From the NCBI GenBank assembly GCA_026418015.1, contig JAOACE010000021.1, positions 1 through 64,000 on the forward strand: a DNA stretch of 64,000 nt, written 5' to 3'. This DNA is from Leptospiraceae bacterium (GTDB taxonomy: Bacteria > Spirochaetota > Leptospiria > Leptospirales > Leptonemataceae). Shown in pieces: positions 1 through 64,000 of the stretch; the stretch's first letter is position 1, and each line of letters starts with the position of its first letter. Made by a program: the position numbers and the translations under genes. Under the pieces are notes generated by a model, which saw nothing but the letters and a program-made list of their open reading frames with translations, was not told the DNA's origin and searched no databases.

Positions 1-1
1 G

Positions 2-550
2 GGAAATAGTCCTTTACTTGTTATGGAATATGAGCGAATGTTTCAAGATATATATTTTCGATTGAGGTTAGGAATAAGTCATTTAAAAGGCTATAGTGAC
101 ATTGATTATAAATATAATAATAATATTAATCAGATATATAATAATATAAATCAGATAGATATTGAATTCTATGAAAATCATATTAATTCACAATATAATC
201 TTAAAGGATATTTTTATAATTTGCATTTGGGCAAAATGTTTTCTTCTATAAATGAGGTATATGAGGAGGTATATGAGGTATATGTTGAATATATGTATAA
301 AAATTCAAGAGTAAGTTCAAGTTCAATTAAAAATCACGAAGTAAATGCAATAAGTAATTCTCTATATTTTTTTTATTCTAATGGTTTTATTGTTTCAAAT
401 ACAGGTACTACTATATTAGATATTAATAAGTTGTTTTTTCTTTCTCTTTTCCATCAAATAGGAGGTATACCACAAATAGGAGATATACCAATCAAAAAGA
501 ATTTTGAAGATTTATCGATAATTCGAATTGGTATAAGGGATTGGTTTTAA
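2..550 (+). CDS. Unknown protein, 5' end outside the window
   Basis: The reading frame is open from base 2, so the ATG at 23 is probably internal and the gene starts to the left of the window. About 183 residues are visible. The protein is rich in Asn, Ile and Tyr and holds short imperfect repeats: an Asn/Ile/Tyr pair near residues 30-45 after the ATG, Glu-Val-Tyr units near residues 75-90, and two Gly-Gly/Asp-Ile-Pro units near residues 147-160. No known domain, membrane span or signal is recognised. Glu is encoded by GAG as often as GAA, unlike most neighbours. The function is unknown; that it is a real gene is likely but not certain. Confidence 0.5.
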   Translation, partial: GNSPLLVMEYERMFQDIYFRLRLGISHLKGYSDIDYKYNNNINQIYNNINQIDIEFYENHINSQYNLKGYFYNLHLGKMFSSINEVYEEVYEVYVEYMYKNSRVSSSSIKNHEVNAISNSLYFFYSNGFIVSNTGTTILDINKLFFLSLFHQIGGIPQIGDIPIKKNFEDLSIIRIGIRDWF

Positions 551-557
551 TATTAGA

Positions 558-590
558 AAATCTCTTGCCGTAGTTTGGTGTAAGAGGTTT
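558..590. other. Hairpin after the first gene
   Basis: AAATCTCTT at 558-566 pairs with AAGAGGTTT at 582-590 (9 pairs, one G-U) around a 15-base loop. It lies between the first stop codon and tilS. It could end the first transcript, but no T-run follows, so an intrinsic terminator is not well supported. Confidence 0.3.
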
Positions 591-603
591 ATATTCCTTC
601 TAA

Positions 604-1884
604 ATGAAGAAGCGATTTCGTTTTATTTCTTTAAAAGATTTTTTAAAAGATCTTCAATCGGGGTTTAAAAATGTGTTATTAAAAAAAATCTTTATACCGG
701 ATAAAAATAAACAATATATCATCGCTTTATCAGGGGGACCGGATTCTGTTTTTCTGGCTTATGTATACAAAGATTTATACAAAAATCAACTTATTAAAGA
801 ACCTGTATTATTTCATTTTAATCATAAAATTAGGTTAGAAGCTGACGAAGAAGAAGAATTTGTAATACAACTTTCAAAGAATTGGGATTTGCCTTTATTT
901 GTGGAATCAAAAGATGTTAAGAGTTTTTCTAAAAGATTGAACAAAAACCTAGAAGAATCTGCAAGAATTTTGCGATATCGAGCATTGCTACGTCTATCAA
1001 AACAGTTCGCAGACTGCTATGTTGTAACAGGACATCATGGGGATGATTATATCGAAACGATTTTTTTAAGGCTTCTTCGGGGTTCATCTTTACAAAATGT
1101 AAATTTTTTTTATAAAAGAACTTTACCTATTACAATTGCTCATCAAACTTATAGTTTGCATGTTTTAAGTCCCTTACTTCTTTTTGATAAATCCGAAATC
1201 ATGGAATTCTTGGATAGTCAAAATATTTTTTATAAGGTTGATTCTTCGAATTTTGATGATAATTTTAAACGTAATTACATTCGAAAGCATGTTCTACAAC
1301 CTCTAAAAAAAATTGGTTTTAAGTCGGGATTAGTTTGGCAAAGAACCCATCTTTCACTAATTCATTTTAAGCAAGATTTTATGCATAAAGATTTTTTTGT
1401 TTTAGATAAACATTTATGTAATGGTTTAAGTCAAAAACAAATCAAAATTCTTTTCGACCAGATTGCAAAAACCTTGGGTATAATGCCTTTTTCTTCGACT
1501 CTTATCGCAGAGTTTATCCATCAGTCCTATACAAATAAGATTTTCATCCAAACCAAAGAATGTTTGATTGAAAGCGTAAAAGAGAAAATTTGGTTTATCC
1601 ATCAAAATGCTTTTTTATTAAAAGAACCCAAAATTTTTAGAGAAAACCATCTATGGGTAATTCTTTGGAACGAAAAAAAAAGAATTTACGACGACAAAGA
1701 TGTTATAAATATTTTTTATCTTAAACAAAACAATCTTTCAAAAATCAAAGAGATATTAAGAGAAAAAGAAATTCCTAATTCTATCAGAAAAAATGTTCCT
1801 GTTATAGTTCGACAACAGAGTTATCAGATAATATTGTCTTATATAGAAGGATTTTGGGATTTATACATACCCTTAAATCATTAA
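604..1884 (+). CDS. tilS: tRNA(Ile)-lysidine synthase TilS
   Basis: TilS attaches lysine to C34 of the CAU-anticodon tRNA-Ile, using ATP, so that it reads AUA. The N-type PP-loop ATP-binding motif SGGPDS is at residues 43-48. It is followed by the HHGDD-x-ET segment (about residues 140-147) and the RNYIRKHVLQPL segment (about 223-234), both typical of the family. At 426 residues it is long enough for the N-terminal ligase domain plus the C-terminal tRNA-binding parts. The ATG at 604 has no clear Shine-Dalgarno sequence. The gene stands alone, followed by a promoter-like element for the next operon. The assignment is strong. Confidence 0.93.
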   Translation: MKKRFRFISLKDFLKDLQSGFKNVLLKKIFIPDKNKQYIIALSGGPDSVFLAYVYKDLYKNQLIKEPVLFHFNHKIRLEADEEEEFVIQLSKNWDLPLFVESKDVKSFSKRLNKNLEESARILRYRALLRLSKQFADCYVVTGHHGDDYIETIFLRLLRGSSLQNVNFFYKRTLPITIAHQTYSLHVLSPLLLFDKSEIMEFLDSQNIFYKVDSSNFDDNFKRNYIRKHVLQPLKKIGFKSGLVWQRTHLSLIHFKQDFMHKDFFVLDKHLCNGLSQKQIKILFDQIAKTLGIMPFSSTLIAEFIHQSYTNKIFIQTKECLIESVKEKIWFIHQNAFLLKEPKIFRENHLWVILWNEKKRIYDDKDVINIFYLKQNNLSKIKEILREKEIPNSIRKNVPVIVRQQSYQIILSYIEGFWDLYIPLNH

Positions 1885-1888
1885 ATAG

Positions 1889-1917
1889 TTGACAAAAAAA
1901 TGATCTTAATGTTTGAT
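1889..1917 (+). promoter_or_regulatory. Sigma-70-like promoter, probably leaderless
   Basis: A consensus -35 TTGACA (1889-1894) is followed after 17 bases by TTTGAT (1912-1917), which matches 4 of 6 -10 positions. The ATG of the acyltransferase gene is 7 bases after the -10, so transcription would start at or next to the start codon. Confidence 0.5.
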
Positions 1918-1924
1918 AGGATCA

Positions 1925-2713
1925 ATGGATTTAAAAGATTTATTACGTCAATGGAATGTAGAATCTCTTCAAAAAAACTTACAAAAAGAATTTGATAAAT
2001 TACTTTATAAAAAATTTACTCATAAATTTTTAGAATCTTTGTATGAATATACAGAGCCAACCATAGAAGGCATAGAAAATATACCAAAACATGGACCAAC
2101 CTTAGTGATCCCTAACCATAGTGGTATTTTAGCATTAGATGCATTAGTTTTACAATATGTTATCATGAAACAAGTAAAGCGTTTTCCTTATACTATGAGT
2201 CATAACTTTTGGCATAGCCAACCTTTTTTTAAATATTCTTCGGAAAAGTTAGGTTATATTCCTCAGGATTTTAAAGCAGCAGTTAAATTACTAAAAGAAA
2301 ACAAATTATTGGTTTTATTTCCCGAAGCAGAAGAAGGAAATTTTAAGCCAAGTATATACATGTATCGTTTACAAAGGTTCAACCCTGGTTTTATTTCTCT
2401 TGCATTATTAACTAACGCAACCATTGTTCCTACTTGTATTATTGGGGCAGAAGAAGCAAACATAAACTTGGGGTATATCTATTTAGAAAAATCCAACGTT
2501 AAAGTACCACTGCCATTGAATTTAATTCCTTTTCCTGTAAAATGGAAAATCTTATTTTTAAAACCTATTGATTTAAGTAAATACAACAAATCCCAAGCAA
2601 AAAACGTCGAATTTTTGCAAGAAGCAGCACAAATCATAAGGATGAAGATACAACATAGAATTCACATTGAATTATTGAATCGTGGAATTTTAAAATACCT
2701 TGTTGATGGATAG
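1925..2713 (+). CDS. Lysophospholipid acyltransferase family protein (PlsC/LPLAT)
   Basis: This is a predicted membrane-associated acyltransferase that moves an acyl chain to a glycerol-phosphate, lysophospholipid or related acceptor. The family's first block appears as NHSGILALD, with the wider His-to-Asp spacing of the MGAT-like LPLAT group. The FPE block appears as FPEAEEG. Start choice: a TTG at 1913 would add four residues, but the ATG at 1925 fits better with the upstream promoter-like element. It is the first gene of a compact operon and overlaps the following CBS-domain gene. The exact substrate cannot be told from sequence. Confidence 0.8.
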   Translation: MDLKDLLRQWNVESLQKNLQKEFDKLLYKKFTHKFLESLYEYTEPTIEGIENIPKHGPTLVIPNHSGILALDALVLQYVIMKQVKRFPYTMSHNFWHSQPFFKYSSEKLGYIPQDFKAAVKLLKENKLLVLFPEAEEGNFKPSIYMYRLQRFNPGFISLALLTNATIVPTCIIGAEEANINLGYIYLEKSNVKVPLPLNLIPFPVKWKILFLKPIDLSKYNKSQAKNVEFLQEAAQIIRMKIQHRIHIELLNRGILKYLVDG

Positions 2714-3212
2714 TTATATGAGCGAAATAAGAGAAATTGATTTAGAATATGCGAAAAAGGTTATTGAGAGAAGTGAACGTCTGTTAAAAGCAACTGTGGA
2801 TGATGTAATGACAAAAAATGTCATCACTGTTGATTATGATGATCCAGCATCTAAGGCAGCAAGAATTATTCTTGAAAATGGTTTTTTAAGCTTATTAGTT
2901 ATGAAAGAGGGAAAACCTTTTAACACAATCAGTATTTTTGAACTATTGCGGTTGGGCTACGAAGAAACCTTTGATAAAAATAAAGATTATCTAACGACCA
3001 AGGTAGGAGAATTGGTTCAAAATAAGAAATTTTATTATTTACCTTCGGGAACTTTGTTAAGAGAAGCGATAAATTTTATGATGGAAAGAAAACTCAGAAC
3101 TATACCAATTATTACGAATCAAGTAGTAAATGGCGTTTTATCGATTGTCGATATGGTACAGTGGTATCGATTGAATCATGAGGAGGTTTTGATTGGAAAA
3201 AAACCCCATTGA
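2706..3212 (+). CDS. Two-CBS-domain protein
   Basis: Two CBS motifs fill the protein: the first around residues 30-85 (beginning VDDVMTKNVITVDYDD) and the second around 100-160 (beginning KVGELVQNKKFYYLP). Paired CBS domains form a Bateman module that usually binds adenosyl ligands and acts as an energy or ligand sensor. No catalytic domain is fused, so it probably regulates a partner. It overlaps the acyltransferase stop if the ATG at 2706 is used. The ATG at 2718 is an alternative and would begin just after that stop. The downstream HNH gene starts inside its 3' end. Confidence 0.8.
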   Translation: MDSYMSEIREIDLEYAKKVIERSERLLKATVDDVMTKNVITVDYDDPASKAARIILENGFLSLLVMKEGKPFNTISIFELLRLGYEETFDKNKDYLTTKVGELVQNKKFYYLPSGTLLREAINFMMERKLRTIPIITNQVVNGVLSIVDMVQWYRLNHEEVLIGKKPH

Positions 3213-3516
3213 GCCATATCCTTTTTTTTCTTATGGTCAGGAATGGATCAAACAAGAAAAAGATAAAGCAAAAAAATTAAAAAAAACTTCTTGGTGGAGA
3301 AAAAAGACTGCAAGTGGAATCTGTTATTATTGCAAGAGGAAATTTAAACCAAATGAATTAACAATGGATCATTTGATCCCTTTATCTCGAGGCGGAAGAT
3401 CAACAAAAGAAAACTTAGTTCCCTGTTGTAAAGAGTGTAATTCAAAAAAGAAGTATTTACTCCCCATCGAATGGGAAGAATATATGAATCAAATCCGTTC
3501 GAAAAAAGAATCATAA
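3193..3516 (+). CDS. HNH endonuclease family protein
   Basis: A 107-residue protein with an HNH fold. A zinc-knuckle pair C44-x2-C47 comes first, then the metal/catalytic segment MDHLIPLSRGG (D59, H60), N74, and a second Cys pair C79-x2-C82. Translation starts at TTG 3193, which is supported by a full AGGAGG at 3181-3186 six bases upstream. It overlaps the CBS gene by 20 bases and is probably translationally coupled to it. Stand-alone small HNH proteins of this type may be nicking or repair nucleases, and the biological role is unknown. No restriction methyltransferase is nearby. Confidence 0.8.
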   Translation: MEKNPIEPYPFFSYGQEWIKQEKDKAKKLKKTSWWRKKTASGICYYCKRKFKPNELTMDHLIPLSRGGRSTKENLVPCCKECNSKKKYLLPIEWEEYMNQIRSKKES

Positions 3517-3532
3517 AAAATTTAGCAAATTG

Positions 3533-3556
3533 AAAGAATTGATTTTTAAATTCTTT
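3533..3556. other. AT-rich hairpin after the HNH gene
   Basis: AAAGAATT (3533-3540) pairs perfectly with AATTCTTT (3549-3556) across an 8-base loop. It follows the HNH stop codon. There is no T-run, so the function is uncertain: a weak transcript end or chance in AT-rich DNA. Confidence 0.3.
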
Positions 3557-3635
3557 ATATTCAATATCAAAAATTTTCTTTTAATTTATCCAAAAATTTA
3601 ATATAAATTTTATTAAAAGGCATATTAAATAGAAT

Positions 3636-4145
3636 ATGAAGAGACAACAATTTTTTACTCATAGTGAATGTATTACATCGATAAATATAACACCATTTCA
3701 TTATGCATATTTGATATATCTAACAGAAAATAGGTTTCATGGTAATTTAACTAGGACAATAGAATATTTATTAAAACGATATTTAACTTATCTTTATAGG
3801 ATTAGTTTAGCACCAGAGAAGAGAACATTAACAGCGAGCTATCAACCGAGGACAAAAAATTATGTAGTTAGGAAAATCAGCATACAGCCAACGTATTGGG
3901 GGAAGTTGTATGAGTTGAGGTATTTATTAGGGTATTCGATAAGTTATGTATTACGTATTATGCTGGACTGGGAAATGCAAGAGGAGGGGATACCGATTGA
4001 GCCAATAGTAATAAAGCCGCAATTAGTACAAGAGGATGAGGAGATACATTCACGGATACAAGTAGGGAATAATTATTCATGTTATAATAGGGTAAGTCAT
4101 AGGAATTTAGAGGTTTATAGTGAGTTTTCGTGTCCGGCAGCGTGA
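3636..4145 (+). CDS. DUF1564-like hypothetical protein, GAG-rich codon use
   Basis: A 169-residue soluble protein. The central part (about residues 75-115) has a pattern of Tyr-Trp, then a Leu-rich helix, then Leu-Gly-x-Ser followed by another helix ending in a Trp-Glu. From memory this resembles the DUF1564 family, which is multicopy in Leptospira; the family has no known function and the match needs a profile search. Glu codons are about 10 GAG to 4 GAA and Arg is often AGG, unlike the GAA-rich neighbours. The gene is flanked by very AT-rich DNA with hairpins. It ends in a Cys-Pro-Ala-Ala tail. A transferred or lineage-specific origin is possible. Confidence 0.55.
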   Translation: MKRQQFFTHSECITSINITPFHYAYLIYLTENRFHGNLTRTIEYLLKRYLTYLYRISLAPEKRTLTASYQPRTKNYVVRKISIQPTYWGKLYELRYLLGYSISYVLRIMLDWEMQEEGIPIEPIVIKPQLVQEDEEIHSRIQVGNNYSCYNRVSHRNLEVYSEFSCPAA

Positions 4146-4162
4146 ATTATTTTGATTTTGTA

Positions 4163-4191
4163 TTGACATTATTATAATATAATTATATTTA
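4163..4191 (+). promoter_or_regulatory. Possible sigma-70 promoter upstream of fliE
   Basis: TTGACA at 4163-4168 and TATTTA at 4186-4191 are separated by 17 bases. The start of fliE is about 130 bases away. A perfect TATAAT also lies at 4309-4314, only 4 bases before the fliE ATG, so either could be used. Confidence 0.4.
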
Positions 4192-4209
4192 TTTATAGAA
4201 TTATATTAT
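4174..4209. repeat. 11-bp perfect inverted repeat
   Basis: ATAATATAATT (4174-4184) and AATTATATTAT (4199-4209) flank a 14-base loop and overlap the promoter-like element before fliE. It could be an operator or a hairpin ending the preceding gene. All-AT composition makes chance likely. Confidence 0.3.
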
Positions 4210-4318
4210 TATCACATTTATCCCATATCATATTGTAAATCATTTATTTTTTGCATTTTTTTGTATCCTTCTAACATTTTTTTCTATAAAATTTTCCGTT
4301 TTATACGATATAATTAAC

Positions 4319-4705
4319 ATGAAGATTTTTTCCTATAGTGGTGTACAGTTTCCTTCTGGTAATCCAAAGGTTTTTGGTGCAGAAAAGGTTTCTCCGTTAA
4401 AATTAAATACAAATCACGAGAAACATATGCAAATAACGCAAAAACCACCTTTAACAGACATCGTACCAGAAAATGAACGATTTGCATCGAATTTCACTCA
4501 AACTTTAAATCAACTCTTAGGTAGTGTAGAGAAATTGTCCAATCAGTCCGACGATTTAACAAAAAAAGCTGTTTATGATCCTGATAACGTTGATGTCCAT
4601 GAAATCATGATAGCTTCCCAAAAAGCACGCTTTGCATTAAACTTAACAAAAACTATCATAGATGGTTCTATCAGAGCTTATAAAGAATTAACTTCTGGTA
4701 GATAA
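4319..4705 (+). CDS. fliE: Flagellar hook-basal body protein FliE
   Basis: FliE links the MS ring to the proximal rod and is among the first proteins exported by the flagellar machine. The C-terminal half shows the family signature: a HEIMIASQKARFALNLTK stretch followed by a helix ending AYKELTSGR. At 128 residues it is slightly longer than usual (about 100-110) because of a variable N-terminus. It sits just upstream of fliF. The usual partners flgB and flgC are not next to it. There is no Shine-Dalgarno sequence, and a perfect TATAAT ends 4 bases before the ATG. Confidence 0.88.
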   Translation: MKIFSYSGVQFPSGNPKVFGAEKVSPLKLNTNHEKHMQITQKPPLTDIVPENERFASNFTQTLNQLLGSVEKLSNQSDDLTKKAVYDPDNVDVHEIMIASQKARFALNLTKTIIDGSIRAYKELTSGR

Positions 4706-4825
4706 TACTAAATAAATTTTAAGTAAAATTTTTGTAGAAATTTTCTATGAATATCAAAAAAATTCTGTACAAAAATAAAAACCTTCTGTTAAGTTGTAAT
4801 TTAAATTTCATTTAAGGGTGTATTT

Positions 4826-6514
4826 ATGCCAGAAGGTTTAAAAAATATATTTAATAAATTGGTTGAGGTTTGGAATAAATTAGATACTACGAAAAAAATC
4901 ACTTTGGGAATTGTTTTGGCAATCGTTGTTGGAGCGTTTGCCTTCATTGGAAGTTATTCTAAAAAACCTGCAATGGAAGTGTTATACGACAATTTAAGTG
5001 CATCGGACTATGCAGCAATCACAAAATTCTTAGAAGCAAGTGGTTATGAATGGAAAGGCACGGGAACATCAACCATCTACGTAAATGGTTTAAAAAGACA
5101 AGAAATCATCACAAAACTTGCTCAAGAAAATTTGATCCCAGCGGGAGTAGAGGGTTGGGAAATTTTTAATATGTCTCGATGGGACGAAACTACTTTTGAT
5201 AAAAACGTAAAATTACATCGTGCCATTAAGGGCAGTTTAGAGCAAATGTTGATGACCTTAGACTTTGTTAAATCAGCAAGAGTAGAGCTTGCAATTCCTC
5301 AAAGAAATAACTTTTTAACAGATACTGAACCAGTAAAAGCTTCTGTGGTTTTAACATTAAAACCTGGTGTAGAAACAATCACTCGCAAACAAGTAATGGG
5401 AATCAAAAATTTGATCTTTCGAGCTGTTCCTAACCTAAAAAGAGAAAATATCACCATTACAGATAATAACGGAAAAGAATTTGTTGAACCAGACGAAATT
5501 GACGAAGAACAAAGAAAATTAGAAATCGTAGAAAAGAAAAAAGAAATCGAAGAGAAAGAACGAAGAAAATGGTTAAACGAAATTCAACAGAGCTTACATG
5601 AATTCTATACCAGTGATCGTATTTCTATCATTAGAGTTGCTCTTACCATAAACTGGGACGAAGTAAAAGAAAAACAACATTTAGTAGAACCCGTAGAGGC
5701 AGAACCAGAAAATCCAGAAACCCCATATCCAGACAGAAAATTAATGCCAGGTGGTACATTGATAATTTCTGAAAATGCACGAAATGAACGTTTTCGCGGA
5801 AATGGTTTTACCCCAGGTGGACCGACTGGAACTGAACAAGAATTACCACCAGGTTATAGAGATTTGGATTATCAACGAGCAGAATATGGAAATAACGATG
5901 TAATAAGAAACTATGATTACAATAGAATAGAAAAAGAAATTAATAGGCAGCCTTGGGAAGAAAGAGCTCGTTCTATTGCAGTAGCAGTAGATGGAAAATG
6001 GATCAAAAAAGGCATTAAAGAAGACGGTTCTGGATATATTCGTGAATATATTCCACCAACCAAAGAAGAGTTAAAGACCATTGAAAAGCTTTTAAAAGCA
6101 TCGATTTTATACAAAGCTTCGAGAGGGGATCAAATTGTGGTAGAACATTTACAAAAAGATCGAACAGCACAATTCGAAAAAGAAGACGAGGAATTAAGAC
6201 AAAAACTCATGATGCAAAGATTGTTGATCGTATCTGGAATTTCTATTGTTGCATTTTTCTTGTTATATTTACTCTATAGAGCTATCAAAAACGAAATAGC
6301 AAGAAGAAGACGATTAAGAGAAGAAGAATTAGCTGCACAACAACAGTTGATGAGAGAAGCAGCACTTCGTGTTGCAGACGAAGGTGCAGCAGAAGTAGAA
6401 CTTTCTATCGATGAAAAAGCAAGAAGAGAACTATTAGAAAATGCAATCAACCTTGCGCGCGAAAAACCTGACGAAGTAGCGAAATTACTAAGAACATGGT
6501 TAAACGAAGAGTAG
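4826..6514 (+). CDS. fliF: Flagellar MS-ring protein FliF
   Basis: FliF forms the MS ring in the inner membrane, the base on which the flagellar motor is built. Residues about 24-44 are the first membrane span. They are followed by the ring-building motifs, including the KKPAMEVLYDNLSASDYAAI segment. A second span lies near residues 467-490. The charged C-terminal tail, ending in LRTWLNEE, is the FliG-binding region. At 562 residues the length is normal. An AAGGG precedes the ATG by 7 bases. The usual next gene, fliG, is missing here: the following gene is a convergent radical SAM gene one base away. Confidence 0.95.
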   Translation: MPEGLKNIFNKLVEVWNKLDTTKKITLGIVLAIVVGAFAFIGSYSKKPAMEVLYDNLSASDYAAITKFLEASGYEWKGTGTSTIYVNGLKRQEIITKLAQENLIPAGVEGWEIFNMSRWDETTFDKNVKLHRAIKGSLEQMLMTLDFVKSARVELAIPQRNNFLTDTEPVKASVVLTLKPGVETITRKQVMGIKNLIFRAVPNLKRENITITDNNGKEFVEPDEIDEEQRKLEIVEKKKEIEEKERRKWLNEIQQSLHEFYTSDRISIIRVALTINWDEVKEKQHLVEPVEAEPENPETPYPDRKLMPGGTLIISENARNERFRGNGFTPGGPTGTEQELPPGYRDLDYQRAEYGNNDVIRNYDYNRIEKEINRQPWEERARSIAVAVDGKWIKKGIKEDGSGYIREYIPPTKEELKTIEKLLKASILYKASRGDQIVVEHLQKDRTAQFEKEDEELRQKLMMQRLLIVSGISIVAFFLLYLLYRAIKNEIARRRRLREEELAAQQQLMREAALRVADEGAAEVELSIDEKARRELLENAINLAREKPDEVAKLLRTWLNEE

Positions 6515-6533
6515 TTTACCTACCTTCGTAACC
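6498..6533. other. Imperfect hairpin between convergent fliF and radical SAM genes
   Basis: GGTT-AA-ACGAAG on the left pairs with CTTCGTAACC on the right, with a 2-base bulge and a 14-base loop spanning both stop codons. There is no T-run on either strand, so it is at best a weak bidirectional transcript end. Confidence 0.3.
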
Positions 6534-7832
6534 GATTACATCCATAAAAGCACTAACAGAAAATACAGCTTTTCCTCTACCTGGTTCTCCATATCCTGGA
6601 GGAACAGGTAATTTATATTTTTCGAAAGTTCTTTTCCATATAGTTAATAATTCAAGAAAATATCTTAAAGGAGGCTTTTGCTGATTTCCTAGTGTTGTAT
6701 AAGGTTCTGGACACCAAGTAGTAAAGCGCGGTACTACACCATGACTCATAAAAAAATCTAAACCTTCTGCAGTAGAGTGAACTGCTTCTTTCACAGAAGA
6801 AAATCCATAAGGCTTTGCTAGTTCTACCCCACCAACAAAATTGGGAATTACGTTTGATGGACCAAAAATCTCTACTGATTCAACAATTCTTCGAATCCAA
6901 TTATCTCTTCCTATAAAGCGCTCTTTACCTGGACAAAGAATGGAAAAAAGCCTTTTATCCCATACTTCGAAATTCGGATGATAGATTTTTATTCCTACTT
7001 CTTTAAACCTTACTAGATCTTTTTTCTCCCATGCTTGTACGACCATTTTACCAATCCATCGATTCGGGAAATGCTTTTCGATGGCTTCTGCATATTGAAA
7101 GTAAAAATCTTGTTCATTTTTGTTTTGTAGTTCTGTTATTACAGATCCTCCCGTTATCGTGTATGCTTTTGCTATGTTATCTTCTTGATCGATCCAAGAA
7201 AGAACTTCGAGGATATCTTCGATGCTTTTGATTCCAGTATAAGGTCTTTTGAAATTTTTTTGTTGTCTCCAATTGTGGTTGATATCACAAAATGCGCATT
7301 CTTCGTCTTTTCCAAAATATTGACAATTTCGAAAAACCGTAAGATAAATTAAATATCCCCATTCGATGACTGGTGCAATTTCATTAGGATTTTTTCCATT
7401 AGATGTTTTATAGCGATACCAACTTGGAACCGGAGGAAATTCTACTTTTCCTAAAACTGTATCATTAAGCTTTAAAACAATCAGATTTTCTTCGTTTGTA
7501 GTGACATAATAAGGCGAATTTGGGTCAATTCGAACTGATATAACTGTTGGTAAAAGATTAAAATATCCTTCAGAAATTTTTATTTCTTCTGGTGCTTTAA
7601 ATCGATATTCTTCGGGTTGATCTTTTAATGGTACGTGATCAAACGTAAAAATAAAATAATCTTTTGTCTTGTATGTATGATTTTCTAATGCTTTTGTATC
7701 GAACCTTAATCCTAATCGTAAAATATCTTGTTTGATAATTGCTTCGATGGGAATTTCTCTATAAACTTCTACAAAATTTTCTAAGGTTTCTAATCTGGTT
7801 ATTTCTTGATCAATTTGATTCATAAAAGACAT
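6516..7832 (-). CDS. Radical SAM family protein with atypical CX8CX2C motif
   Basis: A 438-residue protein in which C170, C179 and C182 form a Cx8Cx2C cluster motif instead of the usual Cx3Cx2C. It is followed by a conserved-looking TITGGSVI segment (about residue 225) that would correspond to the SAM-binding GGE-type motif. About 160 residues precede the cluster, with no recognised domain. The C-terminal part is Pro- and Gly-rich. The SAM family is inferred from these motifs and the TIM-barrel-like pattern; the substrate is unknown. The start could also be the nearby Met at residue 4. It is convergent with fliF and has no functional neighbour. Confidence 0.7.
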   Translation of the reverse strand: MSFMNQIDQEITRLETLENFVEVYREIPIEAIIKQDILRLGLRFDTKALENHTYKTKDYFIFTFDHVPLKDQPEEYRFKAPEEIKISEGYFNLLPTVISVRIDPNSPYYVTTNEENLIVLKLNDTVLGKVEFPPVPSWYRYKTSNGKNPNEIAPVIEWGYLIYLTVFRNCQYFGKDEECAFCDINHNWRQQKNFKRPYTGIKSIEDILEVLSWIDQEDNIAKAYTITGGSVITELQNKNEQDFYFQYAEAIEKHFPNRWIGKMVVQAWEKKDLVRFKEVGIKIYHPNFEVWDKRLFSILCPGKERFIGRDNWIRRIVESVEIFGPSNVIPNFVGGVELAKPYGFSSVKEAVHSTAEGLDFFMSHGVVPRFTTWCPEPYTTLGNQQKPPLRYFLELLTIWKRTFEKYKLPVPPGYGEPGRGKAVFSVSAFMDVIGYEGR

Positions 7833-7970
7833 AATGCCAAATAAATTTAATTTCTAACAAAAAAAAGTAAATTTTTGTAAAGAATATTCTATCGAATTAT
7901 GTATAACATCACAAGGATTTTGAATTTGACATTCAAGCATTTCTAAAAATTTTGTATATGCAAAATTTTT

Positions 7971-8060
7971 GGAGAGGTGACCGAGAGGCCGAAGGTGCAG
8001 CACTGGAAATGCTGTGTACCCCCAAAAGGGGTACCGAGGGTTCGAATCCCTCCCTCTCCG
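7971..8060 (+). tRNA. tRNA-Ser (GGA anticodon)
   Basis: A class II tRNA of 90 bases. The acceptor stem is GGAGAGG (7971-7977) with CCTCTCC (8053-8059) and discriminator G8060. The anticodon stem is CAGCA/TGCTG (7998-8002/8010-8014) with loop CTGGAAA, giving anticodon GGA at 8005-8007. A long variable arm (GTACCCC/GGGGTAC) and the T-arm GGTTCGAATCC type are present. CCA is not encoded. It decodes UCU and UCC serine codons. Confidence 0.97.
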
Positions 8061-8100
8061 ACGCTTTTATAAATTTATTCAATTATTCAAAAAATTTGCA

Positions 8101-8128
8101 TTGACAATAGAATTTGTTTTTGTATCTT
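8101..8128 (+). promoter_or_regulatory. Promoter of the sigma-factor gene, probably leaderless
   Basis: TTGACA (8101-8106), a 16-base spacer, then TATCTT (8123-8128). The ATG of the following gene is 8 bases later, so the predicted transcript starts at or within a base or two of the start codon. No Shine-Dalgarno sequence is present. Confidence 0.55.
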
Positions 8129-8136
8129 ACTTATAG

Positions 8137-9060
8137 ATGACGCATGGACAAAAAGAGGAAATTCTTTTCGAAGAATCTAAAGAATTTTTAGAATTAATAG
8201 ATCAATGTAAAAAACAAAATTCCGATGCATTAGAAAGATTTTTTGAATTATATAGCATTGATATTTATAATTTTCCGATAAAAGTGTTTCAGTTTAGCGA
8301 AGAAGAAGCAGGAGACTTTTTTTTGTTTGCTTTTGAACGTTTACGAGATGGAAAACGATTTAAAACTTTTCGAGGGGAATCTTCTTTTAAAACATGGTTT
8401 TATAGCGTTTTAAGAAATCTGGTTATGGATTGGATTCGTGCAAATAAAAAATCCAAAGTCCTTCAATTTTATCATTATGGTTCTTTAACAGAGGTAGAAA
8501 ATGAAATTTTCGATGAATTAAAATCCGAAGATCAAATTGAATTGAATCAGATCAAAAATTTATTCTACCAAACAATCGATAGTTTAGACGAGGAATCAAG
8601 AATTATTTTTAAATTAGTTTATATTTTCTATTTGAACTTAGATGAGCGGGATATTCAAATCCTAAAAGATAAATACCATAAGTCTGGGTACGAAATTTTT
8701 AAATTTGTATTAGAAACGAAAGAATATTTAGTAAACAAAAACCTAAAATTAAACCAAAAAAAAGAAAGACTTTATCGTCTTTATTTAAATTTGGTCAAAT
8801 TAAAGGAAAAAGAAAAAGAATTAAAAAGGTTTTCTCAAAGCCCTTTTTTAGAAGAATTACAAAATAAAATCAACCAAAAAACGATCAATCGAAATAAAAT
8901 GATTCAACACCAAAATCCAGAAACTATTGTAATTAAAACTCCTTTCGATAAAATTGGAACATTTTTAGGTATTAGCGCTCCGACAGTTTCTTCTATCTAT
9001 AGAAAAGCCCTCAAAAAAATAAAAAATTCACAAGAATTAAAAAAAATTTTTACAGAATAA
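8137..9060 (+). CDS. Sigma-70 family RNA polymerase sigma factor, unusual long linker
   Basis: Residues about 25-105 look like sigma region 2, including the segment around KTFRGESSFKTWFYSVLRN and the following DWIRANKK. Residues about 272-300 look like the region 4 helix-turn-helix (IGTFLGISAPTVSSIYRKAL). ECF sigma factors normally join these with a short linker and are about 180-200 residues. Here about 150 residues, charged and partly coiled-coil, lie between them. It is followed after 36 bases by a small unknown gene that may be its partner or regulator. The regulon is unknown. Confidence 0.75.
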   Translation: MTHGQKEEILFEESKEFLELIDQCKKQNSDALERFFELYSIDIYNFPIKVFQFSEEEAGDFFLFAFERLRDGKRFKTFRGESSFKTWFYSVLRNLVMDWIRANKKSKVLQFYHYGSLTEVENEIFDELKSEDQIELNQIKNLFYQTIDSLDEESRIIFKLVYIFYLNLDERDIQILKDKYHKSGYEIFKFVLETKEYLVNKNLKLNQKKERLYRLYLNLVKLKEKEKELKRFSQSPFLEELQNKINQKTINRNKMIQHQNPETIVIKTPFDKIGTFLGISAPTVSSIYRKALKKIKNSQELKKIFTE

Positions 9061-9096
9061 ACTTTTTTACGTCTAAAAGCGTAAAGGAGCAACGGT

Positions 9097-9747
9097 ATGA
9101 ATGATAAAGAAATCAACAAAAAGGTCTTAAAGCTATTAGACGAAATCCTAAACAAAGATTTTATCAGTTTTGATTTTGATCATGCTGAATTAAAAGAAAA
9201 GATTAATACACTTTCCAATCAAGAATTAGCAGAATTAATACAATTATATAGCGAAATTTCTAAATACGAGGGTTTTACCGAAAAAAAGGAAGTTCCTGAA
9301 TTCTATCTTTACAGAATAAAAGATTATTATGCAAAAAAACGTTCTCTCGAAACAAAAGAAGATTTACCTCAACTTGTGATTCATTATATCAAGAATACCT
9401 TAAAAGTAATACAAAGCTCTATCGAATTAAATGTTCAAGAAGTTCCTATTTCCTCTTATAGAGGAGATAACATAAAAAGCAATAAAGTCATCCTAAAAGA
9501 TAAAAAAGTAGAGTTTTCATTTATTCCACAAGAAAAAGATTCTGTTATGTTAAGTATCTATTTAGAAAATTTAACTGGTTCGTTAACCCTAAAATTACTA
9601 AAAGAAAATTATATCATCGATATTAAGCATTTTTCTAACCTTAACGAGCAAGAGCGTATCAATATAGAAGACTTAACTTATGGCAATTATGTCTTGGATC
9701 TCAAAGGTTCTTATAATAAAAAATTTAGCTTTGTTATACAAGATTAA
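9097..9747 (+). CDS. Unknown protein, partner of the sigma-factor gene
   Basis: A 216-residue soluble protein with no membrane span or signal peptide. The first 90 residues are helical and charged. The C-terminal 110 residues look beta-rich, with alternating hydrophobic positions (VKVSF-, LEN- and YVLDLKG-type strands), possibly an immunoglobulin-like or carbohydrate-binding fold. AAAGGAG precedes the ATG at a good distance. Its position directly after the sigma-factor gene suggests an operon. A cytoplasmic anti-sigma or co-regulator role is possible but unproved. Confidence 0.6.
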   Translation: MNDKEINKKVLKLLDEILNKDFISFDFDHAELKEKINTLSNQELAELIQLYSEISKYEGFTEKKEVPEFYLYRIKDYYAKKRSLETKEDLPQLVIHYIKNTLKVIQSSIELNVQEVPISSYRGDNIKSNKVILKDKKVEFSFIPQEKDSVMLSIYLENLTGSLTLKLLKENYIIDIKHFSNLNEQERINIEDLTYGNYVLDLKGSYNKKFSFVIQD

Positions 9748-9751
9748 AGGA

Positions 9752-12700
9752 TCATAAAACCTTGATTTCGTTTCCGATGGTTAAGTAGGCTCCTTTTACA
9801 CCGGGAACCTTTTTTACTTCTTTGATGAATTCTTCGCTCCACGATACACAAAAGGAATCGTGGGCTTTTATTACAGTTGCTTTTTCTTTATTTTCTTGCG
9901 ATACAATGTGGAAAAATATTTGAATATTTCCCCTATATCCTTGAATTAGTTTTGCTAATTCCATCAACGATTTTTGTTGAAATGCTTCTTTATAAATTTT
10001 CAAATGTAAAGATTTTTCTAATCTTTCTTCGATTTTCTCTTTACTTAGTTCTTGAATGTCTTCTACCAGTAAGGTAACTTGTTGTGTTTCGTCGTCTATT
10101 TCTGCATTTCCTTTTATAATAACAATGTTGTCTTCTTTAAGTAGTTCGCGCTTTTGTTCTATTACATTACTAAATGCAATACAAGAAATAGATCCAGTCC
10201 AATCATGAAGAAGAAACCGAGCAAATTCTTTTTTATTTTTGTTATTTCTGATTTCTAATCCATGTATTACACCACAGATTTCTACACTTTGATTTTGGTT
10301 AATATTAAGAACTCTTTCGATAGGAATGATTTTTAATTTTTGTATAATCTCTTTATATTTGTCTAAGGGATGACCAGAAAAATAAATCCCCAAAACATCT
10401 TTTTCTTTCTTAAAAAATTCTGTTTCTTCGTATTCAACTTTCGGAATCTCTGGTTCGCTTAAGACTGGTTTAATCGATGTAAAAAACAAATCATTTTGAC
10501 CAGAATCTTTGTCTTCTTTAACTTTTTTTACGTATTCCATCAGTTGTTCTAAGGAATCCATCAAACCTTTTCTTGTATAACCTAAGTTATCAAAACATCC
10601 GGCTTGTATTAATGCTTCTAATGCACGCTTATTACATTGTTTCAAATCGATATTTTCTAAAAATTCCAAAAAGCTTCGGAATTTTTTTAATTGATTTCTT
10701 TTTTCTAATATATCTTTTACAACATTATTTCCTATGTTTTTGATTGCACTTAGAGCATAACGGATGGTAGAGTCATTTTCTATATGAAACAATTCAAAAG
10801 ATTTATTGATATCTGGTTTTTCGACTTTTATGTTCAATTCTCTACATTCTAGAAAATAAGGAGCCAATTTTTCTGTTTTATCGATCTCACTATCTAAAAC
10901 AGCAGTCATAAATTCTATTGTATAATTTGCTTTAAGGTATGCGGTTTGATATACTACCATAGCGTAAGCAGCAGAGTGAGATTTATTAAAACCATATTTT
11001 GCAAACTCTGCCATCTGATCATAAATATTTTCTGCAAAAGTTTTATCGTATCCTTTTTGTATTGCTCCTTCTATAAAAAGAACTTTCATTTCTTGCATTT
11101 TGGATTCTATCTTTTTTCCCATGGCTTTTCTTAATGCATCGGATTGACCTTTTGTAAAGCCACCAATCTTTTGAGCAATTTGCATCACTTGTTCTTGGTA
11201 TAAAATCACACCATAAGTTTCTTTTAGAATTTCTTCGAGATCTGGGTGGGGATATTCTAATTTTTCTAAGCCTTTTTTTCTGTTGATATATGCATCTGCC
11301 ATTCCTGTTTGCAAAGGACCAGGTCTATACATTGCGATCAAAGCTATAAGGTCTTCGAAAACTTCTGGTTGCATTCTTATTACAAAATCTCTCATCCCCG
11401 GCGAAGATTCCAATTGAAATACTCCTTTTACCTTTCCTGATTGTAATAATTTATATGTATTTTTATCATCCAGAGGTATATTGTTGATATTGATTTCTAT
11501 TCCTCTACGTTCTTTAATCTTATTTACTGCATTTTGAATTACCGTAAGGTTTCGAAGTCCAAGAAAATCCATCTTAACAAGCCCTACGGTAGACAAGGTA
11601 TTCATATCGAATTGAGTAACTAAAATCCTTTCTCCATTTTTTTCTTTTGGGTTAGCAACCGTAGCAAGAGGTACAATGTTTTCTAATGGCTCTGGTGATA
11701 TAACAACACCAGCAGCATGTACTCCTGTTTGTCGAGAATTGCCTTCGAGTTTTTTTGCAATATTAAAGATTTTCTGGTGTAGCTCACTTTTTTCGGTTAG
11801 TTTTTTAAATTCCGTCGATTCTTCTAATGCTGTCTCTAAATTAATTTTAGGGGTATTAGGTATAGCCTGAGAATAAATATTTGCTTCGGAAAAAGGCATT
11901 TTAAGTACCCTTGCAACATCTTTAAGGCATGCTTTTGCCGCCATGTTTCCATAGGTAATAATTTGTGCTACGTTTTCGTAGCCGTATTTTTGACGAACAT
12001 AATTAATGACTTCTTCTCTTCTTTCTACGCAAAAATCTACATCAATATCGGGCATTTCTTTTCTGTCGGGGTTTAAAAATCGCTCGAAGAGAAGATTATA
12101 CTTTATAGGATCGATTTCTGTGATTCCTAAACAATAAGCAATTAGGGAACCTGCTGCCGAACCTCTACCTGGTCCAACAGGTATATTTCTTTGTTTTGCC
12201 CAGTTGATAAAATCTTGTACTATAAGAAAATATCCAGCAAAATCCATTTCTGTTATTACTTTGTATTCAAATTCGAATCGTTCGAGAATTTGAGGTGTTA
12301 TCGTATTATAACGTTTTTTTAAACCTTCTTCTGCAAGTTTTCTAAAATAAGAATTAATCGTATATCCTTCTGGAACCTCGAATTTGGGAAGAAGTGGGTT
12401 TCCAAATTTAAATTCTAAATCTACCATTTCTTTAATTTTTTGTGTATTATAGAATGCTTCGGGGATTTCGGGAAACAAACGAAACATTTCTTCCGGGGTT
12501 TTTACATAGAATTCTTGGTTAAACCCAAAATCTAACGGTTCGTCAATCGTCTTTTTTTGGTTGATTCGAAGTAATATATCTTGAATTTCGTGATCTTCTT
12601 TGGTTAAAAAATGACTATCATTGGTTAAAACTAGGTTTATATCCCATTTTTTTGCTATTTCGAGGTTACCTTTTGCTACAATTTCTTCTTCTTTTAAGCC

Positions 12701-13252
12701 ATGGTTTTGAATTTCTAAATAAAACCTATCTTTCCCGAATATATCTTTTAATCGCTTTGCTAACTTTTCTGCCTCAGAGAACTTATCCGTTAAAATTTTT
12801 CTCTGGACTTCGCCTCCTAAACATGCTGTTAAGCAGATTAGCCCTTCGTTATGTTGTTCTAATAGTTCATAATCAATTCTTGGTTTTCGGTAAAACCCTT
12901 CAATAAAAGAACGGGACGTAAGTTTGATTAAATTTTTATATCCTGTTAGGTTTTGAGCCAATAAAACTAAATGATAATTATTTCCATCGGCTAAATTTTC
13001 CATGACTTTTTTTTCTGTTCTTTTTCCGGGTGCTACATAGAATTCATTTCCAATGATGGGTTTTATACCTTGCTTTACCGCTTCTTGATAGAATTGAACT
13101 ACACCATACATATTACCATGATCTGTTATAGCAACTGCATCCATTCCGTTGTTTTTGCAATATTCCATTAAATCTTTAATCTTGATTGCTCCGTCTAATA
13201 AACTAAATGTTGTATGTAGATGTAGATGAGTAAAGTTAAATTTTGCATTCAT
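9752..13252 (-). CDS. dnaE: DNA polymerase III alpha subunit DnaE
   Basis: The replicative DNA polymerase. The N-terminal PHP domain begins with HLHLHTTFSLLDG (residues 9-21). The polymerase active site carries the PDIDVDF motif near residue 398. A helix-hairpin-helix region, then the OB-fold (about residues 975-1060) and C-terminal domains, complete the 1166-residue protein, a normal length for DnaE1. The PHP histidines appear conserved. The gene is alone, convergent with the sigma-partner gene and divergent from the next gene across a 209-base gap. The identification is firm. Confidence 0.97.
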   Translation of the reverse strand: MNAKFNFTHLHLHTTFSLLDGAIKIKDLMEYCKNNGMDAVAITDHGNMYGVVQFYQEAVKQGIKPIIGNEFYVAPGKRTEKKVMENLADGNNYHLVLLAQNLTGYKNLIKLTSRSFIEGFYRKPRIDYELLEQHNEGLICLTACLGGEVQRKILTDKFSEAEKLAKRLKDIFGKDRFYLEIQNHGLKEEEIVAKGNLEIAKKWDINLVLTNDSHFLTKEDHEIQDILLRINQKKTIDEPLDFGFNQEFYVKTPEEMFRLFPEIPEAFYNTQKIKEMVDLEFKFGNPLLPKFEVPEGYTINSYFRKLAEEGLKKRYNTITPQILERFEFEYKVITEMDFAGYFLIVQDFINWAKQRNIPVGPGRGSAAGSLIAYCLGITEIDPIKYNLLFERFLNPDRKEMPDIDVDFCVERREEVINYVRQKYGYENVAQIITYGNMAAKACLKDVARVLKMPFSEANIYSQAIPNTPKINLETALEESTEFKKLTEKSELHQKIFNIAKKLEGNSRQTGVHAAGVVISPEPLENIVPLATVANPKEKNGERILVTQFDMNTLSTVGLVKMDFLGLRNLTVIQNAVNKIKERRGIEININNIPLDDKNTYKLLQSGKVKGVFQLESSPGMRDFVIRMQPEVFEDLIALIAMYRPGPLQTGMADAYINRKKGLEKLEYPHPDLEEILKETYGVILYQEQVMQIAQKIGGFTKGQSDALRKAMGKKIESKMQEMKVLFIEGAIQKGYDKTFAENIYDQMAEFAKYGFNKSHSAAYAMVVYQTAYLKANYTIEFMTAVLDSEIDKTEKLAPYFLECRELNIKVEKPDINKSFELFHIENDSTIRYALSAIKNIGNNVVKDILEKRNQLKKFRSFLEFLENIDLKQCNKRALEALIQAGCFDNLGYTRKGLMDSLEQLMEYVKKVKEDKDSGQNDLFFTSIKPVLSEPEIPKVEYEETEFFKKEKDVLGIYFSGHPLDKYKEIIQKLKIIPIERVLNINQNQSVEICGVIHGLEIRNNKNKKEFARFLLHDWTGSISCIAFSNVIEQKRELLKEDNIVIIKGNAEIDDETQQVTLLVEDIQELSKEKIEERLEKSLHLKIYKEAFQQKSLMELAKLIQGYRGNIQIFFHIVSQENKEKATVIKAHDSFCVSWSEEFIKEVKKVPGVKGAYLTIGNEIKVL

Positions 13253-13461
13253 GGTTTTGTACCTAAATAATCTAAATACTTATCAAAAATCAAGTACTTT
13301 TAATCTGTTTAGTATTTTTTAAATTATCGATATTTAAAACAAATAAATTGTTCATTTTTTTACGTTGAATGAATTTTTTTCTTGAATAAAATAACTATAA
13401 TAAAATTCATTTACAAAAAAACTGTATAACATAATTGATTCAAATTTTCGATATTTAAAAA
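13253..13461. promoter_or_regulatory. Divergent intergenic region with a 13-bp direct repeat
   Basis: A 209-base AT-rich stretch between dnaE and the next gene. TCGATATTTAAAA occurs twice, at 13327-13339 and 13448-13460; the second copy ends one base before the ATG at 13462. For dnaE, a TTGATT and TTATTT pair with 17-base spacing is readable on the minus strand, 12 bases before its ATG. No RNA gene is seen. Confidence 0.35.
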
Positions 13462-14274
13462 ATGAAAAATATAAAAATCCCAGAGGAATATTTTAGGTTT
13501 TATTTAAACAAACATCATAAGGATCAAAATATTTATTTTTTACTAAAAAATTCGAAAATTATTCATGAATTTGTAAATAAAAATATACCATTGCATTATA
13601 TAAATTCAATCGTGGAGTGTTTAGAAGCTGGTATTTCTATAAAAAAAATAAAAAAATTTTTAAAACAGATAAAAGAACATAATTTTCCTGCTATAATTTT
13701 ATTGGATGTAGGGCAATCGAAAAAAATCTTGATTCAAGAAAATCAATCCATCATCGAGCCGAATACAAAACAATATTATTTAAATTTTTATCAAAATACA
13801 GAAAATAAAACAATTCATCTATACAAAGACTCTAAAGTTCTAAAATTTAATGATATTTATAAAGTTATATTAAAATATAAACAAAAGGGAAATCTGGAAA
13901 AAATCTACGAATATTGTAACTATGTTTTTAATGTGCAAAAATACAACAATATATTTTCTGTTGATGAATTGCAAAATCTATACGAAATATTTTCGAACGT
14001 TGTTTTAACTATAAAGAAACCGAAGGAAGCATATAGAATTTTTAAATTATTTTACAGAGATCTTAACGAACCATTTTTCTTAAAACAAATGGCTATAATT
14101 CTCTTTTTGTGTAAGCATTATCAAATTTCTCTGAATTTTTTTTCGAAGTATTATAATTTAATACGTCATAATAAATTAGAACAAAATAAAATACAAAATA
14201 TGATGCAAATTATAGAAAGTATTATGTTGATAAAAAATAAACAAAAATTAAAGTTGTTAAAAAAAGAATCGTGA
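13462..14274 (+). CDS. Unknown protein, first of a two-gene pair
   Basis: A 270-residue soluble, lysine-rich protein with no signal peptide. The N-terminal 100 residues include a helical segment and a short beta segment around residues 75-110. The C-terminal half (about 130-260) is all helical and may hold TPR-like helix pairs, around FNVQKYNNIFS and the RIFKLFYRDLNE segment. The product is not recognised. Its stop codon overlaps the possible start of the next gene, so the two form one transcription unit and probably act together. Confidence 0.6.
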   Translation: MKNIKIPEEYFRFYLNKHHKDQNIYFLLKNSKIIHEFVNKNIPLHYINSIVECLEAGISIKKIKKFLKQIKEHNFPAIILLDVGQSKKILIQENQSIIEPNTKQYYLNFYQNTENKTIHLYKDSKVLKFNDIYKVILKYKQKGNLEKIYEYCNYVFNVQKYNNIFSVDELQNLYEIFSNVVLTIKKPKEAYRIFKLFYRDLNEPFFLKQMAIILFLCKHYQISLNFFSKYYNLIRHNKLEQNKIQNMMQIIESIMLIKNKQKLKLLKKES

Positions 14275-14276
14275 TT

Positions 14277-15257
14277 ATGGAAGAGTTAAATCATAACAAT
14301 CAAATAGAAACATACAAAAAACCTAAGCATGTCGATCCCATAGAACAAAAAGTAGATAAAATATTCGAAGAGTTAAACTTTCTAAAATTAAAATTTACAG
14401 CTAGTATGTTTCTTGAATTAGATGATAATGTATTAGAAAAATTTGCAGAAAAATATAGCAATATCTTAATTTATCTTTTAAACATATTAGATAAAGATTC
14501 TTCTACTAAGTTAATTAATAAGCTTACAATAAGATCAATTATCTATCTAATAGAAGAAGAAATTCGATTATTATTGTTAGGAGAATTTAAGTTCGAAGAT
14601 AATTTCGAAGATTTGGCTAAAATTAGTTTATTAATCGATGAACTTGATTTTAGCGAAACTCAAAATTTCTTAAAAAAAGAAAATTTCGAGGAAATCAAAG
14701 AAAGTATAAAAATTTTATTAAAAAGAAAAGGAAAAGAGAGTGTATTAAAATTTAATTACTTATTGAATTTTGATTTTGATCAAATCAAAAATTTGATCAG
14801 TGTAATTGTACAAAAAAGACCAATTATTTTGCCTATATTGATGGTTTTTGCTCCAGATAGTGTAAAAGCGTTTTTGTTGCAAGAAATTATTGAAAGATAT
14901 CCGGAATTTATAAAGGTTTTACCAGAAGATATTTACGAATTAAAGTTCTATTCATTACTTCGCGATAAAATGCAAAAAATCCTTGATTATTTACCTAAGG
15001 AAGTTGTTCAAAAGTTAGAGTATTTGGAAATAGTAAAACGATTAGAAAATGCCTTAAACAATATTATTTTAGAGTTCCAGAATAAGAATTATAACGAAAA
15101 GGAAAAAAAAGAAAAAATCTTGAATCAGGTTTACGAGATGTTAATTCCCGAAGCACCTGAGATTCAAGAACTTTTGTTGATTGATTTTTTGAATAAACAT
15201 TATCTTTCTCCACAAGATGTAGAGATCCTTCAATTGCTTTTTAAACAAAATAAATAA
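14277..15257 (+). CDS. Unknown all-helical protein, second of the pair
   Basis: A 326-residue acidic protein that reads as a series of short amphipathic helices with repeated Leu/Ile-Leu positions, typical of an alpha-solenoid or scaffold. No signal, membrane span or catalytic motif is seen. The ATG at 14277 comes 2 bases after the preceding stop; a GTG at 14271 overlapping it is an alternative. It has some resemblance in style to the helical-repeat protein at 59075, but no sequence match is evident. The function is unknown. Confidence 0.6.
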   Translation: MEELNHNNQIETYKKPKHVDPIEQKVDKIFEELNFLKLKFTASMFLELDDNVLEKFAEKYSNILIYLLNILDKDSSTKLINKLTIRSIIYLIEEEIRLLLLGEFKFEDNFEDLAKISLLIDELDFSETQNFLKKENFEEIKESIKILLKRKGKESVLKFNYLLNFDFDQIKNLISVIVQKRPIILPILMVFAPDSVKAFLLQEIIERYPEFIKVLPEDIYELKFYSLLRDKMQKILDYLPKEVVQKLEYLEIVKRLENALNNIILEFQNKNYNEKEKKEKILNQVYEMLIPEAPEIQELLLIDFLNKHYLSPQDVEILQLLFKQNK

Positions 15258-15258
15258 A

Positions 15259-15474
15259 TTATACAATGTAAAATTCTGCCTTGCGTATGGACTTTAAAGA
15301 TATCTTTTCTTCGATTCCTTTTTTGGGATAATTTATAATATATCCATTCGTGTAGGTTCTATTTTTGTTTAAATGAATAATTTTTCCATCTTCTAATTGT
15401 ACCGAAATATCAATCCCTTTGAATTGTAAATATTTAAGAAGTTGCTTTTCGAATTCTTTGTTGGAAACTTTCAA
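15259..15474 (-). CDS. Small protein, possible Sm/Hfq-like fold
   Basis: A 71-residue protein starting at TTG 15474. A strong GGAGG (15481-15485 on the opposite strand) lies 6 bases upstream, which makes translation convincing. The pattern is an N-terminal helix (KEFEKQLLKYLQ), then a strand with LEDGK, later strands, and a final ISLKSIRKAEFYI segment. This order resembles the helix-strand-strand pattern of Hfq, including where its VYKHAIST motif would fall, but the key residues are not conserved. An LSm fold is only a suggestion. It is divergent from rpsU. Confidence 0.6.
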   Translation of the reverse strand: MKVSNKEFEKQLLKYLQFKGIDISVQLEDGKIIHLNKNRTYTNGYIINYPKKGIEEKISLKSIRKAEFYIV

Positions 15475-15594
15475 TTTTTACCTCCGTTCGATAGATATAA
15501 AGTGGTTTTTGCATTTCAATTTACGGATATTTTTCGAGTTTTTTTATTCTTTTTTTTTATCCTGCCAAAAAAATTGTTGATGAATGCTTGGAGT

Positions 15595-15641
15595 AATATT
15601 ATAATATTTAACGTTAATATTAACTTATTTCGTTGTTGACC
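15595..15641 (+). promoter_or_regulatory. Palindromes and -35 element upstream of rpsU-dnaG-rpoD
   Basis: Perfect palindromes AATATTATAATATT (15595-15608) and GTTAATATTAAC (15613-15624) lie just before TTGACC (15636-15641), a possible -35 element. A clear -10 at 16-18 bases is not obvious; TATAAA occurs further down. The palindromes are candidate operator sites. Confidence 0.3.
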
Positions 15642-15700
15642 ATATTTCAAAATAAAAAAATCTGTACTTTTTTATAAAATAATCCTAATGAGGAGTGGGT

Positions 15701-15922
15701 ATGATAGGAATAATTGTAAAAGATGGAGAAAGTATAGATTCAGCTTTAAAGCGATTTAAAAAAGAATGTGTGAATGCTGGGATACAAACAGAAATTAAAA
15801 AAAGAGAATTTTACGAAAAACCATCAGAAATTAAAAAGAAAAAACGAGAAGCAGCTGAACGAAAAAGACGTAAAAAATTACTCATGCAAAAGAAAAAAGA
15901 ACAATTATCCTTTGGAAAATAA
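15701..15922 (+). CDS. rpsU: 30S ribosomal protein S21
   Basis: S21 binds the platform of the small ribosomal subunit. The protein starts [19 protein letters not shown], the typical N-terminus. It continues through a KREFYEKPS segment to a highly basic Lys/Arg tail. The ATG at 15701 is preceded by AGGAG five bases upstream; an in-frame GTG at 15695 overlaps that ribosome-binding site and is not the start. It is the first gene of the rpsU-dnaG-rpoD macromolecular-synthesis operon, 21 bases before dnaG. Confidence 0.93.
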
Positions 15923-15943
15923 AGCCAATTCCTTCCGCTTTTT

Positions 15944-17842
15944 ATGGAAGATATCAAAACCAAAATTTTGCAAAGCATTCCAATAGAAAACTATATTAGT
16001 CGATTTGTTTCTTTAAAAAAGCAAGGTCGCTACTTAGTTGGTTTATGTCCATTTCATAAGGAAAAAACACCATCTTTCACAGTAACACCAGAGAAAGGCA
16101 TATTCTATTGTTTTGGATGTGGAAGAGGAGGAAATCTTATTACCTTTGTCATAGAAAAAGAGCAGGTTTCTTTTAAAGAAGCTTTGGAAATATTGGCAAA
16201 CTATGCAGGTATTAAGATTTCTTTTAAAGATTTGCAAACAGAAAATAAATACATTAAAACATTAGAAATTGTTCTTCAGGAATTCCAAACGTTTTTATTT
16301 TCTACTGATGGAAAAAAATATTATGAATATTTGATTCAAAGAGGAATCGAAGCATCTACAATTACAAAATTTCAATTAGGAGCATCACCAGAAGACTTTT
16401 CGTGGATAGCGAAAAAACTATTTTCTCTTTCCGAGGATCTTTTGCATTTAGGTATTATCAAAAAAAATCAGTACAATGAATATTATGATTTTTTTCGTAA
16501 TAGAGTGATATTTCCTATTTTTAATTCGAATCATCAAGTCGTAGGTTTTGGTGGTAGGGTGATTGACGATTCGAAACCAAAATACATCAATTCTCCAGAA
16601 AGTAGTATTTTTCATAAAGGTTCTCTATTGTATGGTTTAAATTTTGCATTGCCAGAAATACGTAAAAAAAACGAAGTTCTTATCACAGAAGGTTATTTAG
16701 ATGTAATTGGTATGCATCAAATTGGGGAGCAAAACATCGTAGCTCCATTAGGGACAGCCTTTACAGAGGAACATAAAAAAAATATTCTACGTTATGCCAA
16801 ATCAATCATTTTGATGATGGACGGTGATTTGGCTGGAAGAAATTCTATCTTAAAAACACTGTTATTATTCCAAGAAGAAATGGAAAGTGTCTTGGTTTTA
16901 TTGCTTCCCGAAGGTTTAGACCCTTTCGATCTTAGTAAGAAAATCTATCATAAAGAAATTGAGTTAGATTTTAAAGAAATAAAACATCAGTCGATTTCGG
17001 GATTAAACTTTATAATGATGAATTTAATATATTTAGAAGATGATTTAAATAGCATTTTTCTGGAATTACAAAATATATCTAGTTTTTATAAAAAAATTCA
17101 AGAATTAATCAAAAAAGAAAATTTAGAAAATTATTATAAAAATCTTTCTATAGAAAAAAAACAAAAAATTATTCATAAAATTAAAGATTATCTATTGAAT
17201 ATTCGTAGCTCAATCCTAAAAGATTTATTAAGTTCCGAATTAGAAACTATTACTAAATTAAAACTTCATACCTTAGTAGAAAACGAAAAAAACAAAAATT
17301 TTTCGGAAAATTCCATCGATTTTTCTAAAAGTCGTCTTGACAAAGAAAAAAATATACTCTATATTATAGAAAGAGAACTGATTGGAACATTGATAAAATA
17401 TCCTGCCATGATTAAAACTTTCTATAAAGACATCAATAATATCAATTTTTATGATGATTTTAGTCAATTTATTTGGCGTATTTTGTACGAAAAAGTCATC
17501 GTTTTGAGTAGTTCTGTTGATATACCATCGATTTTAGCATTAATTCCTGTTGAACAGCAAAATATCCTTATTCCATATATTTTAAAGGACGAATATAGTG
17601 AATTAAATAAAATTTCTTCGAAAATAAAAATTAAGGATATTATTTCCGATAATGAGATTGAAAATATAATAAAAGAATTAATAACAAAACATAGAATAGA
17701 AGAAATCAATCAATTAATTAAAAATAAACAAAACGAAATCAAGGTAATTCCTGATACAGAGAGGGCATATATTTATAATGAAATCGATAAATTACTTAAA
17801 GAGAAAAAGATGTTAGCCTCCACCCTTAGAGGTTATTCCTAA
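15944..17842 (+). CDS. dnaG: DNA primase DnaG
   Basis: DnaG makes RNA primers for replication. The CHC2 zinc finger is intact: C35 and H38 in [11 protein letters not shown], then C56 and C59 in CFGCGRGG. The TOPRIM domain shows [10 protein letters not shown] (about residue 246) and the metal-binding [11 protein letters not shown] (about 285). The C-terminal third (about 430-632) is the divergent helicase-interaction region. At 632 residues the length is normal. It sits between rpsU and rpoD, 25 bases before rpoD. Confidence 0.95.
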
Positions 17843-17867
17843 TTCATTCCACATTAGAGGTAAATGT

Positions 17868-19622
17868 ATGAACATTATTGATTTACCAGAAGTAAAACAA
17901 ATTATAAAAATTGGAAAAACCAATGGCGAAATTACTTTTGACGAGATTAATGAACTATTACCAGAAAAAATCATTAATTCCGAAAAGATAGAAGAAGTTT
18001 TTACTATTTTGCATGACATGGGAATTCGTATTGTCGAAGAGTATAGTCATACAGAGGAAGAAGAATCTTTCGAAGAAGAATTAAAAAAAGAAACGATATC
18101 TTCGAAGTCAAAGAAGCGAAAAAAAGAAACATTCTCTGACGATCCTATTAAACAATATCTAAAAGAAATTGGGAAGGTTCATTTAATTTCGGGAGATAAA
18201 GAAGTCTTTCTTGCTCAAAGAATCGAAAACGGAGAAAAAATCATTGAAGAAACGGTTTTACGTTCTACAATATTGAGAATTCAGTTTTCTAAGTTAGTTC
18301 CAAAAGTTCGAGCGGGAAAAATCAAAGTAACAGAAGTGATTTATTCCGAAAGAGCCTACGCGTTAACAGAAAGTCAGATTAAAGAATTAGAAAAAAAATT
18401 CTTCGAGACAATGGAATTTGTAAAAAAAGAAGATAAAAAACTCCAAGAAGCAAGAGCTAAACTTAAAAAATTGCAAGAAGGAACAAAAAAATGGCAAGAA
18501 TATCAAGCAATTGTACAAGAATGTCAGGGTAAAATCTACGAAAAAATGAAGGAGTTGGGTGTATCTCAAAAAGAGATTCATCGAATATCGGGAAAAATCA
18601 AAGGAATGGTAAACCGAATCAAAGAAATACAAAAGCATTTTCTTTCTCTTAAAGCAAAGTACCAAAAGGATGTTAAACAGATTAAAGCTTATAACCGTTT
18701 TATAGAAAAAAACGAAAATTTAGATATCGTAGAAAAAGAAATGGGATGTTCTGTCGAAGAAGTACGCGAAATTATCAAAGACATTAGAAATAACGAAAGA
18801 AAACTCAGAAGAATGGAACAAGATGCAGGTTGCTCTATTCAAGATATATTGGATTGGGGAGAAGCTATAACAAAAGGGGAAAGAGAAATTGCACAAGCGA
18901 AAAAAGAGTTGATTAAATCGAATTTAAGACTTGTAGTATCGATTGCAAAGAAATATGCAAACCGCGGAATGTCTTTTTTTGATCTAATCCAAGAAGGTAA
19001 CATTGGTTTGATTAAAGCAGTAGATAAGTTTGAATACAAAAAGGGGTTTAAATTTTCTACTTATGCAACATGGTGGATTCGTCAAGCAATTACAAGAGCA
19101 TTATCTGAGCAAGCAAGATCCATCCGTATCCCCATCCATATGATAGAAAAAGTAAATAAAATTAACAAAGAATCCCGAAATTTCTTGCAAGAATATGGAA
19201 GAGAACCAACAGTAGAAGAGTTAGCAGAAAGGTTAGGTTGGAGTGTAGAAAGTGTAAAAGCAGTAAAAAGTATAGCAAAGGATCCTATTTCTCTAGAAAC
19301 ACCTATTGGAGACGAAGAAGATTCTAAGTTAGGTAATTTTATCGAAGATCAAAAAACGGAATCTCCGTTGAACCAAACAGCAAATAAAATGCTTCAAGAA
19401 CAGCTTAAAAGTGTATTAAATACTTTGCCAGCGAGAGAACAAAAGGTTTTAAAAATGCGATTTGGTCTAGAAGATGGATATGTTCACACATTAGAAGAAG
19501 TGGGATATGTTTTTCAGGTTACACGTGAAAGAATACGTCAAATCGAGGCAAAAGCTTTACGTCGATTAAGACATCCTTCTCGAAGTAAAAAACTTAAAGA
19601 TTATTTAGAGGATGAATCTTAA
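17868..19622 (+). CDS. rpoD: RNA polymerase primary sigma factor RpoD
   Basis: The housekeeping sigma-70. Region 1.2 is around residues 85-115. A long non-conserved insert (about 120-320), largely coiled-coil, separates it from region 2, where [20 protein letters not shown] begins near residue 380. The region 2.4/3.0 segment [17 protein letters not shown] follows. Region 4 contains the helix-turn-helix [20 protein letters not shown] (about residues 542-561). At 584 residues it is normal for the group. AGAGGT precedes the ATG. It is the last gene of the macromolecular-synthesis operon. Confidence 0.96.
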
Positions 19623-19646
19623 ATCATCTTTATAAATATATTTAAT

Positions 19647-21056
19647 TTAATTTTCTTTTTTTGATTTATTTACAGTATTGATAACAGCTTTTGACACATT
19701 TATTGCAACGTTTGGATCAAAAACACTAGGAATGATATAATCTGGCATTAATTGTTCTTGTGGAATAGTGTTGGCTATCGCGTAAGCACATGCCATTTTT
19801 ATTTCATCTGTTATGTGTTTGGCTCTACTATCTAATAAACCGCGAAATAGACCAGGAAAGCACAAAACATTGTTGATTTGGTTCGGATAGTCGCTTCTAC
19901 CAGTTGCTATAATTTTTGCATAAGGTTGTGCTAGTTCTGGCTTAATTTCTGGATCTGGATTTGATAAAGCAAAAACAATTGCATCGCGATTCATTTTTTT
20001 TACCGCATCTACGCTTAAAATATTTGGGCCGGATAATCCAATAAAAATATCTGCTCCTTGGATTAATTCTTCTAATCTGCCTTTTTCGTTATAAGGATTG
20101 GTATTTTCTGCAAACCAGCGTTTGTATTTGTTTAAGTCTTTTCGATCTTTAGTAATAGCACCGTTTCTATCAAAACCTATAATGTTTTTTATGCCTAAAT
20201 GTAACATCATCTTTGTACATGCAATACCTGCTGCTCCAACACCTACTAATACAACTTTTACATCTTCGTATTTCTTATTTACTATTTTTAATGCATTTAT
20301 GAGTGCAGCAGTTACTACAATTGCTGTCCCATGTTGATCGTCATGGAATACGGGAATATTTAATTCGTTTATTAAACGTTCCTCTATTTCGAAACATCTA
20401 GGTGCTGCAATATCTTCTAGGTTAATTCCACCAAAAACAGGTTCTAATTGCTTAACAATATTTACAATTTCGTCTACATCTTGGGTTTTTAAACAGATAG
20501 GAAAAGCATCTACATTGCCGAATGTTTTAAATAAAATTGCTTTGCCTTCCATTACAGGAATCGCTGCTTCTGGTCCTAAATTTCCTAATCCTAATATTGC
20601 ACTTCCATCACTTACGACAGCTACTGTATTGCTTTTAATCGTAAAATCATAAACCTTTTGTGGATCTTGGTAGATTTCTTTACATACTTTTGCTACACCG
20701 GGTGTATAAACAATCGATAAATCATCTCTATTTGCGATCGCTTTTTTACTTTTGATTTCTAATTTCCCTCCTTGATGATGAAGCAAAATCTGATCAGCAA
20801 CATAGATTACTTGTATATCTTGGTATTGTGATAATGCATGATGTATTTCTTTTGCTGTTTCTTCGTTGACTGTTTTAATGGTAATATTTCTGATTGTATA
20901 GTCTTTTGTAGCTTCTATGATATCTATGGCACCAAATTGTGCAGGAAAGCTGGAAATAATATTCATTGTTTTAGCAAGTACGCCGATTTTGTTTTTTAGC
21001 TTGATTTTAAACGTAACGTGAAATTCTAATGGCTGATCTTGATTGTAGCTCATCAT
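19647..21056 (-). CDS. NAD(P)-dependent malic enzyme with N-terminal ACT domain
   Basis: Converts malate to pyruvate and CO2, linking the TCA cycle to pyruvate. Residues about 10-85 form an ACT-like regulatory domain, suggesting control by a small ligand such as an amino acid. The malic enzyme domain follows, with SIVYTPGVAKVC (about 113-124) and the VSDGSAILGLGNLGP segment. The NAD-binding domain contains VGVGAAGIACTKM. At 469 residues it lacks the phosphotransacetylase-like tail of the long form. Two start Mets are adjacent. It is convergent with rpoD. Confidence 0.9.
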   Translation of the reverse strand: MMSYNQDQPLEFHVTFKIKLKNKIGVLAKTMNIISSFPAQFGAIDIIEATKDYTIRNITIKTVNEETAKEIHHALSQYQDIQVIYVADQILLHHQGGKLEIKSKKAIANRDDLSIVYTPGVAKVCKEIYQDPQKVYDFTIKSNTVAVVSDGSAILGLGNLGPEAAIPVMEGKAILFKTFGNVDAFPICLKTQDVDEIVNIVKQLEPVFGGINLEDIAAPRCFEIEERLINELNIPVFHDDQHGTAIVVTAALINALKIVNKKYEDVKVVLVGVGAAGIACTKMMLHLGIKNIIGFDRNGAITKDRKDLNKYKRWFAENTNPYNEKGRLEELIQGADIFIGLSGPNILSVDAVKKMNRDAIVFALSNPDPEIKPELAQPYAKIIATGRSDYPNQINNVLCFPGLFRGLLDSRAKHITDEIKMACAYAIANTIPQEQLMPDYIIPSVFDPNVAINVSKAVINTVNKSKKEN

Positions 21057-21220
21057 AATAGTAAATCCATAAATTTTATTTATTATCTGTTATCGATAAT
21101 TTTTTTGTTTTATTTCTTGAATTATTCTAATAAAAATTATTAATATCATATCGAATTATTATTGCCAAAATTTTTTATTTTTTTATTTTGTATGATAGTT
21201 CACAATAAAAGGAGGGGGTC

Positions 21221-21586
21221 ATGTCGAATCAATCCAGTCAAAAAATTCAAACTTACCATGAATTTTGGTATTTTTATTTAAAGGAACATAGTCATCCCAT
21301 TAATAGAGCGTTCCATTATATTGGGACGACAGGGGTAATACTTCTTTTGATATGGTCAATTTATATACAGAATTATTGGTACTTGTTATTACTTCCCGTT
21401 TGTGGTTATGGTTTTGCTTGGTTTGGGCACTTTTTTATCGAAAAAAATAAGCCAGCAACGTTTACTTATCCCTTTTGGTCATTGATTTCGGATTTTCGAA
21501 TGTATTTTGCATTTCTAACCGGAACATTAAAAAAAGATTTAGAAATCAAAGATTCAATTTATAGTAAAGAAGCCGTACAAAATTAG
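21221..21586 (+). CDS. DUF962 / Mpo1-like membrane protein
   Basis: A 121-residue protein of the DUF962 family, which includes the yeast dioxygenase Mpo1 that oxidises long-chain 2-hydroxy fatty acids. The conserved YHEFWYFYLKEHSHPINRAFH start (residues 12-32) and FGHFFIEKNKPATFTYP (about 68-84) hold the histidines and the family pattern. Two membrane spans lie near residues 36-66. AGGAGG precedes the ATG by 7 bases. The bacterial role is unknown. It is convergent with clpP, with a long hairpin between the two. Confidence 0.85.
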   Translation: MSNQSSQKIQTYHEFWYFYLKEHSHPINRAFHYIGTTGVILLLIWSIYIQNYWYLLLLPVCGYGFAWFGHFFIEKNKPATFTYPFWSLISDFRMYFAFLTGTLKKDLEIKDSIYSKEAVQN

Positions 21587-21590
21587 GTAG

Positions 21591-21624
21591 AATTGAACTA
21601 ACAGTTGCTACTGTTAGTTCAATT
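21591..21624. terminator. 14-bp perfect hairpin between DUF962 gene and clpP
   Basis: AATTGAACTAACAG (21591-21604) pairs fully with CTGTTAGTTCAATT (21611-21624) around the loop TTGCTA. The clpP stop codon lies inside the right arm. Neither strand has a T-run after it, so it is a bidirectional transcript end or a 3'-protecting structure rather than a textbook terminator. Confidence 0.55.
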
Positions 21625-22207
21625 TATCCATGATTTTATCGATGATGCCATATTCTAGTGCTTCTTGGGCATTCATGTAATAATCTCTATCAGTATCTTT
21701 TTCTACTTGTTCTAAACTTCTTCCCGTTCTTTCTGCGATGATTTTATTTAATTCATCTCGCGTTTTTTTGATTTCTTGTGCATGAATTTTAATGTCGATT
21801 GCTGGTGCAACAATTTGACCAGAAATTAAAGGTTGATGGATCATGATTTTACTATGTTTCCATGCATAACGTTTTCCAATTGCACCACCGCATAACAACA
21901 ATGCACCCATACTAGCAGCAAGTCCCATGCAAACAGTTGCTACATCAGATTTGATCATTTGCATGGTATCGTAAATACACATACCGGAAGTAATCACTCC
22001 ACCTGGGCTATTGATAAATAACGTGATGTCTTTACCTGGTTCTAGGGCATCTAAATATAAAAGTCTTTCTACTACATATTGAGCTGATTGGTCGTCCACA
22101 GGTCCCCAGAGAAAAATCTGTCTTTTTTTAACAAAATTTTTTTCGATTTCTGCTTTTAAAGGGGCAAAGTGTTCTAAAAGTTTTTCTGTATCTTGGTTTA
22201 AAAACAT
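21614..22207 (-). CDS. clpP: ATP-dependent Clp protease proteolytic subunit ClpP
   Basis: A serine protease subunit that forms the 14-mer barrel fed by Clp ATPases. The catalytic triad is visible: S99 in GLAASMGALLL, H124 in IMIHQPLISG, and D173 in DTDRDYYMNAQEALEYG. At 197 residues it matches the family. The gene appears to be monocistronic here; no clpX or tig gene is adjacent. Its stop codon lies within a long hairpin. Confidence 0.95.
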   Translation of the reverse strand: MFLNQDTEKLLEHFAPLKAEIEKNFVKKRQIFLWGPVDDQSAQYVVERLLYLDALEPGKDITLFINSPGGVITSGMCIYDTMQMIKSDVATVCMGLAASMGALLLCGGAIGKRYAWKHSKIMIHQPLISGQIVAPAIDIKIHAQEIKKTRDELNKIIAERTGRSLEQVEKDTDRDYYMNAQEALEYGIIDKIMDKLN

Positions 22208-22249
22208 AGGACAATTTTTTTTGTTTAATTGAATTAGAAAATAAAAAAT

Positions 22250-22666
22250 TTATTTATTGTTTTTTGTCTTATAGTTAAAAAATATAATATAAATATATCC
22301 TAAGATAACCAAGAAAAAATATAAATAAAAATATAATTTTTTTTCTTTATAAAAATTATAAATTCTTCTTTCTTTTTTTTGTTTTTCTATTTTTTCGTCT
22401 GGTAATGCTTGATCAAACTTAAAAATATAGATACTGTTGTTATTTTGTTTTTGAATTTGATTTTTTTCTATTTCTAGTTTAAGGATTTTTTCTTCGAGTA
22501 GTTTGTTTTCTTTTTCTAGATATTCATTTTCGTAGATTAAATTATTTTTATATAATGTTTTTTCTCTTATTTCTAAATAGCCAAAAGAACTAAAAAAAGA
22601 TAAATATAAAAGAAGAGCAATAATTGACCAAGCAACTAATAGAATGTTTGAATAATTAATTTTCAT
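22250..22666 (-). CDS. FtsB/DivIC-like septum formation protein
   Basis: A 138-residue membrane protein. It has a first membrane span (about residues 7-27), then an extracytoplasmic coiled coil (about 30-75, heptad-like Glu/Leu/Lys) and, unusually, a second span near residues 110-132. The FtsB/DivIC family has a single N-terminal span followed by such a coiled coil, and its gene commonly lies just after eno, as here. The second span is not typical. The ATG is immediately after the T-run of the eno terminator, with no Shine-Dalgarno sequence. FtsB-like is the best reading, but unproved. Confidence 0.55.
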   Translation of the reverse strand: MKINYSNILLVAWSIIALLLYLSFFSSFGYLEIREKTLYKNNLIYENEYLEKENKLLEEKILKLEIEKNQIQKQNNNSIYIFKFDQALPDEKIEKQKKERRIYNFYKEKKLYFYLYFFLVILGYIYIIFFNYKTKNNK

Positions 22667-24008
<1,342 letters not shown>

Positions 24009-24041
24009 TTATAGTATTTATTAAGTAAAGGAATTTTTTGG

Positions 24042-24071
24042 TTGCATAAATAAAACGGATTTATTTATTCT
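24042..24071 (+). promoter_or_regulatory. Promoter-like element before the gene at 24081
   Basis: TTGCAT (24042-24047) and TATTCT (24066-24071) are spaced by 18 bases. The ATG is 9 bases after the -10-like element, so the transcript would have almost no leader. Confidence 0.4.
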
Positions 24072-24080
24072 GTAATAAAG

Positions 24081-24587
24081 ATGATTACTCCAGAAAGTAA
24101 ATACATTAAAGCTGTAAATAGTGCATTAGAAACATGGCACGACCTAATTGAATTTTGCATTCATTCAGAATTTTATCAAAAATGTTTAGAAAATCAATAT
24201 AGTAAAAAATTATCCGCTAAAATGACATTAGTATATGCATATTTATTAACTTTCCCTAATGAGGACAGAATTCGTTTAGAAAGTGATCCAGAATATTTTT
24301 ATCAATATGCTAGTTCTTTTGTTCGAGAACTTGCTCCTTTTAAATTCAACAAAGATGGATACGATAAAAAAGGAAGAACAATTTTTTTAAAAAAAATCAA
24401 GTCTGTTTTAAAAGCATTAAAAAGAAACCAAGAAGATCCATTAAACGTTGATCGATATATTTTCTTAGAACAAATCATCCGTTTATTTTCGAGAGAAGAA
24501 CAATTTTGTGAAGCTTATGATTTGTATAAAAATTTTATTTTTCGCTTTCGCCCAAAATTAATCGAAAATTATGATTATCAAATCTGA
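24081..24587 (+). CDS. Unknown soluble protein
   Basis: A 168-residue, largely helical protein without signal peptide, membrane span or recognised motif. It has several aromatic-rich helices and a basic central part (about residues 90-115). No Shine-Dalgarno sequence precedes its ATG. It lies between divergent eno and the downstream leuB, 71 bases before leuB, and may or may not share its transcript. The function is unknown. Confidence 0.55.
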   Translation: MITPESKYIKAVNSALETWHDLIEFCIHSEFYQKCLENQYSKKLSAKMTLVYAYLLTFPNEDRIRLESDPEYFYQYASSFVRELAPFKFNKDGYDKKGRTIFLKKIKSVLKALKRNQEDPLNVDRYIFLEQIIRLFSREEQFCEAYDLYKNFIFRFRPKLIENYDYQI

Positions 24588-24628
24588 ATAATAAACTCCA
24601 TAGGATTTAACATAACCAAATGGTTTGA

Positions 24629-25771
<1,143 letters not shown>

Positions 25772-25780
25772 ATATTATTA

Positions 25781-26164
25781 ATGAATCAAAATCATAAAAA
25801 AATTGTAATTTGCGAAGATGATCCCAAAACGTTAAGGGATTTAAGAATTGTTTGTAATACTCCTCATTCTCAGATAATTAAAGAATTTACGAATGGGATA
25901 GAATTGATCGAATGGTTAAAAAATAATTCCAAAGAACCTAATCTTATCATTCTAGATATCATAATGAAGAGAATGGATGGTTTTGTTGCATTTCACGAAA
26001 TTCAAAAAATCAACCCCAAAATCCCTATTATTTTTGTAAGTATAGAAAATTCTGCATCTTTGATTAAATATTTAGTTCTAAACGGTGCAAAAGATTTTAT
26101 CACAAAACCGTACGATTTGGAGCAACTTCGATTAAGAATTTTAAAGAACCTCCAAAAGTTGTAA
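25781..26164 (+). CDS. Single-domain response regulator (receiver only)
   Basis: A 127-residue CheY-type receiver with no output domain. The acidic pocket (E12, D13, D14), the phosphorylation site D59 in IILDIIM, S87 and K109 in the ITKPYD segment are all present. It starts 9 bases after the leuB stop and may be co-transcribed with it. No histidine kinase is adjacent, so it probably takes phosphate from a remote kinase and acts by binding another protein. Confidence 0.85.
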   Translation: MNQNHKKIVICEDDPKTLRDLRIVCNTPHSQIIKEFTNGIELIEWLKNNSKEPNLIILDIIMKRMDGFVAFHEIQKINPKIPIIFVSIENSASLIKYLVLNGAKDFITKPYDLEQLRLRILKNLQKL

Positions 26165-26188
26165 TGATCGAGAGTTCCTATTTACAGA

Positions 26189-26216
26189 TTGCCATAATCA
26201 AACCTTAAAATATATT
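26189..26216 (+). promoter_or_regulatory. Promoter-like element of the radical SAM/DUF2344 gene
   Basis: TTGCCA (26189-26194), 16-base spacer, TATATT (26211-26216, 5 of 6 matches to TATAAT). The ATG at 26226 is 9 bases later, giving a predicted near-leaderless mRNA. Confidence 0.5.
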
Positions 26217-26225
26217 GTAATTAGT

Positions 26226-28850
26226 ATGCAAGTTGAATTAAAAGAAAAAACATCTTATAGAGATTTAAATATTCCCTTTGAACCAAAATTAGAATATATT
26301 GATAAAAATCTTTTAATTTCCCTTTTGCAAAGGGTAGAAAAACCCGGAAGATATACAGGGGGGGAATTTGGAATACCCAAAAAAAATCCAGAAAATTTTC
26401 GCGTAAGAGTTGTTTTAAGTTATCCTGACACCTACGAATTAGGGATGTCGAACGAAGGAATTAAAATATTGTATGATCAAATCCATCGAAATGGTTATTT
26501 TGCAGATAGGGTTTTTTTACCATGGCCTGATTTTAGTAAATTACTCAAAGAAAATCATATATCTTTATATTCTTTGGATCATTTTTTAAAAATAACGTCT
26601 TTTGATCTTTGGGGGTTTAATGTTGCTCATGAACTTCATTTTACAAACTTATTATTTGCTCTTGATCTTGCTCAAATTCCTTTATTAAGAAAAGATCGGA
26701 GATATAGCGATCCTTTTATTATCGTAGGTGGAACAGCTGTTTCTAATCCACTTCCATTGTTTGATTTTGTTGATGGTATATTCATGGGAGATGGAGAAGA
26801 AGCCATCATCGAAATGATAAAGTTCATCGAACAAGGGAAATTTCAAAAAAAATCGCGGCGAGAAATCTTAAAAGACTTACAAAATGTAGAAGGATTGGTA
26901 ATTCCAGACTTTTACGAAGTTCAATATAACAAAGAAGATCCAGAATCAAATTATCCTGTTTATATTGGAAAACTTGTAGAAAAAAGAACTTATCGCGAAA
27001 AGGAATTTGCGAATTTAAAACATATTGTAATACCAAATATTGCCATTACACAAGATAGAACTGTTTTAGAAGTTAATCGGGGCTGTGGTCAAGGTTGTAG
27101 GTTTTGCCATGCTGGTTTTTGGAAAAGGCCAGTTAGAAATGCAGAGGTTGATCGTTTGATAGAAATTGCCGGAGAATTACTAGAAAGAACAGGAAATAAT
27201 GTTTTAACATTACATTCTTTGTCAATTGCAGATTATCCTTGGTTAGAAGAGTTGGTGATTGGTTTAGCAAATCGATATGGTACAGAAGGTGTTTCTCTTT
27301 CTCTTCCCAGTTTAAGGGTTCAAGTAAAAACTATCCCTATTTTAGAAATGACTTCGAACATTCGTAAATCCAGTATTACCTTTGCATTAGAGGCTGGTTC
27401 AGAGCTTCTAAGAGAAAAGATTCATAAAAAATCTTCCGAAGAAAATTTGCATTATTTAATGAGCCTTGTATATCAGAAGGGATGGGATTTAGTAAAAGTC
27501 TATTTTATGCTTGGTCTTCCCGATAATGAAAATCGCGAAGTGGACGATTTGATTCGTGCATTAAATACCTTAGGTAAAATTGCACAAGAACATGGTAATA
27601 GAAAAAAGGTGAATGTATCGATTTCTTTGTTTGTTCCAAAACCATTTACGACTTTTCAGTGGGAAGAACAAAAATCTCCAGAATATTTTGATGCTGCAAT
27701 ACAAAAAATCAAGAGTGGATTAAAGACTAATAGAGTTTGGATAAGGCATCCAACGCCTTGGATGTCTTACATCGAAGGTTTGCTATCGAGAAGTGATCAT
27801 CGAATTGGGGAGTATATATTAAAAGCATACCAAAAAGGTGCGATTTTCGACTCTTGGGATAATCTTTTTAGAGAAGATGTCTGGAAAGAAATTTTGTACG
27901 AAATACCTCAACCTCTACGCGAATTATGGTTGAATAAAAAAATTCCTGGTTCACCTATGCCTTGGGAAGATATTGTTAATGGTTTTCCGCGCGAAAAATT
28001 GATAAGAGATTACGAGAAGTTTCAATCTATTAACGAACAAAATATGAATCCTGCGAAAAAACAATTTTTAGATCCAGCAAAATTTCCACCAGAACTTTTT
28101 AAACGCGTTTCTATCCCAGAGGAAAAGTTTAAGACGAAATCTGTATTAAAACTAACTTATGCGAAGTTGGGAAGTTTTATCTATATAAGCCATCTAGAAA
28201 CTATCGAGGTAATTCGCAAAGCGTTAAGAAGATCAAAATTACCTATGACGTTTTCTCAAGGTTTCAATAAGCACGAAAAGATCATTACGAAATCTTCTTT
28301 GCCAGTTTATTTTCTTTCTCTCGAAGAAGAAATCTATGTTGAGTTGTATAAAGAATTAACATCAGTAGAACTGCAAGACTTTCGCACAAAAATTGCTTTG
28401 AATTTTCCCGAGGACTTGTTTTTTGTTTCGCTAGAAGTTGTTCAAGATAAAAAACCCCAAAATGATGTACAAAAATTTCGTATAGAATCTAAACAAAAAG
28501 AATTGATTTTCGCTCTTTATGATAAACTTTCCCGACCACCAGAGGATATTTCTTTTATCAAAAGAGAAATCAAAAAGAAAAATCGAACAAAACATCGCTC
28601 TCAATCAAAAAAAATTCAGGTAATCGATTTAAATTTGATGGATCAAAAAACATTTATCGAAGATTATTTATCCAAGTATAGCTCAGGTTTAATCGAAAAA
28701 CTCTACGAAGATAAGGATTGGATAGAGGGCATCAACCTCACAATCCCAGAAGCTTCTTTAGAAAATATTTCTTTTACAGATTTATTGCTTCAATATTTAG
28801 GGATTTCCAAAGAGAAATGGAATATCGATTATCGGATTATTAAGTTATAA
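26226..28850 (+). CDS. TIGR03960-type radical SAM protein fused to DUF2344
   Basis: An 874-residue protein. The N-terminal part (about 1-230) has a B12-binding-like domain. It is followed by a radical SAM domain with the NRGCGQGCRFCHAGF motif (Cx3Cx2C, about residues 284-298). The C-terminal part, from about residue 640, is DUF2344, starting KLTYAKLGSFIYISHLETIE. In other bacteria these two halves are separate adjacent genes or fused as here, and the DUF2344 part often neighbours ribonuclease G. The reaction is not established. The gene stands alone and is convergent with ssb. Confidence 0.85.
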   Translation: MQVELKEKTSYRDLNIPFEPKLEYIDKNLLISLLQRVEKPGRYTGGEFGIPKKNPENFRVRVVLSYPDTYELGMSNEGIKILYDQIHRNGYFADRVFLPWPDFSKLLKENHISLYSLDHFLKITSFDLWGFNVAHELHFTNLLFALDLAQIPLLRKDRRYSDPFIIVGGTAVSNPLPLFDFVDGIFMGDGEEAIIEMIKFIEQGKFQKKSRREILKDLQNVEGLVIPDFYEVQYNKEDPESNYPVYIGKLVEKRTYREKEFANLKHIVIPNIAITQDRTVLEVNRGCGQGCRFCHAGFWKRPVRNAEVDRLIEIAGELLERTGNNVLTLHSLSIADYPWLEELVIGLANRYGTEGVSLSLPSLRVQVKTIPILEMTSNIRKSSITFALEAGSELLREKIHKKSSEENLHYLMSLVYQKGWDLVKVYFMLGLPDNENREVDDLIRALNTLGKIAQEHGNRKKVNVSISLFVPKPFTTFQWEEQKSPEYFDAAIQKIKSGLKTNRVWIRHPTPWMSYIEGLLSRSDHRIGEYILKAYQKGAIFDSWDNLFREDVWKEILYEIPQPLRELWLNKKIPGSPMPWEDIVNGFPREKLIRDYEKFQSINEQNMNPAKKQFLDPAKFPPELFKRVSIPEEKFKTKSVLKLTYAKLGSFIYISHLETIEVIRKALRRSKLPMTFSQGFNKHEKIITKSSLPVYFLSLEEEIYVELYKELTSVELQDFRTKIALNFPEDLFFVSLEVVQDKKPQNDVQKFRIESKQKELIFALYDKLSRPPEDISFIKREIKKKNRTKHRSQSKKIQVIDLNLMDQKTFIEDYLSKYSSGLIEKLYEDKDWIEGINLTIPEASLENISFTDLLLQYLGISKEKWNIDYRIIKL

Positions 28851-28877
28851 AAAAAGGTCAGCTTTTTTAGCTGACCT
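28850..28877 (-). terminator. Rho-independent terminator of ssb
   Basis: On the minus strand the stem AGGTCAGCT/AGCTGACCT (9 bp, 5-base loop, arms 28855-28863 and 28869-28877) is followed by a run of T's (opposite the A-run near 28849-28854). It lies just after the ssb stop. The plus-strand side lacks a T-run. Confidence 0.85.
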
Positions 28878-28884
28878 AAAAGTT

Positions 28885-29223
28885 TCATGCTGCTTCTTTT
28901 TTTTCTGTTTTTTTCCTCCCGAAGGTAAACTTGACTTCTTCCGCGATGATCTTGATCCGCGAATGTACTTCGCCTTTGTCGTCTGTCCATCGATCTTGTC
29001 TAAGTTTACCCACCACAATTATTCTTGATCCTTTTTTTAAAAAGTTTTTACAAGCTTCCGCGTTCTTTCCCCATGTTTCTATGGTAAAGAAGCTTACGCT
29101 ATCTCCCTTTTTGTCGTGATTCACCGCTACGTTTAGTGTTGTTACTTTTTGGTTATCTCCTATTGTCCTCATTTCTGGATCTTTGACTAAGTTTCCCTCT
29201 ACAAAGGTGTACGCTATGTTCAT
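28885..29223 (-). CDS. ssb: Single-stranded DNA-binding protein, no acidic tail
   Basis: Binds single-stranded DNA in replication and repair. The OB-fold is recognisable from GNLVKDPEMRTIGDNQKVTTL through SFFTIETWGKNAEACKNFLKKGS to VVGKLRQDRWTDDKGEVHSRIKI. The protein ends KKTEKKEAA, so the usual disordered region and acidic DDDIPF-like tip that recruits partner enzymes are missing. The start is ATG 29223, supported by GGAGG 8 bases upstream; an in-frame GTG 15 bases earlier overlaps that site. A second SSB elsewhere in the genome is possible. Confidence 0.9.
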   Translation of the reverse strand: MNIAYTFVEGNLVKDPEMRTIGDNQKVTTLNVAVNHDKKGDSVSFFTIETWGKNAEACKNFLKKGSRIIVVGKLRQDRWTDDKGEVHSRIKIIAEEVKFTFGRKKTEKKEAA

Positions 29224-29314
29224 ACTGGTTTCCTCCACAGCTTTCTAAAAAAATAAATCTACTTTTTGCAAAAAATTACATATATTTTTTTTCATTTTGG
29301 TGATTAAAAAAGTG

Positions 29315-30634
29315 ATGAAGCTAGAACAAAAATCCTTTTCCAAAAAACAATGGGATATCATTACATCAAAATATCCCCATAAACAAGTAATAGCGGCGGC
29401 AGGTAGTGGAAAAACCAGAACTGTTATTGGATATACGATGTATTCACTAGAACAAAAAAGTCAAAACAAAATATTATTGTTAACGTTTAGTAGAAAAGCT
29501 TGCGAAGAGATGATGTATCGAATTCCTCAAGAATATTCAAAACATGTGGAAATTCGTACGTTTCATGCTTTTTGTTATCATTATATTAAAAATTACCATC
29601 CAGAGTATTCTAAGTATTCGTTTAAAATTCTTTTAGAAGAAGAAAAAAACGAAATTATCAAACAAATTTTGTATCAAAATCCAAAAAAAACCTATGGAAT
29701 TCCTTATCCAGTTTTGATAAATTCAATCCATCATATTCAATACAAAATACCAGAATTGTACAATATATTGATCGAAGAAATACAAAAATATAAACAAGAA
29801 AATCATTATCTGGAATTCGAAGATTTAATAGAAATCGTATTAGATGGATTATCGAAAAAACAACCTTGGATAGAGCCACTTTTACAGAATTATCAACATG
29901 TTGTGGTAGATGAATTTCAGGATACAGATCCCAAACAAATGCAATTTTTACAATTACTTAAACCAGAAAAACTATTGGTAGTAGGGGATGATTGGCAAGC
30001 TATCTATGGTTTTCGCGGTGCAACAATTGAACCTTTCTTTAAGTTTAAAGCTTTGTTTCAAAAATCAAAAATATTTAAATTAGACGAAAATTATCGCAGT
30101 TTAGAACCAATAGTAAAAGTAGGAAATTTTATTATATCTAAATCCTCTAAAAAAAGTTTTAAAAATGTAAGAGCCATTCGAGGCAACGATCTAAAAATTC
30201 CCGTATTGGGTTACTACTTAGGTTTTTTTAAAAACTATGATTTTATTATAAATTTGATCAATCAATATAATGGAATGATGTTAGTTCGTAGCAATTATCG
30301 AAAACGTTTTTGGCTAAATCAAGGCTTAAAATTCGAAAACATATTAACAATCCACAAATCCAAAGGATTAGAATTTTCTATCGTTTTTATCGATATTACT
30401 AAAGGTTGGAGTGGAGAAAATCACTTAACAGACGAAGAGATAAGGGTATTATATGTAGCAATCACAAGAGCGCAAAATCTATGTATTATTTTAGTAAACA
30501 CAGAAATAAACTCTTTAGAATCTTTTATCTACAAGAAGTTAATAAAAAATCAAATCATGTTTGTAGATGATCGATTACTCCTTAAATATATCGAAAAAGA
30601 AAATATTTATAGAAACTCTTTAATTAAAAGTTAA
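29315..30634 (+). CDS. Small UvrD/Rep-like superfamily 1 helicase
   Basis: An ATP-dependent 3'-to-5' DNA helicase by family. Walker A is AAAGSGKTRTV (about residues 28-38). Motif II is VVDEFQDTDPKQ (about 196-207). Motif III is VVGDDWQAIYGFRGA, motif IV follows with ENYRS, and the last motifs are TIHKSKGLEFSIVFI and LYVAITRAQ. At 439 residues it is far shorter than UvrD or PcrA (about 700), because the 1B and 2B subdomains are reduced. A TTG at 29297 and GTG at 29300 are alternative starts. It lies between divergent ssb and the TetR gene. Confidence 0.85.
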   Translation: MKLEQKSFSKKQWDIITSKYPHKQVIAAAGSGKTRTVIGYTMYSLEQKSQNKILLLTFSRKACEEMMYRIPQEYSKHVEIRTFHAFCYHYIKNYHPEYSKYSFKILLEEEKNEIIKQILYQNPKKTYGIPYPVLINSIHHIQYKIPELYNILIEEIQKYKQENHYLEFEDLIEIVLDGLSKKQPWIEPLLQNYQHVVVDEFQDTDPKQMQFLQLLKPEKLLVVGDDWQAIYGFRGATIEPFFKFKALFQKSKIFKLDENYRSLEPIVKVGNFIISKSSKKSFKNVRAIRGNDLKIPVLGYYLGFFKNYDFIINLINQYNGMMLVRSNYRKRFWLNQGLKFENILTIHKSKGLEFSIVFIDITKGWSGENHLTDEEIRVLYVAITRAQNLCIILVNTEINSLESFIYKKLIKNQIMFVDDRLLLKYIEKENIYRNSLIKS

Positions 30635-30636
30635 TA

Positions 30637-31368
30637 TTAAGATTGTTTTACTTTTAATCCGGCGATAAAAACGTTTACAGAAAAATCTACGAGTTGATAT
30701 AGATCTTGTTTTAGTAATGTTAGATTATTTCTGTGGTTTAAAATCAATATACCTTCTAACAAAGCCCAAATACCTGTAGCAGCAGCGCCCGAATTTTCTA
30801 CCATAAATTCTTTTTTTTGTTTTCCTAATCGAATAATAGATTCGATAAATCTTAACACATCTCTTGCTTTTACATGAATTTCTCTACTTATTCGAGAGTG
30901 GTTTTCTCTAAGTTCCTCTTCCGATAAATTTAACACTGCAATAATATCAAAATATTCAGGGTTTTGAACATAAAAATCAACATAACTTTTCGCCAATATT
31001 TTTAACAAAAATTCCGCAGATTCTTTATCGGGATCGTAGCTTTTTACAGAATTTCTTAATTGTTGTTCTAACTGAAGAATACCCTCAAATAAAACATTTT
31101 TGTAAATCGTTAGCTTGTTATCAAAATACAAATAAAAAGTACCAATACTTACCCCTGCTTTATCAGTAATATCTTTTATCGTTGTATTTTTATATCCATT
31201 TTCGAAAAAAATAATTTTTGCAGCATTTAATAATGCTGTTTTTCGGATATTTCTTGCCTCTTCTGTTCTTGCTCTTCTGAATAAATTATTTTCTTGTATA
31301 GTTTTTTGGATTTGTTCTTGGGATTCAATTTCGTTGAATGTTTGGTTTTGTATAACTCTCTCTTCCAT
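30637..31368 (-). CDS. TetR family transcriptional regulator
   Basis: A 243-residue regulator. The DNA-binding domain (about residues 35-85) contains the typical AAKIIFFENGYKNTTIKDI and AGVSIGTFYLYFDNK helix-turn-helix segments. The ligand-binding C-terminal part is unassigned. The start is ATG 31368, with a G-rich Shine-Dalgarno (GGGGG at 31374-31378 on the opposite strand); a GTG further up is out of preference. It is divergent from rpiB, so it may control itself and that gene. The ligand and targets are unknown. Confidence 0.85.
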   Translation of the reverse strand: MEERVIQNQTFNEIESQEQIQKTIQENNLFRRARTEEARNIRKTALLNAAKIIFFENGYKNTTIKDITDKAGVSIGTFYLYFDNKLTIYKNVLFEGILQLEQQLRNSVKSYDPDKESAEFLLKILAKSYVDFYVQNPEYFDIIAVLNLSEEELRENHSRISREIHVKARDVLRFIESIIRLGKQKKEFMVENSGAAATGIWALLEGILILNHRNNLTLLKQDLYQLVDFSVNVFIAGLKVKQS

Positions 31369-31380
31369 ATTAACCCCCAC

Positions 31381-31411
31381 TTACAGATTATTTTTATAAA
31401 TTATATTGTAA
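31381..31411. promoter_or_regulatory. Candidate TetR-type operator
   Basis: TTACA (31381-31385) and TGTAA (31407-31411) are ends of an imperfect inverted repeat in the intergenic region directly in front of the TetR gene. It is a reasonable autoregulatory site but is AT-rich and unproved. Confidence 0.3.
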
Positions 31412-31486
31412 AGTTGGATTTTGTTAATTTAAATTTTTCTTATAAACAGAATTGACATTTGGAAAATCCGTTTTTTCCAAGTTCTT

Positions 31487-31966
31487 ATGAAGGTAGCAAT
31501 ATCTAGTGATGAATGGTGCGAATTAGTAGACGTTGTTCTAGAAGAATGTAAAAACAAAGGATTTGAGGTTATCTATTTTGGTCCTAAAAAAAATGAATCT
31601 TCTACGGATTGGCCCTTGGTTTCTGCAAAAGTGGCATGTCTTGTTGCTAATAAAAGTGTAGATTATGGCATTGTTATGTGTTGGACTGGTACTGGTGCTA
31701 CCCTTGCTGCGAATAAAATCAAAGGTGTACGGGCGGCTCTATGTTTTGATGCAGAAACAGCAAAAGGAGCAAAAATCTGGAATCATGCGAATGTATTAGG
31801 AATGAGTTTACGATTAACAACACCCTTCAAGGCAAAAGAAATCCTCCATGCATTTTTCGATACGCCCTATAGCCAAGACGAATGGAATAAAAGACAAATG
31901 GCAACCATTTCCGAACTAGAAGAAAAACAATGCAAATTTTTTAAAGATATAGAAACAAACGATTAG
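31487..31966 (+). CDS. RpiB/LacA/LacB family sugar-phosphate isomerase, CWTGTG variant
   Basis: A 159-residue member of the family that includes ribose-5-phosphate isomerase B and galactose-6-phosphate isomerase. The active-site loop reads C65-W66-T67-G68-T69-G70, where RpiB usually has CGTG. The rest of the motif (IAANK-like ANKIKGVRAALCFD) is conserved. The Gly-to-Trp change is seen in some actinobacterial relatives, as far as I remember, so a different sugar-phosphate substrate is possible. TTGACA lies 29 bases upstream of the ATG, without a convincing -10. Confidence 0.8.
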   Translation: MKVAISSDEWCELVDVVLEECKNKGFEVIYFGPKKNESSTDWPLVSAKVACLVANKSVDYGIVMCWTGTGATLAANKIKGVRAALCFDAETAKGAKIWNHANVLGMSLRLTTPFKAKEILHAFFDTPYSQDEWNKRQMATISELEEKQCKFFKDIETND

Positions 31967-32075
31967 TATATTTTTTTATTGGTTCAGTTAATTTTTCTTG
32001 ATCATTTTTAGTACATTGTAAAATTCTGGTTTTACGTATTCGAGTAAAATAAAAAAATTAATAAAAAGGGTTATT

Positions 32076-32798
32076 ATGAAGTTTTCTTGCATAAATCTTT
32101 TCTTTGTCATCGTCTTAATTTTCGGTATAAATTCATTATATTCTGAACCAATTTTGGAAAAAAACTCAGAAATTAAAGAAATCGAAAAAAATTGGTTAAA
32201 AGAATTAAACAAAATAGAAAAAGAAACAACGAATCCTGTAAATAATTCTCAAAGCCCTACTAATCCCAAACAAACACTTTTTGGAGAAGGACCATCTTTT
32301 ATAGAACTATTTATACGGTTTGTTTTGATTTTAGGTATTTTTGGAGCATCTTTTTACTTTGTGATAAAATACTTTAAAAAGAAAAACCTTATTTTAAACG
32401 ATGCATTTGCTCCAATTCAGGTATTAGCTTCAATTCCTATTATGTCGGGTAAGTTCTTACAAATTGTGGATGTAGCAGGTCAAATTATGATATTAGGGAT
32501 TTCTGAAAACAATGTTAGTTTAATTCAAATTGTAGAAAATAGTATTGTATCCGAAAAAATACGTCTTTGGCACGAAGAATATAAAAAAAAGCAAAATGTT
32601 CCACCAATTCAGTGGAATAATATCTTAGAAAAAATATTTGGTAAACCATTTAGCTTTTGGCATGAGGACACAGAAAAACAAAACAAGAGGGATTTTTTAT
32701 CCTACCTAAACAATCAACCCTCCGAAGTAAGATGGGACGATCTACAACAGCTTTTAGAAATTCAAAAAAACAAACTAAAAAAACTTAAAGAAGAATAA
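32076..32798 (+). CDS. fliO: Flagellar export protein FliO
   Basis: FliO helps assemble the flagellar export gate, mainly by stabilising FliP. It has an N-terminal signal-like segment (about residues 1-24), then a membrane span near residues 88-107. The FliO pattern follows: [31 protein letters not shown] near residues 110-140. The 240 residues exceed the 100-150 of many FliO proteins because of an extra tail. It is the first gene of the fliO-P-Q-R-flhB-flhA operon, 2 bases before fliP. Confidence 0.85.
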
Positions 32799-32800
32799 TT

Positions 32801-33574
32801 ATGAAGTTACCAAAATCATTATTTTTATTCATTCTAATTTTTCTAATGCCAATCATGCTATATTCTCAAGAAATTCCTAATATTAGTATACCAGTAATTC
32901 CTGGGGTTCGTGCAGCAAAAAATGGACAAGAAGCATCGATGTCTTTGATGCTCATTTTATTAGTTTCTTTCTTGAGTTTAGCTCCAGCTTTAATCATGAT
33001 GATAACCTCGTATACAAAAATCATCATTGTATTGGACTTTATTCGTAGAGCATTAGCATTACAAAATATGCCTCCCAATCAGGTTTTGTTTAGTTTAGGA
33101 TTGTTCTTAACCTTTTATATCATGGCACCAACAATAAAGGAATTTAACGAATCAGCATTACAGCCCTATTTAGAAGGAAATAAAATGTCTACTCCACAAT
33201 TCTTACAAAAAGCCATCGTTCCTTTTAGAAAATTCATGATAAAACAAATTGGAAAAGATGGTGCAAAAGAAATTGCTTTATTCGTTAAGCTTGCTGGAAA
33301 AAATCTTCAAGATATAAAAAGCATCGAAGATATTGATACTTATATTTTAATACCAGCTTTTATGTTATCCGAAATGAAGAAGGCATTTATTATTGGTATT
33401 TTGATTTTTATTCCCTTTATCGTAATCGATCTTGTTGTTGCATCTACTCTGATGTCTATGGGTATGATCATGCTACCACCAGCAATGATTTCTCTGCCGT
33501 TTAAAATTATTTTGTTTATTCTTGTGGACGGTTGGCATTTAATCACCTATAACTTAGTGCAATCTTATATGTAG
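32801..33574 (+). CDS. fliP: Flagellar export gate protein FliP
   Basis: A core subunit of the flagellar type III export gate in the inner membrane. A signal peptide is followed by several membrane spans. The family segment [30 protein letters not shown] is present around residues 67-97, and [32 protein letters not shown] follows near 180-212. At 257 residues it is the usual length. It lies 2 bases after fliO and 9 bases before fliQ. Confidence 0.96.
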
Positions 33575-33583
33575 GAGTAAAGA

Positions 33584-33847
33584 ATGAGCGAAACAGACAT
33601 AATAAAATTAACTTACGATACATTGATTGTCACTTTAAAAGTATCTGCACCATTGTTGATTATCAGTTTGATTACAGGATTAGTTGTATCGATATTACAA
33701 ACAACCACATCTATTCAAGAACAGACCTTAACATTTGTTCCAAAGCTGTTAGCAGTTTTTTTGGCAATACTATTTTTTTCTGCTTATATTATTCATACTA
33801 TATCAGATTTTACCATTGAACTATTTAATTTAATTGTTAAGTTTTAA
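33584..33847 (+). CDS. fliQ: Flagellar export gate protein FliQ
   Basis: A small (87-residue) export-gate protein with two membrane spans. The family core reads LLIISLITGLVVSILQTTT followed by IQEQTLTFVPKLLAVFLA. AGGAG precedes the ATG. It sits between fliP and fliR, 5 bases before fliR. Confidence 0.95.
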   Translation: MSETDIIKLTYDTLIVTLKVSAPLLIISLITGLVVSILQTTTSIQEQTLTFVPKLLAVFLAILFFSAYIIHTISDFTIELFNLIVKF

Positions 33848-33852
33848 TTTAT

Positions 33853-34665
33853 ATGGAACCGTTTTTTAAAGGATTTTGGGTATATCTTTTGATTTTAGCA
33901 CGTTTGATAGGAATCATTATGCTTTTGCCAGTATTTTCTTCAGAGAATATTCCTTTTCGCTTTCGAATGAGTTTAGCTTTCTTTCTTTCGTTTGTTTATT
34001 TTCCCTTAGTTGGCGAATATCTTCCAAAAGTTGCCTTTGAAAATTTCTATCAATATTTATTAGAATTGATTTCTCAATTTCTTATAGGTTTGGTGATAAG
34101 TTTTTTTATTACCGTTATTTTTAGTGCTTTTATCATTACAGGGGAATTTTTTAGTGTTCAGATGGGAGTATCTTTTTCGGAAGTTTTAGATCCGCAATCC
34201 GAAGTTTCTGTGCCAATTATTGGTACTTTAAAAAACCTTATTGCGATTTTGATCTTTCTAACTGTGGATTTCGAAATCGATGGTATTTACGTTCCCGCGT
34301 ATTTACATATCTTTCGAGCAGTTTATTATTCATTTATTGCTGTGCCGACGTTTGTTTATAGCTTTCAGACCATTGGTGGTTTAATGAACTATGTAGATCA
34401 ATCCTTCGGTCTTATGTTTCTGATAGCTTTAAAAATTGGTTTACCATTGGTGGGAATTTTATTTATTACTTCTGTTGCTTTAGGAATTGCTGGTAAAGCA
34501 TCACCTCAATTAAATTTGTTGAATATGGGTTTGCAAATTAATATCATCACTGGTTTGATTGTATTGATCATTCTTTTTCCAGTGATTATTCCCTTAATCA
34601 GGGATTCTTTTCATATTATTATGGATTTTTTAGGAGAGATGTTCCGTGTTTGGCCTAAGGGATAA
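33853..34665 (+). CDS. fliR: Flagellar export gate protein FliR
   Basis: A polytopic export-gate protein. The N-terminal part has ARLIGIIMLLPVFSSENIPFRFRMSL. Later segments include GEFFSVQMGVSFSEVLDPQS (about residues 97-116), and several membrane spans follow. At 270 residues it is normal. It has no strong Shine-Dalgarno sequence and is probably coupled to fliQ. FlhB starts 1 base after its stop codon. Confidence 0.94.
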   Translation: MEPFFKGFWVYLLILARLIGIIMLLPVFSSENIPFRFRMSLAFFLSFVYFPLVGEYLPKVAFENFYQYLLELISQFLIGLVISFFITVIFSAFIITGEFFSVQMGVSFSEVLDPQSEVSVPIIGTLKNLIAILIFLTVDFEIDGIYVPAYLHIFRAVYYSFIAVPTFVYSFQTIGGLMNYVDQSFGLMFLIALKIGLPLVGILFITSVALGIAGKASPQLNLLNMGLQINIITGLIVLIILFPVIIPLIRDSFHIIMDFLGEMFRVWPKG

Positions 34666-34666
34666 T

Positions 34667-35857
34667 ATGTTAAATTTAATTTATAAAATATTTAATATAA
34701 ATTTTTTAGTAGATGAACCTGAATTTAAGTGTTATGATTTAATCAACTCCATTGATATTGATAGGCTTGATATAGATTTCCAACGCTTTGCAGCAGAAGA
34801 CGAAGGAAGAACAGAAGAGCCTACAGAAAGAAGAAAACGAGAAGAACGCGAAAAAGGAAATGTCCCTCGAACCAATGAAATTCCATCTGCTTTAATTTTA
34901 TTAGCAACTGTTCTAACAATATTTCTTTTTTCTACGTATATCGTATCTCAGATATTCGAAATTTTTCATTTTTATTATTCACAGATTGCTAATGTTCAAA
35001 ACCTTCAAGTCGAAGATATAAAAGAAATTTTAAGGAATTTATTTTTTCATACTGGTAAGGTTGTTTTTCCCATCGTTTTTGTAAGTTTTCTTTTTGGTAT
35101 AATTGGAAATGTTGTTCAAGTAGGATTTTTGTTTACTCTTCGTCCATTAGAATTTCAATTAGAAAGAATCATCCCTGATTTTAAAAGAATTCTACCTACA
35201 AGAAGAAATATTGTCAATCTATTAAAAACCCTTCTTCAAATTATTGTTATATTAATTATTACGTTTCTTCTTATAAAAGAAGATTTAATACCTATGCTTA
35301 AAACATCTGGTACAGATTTAAGAAAAGCCGTTTATGTTTTTGGAATTGTTGCATTAAAAGTATTTTTAGTAGCTGGTATAATTTTACTTATTTTAGCCAT
35401 TTTAGATTATTTTTATCAAAGATACGAATACATGGAAAATTTAAAAATGACTGTATCGGAAGTAAAACAAGAATTAAAAGAAGAAATTGGAGATCCCTTA
35501 ATCAAACGAAGACAAAGGGAGAGAGCATTGGAAATTTTACAAAATCGTTCTGCTTTAACAAAAGTCAAAGAAGCAGATGTGGTGATTACGAACCCAACCC
35601 ACTATGCCATTGCATTGCAGTACAATTATCCTTTTGATAATGCCCCAAAGGTGATTGCAAAGGGGAAGGATCATATCGCTATATTGATGCGAAACATAGC
35701 AAAAGAAAATAACATTCCCATAGAAGAAAATCCACCTCTTGCAAGAGAACTATACCAAAAAGTAAATATAGGAGACGAAATTCCAGAAGAATTCCATCGA
35801 ACAGTTGCAATTATTTATCAAAAGTTAGATAAAATTAGAAAAATAATTAGAAGGTAA
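34667..35857 (+). CDS. flhB: Flagellar export apparatus switch protein FlhB
   Basis: FlhB controls the change from rod/hook to filament export by self-cleavage. The NPTH cleavage site is present in [17 protein letters not shown] near residue 310. About 40 residues precede the conserved [18 protein letters not shown] start, ending in a [12 protein letters not shown] stretch; extensions with this kind of ending are typical of spirochaete FlhB. Four membrane spans follow. A GTG at 34646 overlapping fliR is a possible but less likely start. The length is 396 residues. Confidence 0.93.
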
Positions 35858-35862
35858 TTTTT

Positions 35863-37995
35863 ATGAATCAATACATAACCATTATAAGAAAGTATTTAAG
35901 TAATAGTGATTCTCTTTTAGGAATTGGTGTAATATTTATTTTAGCACTAATCATCATTCCTTTGCCCGGATCGATATTGGATGCTTTGATAGCTATAAGT
36001 TTGCTTTCGGGCATACTGATTTTGTTGACTTCATTAAGTGTTACATCACCAGCAGAATTTAGTTCTTTTCCAACCCTATTGTTGATTACTACTATCTTTC
36101 GTATTGCGCTTAATGTTTCTACAACAAGGTTGATCTTAACCAAAGGTCCTGCTGCGGACTCTTCTTTGATCAATGCATTTGGTACTTTTGTCATTGGTGG
36201 TGGTGGAAATTTATTTACTATCGTTGTTGGAATTATCATCTTTATAATTCTAACATTAGTTCAAATTATCGTTATCACAAGAGGTGCAACACGTGTATCC
36301 GAAGTAGCAGCAAGGTTCGCATTGGATTCTATGCCGGGTAAACAAATGGCTATCGATGCAGATTTAAGTGCAGGATATATTGACGAAGCAGAAGCAAGAC
36401 GAAGAAGACAAGCCCTTCAACAAGAGATGAATTTCTACGGAGCAATGGATGGTGCCTCCAAGTTTGTTCAAGGAGATGTACGATTAGGTTTAGTTATAAC
36501 TGCAATCAACATTGTTGGTGGAATGATTATTGGAGTTACTATTCAAAATTTAGGTTTTATGGAAGCATTACAGGTTTATACAAGATTTACCATTGGTGAT
36601 GGATTGGTGTCTCAGATTCCTGCTCTTTTGATTTCGACTGCAACAGGTGTGGTAGTAGCTCGATCTTCCGCAGGAGATTCTTTACCAACAGAACTGTCAA
36701 AACAGTTATTTAGCAACGCGAACCTTTTGTATTTAACTGGGATTTTCTTAATTCTTGCAGGGTTTATTCCAGGTTTCCCCATGTTTACGTTGTTTTTGTT
36801 GGGTGCTGGTTTAATTTATTTAGCTACTCGTATGGAAAAAGCAGCGAAATTCGAAAAAGAAAAACAAATTCAAGAGGCTCAAAAACAAAAACAAGAAGAA
36901 GAAAAAAAACCAGAAAGTTATCTTGAACATCTTAAATCCGAACCATTAGAGATAGAAGTTGGATATAACCTTGTTCCATTGGTGGATCCAAAAAGTGGAG
37001 GTACTTTGCTCGAACAAATATCGCGATTAAGAAGACGATATGCGATGGAATTGGGATTAATCGTTCCACCTGTAAGAATTCGAGATAATATGAATCTTGA
37101 ACCAGATGAATATGCAATTCGACTCCACGGAACACTTATAGCAAATGCAAAAGTTGAACCCGATAAATTGTTAGCAATCGATACAGGAAGGACTAAAGGA
37201 CCAATCCCCAACGCAGATGAAGTTAGAGAACCTACCTATCAATTACGTTCTTATTGGATCGATCCATCGAGAAAAAGCGAAGCAGAAGATTTAGGATATG
37301 ATGTTGTAGATCCCTCTACTGTTATTGCAACCCATTTATCAGCACTCATACAACAGAATAGTCATGAAATTTTAGGAAGACAAGAAATCAAAAATATGAT
37401 CGATAAAATAAAAGAAGATGCACCTGTTATTGTAGACGAAGTGTTAAACCAAAAACAAATTCGTTTAGACGTCATTCAATTAGTCTTGCAAAATTTACTA
37501 AAAGAAAACGTTTCTATAAAAAACTTAGCAAAAATCCTCGAAGCAATTTCTACAAACTGGGAACGATCACAAGGAGATCCTTATTTATTAACAGAAGCAG
37601 TAAGGCAATCTATTCGAAGACAAATTGTAGGTGATTATATCGATCAAAATAAAACCTTAAAGGCAATCTTAATACATCCAGAAGTTGATCAAAAATTAAG
37701 AGAAGGTATACACAGAGATCCCGAAGAAGGATTTATCTTGGCTTTAAACCCTTATTTCCAGATCGAATTACAGAATATCCTGGCATCTGAATACAAAAAA
37801 GCAAACGAAATGGGCATTTATCCTGTATTCTTAACAAGTCGATCTGTGCGGGCTGGGTTGTTTTATATACTAGAAAGGTTGTTTCCTTCGAAAAATTTTG
37901 CAGTAATCGCACACGAAGAAATTCCACCAGATATAAAGATCGAAAGAGTATCCGAAGTGACCATAGAACAATTCGAAAAAGAGAATGCAACCTAG
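35863..37995 (+). CDS. flhA: Flagellar export gate protein FlhA
   Basis: The large export-gate ring protein. The N-terminal half has eight membrane spans, with the conserved [15 protein letters not shown] and [25 protein letters not shown] segments. The cytoplasmic half (from about residue 350) binds export chaperones and holds the [19 protein letters not shown] segment. At 710 residues it is normal. It starts 5 bases after flhB and ends the flagellar genes here; flhF and flhG do not follow, as they do in many bacteria. Confidence 0.96.
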
Positions 37996-38019
37996 AGATT
38001 GTTAAAAAAAACGACCTTT

Positions 38020-39138
38020 ATGTATAAGATAATATTTTCTTTATTGTTTGTTTTTTTGTTTGGTTGCAATATAACTAACAAAAGCGATACAGATATTCAT
38101 ATAAATTTTATTATAAATGATTTAAACTATTATAATTTTACCAGGATGGTTTTTTTCCCTAAAGAAAAGATTACTCTATTAGTTTTTTATAATCCTGAAT
38201 CTTACTTAGAAGAAAATCCAGAAAAACTCAATAATACCAACATCGATTTTAAAAAATATCAAGATCAGAAAAACGATGTTGAAAAAAAAGTAAAAATTTT
38301 TAATAAAATTACTCAAAAAAATGAAAATTTTTATCTCCGTATCGATAGAGATAATTTTATACGTTTTATAAATTTTATTAATGGAATAAAAATATTTTTG
38401 CCTTCGAATTTAGAATTAGAAAATACAGATTACCTACATATAAAAGGGGATCATACATATTTTGGAGAAAATCTCTATGAATTTTTTACTTTGAACGAAC
38501 GATACGAAAGTGGAAGTTATCATATTATTTCTCAGAATAAACATTTTCGTTTCGAAACGATGATGTTAAATTTAATTTTTCAGCTAAAATTTAAAAAAGA
38601 AATTCTACAAAAACAAAACCAGCTAGATATTTTATATAGTTTTTTTAATACAAACCTTTCTAAAAATGATTTTCAGAATTTTTTGGAATCCCTAGTAGAA
38701 TATGATTTTTTAATCGTAGAAGCACCATTGATACCAGTAAAGTTTCCCACAAACTCAGAAACAGATCTATTTGTTCATATCCCTAAATCGAAAGAATTAT
38801 ACAATCATTATTTGAATAAAATCAAAAGTAATAACATTCTAAAAGATCCCATTACCTTAGAAATTTTGAATGCAAGTGGTATAAATCGACTTGCTAATCG
38901 TGTAAAAGCTATCATAGATTCTCAGAATTATAAGGTATTAGCAACGGATAACTTTTCTTTTGATTTAGACGAAACATTCTTGATTTGCAACAATGGAAAT
39001 AGTTTAGAATTAAAACAATTAATTGGTTTACTTTATATTCCAGAAAAAAATATTTATTTTTTAAGAAGAATAAAAGATGTGGGTTTTACTTATATATTAG
39101 GACATGATTTTAACGTAAAAAAATTTTTAAAGCGATAA
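38020..39138 (+). CDS. LytR-CpsA-Psr-like lipoprotein with LytR_C domain
   Basis: The N-terminus MYKIIFSLLFVFLFGC is a lipoprotein signal with the acylated Cys at residue 16. The C-terminal part (about residues 275-370) matches the LytR_C domain, beginning LEILNASGINRLANRVK. The middle has a weak LCP-like pattern (RFINFINGIKIFLP, then a loop rich in charged residues), but the Arg/Asp residues that mark LCP transferases are not clear. LCP proteins attach glycopolymers to peptidoglycan. A TTG at 37999 would add 7 residues. Directly followed by rsfS. Confidence 0.65.
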   Translation: MYKIIFSLLFVFLFGCNITNKSDTDIHINFIINDLNYYNFTRMVFFPKEKITLLVFYNPESYLEENPEKLNNTNIDFKKYQDQKNDVEKKVKIFNKITQKNENFYLRIDRDNFIRFINFINGIKIFLPSNLELENTDYLHIKGDHTYFGENLYEFFTLNERYESGSYHIISQNKHFRFETMMLNLIFQLKFKKEILQKQNQLDILYSFFNTNLSKNDFQNFLESLVEYDFLIVEAPLIPVKFPTNSETDLFVHIPKSKELYNHYLNKIKSNNILKDPITLEILNASGINRLANRVKAIIDSQNYKVLATDNFSFDLDETFLICNNGNSLELKQLIGLLYIPEKNIYFLRRIKDVGFTYILGHDFNVKKFLKR

Positions 39139-39140
39139 TT

Positions 39141-39554
39141 ATGAAGGTAAAAAAAAGCAAAAAAATATTGTATCAACTTCCCTCAGAGAACAAAAAAACA
39201 AGAAAGTTAGCAGAAGACATTGTGAATTTCTTAGAAGATAAAAAGATGCAAGACATTCGATTGATCAATTTAGAAAAAGTAAATCCTTATTTTTGTTTTT
39301 TCATCATTGCTTCTGCGAATTCTTATTTGCAATTAAAGACCATTACAAGAGAATTGCACAAGAATTTTGGTGTTTATCTGGATCAAAAGCGAGCGAAGTC
39401 AGATGACGTAGAATCTGGTTGGGTGATCTACGATTTTATCGACATTGTTGTACATCTATTTATACCAGAACAACGAGCTTATTATAACTTGGAAAAACTA
39501 TGGGGCGATGCAAATGTTATCTATACTTCAGAAACAAAACAATTCCAATGGTAG
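39141..39554 (+). CDS. rsfS: Ribosome silencing factor RsfS
   Basis: RsfS binds ribosomal protein L14 and blocks subunit joining during starvation. The protein shows the family core: the YFCFFIIASANSYLQLKTI segment, then SGWVIYDFIDIVVHLFIPEQRAYYNLEKLW with the conserved DFIDIVVH and Y-LE-LW. It is 137 residues, as usual. It starts 2 bases after the LCP-like gene. Its 3' end overlaps a convergent membrane-protein gene by 38 bases. Confidence 0.93.
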   Translation: MKVKKSKKILYQLPSENKKTRKLAEDIVNFLEDKKMQDIRLINLEKVNPYFCFFIIASANSYLQLKTITRELHKNFGVYLDQKRAKSDDVESGWVIYDFIDIVVHLFIPEQRAYYNLEKLWGDANVIYTSETKQFQW

Positions 39555-39876
39555 AAATTAGATAAATTACAAGAGAAACCCAAAATTCAATGATTAAAAC
39601 AAATGGAAAAAACACAAATAAACTCATTAGACAGAGAGAAAAGAGTTTTTTTAGCTTCTTTTCCTTAGACGGTATAAATAGCGACGCTAAACCAAATAAA
39701 CTAAAAATCATTAAATAAATAAACAAAGTATAAGAGATAATTTTTTGTGTAATATCTGGTATGGGATTATAAATCAATTTTATTATGCTCATCGTAGAAA
39801 TCAAAAAAATTATTAATCCCAAGAACAAAACGAACATATTTTCAAAATTTTTTAGTTTTTGGACTAGTTGCTTCAT
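39517..39876 (-). CDS. Small four-span membrane protein, unknown
   Basis: A 119-residue, very hydrophobic protein with about four membrane spans (residues about 15-35, 44-64, 75-95 and 98-116). No family is recognised. It ends within rsfS on the opposite strand. It starts directly after the stop of the methyltransferase gene at 39877, so they are probably in one operon. Confidence 0.55.
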   Translation of the reverse strand: MKQLVQKLKNFENMFVLFLGLIIFLISTMSIIKLIYNPIPDITQKIISYTLFIYLMIFSLFGLASLFIPSKEKKLKKLFSLCLMSLFVFFPFVLIIEFWVSLVIYLISTIGIVLFLKYR

Positions 39877-40617
39877 TTAATCTAATTTTCCTAATCTTTT
39901 TAGAATAGACGCTAATATTTGATAGATAATTAATATAACAAGAATGATGTATAATACAATTAAAAATTCATTTTTCCAATTGATGTTATAGCGAAAATGA
40001 AATTTAAGGATGTTCGTTAAAACAATTGTAAATAAAACTAAAAATTGAACGGAATGTTCTACTTTTATAACTCTTTTTAACGAAAAGTTCAAGTTTTTAA
40101 ATGAATCTGGAAAAAGATGAAAATTTCCAAAAAACAACCTTGGTACTTGATTTAAATATTCTAAATATTCTTGTTTAAATTTGTTGGATAAAAATGCTTC
40201 TTCCGCTCTGATGATTGCATAATAGATAAAATAAAACATTGGTAGAATCAAGACCCAAAAAAGTATAAGATTCAACGACATGATTGCTCCTGTGACAATA
40301 AAAAGATTTCCTAAGTATAAAGGATTTCTTGAATGTGCAAACAATCCTTCTTTAAATAGTTGATCCGCATGAATCTTTTTATTAATTCCTGCACGTTTTA
40401 TGTATATATACCCAATTGTAATACTTCTTATAGTAATTCCAATCAAAACGAGCAAAAAACCTATAATAGAAAAAATAATATCTTCTTTTAGAGAACCAAA
40501 ACCTAAAAGAAACCAATGTTGTTGAGTCATCGTTAAGGTATATAAACCAAATAAGAGAATTAAACTAAAAAGGGTATCTCTCCATCGAAAAAAGAAATTT
40601 CCTAATTTTATTACCAT
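39877..40617 (-). CDS. Isoprenylcysteine carboxyl methyltransferase-like membrane protein
   Basis: A 246-residue multi-span membrane protein of the ICMT/phospholipid methyltransferase type. The family pattern is a HSRNPLYLGNLFI segment followed, after a span, by EEAFLSNKFKQEYLEYLNQVPRLF (starting near residue 136). In this group the SAM-binding region lies between the last spans. Substrates in bacteria are mostly unknown: a lipid, quinone-like compound or membrane protein. It lies between the CmoA-like gene and a small membrane-protein gene. Confidence 0.75.
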   Translation of the reverse strand: MVIKLGNFFFRWRDTLFSLILLFGLYTLTMTQQHWFLLGFGSLKEDIIFSIIGFLLVLIGITIRSITIGYIYIKRAGINKKIHADQLFKEGLFAHSRNPLYLGNLFIVTGAIMSLNLILFWVLILPMFYFIYYAIIRAEEAFLSNKFKQEYLEYLNQVPRLFFGNFHLFPDSFKNLNFSLKRVIKVEHSVQFLVLFTIVLTNILKFHFRYNINWKNEFLIVLYIILVILIIYQILASILKRLGKLD

Positions 40618-40628
40618 AGATTTACCTT

Positions 40629-41372
40629 TTATTTTATAGCTATCATACCTAAAAATAAACTATATTGCAAAATTGTTTCATAATTTTTAAAACCAGCATT
40701 ATCAAGCAAGCGAAAATTATCTTTTATTGTTAAAGGGATTAAAATTCCTTTTAGACTTTTTTCTTTGTTTTGTATTTCTTCGAGGGAAAAACCTTGTTCG
40801 ATCTTAAATTTTGTCATGATTTTTTGGTTAATTTGCTCTATATCTTTTTGTTCACTTTTGATCTTTTCGAAGAACAAAAATAAACCTTTTTTATTTAATT
40901 TTTTATAAATTTTATTTATTATTTCTTGCCTACGCGAAATTTCTATAAACTGTAAAATATAATAACAAATAACCATATCACTTTTTTCTATATCGTAATC
41001 TTCTATTGCGCTATTGATCCAATGGATTTGATGATTCAGAGAATATTTTCTTTTTTTTGCCTTTTCTATCATAGATGGTTCTTTATCTAATGCGTAAATT
41101 ATTAATGGCTTATGATAAAATTTATCGGATATTTTTTTTATTAAGGTGCCCGTAGAGCATCCTAGATCGGTGATTACGATTTCTTTTTTGTTGGGATGAT
41201 CTTCTAAATAGATTTCTATACATTTTAGAATCAAATCGTGACCTACTTCGTAGAAGGGAATGGATTTTTTTATGTGTTTTTCGAATTTTTTTGTAACATT
41301 TTTATTGAAGCTCCATTTACCATCAATAATAATACCATTTCCCACCGAGAATTGTTTTTTCATTAAAAACAT
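40629..41372 (-). CDS. CmoA-like SAM-dependent methyltransferase
   Basis: A 247-residue class I methyltransferase. The SAM-binding motif is VITDLGCSTGTLIKKI (about residues 66-81). The N-terminal pattern, FNKNVTKKFEKHIKKSIPFYE, resembles CmoA, which makes carboxy-SAM for wobble uridine modification in tRNA. The later CYYILQFI matches the NFTLQFL motif of CmoA. No CmoB gene is nearby, so the true product could differ. A Met at residue 4 is an alternative start. Confidence 0.65.
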   Translation of the reverse strand: MFLMKKQFSVGNGIIIDGKWSFNKNVTKKFEKHIKKSIPFYEVGHDLILKCIEIYLEDHPNKKEIVITDLGCSTGTLIKKISDKFYHKPLIIYALDKEPSMIEKAKKRKYSLNHQIHWINSAIEDYDIEKSDMVICYYILQFIEISRRQEIINKIYKKLNKKGLFLFFEKIKSEQKDIEQINQKIMTKFKIEQGFSLEEIQNKEKSLKGILIPLTIKDNFRLLDNAGFKNYETILQYSLFLGMIAIK

Positions 41373-41466
41373 GTTTTTTTATATCTTATTCTAATCAAAG
41401 AAATTTTCTTTTCGTATTCATTAAGTTTGATTTATTTGATTTCGATAATCCTTATAGGAGATTGTT

Positions 41467-41916
41467 ATGAAGTTTTTCAAGTTATTTTTATTAGTATTTT
41501 TTTCTTATAATTTGATTTTGTTTGCTGGTCCCAAAGAAGGTGTAATGAGCGAATTTCGTGCAGTCGAAGAGGGAATTAGAAAAAAATTTCGTTCCGAAAA
41601 AGAACAACAACAAACATTGGAAAATAATTTACTTAGAGCGTTAAAAATGTCCATAATGAGGCGTTTTTATTATGATTCTGAAAAATACTTAAAAGATTTA
41701 AACATTAACAACATCAGTTGGGAAGCACCTTTAAATCCAAATATTTATTACGTAAAATACAAGTATTTTATTGTACGTTATGATTTTGTCAACGATCCAC
41801 GATTCTTTTTACAATCTCCCGTATATGAAAAATTTTTAATCATGGATGAATTTTCAGAACAAGATCACGATAAAGTAAATCAACCTCAACAACCTCAAAA
41901 ACCACAAAATCAATGA
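41467..41916 (+). CDS. Secreted unknown protein
   Basis: A 149-residue protein with a signal peptide: residues about 1-20, Lys/Phe then a hydrophobic stretch ending LFA, with likely cleavage near residue 20. The mature part is basic, then it ends in a Gln/Pro-rich tail (residues about 138-149). AGGAG precedes the ATG by 6 bases. Its last bases overlap the start of the inositol-phosphatase family gene (ATGA), suggesting coupling. The function is unknown. Confidence 0.65.
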   Translation: MKFFKLFLLVFFSYNLILFAGPKEGVMSEFRAVEEGIRKKFRSEKEQQQTLENNLLRALKMSIMRRFYYDSEKYLKDLNINNISWEAPLNPNIYYVKYKYFIVRYDFVNDPRFFLQSPVYEKFLIMDEFSEQDHDKVNQPQQPQKPQNQ

Positions 41917-42785
41917 TTGATTTATATAAATTAGTCGATGGAATCGATTTAATCTTAGAAGAATTGTCTTATAAAATATTAGAAATTCAAACGAAAAAAA
42001 ACTTTAAGGTTGAATACAAAGATTTAGAAAATACCGATCCACTCACTACAGCCGATATTTATTCTCATAATTTTTTAAAAAAAGAATTGAGTAAAGCATT
42101 ACCAGATTCATACATCTTATCCGAAGAATCGGAAGACAATTTAAAACGATTAAAATATGATTGGGTTTGGGTAATCGATCCTATCGATGGAACAAGAGAA
42201 TTTGGAAATAATCAATCGGAGTACTCTATTTCTATTGGTTTACTCTATAAAAATCAACCTGTACTGGGTGCTGTATCAATGCCCAAAGAACAATACATGG
42301 TTATAGGTTTAAACATAAATAGCGAACCGTACAAACCCTTTTTGTTGATTCACTATCTTGACAAACCAGAAAAAGAATATTTATACGAATTTCGTTATGA
42401 ACCAAAAAAGCTTAGCGAAGCTAAAATCTTGGTAAGTAATACTGAATATAAAAAAAGTCGGTTTAAGGATTTCCCCAAAAATTGGCATTTAGAACCATCT
42501 GGTTCTGTTGCGCGAAAATTAGCAATGCTTTCTATTGGGAAGGGCGATTTATTAGTTTCTCTTGTACCTAAAAACGAGTGGGATATTTGCGGTGGTATTG
42601 CACTAGTTTATGCAAGTGGACAAATCGCTTTTACCTTAGAAAAAGAAAATCATCAGTTTAAAAAAGTTGTATTTAACAAAAACAATTTAAAATCTATTGG
42701 ACTCGTTTGTGGCAACCCCTATTTAGTAAATGAATATTTGGACTTTCATTTAAAAAATAACATTAGTGTTTACGAAGAGTATTAA
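41913..42785 (+). CDS. Inositol monophosphatase/CysQ family phosphatase
   Basis: A 290-residue metal-dependent phosphatase. The DPLTTAD and SEES segments provide early metal ligands, and VWVIDPIDGTREFGN (about residues 85-99) is the family signature with D88, D91 and the invariant IDGT. The later motif is EWDICGGIAL (about 223). Family members hydrolyse inositol phosphates, fructose-1,6-bisphosphate or 3'-phosphoadenosine 5'-phosphate (CysQ). The substrate is not clear from sequence. It overlaps the preceding gene by 4 bases. Confidence 0.85.
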   Translation: MIDLYKLVDGIDLILEELSYKILEIQTKKNFKVEYKDLENTDPLTTADIYSHNFLKKELSKALPDSYILSEESEDNLKRLKYDWVWVIDPIDGTREFGNNQSEYSISIGLLYKNQPVLGAVSMPKEQYMVIGLNINSEPYKPFLLIHYLDKPEKEYLYEFRYEPKKLSEAKILVSNTEYKKSRFKDFPKNWHLEPSGSVARKLAMLSIGKGDLLVSLVPKNEWDICGGIALVYASGQIAFTLEKENHQFKKVVFNKNNLKSIGLVCGNPYLVNEYLDFHLKNNISVYEEY

Positions 42786-42809
42786 AAAAAGTACGCATAA
42801 AGCGTACTT
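42784..42809 (-). terminator. Rho-independent terminator of the secreted-protein operon
   Basis: On the minus strand AAGTACGC and GCGTACTT form an 8-bp stem (arms 42789-42796 and 42802-42809) with a 5-base loop, followed by about five T's. It ends the operon whose genes run from 44078 to 42818. The plus strand has no T-run after it. Confidence 0.85.
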
Positions 42810-42817
42810 AGAAGGAT

Positions 42818-43884
42818 TTAGGGTGCAGTATCAGTACTTTTAAAGACTACATTGATTGCATTGACGGTTGCAACAGAAGGTTCTTGTGTTAATAATGCAT
42901 CCACTTCACTTGTAGAAGGATAATCGGAAGAGGGAGCTGTTGCACCAGACGCCGCAAAATATTTTGTAGAATCTGTTGCATTGGGATTTGCATTTATGTT
43001 AAAATATCCGTAGTTATAAGTATTAGTACAACTTCCTATATTTTTTGATTTTGTATCTTCTTTTAGTCCAAATGCTGCTGTGCTATAAAAAGGTGCTTCG
43101 TATTTTTGAACACCTAAAAGCGTATAAAAATAACGAGTTCCCGATTCATCGCACATACCTAAACTTGATCCAATCGTTGTAGAAGCACTTGATGTCGTTT
43201 TTGCTAATAAATTAAGGGTAAGTTTATTATCCGATGTTAGTTTTGCAATAATTTGTCCAAGCTCAACTGTTCCACCTGATTCTATTGGTCCTGTCCAAGA
43301 ACATGTCATCACTTTGTTGGGTATATCTGTATAGCATTCGATTTTTTTTCCGCTAGTATAACTTATTGGATCTACAACTGCTGGTTCCCAAGTAATAACA
43401 GCACCATCAGACGCTGGATCGCTCGGATCGTCAAAATAGAGTTCTATGTATTTTGCGTTGTTAGAGGATTTAAAGATAATCAATCTATTAGAAAATGTTT
43501 TATTGCTACTACCAGCTGTTAATGTAATAGTTTTAGGGTCATTCATTTTTAATAAATATTTAAATGTACCATCATTAAAGCTAAATGTTCCAGTATGGTT
43601 AAAAACACCCGCTCTTTGAATTCAACTAATAAATCATCTATCGCTAATGCTACTTCTTGGATAAATTTTGTAATTTCTCTAACAGCATCCCAATTTTCAC
43701 TTGCAGTCGATGCATATAATTTTTCTAACTGAGATACTTTTAAGTTGACATTCATTTTTTGTAAAAAGGATAAAATATTTTGTGAATCAGCTTTTTTGTC
43801 TAATTTATAATAAATTTTTACAGATGTAGTAAAAAATAAACCTAGCACAATCAAAAAAATTAAAAATTTGATTTTAGACTTCAT
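42818..43884 (-). pseudogene. Frameshifted secreted protein gene
   Basis: Two reading frames belong to one gene. The first (start ATG 43884, GGAGA Shine-Dalgarno) encodes 111 residues with an N-terminal hydrophobic anchor and ends at 43549. The second frame carries on with a coherent sequence (AGVFNHTGTFSFNDGTFKYLL, then MNDPKTITL) from about 43615 to 42818. Adding one A in the AAA near 43615-43617 joins them as LVEFKRAGVFNHTG, giving about 355 residues. The mature part has a few Cys, Ser/Thr-rich regions and looks extracytoplasmic. The function is unknown. It follows a small lipoprotein gene, whose frame is also broken. Confidence 0.75.
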
Positions 43885-43894
43885 AAAAATCTCC

Positions 43895-44078
43895 TTATTT
43901 GGCTATTCCATCTGGAATACGAATCATAAAACCACTACCACTACCTGACTGATTTTGGCTTTGTAATAACAAAAACAGTCCTAATCCATCTTTATTCTTA
44001 TCTTCGTTTTTTTTACAAAATAATACCACTCCTAATAGTATTATTATTGTAATCGTTAGTTTTTTTTAGGGTCTTCAT
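43895..44078 (-). pseudogene. Small lipoprotein gene with an A8 tract out of frame
   Basis: GGAGG at 44084-44088 lies 5 bases before ATG 44078, so the start is convincing. After ATG AAG ACC CT there is a run of 8 A's, 44060-44067 on the opposite strand. With 8 A's the frame stops after 21 codons; with 7 it reads through a lipoprotein signal MKTLKKLTITIIILLGVVLFC, then a short Lys/Asp/Glu region, then SGSGSGFMIRIPDGIAK to the TAA at 43895 (60 residues). It is the first gene of the operon, 10 bases before the next. It is either out of frame by an indel, phase-variable, or rescued by slippage on the A-run. Confidence 0.7.
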
Positions 44079-44179
44079 ACTTACCTCCAACTTAAAGTTT
44101 AATAATTCTATGTTTAAATGTCAAGAATTATTTATTATAAATACACAATTTTAAAAATATTTTTTTAAAATAAAATATG

Positions 44180-44851
44180 CTATAATCCAATCATGCGTTT
44201 TTTTACTTCTATTTCGCAAATATAATCGATACATTCTGCTTGTGTTTTTGCATGATCTTCGTTCTTTCCCCAAACATAGATGCCATGATCTTTTACTGCA
44301 ACTGCTGGGCTTTTAGGGTATTCTTGGATAGCAATTCTTAGCGATTCGGTTAGATCGCATTCTTTGGGAGTATTTTCTATAATAGGAAGAACAAAAGTAT
44401 CTAGATAACCATGTCCTTGTATACCTTTGAGCATTTCTAATCGAGTAAAATGATATTCATAAATAAAATCATAATTCGAATGCTTTTTGTTTGCTAAAAA
44501 CGTTAAAAGAACCACATTACTACTGTGGGAATGAAGAACTGCTCCTGCATCTCTGAGTTCATAAGCAGAGAAGAATAACGGTGCACATTCGGTTAATTTT
44601 AATGCTTGGTTTTCGGGATATTTTAAAATATTTCCTTCTAAATCCAGAATAAATATATCTTTGGGTTGAATTTTTTCTTTTTGTACACCACTTGGTGCCA
44701 TAAATACAATTTGATTTCTACGTATGGATATACCACCACCGGTACCAGAGACCCAGCCTAATCGATAAAAATTTCTACACATGGAACATATTTTTTTGCG
44801 GACATATTCTTCTTCTTTGGAATCAATCTGATCTAAAAGTATGTTTTTCAT
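44180..44851 (-). CDS. mtnB: Methylthioribulose-1-phosphate dehydratase MtnB
   Basis: An enzyme of methionine salvage, which dehydrates methylthioribulose-1-phosphate. It belongs to the class II aldolase family, and several stretches point to MtnB: GWVSGTGGGISIR (residues 33-45), APSGVQKEKIQP (about 52-63) and KLTECAPLFFSAYELRDAGAVLHSHS, with the metal-binding HSHS near residues 107-110. Later it has GHGYLDTFVLPIIENTP and KDHGIYVWGK. At 223 residues it is full length. The other mtn genes are not adjacent. Confidence 0.93.
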   Translation of the reverse strand: MKNILLDQIDSKEEEYVRKKICSMCRNFYRLGWVSGTGGGISIRRNQIVFMAPSGVQKEKIQPKDIFILDLEGNILKYPENQALKLTECAPLFFSAYELRDAGAVLHSHSSNVVLLTFLANKKHSNYDFIYEYHFTRLEMLKGIQGHGYLDTFVLPIIENTPKECDLTESLRIAIQEYPKSPAVAVKDHGIYVWGKNEDHAKTQAECIDYICEIEVKKRMIGL

Positions 44852-44955
44852 AGATAAAAACTAAAATTATGATGATTTATACAAAAGAAAATCATTTTTA
44901 AATTTATCACAAAAAAATATTTTATTTTAAATTTTATACTATACAAATAGAAATA

Positions 44956-45918
44956 TTAATACATAAATTCAAACTTTATTCCAGAGGTTCTTTCGATAAA
45001 ATCTGTGTTAAAATAAATCTTTCGCAATTCTTGGTAAAAAAGACGAAGTTTATAGTTGTTGTATCGAATTGCACTGCTGTAAGAACCAAGTATATTGCTT
45101 ATATAAACTGATAATCCAACGATTAAAAAACCATACGAGATAGAATGTTGTTTGTGTTGTGCTTTTTCTAAGTTATACATATAAATGCCACCACCAAGAA
45201 ATGCACTATTCCAAAACAAAGCAAATAAACCATCCGTATAATGTTTTGTGTAGAAATATCCACTTCCTGGTATAATAGAAGATAGGATACCAGCAATCCA
45301 AGGATTCTTTTCGCTAAAATGATTCTTAAAATAAGCTGTTTTGTCTAGGATTTCTTTTGAAATCGCTTTTACTTCTTCGCTTTTTGTCTCTTCGTATAAT
45401 TTATGATAGTATTTTTCTACGTTTTCTAAATTATCTTCGAAATAGAGAGAACCAAACACTAACTTCGCGTAATCTTTTTGATTCTCCGAAAACGTAGGAT
45501 TATTGATAATTCGATTGATCTTTGCAAAAGAGATGCTATTAAAACCCCAGCGAAACGAAGAATAGAGATCAACATAAAGTTCGGTAAAATTATTTTCGTT
45601 ATAATTGACAAAAAGAAATTCTTTAACTAAATCTTCTTCTGTTTTTTGGTGTTCTTCTTTTAGACGTAAGTAATTCAATAAAATTCTTGGTTTTAGTTGA
45701 GTTTTGATTTTTAAATCGTTAGATTCATGATTGAGATAAAGATAATATAATAATGAATTTTGATACTGTTGTTTCGAATAATAAAAATCTCCTGTTTTTA
45801 GGATAGATTCTTGGTCGATTGTAATGGGTTTTCTTAGTTCTATCGATGGAGTAGAATAGACAAAAGAAATTGATAAAAAATATATATAAATTAAATAAAT
45901 TTTATTTTTCAAATACAT
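44956..45918 (-). CDS. Conserved membrane protein with signal peptide, unknown
   Basis: A 320-residue protein. The signal peptide is around residues 1-21, with likely cleavage after VYS. The middle is a helical, probably TPR-like region (about 25-200). The C-terminal third has a Pro-Gly-Ser-Gly-Tyr-Phe-Tyr segment starting a run of two or three membrane spans (about residues 212-290), similar to DUF5683-type proteins that sit with cell-envelope genes. Its ATG overlaps the end of the preceding gene by 17 bases. The function is unknown. Confidence 0.65.
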   Translation of the reverse strand: MYLKNKIYLIYIYFLSISFVYSTPSIELRKPITIDQESILKTGDFYYSKQQYQNSLLYYLYLNHESNDLKIKTQLKPRILLNYLRLKEEHQKTEEDLVKEFLFVNYNENNFTELYVDLYSSFRWGFNSISFAKINRIINNPTFSENQKDYAKLVFGSLYFEDNLENVEKYYHKLYEETKSEEVKAISKEILDKTAYFKNHFSEKNPWIAGILSSIIPGSGYFYTKHYTDGLFALFWNSAFLGGGIYMYNLEKAQHKQHSISYGFLIVGLSVYISNILGSYSSAIRYNNYKLRLFYQELRKIYFNTDFIERTSGIKFEFMY

Positions 45919-46771
45919 AATCTAAAAGTTCTAACATTAGTTGTTTGGATTTGGAATCTTGGATTTTTTCTAAAAACAATAATAAATCGTTTTTGTTTTT
46001 AAGATAAATTTTTAATTCGATGGGTTCGGATTCTAAGTCTTCTGGTAAGTTTATGTCTAAATTTTTTAATTGTAGAGAATGTTCAATTTTCTTTTTTAAT
46101 TTATATGATTCTTTTTTTCTTTCGTAGCTTAGTTTGTATCTTACAGACTTAATCAATTCTCTTATTTCTTCTTGCGGAAAAAGATTCATTTTTTGAGCTT
46201 GGTATTTTTTTGCTAATTTTAATGCCTTTAAAGATAAAGATTCTTGTTCTTCTGTGCTAAGATCGTATAAATCTTGGATGATTTCTTTTAAATAGTTTTT
46301 TTTGATGCGAAAAATATTTAATATTTCCAACCAAATAGATTGAATTGTTTCTGGTAGTCTATCCCACAATCGTAAAGTTTGTACAGGAAAATCGTATAAT
46401 TCTATTAAAATTTCTGAATTTTTTTGGAATTTATGCCATTCTTCCCATTCTGATTTTGTTTTATAATTATAAGACCAACCAAATACTAAAAAAAGGTTTT
46501 CTAAGTTTTCGAATAAGCGATTTTTATTCCACCATTTTGCTAATTTAATTATATTTAATTTATAAAAATAATTTACAAAATCCCAAAATAAATTAGTTGT
46601 AAAATCCTTTTTTTCTATTGATATAGCGAATGTAGCATTTTTATCTCCAAGAATTAAAAATTCTTTGTCGAATACTACAATTGGATAGAGATTCTTTTTT
46701 GGGTGAATGTCTATAAAATAGTCGTGTTTTAGGTTATCTAATTGTATGTCCGATATTTCTTTTATTTGCAT
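45902..46771 (-). CDS. Unknown protein, weakly ParB-like
   Basis: A 289-residue protein from ATG 46771; a longer frame reaches 46909 but would overlap the divergent SDR gene. The N-terminus (residues about 1-55, with LYPIVVFDKEFLILGDKNATFAI) has a pattern reminiscent of the ParB/Srx N-domain. The middle is helical with a basic region, and the C-terminus is acidic. No helix-turn-helix of ParB is convincing. Treat it as unknown. It is upstream of, and overlaps, the membrane-protein gene at 44956-45918. Confidence 0.6.
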   Translation of the reverse strand: MQIKEISDIQLDNLKHDYFIDIHPKKNLYPIVVFDKEFLILGDKNATFAISIEKKDFTTNLFWDFVNYFYKLNIIKLAKWWNKNRLFENLENLFLVFGWSYNYKTKSEWEEWHKFQKNSEILIELYDFPVQTLRLWDRLPETIQSIWLEILNIFRIKKNYLKEIIQDLYDLSTEEQESLSLKALKLAKKYQAQKMNLFPQEEIRELIKSVRYKLSYERKKESYKLKKKIEHSLQLKNLDINLPEDLESEPIELKIYLKNKNDLLLFLEKIQDSKSKQLMLELLDYVFEK

Positions 46772-46818
46772 ATAAATTAAATGATTGTCTTTTTGTAAAA
46801 AATTTTCATTTTGATTGT

Positions 46819-47619
46819 ATGTCAAAACTAAAAATATTGTTGTGTGGCTTGGGTTATACTTCTCAATATTTATACCAAAATTTTGAGCACGAATACAAGA
46901 TTTTATCAAGAGATAAAAATCGAACGAATTTTAACGTTAACGAATCATTTTACCCTGATATCGTGTTAGATACTATACCACCTGTTTACGAAAATCATCA
47001 AATCATAAATCCTATTTATAAAGAAATTTTATTAGATTTATATAATAAAAAACCTTATGTTTATATTCATATAAGTTCTACATCTATTTATCCAGAAATG
47101 GATAAGGAGTTTGACGAAAAAACCCCTATCGAAGTAAAATCCATTTCGGAAAGAGGAAGAAAACGCTGGGATTTAGAAGAAAGGATTATTTCTTTTTTTC
47201 CTTATGCATTAATCCTTCGTTCGGGGGGAATTTACGGTCCAGGAAGAAATTTGGTTTTATCTTTAAAGAATCAAGAATACAATCATTTACCACAAGAAAA
47301 TAAAGTTGTTTATCGAATTCATGTTTATGATTTATGTCAGATTCTATTATTTTTTGGGCAGATTCTTTTAGAAAGAGGGATAGAAAAATCGGTTTTTCCT
47401 GGATACAAAAGAAATAATTTAATCAACGCTGTATATTCACAAAACGATCCTATTGTGGATGTGTTAAAATTTATAAAAAATCAATTTAGTATAGAGATAC
47501 CAGAAAAATTTTTATTTCTGGAAAAACCCAAAACAAATCGTGTAATCAAAAGTTTATATAATAATATAAATTTTCGTTATATGGATTATAGAAAAGGATT
47601 TATTGGTTCAATGCATTAG
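46819..47619 (+). CDS. NAD(P)-binding SDR-like protein (YeeZ type)
   Basis: A 266-residue protein with an N-terminal Rossmann motif ILLCGLGYTSQYL (residues about 6-18). The segment SSTSIYPEMDKEFDE (about 92-106) matches the SSTSVYG region of extended SDR/epimerase proteins, and GGIYGPGRN (about 138-146) the later family motif. The catalytic Tyr-x3-Lys of classical SDRs is not obvious. YeeZ-type proteins are of uncertain function. It overlaps queF by 20 bases on the opposite strand. Confidence 0.75.
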   Translation: MSKLKILLCGLGYTSQYLYQNFEHEYKILSRDKNRTNFNVNESFYPDIVLDTIPPVYENHQIINPIYKEILLDLYNKKPYVYIHISSTSIYPEMDKEFDEKTPIEVKSISERGRKRWDLEERIISFFPYALILRSGGIYGPGRNLVLSLKNQEYNHLPQENKVVYRIHVYDLCQILLFFGQILLERGIEKSVFPGYKRNNLINAVYSQNDPIVDVLKFIKNQFSIEIPEKFLFLEKPKTNRVIKSLYNNINFRYMDYRKGFIGSMH

Positions 47620-48019
47620 TTCTTTCGTATTTCGCAAAAACGGTGGTTTCTATTCCTCCACGTACATTATAAACAATTTTGATTTTAACCCATCGAGGAT
47701 TACAAGCTTTTACGATATCTTCAAGGATTTTGTTCGTCACATTTTCGTGGAAGATTCCCACATTTCTATAAAAGAAAAAGTATTCTTTTAAGCTTTTAAG
47801 TTCTAGACAATATTCATCTGGACAATATTTTATATAGATTGTTCCAAAATCGGGAAGCCCCGTCTTGGGACATATTGCGGTAAATTCGGGAAAAACTAAT
47901 TTTATCACATAATCTTTATCTTGATAAATATTTTTAAACACTTCTATTTCTGGTGTTTTTAAATCTCTTATATGATCTTGTCTTCCTTCGTATGTAGGAG
48001 ATAGTTTAACACTTTCCAT
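47600..48019 (-). CDS. queF: NADPH-dependent 7-cyano-7-deazaguanine reductase QueF
   Basis: QueF reduces preQ0 to preQ1 for queuosine in tRNA. The catalytic Cys is C50 in FTAICPKTGLPDF, with D57 following. The family segment ELKSLKEYFFFYRNVGIFHE is present near residues 73-92. At 139 residues it is the unimodular form. No other queuosine gene or a preQ1 riboswitch is adjacent. It converges on the SDR gene. Confidence 0.95.
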   Translation of the reverse strand: MESVKLSPTYEGRQDHIRDLKTPEIEVFKNIYQDKDYVIKLVFPEFTAICPKTGLPDFGTIYIKYCPDEYCLELKSLKEYFFFYRNVGIFHENVTNKILEDIVKACNPRWVKIKIVYNVRGGIETTVFAKYERTNALNQ

Positions 48020-48054
48020 TTTAAATTGTCATAGATTTTTTTAGATGATGAATT

Positions 48055-48528
48055 TCAACAATTTTCGCAGTGATCTTTTTCTATAAATCCGATTTTCTGC
48101 AAAATCCCATACATTTTGCAAGCAACACAAAAATCAAATGCAGCTTCTAAAAAACTAAATAACGATAATATAGCAACCAAAAATACCGAAACATTTGAAT
48201 TAAAGGAAAATACCAAAAGAGATGCCGTAAGTAGACTTAGTCCGCAGAATTTTGCAAACCTTTTGGGTTTAGGAGAAATCCATTCTTCTTTCTTAATCCA
48301 TTTTTGATGAATTCTCTCTACCAAGGGTTTAAAAATAGATATTTTGGGACCAATAACAAAGGATAAAAGAAAATCAAACCATAATAAACTAATTAATAAT
48401 AAAAAGATAATTTTATTGTGCGGAAATGATAATATACTAATCAAACTTACAACAAACACCAACAACGCACCTAATCTAATACGATTTTTTTCTATTGCTA
48501 AGGGAAATTCTAATTTTATAGTTTTCAT
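48055..48528 (-). CDS. DUF4395 membrane protein
   Basis: A 157-residue inner-membrane protein with about four spans. The family start (KNRIRLGALLVFVVSLI) and the C-terminal FLEAAFDFCVACKMYGIL with its CxxC-like Cys pair match DUF4395, a family often near thioredoxin or rhodanese genes. The two Cys lie about residues 137 and 140. The protein ends ENC. The function is unknown; a redox-linked role is only suggested by family neighbours elsewhere. Confidence 0.85.
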   Translation of the reverse strand: MKTIKLEFPLAIEKNRIRLGALLVFVVSLISILSFPHNKIIFLLLISLLWFDFLLSFVIGPKISIFKPLVERIHQKWIKKEEWISPKPKRFAKFCGLSLLTASLLVFSFNSNVSVFLVAILSLFSFLEAAFDFCVACKMYGILQKIGFIEKDHCENC

Positions 48529-48611
48529 ATATACATAATAGAAATTAAGAGCAATTTAGGCAACCATTTTTTATTTGTATCAAGCGGTAAGATCGAAAAA
48601 ACTGATTTTAA

Positions 48612-49181
48612 ATGACTTTTAATACTAAATCTTTGATGAGAAAATATGCAAAAGCATATTGGTTAGAATTTCTAAAAAATCGGAATAACATCGATAAGTT
48701 ATTCCAACAATTCGAGGATTTTTTAGAAAAAAATAAGAAAGAACGTGTGTTTGCATTTTATCCTATCAGCTACGAACCACCCATATGGCAATTATTAGAT
48801 AGATATTTTAGTAATATCTACGTACCTGTAATCGATTCCTCTACCAATAAAATGAAATTTTCTGCCATTAAATTAAATGAATCCTATTTAGAAGCAAAAA
48901 GAAACTTTTTAAACATTTTAGAACCAATTTCCATCATAGAAGAGATACCAAAAAAAGGTGATTTAGTAATTATACCATCGCTTGGTGCGAATCAGCATTT
49001 TGCTCGACTAGGCAGGGGAGCAGGATATTACGATCGCTATTTTAACGATAATAAAAAATCCTTAGAATCGTTAAAAATTAGTTTACTACCAGAAAAATTA
49101 ACAAATTTAGTTTTTATACAAGAAAATCATGATTTAATTTTAGATATAATAGTTACCGAAAATAATATAGTTTACAAATAA
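48612..49181 (+). CDS. 5-formyltetrahydrofolate cyclo-ligase
   Basis: Converts 5-formyl-THF to 5,10-methenyl-THF using ATP. The protein has the family's C-terminal motif FARLGRGAGYYDRYF (about residues 136-150), including the phosphate-binding GRGAGYYDR. The preceding DLVIIPSLGANQ resembles the conserved DLVLVPGLAFD segment. It is 189 residues, as expected. It stands 29 bases upstream of cheW, with no clear operon link. Confidence 0.93.
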   Translation: MTFNTKSLMRKYAKAYWLEFLKNRNNIDKLFQQFEDFLEKNKKERVFAFYPISYEPPIWQLLDRYFSNIYVPVIDSSTNKMKFSAIKLNESYLEAKRNFLNILEPISIIEEIPKKGDLVIIPSLGANQHFARLGRGAGYYDRYFNDNKKSLESLKISLLPEKLTNLVFIQENHDLILDIIVTENNIVYK

Positions 49182-49209
49182 ATTGATAAAATTATTTTAA
49201 TATTGAATT

Positions 49210-49725
49210 ATGAAAGAAACTATAGATACACAACTCGATAAAGAATCAGAAAATAGGCAATTTCGAGAAACGCAGTTTTTGGTTTTCGAAAGTGCCAATA
49301 ACCTCTATGGCATAGATATTCTAAAAATAACAGAAATATTAAAGCCTGTACAAGTAACAAGATTACCCAATGCAGAGAATTTCGTATTAGGAGTAATTAA
49401 TCTAAGAGGGAATATAGTACCTGTAATCGATATAAGAAAAATTTTAAAAAATGAGTATACAGAATTAACAAATTTTAGTAGAATTATTGTTTCGAATATT
49501 TATAATAAAAATTTAGGATTATTAGTGGAAAGGGTATTGGAAGTAGTAACCTTACGCGAAGATCAAATCGAAGGGGGAGAGATAAAAAACTTTTCTGAAA
49601 ATTATATAGAAGGTGTGGGAAGAAGTAAGGATAAGTTATTTTTGATTTTTAATTTACCATTATTAGTAGAACAATATAAACCAAAAGAGTTAAACCAAAC
49701 GGAATTAGAAGTATATGATAGATGA
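49210..49725 (+). CDS. cheW: Chemotaxis coupling protein CheW
   Basis: CheW links methyl-accepting receptors to CheA. The protein contains TQFLVFESANNLYGIDILKI (about residues 22-41), RLPNAENFVLGVINLRGNIVPVIDI (about 55-80) and a C-terminal GRSKDKLFLIFNL motif. At 171 residues it is a normal CheW. Its stop codon overlaps the cheA start, so the two are translationally coupled. It is the first gene of the cheW-cheA-cheB-cheY set; no receptor gene is adjacent. Confidence 0.94.
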   Translation: MKETIDTQLDKESENRQFRETQFLVFESANNLYGIDILKITEILKPVQVTRLPNAENFVLGVINLRGNIVPVIDIRKILKNEYTELTNFSRIIVSNIYNKNLGLLVERVLEVVTLREDQIEGGEIKNFSENYIEGVGRSKDKLFLIFNLPLLVEQYKPKELNQTELEVYDR

Positions 49726-52700
49726 AAAATATTTAGAACTATTTTTGGACGAAGTTACAGAACATATTGATGATTTAAACCGTAGCTTATTAGAGTTAGA
49801 ACAAGATAAAGAAAATCCAGAAATTATTAACGAGATTTTTCGCGTTGCTCATACATTAAAATCCTCTGCTGGTTTTGTTGGATTAGAATATCTATCCCGC
49901 TTAGCCCACAGGATGGAGGATTTATTTCAATTAATCAAAGATAAAAAAATACAAGTAAATACAGAATTGATGAATTTACTTTTTAGTTGTTTGGATGCAA
50001 TAAAAAAAGCAGTTGCTAATGTTCAAGATAATAAAGACGAAGATAAGGATGCTTTGAATGAATTAGTTTATCAAATTGATCAATTCGTAGAATATGAATT
50101 AAAATCAAGACCGCAAGATATTGAACCAAAAAAAGAAGAAGTTAAAAAAGAAATTCCGTCTACTGAAGAGATTCCTGAACAGAAAGTACCTAAAATCGAA
50201 TTAGAAATATCCGAAGAAGAAAAAAAACAACTATTAGAATTGATTGCTCCACAAGACCATGTATATGTTGGTCATGTATTGATTGATTCCGATGCTTCGA
50301 TGAAAAATCTTCGGCTTTTACTTATCTATAATAGATTAGCTAGAATTACTTCTGTGTTTAAATTAGAGCCCACAATTGATCAATTAGAAAAAAACTCAAA
50401 CATTGATAAACTAAGTTTTGTTATTTATGGTAATATTTCGAAAGATCAAATCGTGAGATTATGTCAGATTGATCTTGTAGAAGAAATTTCTGTAAAGGAA
50501 GTTGAATTAAAAAAATCAGCTATTGTCGATGTAACATCTAAAATACCCGAAAAAGCTCCAACCCAACAAACTGCTACTGTTCAAAAAAAACAAGAAAAAG
50601 ACGTTCAAGATTTATCAGAAAATATCATTAAATCGAGAAATATAAAAGTAGATTCGCGAAAGATTGATTATATCATTAATAATGTAGGTGAATTGGTAAT
50701 CACAAACTCAGGGTTACAAAAAATTTACGAAGATCTCTTAGAAGAATATGGAGAAAGTCAAATTATATCAGATTTGCGTTCCAAGATTGATCAAGCGATA
50801 CGAATAGCGAGAGAATTACAATCTGGTGTAATGAAGATGCGGATGATGCCCATTGGTATTGTCTTTCAGCGTTTTTTTAGGCCTGTTCGCGATTTATCTT
50901 TAAGCTTAGGGAAAAAAGTAGAATTAAAAATTTTCGGAGAAGATACTGAACTAGATAAAAACATTATTGACTCTTTGAACGATCCTTTAATGCATTTGAT
51001 TCGTAATGCTATTGATCATGGTATAGAACCGCCAGAAGAAAGGTTAAAAAAAGGGAAACCAGAAGTTGGAACAGTAATATTAAGATCCTACCAAAGTGGA
51101 AATCATATTTTTATCGAAGTTCAAGATGATGGACGTGGTTTAAACAAAGAAAAAATTTACGATAAGGCTCTTTCTTTGGGACTTGTAAAGGATAAAGAAA
51201 ATTTAACAGACCAAGAAATATACGAATTTATATTTTATCCGGGTTTTTCTACTGCTACACAAGTAAGTAATGTCAGTGGTCGTGGTGTAGGAATGAATGT
51301 AGTTAAAGAAGTGATCAACGAATTTAAAGGTGCGGTAAAAATTCAAACAGAACCAGAAAAAGGAACAACTTTCATTTTGATGTTCCCATTAACATTAGCT
51401 ATTATTTCTACAATCCATGTAAAAATAGAAAACGAAGAATATGCATTTCCCTTATCAGATGTAGTAGAAACCATACGAATTTTACCATCTCAAATTACAA
51501 AACTACAAGGAAAAAATATCATAAACTTACGTAAAGAAATTGTTCCTATATACGAATTGTCTGTTTTGATGGGATTACCATCGAAGCTAAACGATATTCT
51601 TGTTCTTAAAGAAGAATCTAATGATGATAACTTTAAAAACGAATTCCCTGTTGTAATTACTAGTGTTGCAAACAAGAAAATTGGGTTCATCGTAGAAGAG
51701 ATGATTGGTAAAAAAGAAATTGTGATAAAATCTCTTGATCAAAACTACAAAAATATACCTGGTTTAATAGGTGCTTGTCTTTTAGGAGATGGAAGTATTG
51801 TAATGGTACTTGATGTAAATGGATTAATTGAAATTGCAACAAAAAATTACGAAGAACAACTATCTCTAACCCAAACAAACGAAGAAGTAAGAAAAGCTAT
51901 ACAAAATTATAATAAAAAAGTAGTAGAATTAACAAGAATTACGAAGCATACTAAAAAGAAGGTTATTGTAAACAAAAAAATTCCGGAAACACCTTCGGAA
52001 AAAACAATCGTTGTAGAAACCAAAAAAGAAACTCCAATCCAACAACCTCAAATTCAACAAGTAAACGAAAACATTCCAACTAATGCAACAAAAATTGTAG
52101 AAGTTAACAAAGATGTATTAATAGAATTCGAAAAAGATAAAGAAAGACGAAAGGAAATAGGTTTAAAAGTTTACGAAGACGACGTTAATAATAATGTTAT
52201 CGTAAAAGAAAATAATAAAGAAATTCCTGCATTTGTTGGTAAAAGTACGGATATTAAAAGCTTTTTATCAGAAAAAGATTACGAAAAATTGTATTCCATT
52301 GTTAACTCTGGTATGGTAAACGCGGGATTAGTGCTTTCTCAACTGCTTGGGGTTACCATTGATGTTTCTGTTCCAGAATTCAAAACCATTGAATATCATG
52401 AAATTCAGGAAATAATCAAAGATACAACATATTATAATATCTTTTTAGAAACAACCGGAGAATTCGAATCTCTTTTAACATTATTTTTTGACGAGGAAAT
52501 GGGTATCAATACAGCAGCAGAATTAATGGGAATTCCCGTAGAACAAAGAAACAAAGAGAAAATCGATTTAGAAGATATTAAATCCGTATTGAATGAATTA
52601 ACAAATATTGTTGGATCAAGTCTTTTAAACGAAATTGCAAATAAATCTGGTATGACAATTAAACCAAGTGTTCCAGAGTTTTATATAGTTAACAAAAATG

Positions 52701-52861
52701 AATTAATTCGTTTAATAGAAAATAAAAAACATCCCCACGCGGACGAAAAAATCATTTATATAAGTGCAGATTTTCTTAGAGACGAAACAGAATTATTAGG
52801 AAAATTGCTTTTACTCCCATCTAAACCAAACTTAATCCAATTAATCGAAAAATTAAAATAA
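49715..52861 (+). CDS. cheA: Chemotaxis histidine kinase CheA fused to a CheC phosphatase domain
   Basis: CheA phosphorylates CheY and CheB. Order: HPt domain (1-105) with phospho-accepting H46 in RVAHTLKSSAGF; a P2-like region (180-275); dimerisation domain (from 315); ATPase with HLIRNAIDHGIEPPEE (about 425-440) and GRGVGMNVV (about 522); CheW-like domain (565-705). After a linker with charged and Pro/Gln regions (705-840), a CheC-like domain fills 842-1048. Its second active-site motif S-x3-E-x2-N-x22-P is intact (SVLNELTN to the Pro of PSVP). The first has Asn and Pro at the right spacing, but Ser replaces Glu. At 1048 residues it is far longer than CheA (about 650-700). Confidence 0.93.
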   Translation: MIDEKYLELFLDEVTEHIDDLNRSLLELEQDKENPEIINEIFRVAHTLKSSAGFVGLEYLSRLAHRMEDLFQLIKDKKIQVNTELMNLLFSCLDAIKKAVANVQDNKDEDKDALNELVYQIDQFVEYELKSRPQDIEPKKEEVKKEIPSTEEIPEQKVPKIELEISEEEKKQLLELIAPQDHVYVGHVLIDSDASMKNLRLLLIYNRLARITSVFKLEPTIDQLEKNSNIDKLSFVIYGNISKDQIVRLCQIDLVEEISVKEVELKKSAIVDVTSKIPEKAPTQQTATVQKKQEKDVQDLSENIIKSRNIKVDSRKIDYIINNVGELVITNSGLQKIYEDLLEEYGESQIISDLRSKIDQAIRIARELQSGVMKMRMMPIGIVFQRFFRPVRDLSLSLGKKVELKIFGEDTELDKNIIDSLNDPLMHLIRNAIDHGIEPPEERLKKGKPEVGTVILRSYQSGNHIFIEVQDDGRGLNKEKIYDKALSLGLVKDKENLTDQEIYEFIFYPGFSTATQVSNVSGRGVGMNVVKEVINEFKGAVKIQTEPEKGTTFILMFPLTLAIISTIHVKIENEEYAFPLSDVVETIRILPSQITKLQGKNIINLRKEIVPIYELSVLMGLPSKLNDILVLKEESNDDNFKNEFPVVITSVANKKIGFIVEEMIGKKEIVIKSLDQNYKNIPGLIGACLLGDGSIVMVLDVNGLIEIATKNYEEQLSLTQTNEEVRKAIQNYNKKVVELTRITKHTKKKVIVNKKIPETPSEKTIVVETKKETPIQQPQIQQVNENIPTNATKIVEVNKDVLIEFEKDKERRKEIGLKVYEDDVNNNVIVKENNKEIPAFVGKSTDIKSFLSEKDYEKLYSIVNSGMVNAGLVLSQLLGVTIDVSVPEFKTIEYHEIQEIIKDTTYYNIFLETTGEFESLLTLFFDEEMGINTAAELMGIPVEQRNKEKIDLEDIKSVLNELTNIVGSSLLNEIANKSGMTIKPSVPEFYIVNKNELIRLIENKKHPHADEKIIYISADFLRDETELLGKLLLLPSKPNLIQLIEKLK

Positions 52862-52866
52862 ATTTT

Positions 52867-53916
52867 ATGAAGTTGTTAATAGTAGATGATTCTCCTCTTG
52901 CCAGAGCAATCATTGGAGATCTTTTAAAAAAATTGGATTTTATTACGCAGATTGATACGGCAAGAAATGGGAAATCTGCTTTGGATATGTTACAAAATAA
53001 CTCTTATGATTTAATTATTCTAGACGTAGAAATGCCCATTATGAATGGGCTTAAGTTTCTCGAAGAGAAAAAAAATATTCATGATACTACTCCTACTATA
53101 ATGCTATCTTCTTTAACCAAAGAAGGTTCAGAAATCACCTTAAAAGCATTGGAGTTAGGTGCAATCGATTTTATACCAAAACCAACAGGTAATCAATATT
53201 CTTTCGATAATATACAAGAAGAGTTGTATCAGAAAATTCGAAATGTTTACAATGATTTTATTTTACGAAAAAAAGATACGAATAAAAAATCAGAATATGT
53301 ATCTTCTGTCTCTATTTATCAAATTTCTAGAAAACTAAGTGAATTCGAGATTGTATTGTTTGGTAGTTCTACCGGTGGACCCAGAACTTTGGTAAATATT
53401 CTAAAAGATATACCGAAAAATTTTCCTTTACCGATTGCAATTATTCAACACATGCCAGAATTTTTTACTTTTACGTTAGCAAGTCGGTTAAACCAAATCG
53501 CGAAATTAAAAGTATTCGAAGCAGAACAAGAAGAAATCCTAAAACCAGGCAGTATAGTCGTTGCTAAGGGAAATAAGCATCTTTTATTCGAACGTTTACA
53601 AGATAAAACCTTTAAAATTCTTTTAGATGATAGTCCCAAAATTCATGCAGTAAGACCGTCTATTGATAAGACATTAGAAAACTTGGTAAATATCACCAAA
53701 GGTAGAACGATTGCAGTAATTCTAACTGGGATGGGTAAGGATGGAATAGAGTCTTTAAAACTATTGAAAAAACATGGTGGATTTGTAATTGCACAAGACG
53801 AAGAAACAAGTACAATTTTTGGTATGAATAAACGTGCTATAGAAGAAAATGTTGTTGATGTAGTATTACCCGATTACAAAATAGCTGATTATTTAACAAA
53901 AATGAATGAATTTTAG
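52867..53916 (+). CDS. cheB: Chemotaxis response regulator/methylesterase CheB
   Basis: CheB removes methyl groups from receptors when phosphorylated. The receiver domain (residues about 1-120) has D53 in IILDVEMP and a SSLTKEG segment. The C-terminal methylesterase domain starts near residue 160 with GSSTGGPRTLVNIL (catalytic Ser), IIQHMPEFFTFTLASRLN (catalytic His) and LTGMGKDGIESLKLLKKHGG (catalytic Asp). At 349 residues it is complete. It is 5 bases after cheA. A cheR gene is not in the window. Confidence 0.95.
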   Translation: MKLLIVDDSPLARAIIGDLLKKLDFITQIDTARNGKSALDMLQNNSYDLIILDVEMPIMNGLKFLEEKKNIHDTTPTIMLSSLTKEGSEITLKALELGAIDFIPKPTGNQYSFDNIQEELYQKIRNVYNDFILRKKDTNKKSEYVSSVSIYQISRKLSEFEIVLFGSSTGGPRTLVNILKDIPKNFPLPIAIIQHMPEFFTFTLASRLNQIAKLKVFEAEQEEILKPGSIVVAKGNKHLLFERLQDKTFKILLDDSPKIHAVRPSIDKTLENLVNITKGRTIAVILTGMGKDGIESLKLLKKHGGFVIAQDEETSTIFGMNKRAIEENVVDVVLPDYKIADYLTKMNEF

Positions 53917-53985
53917 TTGCAAATATAAGTAAAACTTTTTTTTATAATATTAAGAACCGATAAGAATAAATAGATTGGAGTCAAT

Positions 53986-54345
53986 ATGGCAAGGATATTA
54001 GTAGTTGATGATGCAAAATTCATGAGGACATTAGTTAAAGATGCATTGACATCCCGCGGACATGTAATCGTAGGTGAGGCGGAAAACGGAAATCAAGCAA
54101 TTGAAATGTACGAGAAATTAAAACCAGATTTGGTAACGATGGATATTACCATGCGAGAAAAGGATGGCTTGGAAGCTGCTGCAGAAATTTTAAAAAAGGA
54201 CCCTAATGCACGCATTATCATGGTAACAGCATTAGGACAAGAAGATTTATTAGCTCGTGCGATAAAAATGGGTGTAAAAGATTTTGTAGTAAAACCATTT
54301 CCACCAGAGCGATTAATTCAAGCAACAGAGAAAGCATTATCATAG
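53986..54345 (+). CDS. cheY: Chemotaxis response regulator CheY
   Basis: CheY binds the flagellar switch when phosphorylated. The 119-residue receiver has D8 and D9, phosphorylation site D53, T81 and K103, all in the expected order. GGAG precedes the ATG by 6 bases. The position after cheB, and the CheC-type phosphatase fused to CheA in the same operon, suggest that this CheY is the substrate of both activities. Confidence 0.94.
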   Translation: MARILVVDDAKFMRTLVKDALTSRGHVIVGEAENGNQAIEMYEKLKPDLVTMDITMREKDGLEAAAEILKKDPNARIIMVTALGQEDLLARAIKMGVKDFVVKPFPPERLIQATEKALS

Positions 54346-54372
54346 CTTTAACTTTAAATATTTAAATAGTCC

Positions 54373-55152
54373 GTGGGAACAACTTATACCTCGAATGATC
54401 ATCTATTATTAGAAGAAGAATTTATTATTAAATGGAAGGGACCCAATGGCGAAATGGAAGGTCCCTTATATGTTTTATGGCAATTAATCGAATCTTATCA
54501 AGTAGATATATTCGAAGTCTCTATACATCGCATCACAGAAGATTTTTTAAATTTTATCAAAAAGGCAAAAGAATTAAAAATTGAGCTTGCATCCAGTTTC
54601 GCTTTAATGGCATCTAAGTTATTATATTACAAAAGTAAGGCACTTTTGCCAGATCCCGGATTCGAAGACGAAGAACAAGAAAAACTCCCCCCCGAAATCG
54701 TACAACAATTATTAGAATACAGAAAATTTCAACAAGCAGCAGAAGTACTAAAAGAAATCAAAGAACTATCCGAAGGTGTATTTTCGCGCCAGAATGATCA
54801 AACATTAGTCGAAATAGAAGAAAGTTATAATATTAATGATTTAATCCAGGCCTATATTAATTTTCTTAAAAGAAAAGAAATTAGCCAAACCCAAAAAGAA
54901 AAACACTTAGAAATCAACCTAGAAAATTTAACTGTCGAACAAAAGATAGAAGATATTCGCAAAATATTAGAAAATACTACCCAATTTGCTTTTCATGAAC
55001 TTTTCGAAAATCCCTATAATATCTCTGTGTTTGAATTCATTGTTGTTTTCTTAGCAATATTAGAATTAGCACGCTTAAACGAAATCATCATCGAACAAAA
55101 AGAGATTTTTGGACCAATTTATATTTTTAAAAAATCCGTTACTGTTCGATAA
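54373..55152 (+). CDS. scpA: Segregation and condensation protein ScpA
   Basis: ScpA is the kleisin subunit of the SMC condensin complex that compacts chromosomes. The N-terminal WKGPNGEMEGPLYVLWQLIE (residues 17-36) and the ASSFALMASKLLYYKSKALLPDP segment match the family. The C-terminal winged-helix region has FEFIVVFLAILELARLN. It starts at GTG 54373, as no upstream ATG fits and the conserved region begins near residue 15. It is 259 residues, 15 bases before scpB. Confidence 0.9.
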   Translation: MGTTYTSNDHLLLEEEFIIKWKGPNGEMEGPLYVLWQLIESYQVDIFEVSIHRITEDFLNFIKKAKELKIELASSFALMASKLLYYKSKALLPDPGFEDEEQEKLPPEIVQQLLEYRKFQQAAEVLKEIKELSEGVFSRQNDQTLVEIEESYNINDLIQAYINFLKRKEISQTQKEKHLEINLENLTVEQKIEDIRKILENTTQFAFHELFENPYNISVFEFIVVFLAILELARLNEIIIEQKEIFGPIYIFKKSVTVR

Positions 55153-55167
55153 TAATATTGATTCTAT

Positions 55168-55860
55168 ATGGACATAGAAAAAACTAAACATATGAGTAGT
55201 AATGATTTTGATAATAATTTCGAAAAAAATGAAGATTTAGGCGAAATAAAAATAAAAGTTCAGAACATAGAGGATGTAAATGTTCCCGAATATAGAGATT
55301 TAGATCCAGAAGAAATGGATTATTATCGAGGTCTTTTAGAAGCAATTTTGTTTTTGGCAAATGAACCTCTGTCTGTTTCTATTTTAGCAAGACAAATCCA
55401 ATTAGACAAAACCAATACCAGAATACTGCTAGATTCCTTAATGGATGAATATCTAGAAAGAAATAGTGGAATTATTCTTAAAGAAATTGCTGGTGGATAT
55501 AGGTTTGTTACATCAGAAAAGTATGCAGATGAGTTAAAAAAAATCTTTAAGCCTAAAAGTAATGAAAAACTTTCTCGTTCAGTATTAGAAACATTAGCAA
55601 TTATTTGTTATAAGCAACCTATTACCTTACCAGAAATAGAAGAAATACGAGGTGTTAATAGCAGAGCAATGGTATCTACATTATTACAAAAGAATTTGAT
55701 CAAACCACAAGGATATAAGCAGGTTCCCGGAAGACCAACACTTTATGTCACAACCAAAGAGTTTTTGATCAAGTTTAACCTAAGTTCTTTGGCAGATTTA
55801 CCTCCATTAAAGGACTTAAAAGAATTACCGTTAGATGATTTAGAAAATATAGAAGAATGA
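55168..55860 (+). CDS. scpB: Segregation and condensation protein ScpB
   Basis: ScpB pairs with ScpA and SMC. The protein has two winged-helix domains: the first around YYRGLLEAILFLANEPLSVS (from about residue 51), the second with SRSVLETLAIICYKQPITLPEIEEIRGVNS (about 132-161). A short acidic N-terminal stretch (about 45 residues) precedes the domain. At 230 residues it is normal. scpA and scpB form an operon. Confidence 0.92.
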   Translation: MDIEKTKHMSSNDFDNNFEKNEDLGEIKIKVQNIEDVNVPEYRDLDPEEMDYYRGLLEAILFLANEPLSVSILARQIQLDKTNTRILLDSLMDEYLERNSGIILKEIAGGYRFVTSEKYADELKKIFKPKSNEKLSRSVLETLAIICYKQPITLPEIEEIRGVNSRAMVSTLLQKNLIKPQGYKQVPGRPTLYVTTKEFLIKFNLSSLADLPPLKDLKELPLDDLENIEE

Positions 55861-55957
55861 TATAATTATAATTTTTTTAAACAATTAATCTTATTCTCTA
55901 ATAAAAATTAAAAATAATTTTCGTAAAATCAAAAAGATATTTTTATTTAATAAAAAA

Positions 55958-56773
55958 TTGATTGATTATCAAAATACTTTTAAAAATTATGGAATAAAAA
56001 ATGAAAAACTGATTTTTCTATTATTTTTTTTCGTTATATTTTTTTCTTGCGATAAGAGATCTAATAGCAATAATAAAATATTAGCATTTTTTCTTTTACA
56101 ATTGGCAGACAATGCTTCGTACATAATACCGTTATATTCCTATCCACAAGGACAATACCAATCCCAATGGGAAGCTTTGTATAACCTGCAAACATTAAAA
56201 CAAGTCTTTGTAGTAGTTAATCCAAATAACGGCCCTGGAAGTTCAAGTGATCCAAATTATCTTAATGCAATTAATAAACTAAAATTAAAGAAGTTTAAAG
56301 TAATTGGATATGTTTCTACAAGTTATGCTGTAAGAAATATAGCATTTGTTCAGAATGATATATTTCAGTGGTTTTTGCTTTATGGATTAGACAATGTTGA
56401 TGGGATTTTTTTAGACGAGGTTTCTAATGACAATTTGAATTATAGTTATTATCAAAATCTTTATAATTACATAAAATCTTTTGGAAATAAGGAGGTAGTT
56501 TTAAACCCTGGAACCAATGTAGACTTAAATTTTTTTCATATTGCTGATAAAATCATTGTATTTGAAAACCCCAAATCAAGCTTCGAAACCTTTGTTTACA
56601 ACAACTATTTATCAGTTGATTCAAACAAAGTTTGTACTATTGTATATAGCGTGCCCCAAAATAAAGTTTCTTTTGTAATATCGAAAATTTTACAAAATAA
56701 TAGTAAGTGCTATTATATTACTGATAAAGATAATGTTACTGGTTATTTTTATTTAAGCCCATATTTAGACTAA
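55958..56773 (+). CDS. Spherulin-4-like lipoprotein
   Basis: The protein from about residue 55 matches the spherulin-4/GH114-related family: IIPLYSYPQ, VVNPNNGPGSSSDPNYLNAI, VIGYVSTSYAVRN and DGIFLDEVS, with the Asp-Glu of the last as a likely active-site pair. The family includes polysaccharide-degrading TIM-barrel proteins. The reading frame starts at a TTG (55958), with a hydrophobic stretch and Cys at about residue 31 (FFSC), so it would be a lipoprotein. An ATG at 56001 is out of frame by one base: with one more A it would give MKKLIFLLFFFVIFFSC, a better signal. No Shine-Dalgarno sequence is seen for either. Confidence 0.65.
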   Translation: MIDYQNTFKNYGIKNEKLIFLLFFFVIFFSCDKRSNSNNKILAFFLLQLADNASYIIPLYSYPQGQYQSQWEALYNLQTLKQVFVVVNPNNGPGSSSDPNYLNAINKLKLKKFKVIGYVSTSYAVRNIAFVQNDIFQWFLLYGLDNVDGIFLDEVSNDNLNYSYYQNLYNYIKSFGNKEVVLNPGTNVDLNFFHIADKIIVFENPKSSFETFVYNNYLSVDSNKVCTIVYSVPQNKVSFVISKILQNNSKCYYITDKDNVTGYFYLSPYLD

Positions 56774-56845
56774 AAAAGATAGATTCATTGAATTTTTATA
56801 ATAATAGAATCCAATTGACAATTCTAATAATTCTGCAAAAAAGTA

Positions 56846-57611
56846 TTGTATGAAAAAATATTTTTATTAAATTTTTTGATTACTTTCAGCATTCATTCAC
56901 AAAACTTTAAAGAAGAGCCATTAATTCCTCAAAATCAAGATTTGGATGTAGTATACTTTACTCCCCAAGGACAAATTAATTCCATCGATTTTATGAAATC
57001 TTCTGCCGAAATCATCATTATCTTTAATCAACCACTTATTCCACTAACTACCAGAAATATCTTATAAAATTAACCCACCATTAGAGGGAGAAATCCATTG
57101 GTATGGAACCAATACAGTCGAATACAAAATCAAGAAAGGATTAATACCAGGTAAAGATTATATTATAACGATAGATAAAAATATAAAATCAATTTATAAT
57201 AAAAATATAAAAAAAAATAAAATATTTAAATTCTCTGTTGAACCATTCCAGGCAAGTTATATTTATCCAGATCCATCTTTACCTTTAAGTTATAGCACAA
57301 CTGTTTATGTAGATTTTAACTATCCCATTGAATTAAATAAAAATCTGATAAAAGTTTTTCAGAATAATCAATTGATTACGAATTATCAAGTTAAAAGTCT
57401 GGAAAATTCCCTACAATTCGATTTTAAAAATTTACAAGTAGATGCCGACATAAAAATACAATTATCAAAAGACTTGCTTATAAAAAATACAAATATATCT
57501 ATTGGTAAAGATTTTGTATTAAATTACAAAACAAAAGGTCCTGTTGATGTTTCTTTTGTTGATGATGCACAGTATTTTGAACAAAGTTATCGAATAAGAT
57601 CCATGGTCTAA
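56846..57611 (+). pseudogene. Truncated, frameshifted alpha-2-macroglobulin-like gene (yfhM-type 5' remnant)
   Basis: The first frame (56846-57067) starts with a signal-like segment and VVYFTPQGQINSIDF. A frameshift near 57053-57066 moves to the frame that runs to 57611, beginning INPPLEGEIHWYGTNTVEYK. Together they give about 250 residues with the two N-terminal MG-like domains of bacterial alpha-2-macroglobulin. The family normally has about 1500 residues or more, so the rest, including any thioester region, is missing. An ATG at 56850 followed by six A's is out of frame by one, as in nearby genes. The 3' end meets the PBP1C-like frame. Confidence 0.65.
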
Positions 57612-57622
57612 TAATAAAATAT

Positions 57623-59056
57623 TTGTATCCAGAGTTTCTTCTAGAAAAATTGGCTGACGAAAAAAAGTATCAATACCAACAATTCTATCCCGGTTTTTAT
57701 TTAATAAATTGTTTAAAAAATCTTGATTGTAGGTTTATCAATACTCATTCCGATGTTAAGATCCATAGCACGATAAATTATTTTTGGACAAAAAAGATAC
57801 AATCAATCATACAACAAGAGTTGAATTATATCGATAAAGATGATTCTATTATAGGTTCGGTTATCGTCTTGGAAAAAGAAAAAAACCAAAATCAGAATAT
57901 ACTTCGCGTTATAACGAATAATACCCAAGAAAATTATTACGATACCTTTACCAAAGTTCGTTTGGCAGGTAGCACATTAAAACCCTTTTTGTATGCATTA
58001 GCTTTCGAAAAATTATCCTACAACGAAAATACCATGATAGAAGATGTTCCCAAAAAATATTATGATGAAATCAACCATGTTTTGTATATGCCTAAAAATC
58101 ATGACAACAAATATTTGGGTAATATTACCATTAAAGAAGCTTTGAGTAACTCTCGAAATATTCCCGCAGTGGAAATATTGTATCGACTAAAAAAAGACAC
58201 ATTCTATGATTTTTTATATTCTCTTGGAATAGATCATTTAAAGTCAAAAGATCATTACAATCTTAGTATTGCACTTGGAACAGCAGGAATTACACAAATA
58301 CAATTATCCTATTTATATTCTTTATTGTTAAACGATGGAATCCTAAAACCTATAACCATAGGAAAAATCGACGATAATCTTTTATATTTAGATATTTCTC
58401 ATCATTTAGCAACACATAAAATCCAAGAACGAGTGGTATTTTCGAAAGAGACAATTAACAAGATCAATTCTATCCTTGTTGATAACGATTTAAGAAGAAT
58501 TAGTTTTGGTAGAAGAAACTTTATGGATTTTAATTTTCCAATTATTGCCAAAACTGGTACTTCTTATAATTACAGAGATTCTTGGATTGTGGGAATTGTA
58601 GATCATTATTTAATCTGTGTTTGGGTAGGAAAACTCAAAGAAGTTCCCATGTTAGGGGTTTCGGGTATTAACGGAGCCGGAAGAATCTTTTATCAGATCG
58701 TAAAATTCCTTAAACAGAATAAATCCATCGAAGAGAAAACATTCCAAGATTATAAAAAACCTTTTACTAAAAGCGATGCATTTACCAATCGCGATACTCG
58801 CGAAATTGAATTTCCTAAGAATAATCAAAAAATTTTTTTAGAACCATCGAAAGAATCCAATCTTATAATTAAATTAAAGTGTTTCGAAGTACCTTTTATG
58901 CTGGTTCTTTACAACAAAGAAAAAGAAATCTTTAAAAATTATTTTCATCATTCCGAAACCTATGTAAAATTTCGCGATTTAAAAAAAGGTCAATATACCC
59001 TTATTCTTAAACATAAAAACGAGACAAAAATATCTACTTTTCAAATCATCGAATAA
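57623..59056 (+). pseudogene. PBP1C-like transpeptidase without transglycosylase domain
   Basis: 477 residues with the three transpeptidase motifs: S117-x-x-K120 (GSTLKP), S177-R-N179, and KTGTS near residue 310, so the transpeptidase fold looks intact. The C-terminal domain matches the PBP1C tail. The N-terminal half of PBP1C (membrane anchor and GT51 glycosyltransferase) is absent: the frame begins at the point where PBP1C continues after GT51, with a TTG as first possible start. No signal or anchor remains. In E. coli pbpC follows yfhM, and here the fragments of both are adjacent. A remnant, or a domain-only protein. Confidence 0.7.
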
Positions 59057-59074
59057 GAAAATTTTTATCCTTCT

Positions 59075-59797
59075 ATGATTAAAAATATTCAAAACAAAAT
59101 CGAATATTTAAAAATCTTGGGAATGGATTTTTTTAAATTAACCCAACAAGTCTCTTTAGAAAAGATTTTGATTATTAGTGACAATTGCGAACACGAAAAA
59201 ATAATTCGATTGTTATCGTCGAATTTGGATAAAAATATCTTTTTTCTTAAAAGATTAAATACCCAAGAATTGATTACAATCATCAATCATGTAAAAACCG
59301 AAGATCTTATATTTATTATAGACGAATTTAGCACCGAAGAATTGGAATTTTTGTTGAACCATTTTAAAACCGAGGAGATTATTCAAATCATCGAAATTCT
59401 AAATTCTAGAAGAATTCGAAGAGCCATTTCGGAATTAGGCTTAAAAAAAGCAGTAGAAACGATTAAAATATTAAAAATTGATTCCTTAAAATTTTTTTTA
59501 GAACACGTTTCTTGGGAAGAATTGTTAAAATTATCCAAACAATTGTCTATTCAGCACATAAAAAAATGGTTTAAGAAAAAAAGCATAGAAGAAACTATAA
59601 AGTTGATTCAATTTATTGGTACAAATAACTTAATCGAATTGTTTCAAGCATTAGGAATAGAAAAATCCTTAGCAATACTCGAAATATTGAGTACAGAAAA
59701 TACGATTGTCTTAATCCATCAAATCAAAAAGATGAAGTTGCCGAAAATCTACAAAAAACAGTTAGAGGAATTAAAAAAACCTAAAAATAAAAAATAA
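59075..59797 (+). CDS. Helical-repeat protein, unknown
   Basis: A 240-residue all-helical protein. Residues about 60-110 consist of four consecutive 12-13-residue units of similar form (T-x-E-L-I-x-x-I and variants), and the pattern continues less clearly to residue 220. The period resembles the MgtE N-terminal/FliG-like helical arrays, but no functional motif is present. No signal or membrane span. It is 18 bases after the PBP1C-like frame and may be co-transcribed with it. The function is unknown. Confidence 0.55.
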   Translation: MIKNIQNKIEYLKILGMDFFKLTQQVSLEKILIISDNCEHEKIIRLLSSNLDKNIFFLKRLNTQELITIINHVKTEDLIFIIDEFSTEELEFLLNHFKTEEIIQIIEILNSRRIRRAISELGLKKAVETIKILKIDSLKFFLEHVSWEELLKLSKQLSIQHIKKWFKKKSIEETIKLIQFIGTNNLIELFQALGIEKSLAILEILSTENTIVLIHQIKKMKLPKIYKKQLEELKKPKNKK

Positions 59798-60874
59798 TTA
59801 TAAATCTTTTATTATATTTTCTTTAATAATTTCTGCTGGATTTTTGTGGTATTTTATGGCTTCTATGTTTGTTCTGTAAAAATCGTATTCTTTGATGATT
59901 TTCTGCAATTGCTGATAGAGCTCTTTTGCTTCTGTCGATTTTGTTTGAATAATTATTCCCGCGTTTTGTTTTTCTATATATTTTGCATTTTCCAACTGAT
60001 GATTATCTTTTGCATAAGGATAGGGTATTAGAATCATTGGGAGAGAAAAAAGTATACCTTCTGTAATGTTTCCAGCACCAGCTCTACAGATTAAAACATC
60101 AGCTTTTTTAAAATATTCATAGATTTCTGTCGAAAAACCAAAGCATTCGATGTTTTTATTAAATCCAATTTTTTCGAGTTGATTTTTAAAGTCTTCAAGA
60201 TGCAAAATTCCTGTCTGAATAGTCCAATAGTAATCCTTAGAAAATTCTGGGTAATCTTTCCAAAGATTTAAGATCATCTCGTTGAGTTGTTTTGCTCCTT
60301 GACTTCCGCCTGTCATAAAAATGTTTTTTACGTTTTTTTTGGGCTTTAATTCTTTTTGAACAACAAATAATTCTTCGCGAATAGGATTTCCAGTAATCAG
60401 ACTTTTTTTAGCTATCGATGGATATTTTTTTTCGTCAATAGGAAAAGTTAAAAAAATCCTTTTGGCAAAAAAAGAAAAAAGTTTTGTTACATTTCCTGGA
60501 ATTACGTTTTGTTCGCACAGATAGATTTTTTTTCTTAGTAAAATAGCACTAATGAGCGCAGGAAATGTTGGATATCCACCTAATCCAATGATTATGTTAA
60601 TTTTATGTTTTTCGATGATTTTTATTGATTTTAGGATAGCAAGAACGGTTTTGATGGGAAATAACAAAATATCTTTAAGGTTTTTAGAGATTCTTGGAGA
60701 ATCATAATAAAAAGGATTTATGTTTTTTTTTATAAATTCATTATAATTTTTATTTCTCTCTAACGTTAAAAAATAGGTCTCAAATTGATTTTTAAATACC
60801 TGATATAATGCTATTCCAGGCGAAATATGCCCACCAGTACCGCCTGCTACGATCAAGATTTTATTGTTTTTCAT
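59798..60874 (-). CDS. murG: UDP-GlcNAc transferase MurG
   Basis: Adds GlcNAc to lipid I to make lipid II. The N-terminal GGTGGHISPG motif is at residues 11-20. The N-terminal half has GLGGYPTFPALI (about 95-106). The C-terminal half has TGGSQGAKQLN (about 188-198) and ICRAGAGNITEG (about 258-269). At 358 residues it is normal. It overlaps the end of ftsW by 14 bases, within a murD-ftsW-murG arrangement. Confidence 0.95.
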   Translation of the reverse strand: MKNNKILIVAGGTGGHISPGIALYQVFKNQFETYFLTLERNKNYNEFIKKNINPFYYDSPRISKNLKDILLFPIKTVLAILKSIKIIEKHKINIIIGLGGYPTFPALISAILLRKKIYLCEQNVIPGNVTKLFSFFAKRIFLTFPIDEKKYPSIAKKSLITGNPIREELFVVQKELKPKKNVKNIFMTGGSQGAKQLNEMILNLWKDYPEFSKDYYWTIQTGILHLEDFKNQLEKIGFNKNIECFGFSTEIYEYFKKADVLICRAGAGNITEGILFSLPMILIPYPYAKDNHQLENAKYIEKQNAGIIIQTKSTEAKELYQQLQKIIKEYDFYRTNIEAIKYHKNPAEIIKENIIKDL

Positions 60875-61970
60875 AAGCTTTGTTTTTGGTTAAGTTCAAA
60901 AAAATTCCCATCATTATATAATAACTAATTAAAGAAGAACCACCATAACTAATGAATGGTAGTCCAATACCAGTTGTAGGAATAAGTCCCATTGTTACGC
61001 TAATGTTTATCAAAACTTGAACAATAAATAAAATGATGATCCCAGATGCAAACAAAAAAGAAAAAGGATCATTGATTTTTTTTATCAAAAAAAATGCGCG
61101 TAAAAATAAGAAAAAAAACAAAAGAAGAATAAATAGTCCCCCAATAAAACCAGCGTTTTCTACGATAAGTGCATAGATAAAATCTGTATAGCCATAAGTT
61201 AGATAGCGATGTCCTACTGCCTGCGAAATATCTGTACCTAAGAATCCACCTTCTTTAAAAGCGCGATAAGACATAACGAGCTGGTAGCCTTTATCATATT
61301 TGTACTCATAGGGGTTTAGCCAAACCTTAATGCGTTCAAAACGATAGGGTTGAAATATTGCTAAAATAATGATCAAAGGTGTGATAGAAAAACCAAATAA
61401 TAATAAACGAATCCATGGATAACCCGAAACAAAAAGCAAAATAATAAATACAATTAACAATAATAACATCGTTCCATAATGAGGTTGTAAAAATAATAGT
61501 AAAAAAATCAGAATCATTGGTAAAAAATCTTTAATATATTTTTTTATATTTTCTTTATAATTAAACCTTTCTAAAACAATCGCTAAATACAACAAAAAAC
61601 TGATTTTTACAAATTCAGATGGTTGTAGAGAAAATGGACCAATTTGTATCCATCGCTTAAAATCAAAAGAGGTTGTACTTACAGATTTGCTAATACCAGG
61701 TACAAAAACTAATGTCATCAAAAAAATAGAAGTATAGATAATATACAAATACCATTTTTTTAATAAACTTACTGGGAAAATGATAAAAAAAATCATTAGA
61801 ACAATTCCTATAAAATGCCAGATTATTTGCTTGTTAGAAAAATAGAACATATCCTTAAATTGATGATATGCAATAATAGAAGAAGAAGAAAAAAGAAACC
61901 ATGTTCCTGTAATAATTAATATAAAAAATAATAATAAAAAATATAAATCAATTTCTATATATTTTTTCAT
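60861..61970 (-). CDS. ftsW: Lipid II polymerase FtsW (SEDS family)
   Basis: A membrane glycosyltransferase that polymerises lipid II. It has about 10 membrane spans and ends in the family signature GIGLPFISYGGSSLISYYIM (about residues 335-354). The middle has QLVMSYRAFKEGGFLGTDISQ. At 369 residues it is normal. RodA is the close relative, but the position between murD and murG favours FtsW. It overlaps murD by 4 bases and murG by 14. Confidence 0.92.
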   Translation of the reverse strand: MKKYIEIDLYFLLLFFILIITGTWFLFSSSSIIAYHQFKDMFYFSNKQIIWHFIGIVLMIFFIIFPVSLLKKWYLYIIYTSIFLMTLVFVPGISKSVSTTSFDFKRWIQIGPFSLQPSEFVKISFLLYLAIVLERFNYKENIKKYIKDFLPMILIFLLLFLQPHYGTMLLLLIVFIILLFVSGYPWIRLLLFGFSITPLIIILAIFQPYRFERIKVWLNPYEYKYDKGYQLVMSYRAFKEGGFLGTDISQAVGHRYLTYGYTDFIYALIVENAGFIGGLFILLLFFFLFLRAFFLIKKINDPFSFLFASGIIILFIVQVLINISVTMGLIPTTGIGLPFISYGGSSLISYYIMMGIFLNLTKNKAYEKQ

Positions 61971-63367
61971 AAATTAAAATTATAAACTAATTTATTAAAA
62001 AATTCTCCTCTTTCTTTATAATTTTTGAACTGATCAAAAGATGCACAAGCTGGACTAAGAAGTACAACATATTGTTTATTGGGGTCTCTATTTTCTTTTA
62101 GTTTTTTTGTGGCACTATTAAAAGCTTCTTCCATATTGGTGTAAGATTCAGTAAGGTTGAGTTGATTTTTAATTTTTTCGGAAGCAGAACCATAAGGAAA
62201 GATCAACAATCGTTTTTCTTTAAAGATGTTTAAATCTTTTAAAACAGAAAAATCCAAGTTCTTATCCAAACCACCTACAAGTAAGTAAATTATTTTGTTT
62301 TCGTAGCTTTTTATCGCAGAAAGTAAAGATTGAACCGTCGTAGATTTGCTATCGTTAACAAAAAGGATATTTTCCACTTGTTTTATCTTTTGAATTCTAT
62401 AAGGAAGGCCCTGATATTTCGTTAAAGTGTTATAAAAATTTAGGTAATCGAAAGATAAATTTTTTAATTTTAGATAATGTTCCATTGCTTTAACAGAAAA
62501 TAGAAGGTTCATTCTATTGTGGTAGTTATCTATGGGAAAATCCTTCCAATAAAAATGTTTATGCTGAAAGATTTCGATAAATTCTTTTTCTATATCTTGG
62601 GAATTGATTATGATTGTTTCTATCTGTGTTAACTTATCTTGAAATTGATATTGTTTTATTAAATCTACAACGCTTTGATTTATAATTAAGATTTGATGTG
62701 GTTTATAGTAGGAGGGAATAATGTTGAGTTTTGCTAATAGATAATCTTTCATCGAATCGTATCGATCGAGGTGATCCTCTGCAATGTTAAGAAACATTGA
62801 AATATCTGGGTTAAAATAAAAAAGTTTTTCTAACTGATAAGAAGAACATTCTATTACTAATACGCTTGGTAATTCTTTTTTATTTATGTAATTTATTACA
62901 ATATCGGACAATGGCAATCCATAATTCCCACATTCTATTGCATCGATGTTTTGAGAGCGAAGCAACGTTGCAGTTAGGTTTGTTGTTGTAGATTTTCCAT
63001 CAGTTCCAGTTATAGCAATAATAAAGGGTTTTTGTTTTAGGTGATAAAATAATACATAATAGCTAAAATCTAATTCAGCGATAACGTCTATTTTTCGTTT
63101 TTCTAGTTCTTTTACGATTAGCGAATTTCTTGGAAATCCAGGAGAAATAATACAATAATCAAAAGAATAATGATCTAAAAGATGTTGTATTTCTTCTATA
63201 TCTTTTAAATTATAATTAGATAAATTTATAAATTCATCAAATTTTAAGTTTTTATTATCATCATAAACATAGATTTTATTGTTAAGTAATTTTAATAAAT
63301 TTGTTATAGAAGTGCCAGTAATTCCACCAGCACCTAATACAAAAAAAGAACGATTTGTAATATCCAT
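61967..63367 (-). CDS. murD: UDP-N-acetylmuramoylalanine-D-glutamate ligase MurD
   Basis: Adds D-glutamate to UDP-MurNAc-L-Ala. The N-terminal Rossmann segment FFVLGAGGITG and the ATP-binding motif ITGTDGKSTTTNL (about residues 120-132) are present. Later the FVNDSKSTTVQS loop (about 318-329) and LLVGGLDKNLDF are also MurD-like. The start is taken at ATG 63367 (466 residues); a frame to 63418 adds 17 residues that would overlap mraY. It ends in ftsW. Confidence 0.92.
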   Translation of the reverse strand: MDITNRSFFVLGAGGITGTSITNLLKLLNNKIYVYDDNKNLKFDEFINLSNYNLKDIEEIQHLLDHYSFDYCIISPGFPRNSLIVKELEKRKIDVIAELDFSYYVLFYHLKQKPFIIAITGTDGKSTTTNLTATLLRSQNIDAIECGNYGLPLSDIVINYINKKELPSVLVIECSSYQLEKLFYFNPDISMFLNIAEDHLDRYDSMKDYLLAKLNIIPSYYKPHQILIINQSVVDLIKQYQFQDKLTQIETIIINSQDIEKEFIEIFQHKHFYWKDFPIDNYHNRMNLLFSVKAMEHYLKLKNLSFDYLNFYNTLTKYQGLPYRIQKIKQVENILFVNDSKSTTVQSLLSAIKSYENKIIYLLVGGLDKNLDFSVLKDLNIFKEKRLLIFPYGSASEKIKNQLNLTESYTNMEEAFNSATKKLKENRDPNKQYVVLLSPACASFDQFKNYKERGEFFNKLVYNFNL

Positions 63368-63368
63368 A

Positions 63369-64000
63369 TTATTGTAATCGAAGAGTAGAAATTGTGATAA
63401 GAGATAAAATAATACCAACTAACCAAAAACGAACAACAATGCGAGTCTCTGGCCATCCTGATAATTCAAAATGATGGTGTATAGGTGCCATTTTAAAGAC
63501 ACGCTTGCCAGTCAATTTAAACGATGCAACTTGAATCATAACAGAAAGTGCTTCGATAACAAAGATTCCCCCCAAGATTAAGAATAGCATTTCTTTTTTT
63601 AGAATTATAATGGTCATACCTAAGGCACCACCTAATGCTAATGAGCCTGTATCTCCCATAAATACCATTGCAGGTGGAGCATTAAACCATAAAAAGCCAA
63701 TTCCTGCGCCAGCTAATGCGGCAAGAAATACAGAGATTTCGTGTGCATTCTCTACATAAGCAATGTTTAAATAATCAGCTACTTTGGGTGTTCCAGTTAA
63801 ATATGCTAATGCTCCCAAAGTTACAGTTACAATCGAAACAGTACCAATGGCTAATCCATCTAATCCATCTGTTAGGTTAACACCATGTATACTACCAAGT
63901 ATTGCGAAGTACCATAATAGTATTGCTATAATCAAAGGCATCGTTAATAATGGATATTTATAAAAGGGAATAAAGAGTGAGGTAATTTGATAAGAAATCC
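63369..64000 (-). CDS. mraY: Phospho-N-acetylmuramoyl-pentapeptide transferase MraY, 5' end outside the window
   Basis: MraY makes lipid I from UDP-MurNAc-pentapeptide. The visible C-terminal part (about 210 residues of a usual 330-360) contains [12 protein letters not shown] and [12 protein letters not shown], both family signatures with active-site Asp residues, plus the [24 protein letters not shown] end. The open frame continues to the right-hand edge, so the ATG at 63941 is not the start. It precedes murD with a 1-base gap. Confidence 0.95.

Follow-up and report, generated by a model that had tools for sequence, protein, structure and literature searches.

A CheA kinase with a C-terminal CheC-type domain, a putative tethered CheY-P phosphatase, in a Leptospiraceae genome

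The window, a stretch of 64,000 nucleotides from a Leptospiraceae bacterium, contains a chemotaxis gene cluster in which the cheA reading frame continues, after the usual kinase domains and a long linker, into a CheC domain. An earlier note, made from the sequence without database searches, had described a CheA with a C-terminal CheC at 49715-52861 (residues about 842-1048), with cheB and cheY in the same cluster. Profile searches, PDB sequence matches and the predicted fold bear out the fusion, and Pfam matches identify both neighbouring genes. The features are as follows.

49210..49725, + strand: cheW, coupling protein, with an 11-base overlap with cheA (Pfam CheW, 2.5e-33)
49715..52861, + strand: cheA-cheC fusion gene, 1048 aa, open reading frame from ATG to TAA (Pfam/NCBIfam)
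49730..50005, + strand: P1/Hpt, residues 6-97, phosphorylatable His46 within HTLKS (Pfam Hpt, 1.4e-18)
50261..50500, + strand: P2 CheY-binding domain, residues 183-262 (Pfam P2, 3.7e-9)
50636..51394, + strand: P3 dimerisation and P4 ATPase domains, residues 308-560, N and G boxes present (Pfam, 7.9e-16 and 7.5e-18)
51413..51832, + strand: P5 CheW-like domain, residues 567-706 (Pfam CheW, 4.2e-24)
51947..52261, + strand: linker, residues 745-849, of low confidence except for a helix at 800-822 (AlphaFold2 full-length model)
52262..52858, + strand: CheC domain, residues about 850-1048, two alpha/beta repeats (profile, PDB sequence, fold)
52262..52528, + strand: CheC half 1, with a dead site 1 (S861 in the Glu position, N864, P887)
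52568..52855, + strand: CheC half 2, with an intact site 2 (S957, E961, N964, P987)
52867..53916, + strand: cheB, receiver plus methylesterase (Pfam CheB_methylest, 4.8e-54; Response_reg, 5.6e-25)
53986..54345, + strand: cheY (Pfam Response_reg, 3.3e-30), found at the same position in relatives
54373..55860, + strand: scpA and scpB (Pfam SMC_ScpA, 5.5e-30; SMC_ScpB, 1.9e-54)

The kinase portion has the P1, P3, P4 and P5 domains of CheA in order, with a phosphorylatable His and the ATP-binding boxes; P3 (H-kinase_dim) occupies residues 308-375 and P4 (HATPase_c) residues 423-560. Across 22 full-length relatives, H46, N431, D472, G473 and G522-G526 are invariant. The linker has pLDDT values below 50 at 745-802 and 816-849 in the full-length AlphaFold2 model, which is consistent with a flexible tether that contains a single helix; the pTM of that model is only 0.31, so the relative placement of its domains carries no meaning.

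Several lines of evidence identify the tail as CheC. First, PF04509 matches the fusion protein at 6.4e-9 in two stretches (36.1 bits against a cut-off of 22), the CheX profile stays below threshold, and the NCBIfam model CheC_Thtogales spans residues 851-1047 (9e-13 for the whole protein) with a score that falls well short of the equivalog cut-off. Second, the best PDB sequence match of the fusion protein is Thermotoga maritima CheC, 1xkr (E 1.4e-5). Third, residues 840-1048, modelled with AlphaFold2 from 22 related sequences, fold with a pLDDT of 86.3 and a pTM of 0.83, and Foldseek ranks CheC and FliY structures highest for this model (E about 1e-12). VIA-align superposes the model on 1xkr with a Z of 23.3 and an rmsd of 2.5 over 197 residues, and gives lower Z scores for FliY (19.2), FliM middle domains (15–17) and CheX (12–16). 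The match to a CheA-CheC architecture is far beyond chance, and the profile search and structure prediction that the earlier note called for thus both went its way: a CheC match above cut-off and a predicted CheC fold remove the two objections it had raised against itself. A FliM/FliY-type switch domain was considered as the identity of the tail and is ruled out: the Pfam scan of the fusion protein finds no FliMN_C (SpoA) domain, and half 2 has the intact ExxN motif that a FliM middle domain would not.

The tail resembles a stand-alone CheC in its two-repeat fold and in a site-2 motif with the right spacing, ExxN(x22)P at E961, N964 and P987, but it is fused to CheA and falls short of the usual pair of ExxN sites, Ser861 standing at site 1. 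Both halves read as the earlier note had them: S957, E961, N964 and P987 intact and correctly spaced in the second, Asn and Pro in place with Ser for Glu in the first. Seven stand-alone CheCs were compared, from Clostridium, Enterococcus and, in five cases, the same phylum, and every one of them has ExxN at both sites. In having one ExxN per chain on a CheC-type fold, the tail is also like CheX (T. maritima 1xko, Borrelia 3hzh), which however is shorter and stands alone, and which aligns with a Z of 14–15.6 against 23.3 for CheC.

This asymmetry extends to the relatives. In a first alignment of 25 fused domains, columns S118, E122, N125 and P148 (window S957, E961, N964 and P987) are invariant. 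When the alignment is enlarged to 59 rows, a truncated copy of the window's own gene (L068_574) being excluded, only 3 of 206 columns are fully invariant in 59/59 fused domains, and these are E961, N964 and P987. At site 1, Glu and Asn never occur together in the 59 proteins; the position of residue 861 holds Ser, Val, Leu and others, with Glu in five cases, all of them lacking the Asn. By these alignments, all relatives examined have lost site 1 and keep Glu, Asn and Pro at site 2. Fused copies dead at both sites may be too divergent for the profile to recruit, so the lack of double losses weighs less than the invariance seen among the sampled proteins.

The earlier note did not know of this arrangement as established, and on this point it was mistaken. 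In a survey of 13,673 CheA proteins, Berry, Andrianova and Zhulin described F1-class CheA proteins fused to CheC/CheX in class Leptospirae and proposed a possible dual kinase/phosphatase function (PMC10782961); the observation in the window is thus an independent rediscovery of an architecture and a hypothesis published in 2023. The protein described here has the same CheA-CheC domain order and the same proposed dual role, its nearest named relatives are Leptospiraceae metagenome-assembled genomes (MAGs; for example KatS3mg129, 79% identity over the best segment), and its genome groups with Leptospiraceae/Leptospirales MAGs. The available part of the 2023 account contains no active-site analysis, tree or occurrence outside Leptospirae. 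Its sample is given there as the RefSeq genomes of GTDB R95, which may explain why fused lineages of other classes, probably mostly metagenome assemblies, were missed. Because architecture and hypothesis were already in print, what is gained here is a useful but incremental addition: a dead site paired with an invariant one, fusions in further classes, and a probable single ancient origin.

The reading we favour, at a probability of roughly 0.7, is that this CheA carries on its C-terminal tail a CheC-type CheY-P phosphatase with one site, tethered at the receptor array, an enzyme activity that we infer. CheA in the array would phosphorylate the CheY of the operon via P1 and P2, and half 2 of the tethered CheC would place Glu961 and Asn964 in the phosphorylation site of CheY, hydrolysing CheY-P; the CheY of the cluster is the probable substrate of both activities. 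The flexible linker at 745-849 would make it possible for the tail to reach CheY-P. Making and destroying the signal would then share one location, with the two activities fixed at 1:1, much as Escherichia coli CheZ is placed at the array by binding CheA-short, where its displacement alters the fall of the CheY-P signal along the cell (PMC7696710). That likeness lies in a phosphatase held at the receptor array via CheA; the E. coli pair relies on reversible binding of an unrelated phosphatase, whereas the window has a covalent fusion. Rhodobacter sphaeroides CheA3, another protein of the CheA type, likewise has a phosphatase specific for CheY (PMC2829493), but P1 and P5 are its only CheA domains and the phosphatase region is in the linker that joins them, while the CheA of the window is complete and its putative phosphatase domain is C-terminal. 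At the level of sequence, the dual role is supported by the strict conservation of site-2 catalytic residues and kinase residues, the former arguing that catalysis matters in the fused tail. It would also be favoured by the apparent age of the fusion, its vertical retention and its position, mostly adjoining cheB and cheY.

Two points count against this mechanism. The first is that Bacillus subtilis CheC is a weak phosphatase, whose activity is only 6% that of FliY; it acts mainly through CheD binding, which outweighs its phosphatase activity (PMC3513319). One CheD is encoded in the window's genome, and CheD is present in 43/48 genomes of the class. The tail could accordingly be mainly an adaptation device, a minor phosphatase whose CheY-P-dependent binding of CheD would pull CheD off the receptors in the manner of B. 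subtilis CheC, and the CheC-CheD complex 2f9z is among the closest folds to the tail model. We consider this alternative unlikely but the most serious of those weighed; the only invariant columns of the fused domain are catalytic and do not form a surface patch.

The second point is that most of the phosphatase activity could come from two stand-alone CheX-like proteins of the window's genome, each of which has an ExxN motif (GEVGN and MEIIN). With these present, the fused domain has competitors for that role, and the idea that it is the sole phosphatase in the genome was rejected. Should the stand-alone CheX proteins do the hydrolysis, the tail might act without catalysis, as a docking site for CheY-P or a switch module, like the FliM middle domain. 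Such a role would suit both the shared fold (Z about 16 for FliM middle domains) and the loss of the site in half 1. To our knowledge, FliM-type domains are without the ExxN motif; site 2, by contrast, is invariant in 59/59 fused proteins, and a docking role is improbable, more so than one centred on CheD. The same genome has FliM and a FliM/FliY-like switch protein (L110 4503-5561) without ExxN; the latter has D-x-x-N instead in its second half, which makes a FliY-type phosphatase role unlikely for it.

The comparison with cheA of related spirochaete genomes, also suggested in the earlier note, finds the fusion across the class and in other classes. Relatives were found by an alignment-based scan of genome contigs; a scan of the same kind of material with the single protein returned none. 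The full-length domain lies in a long CheA frame in 8/8 genomes of the sister family and in 19/22 of the window's own family, and in the remaining families of the class the CheC tail has diverged further. In L039, L042 and L097, from such families, the first half of the tail is hardly recognisable and two receiver-domain proteins come after CheA-CheC, the protein of L039 reaching 1351 aa. Among 393 genomes of the phylum searched, the domain also occurs in other classes, mostly with E values of 1e-43 to 1e-62 and in frames mostly of about 1000–1190 aa. Domain scans of fetched loci confirm CheA followed by CheC in at least 12 other-class families (f8, f9, f12, f23, f26, f27, f28, f31, f35, f39, f41 and f46), the evidence for f9 being a fragment with P5 and CheC; f8, f9, f26, f27 and f28 have more divergent versions (E 1e-14 to 1e-29). 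That two adjacent genes were read as one through an assembly or annotation error is refuted by this conserved single frame: a separate cheC does directly follow cheA in Clostridium weizhouense (L066), but the same unbroken frame recurs in dozens of independent genomes from many families, and the likelihood of an artefact is negligible.

Two trees bear on the origin of the fusion. In a kinase-core tree of 60 fused and 26 unfused CheAs, made by a quick method and with some long branches and a root that is not fixed, the fused CheAs lie on one side of a branch with an SH-aLRT of 96. In a CheC tree, the fused CheCs lie apart from stand-alone CheCs with a support of 93. A single ancient fusion followed by vertical descent is the simplest reading of these trees, though not proof, and the adjacent cheA and cheC of C. 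weizhouense, with cheC directly 3' of cheA, show a possible route to it. On a broader and more tentative view, to which we give slightly less than even odds, the fusion is an ancient design found phylum-wide in Spirochaetota and not an oddity of Leptospirae. The joining of CheC would have been accompanied by the loss of site 1, so that a single chain at the polar array would combine the kinase with a putative phosphatase, and each kinase chain would have just one phosphatase site.

An active tail would mean that one molecule, at one place, both makes and removes the chemotaxis signal. The ratio of kinase to phosphatase would thereby be fixed, and the CheY-P gradient would be shaped along cells that are very long and carry motors at either end. 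The fusion offers a clean genetic test, by E961/N964 mutants, of how important a co-localised phosphatase is in spirochaetes.

Variants of the architecture and of its surroundings accompany these loci. Two relatives of the same family have an additional CheA, likewise with a CheC tail, which is divergent (L101 245-3238 and L102 3303-6323); this CheA adjoins at least two receiver-domain proteins. In two further loci, CheA-CheC proteins of 1202–1203 aa carry two P2 domains (L059 2986-6594 and L063 2989-6594); duplication of P2 is general in Borreliales according to Berry et al. 2023 (PMC10782961). The window's genome has a second chemotaxis cluster (L108, G000:C13:104000-118000, 2699-7504), in which a CheA of 832 aa without P2 or CheC is followed by its own CheW, CheB and CheR. 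The order cheW-cheA(CheC)-cheB-cheY-scpA-scpB is common to the window and most fused loci. The chromosome segregation genes scpA and scpB lie directly 3' of cheY in most of them (L038-L090), so that a link between chemotaxis and segregation genes (window 53986-55860) is conserved across classes.
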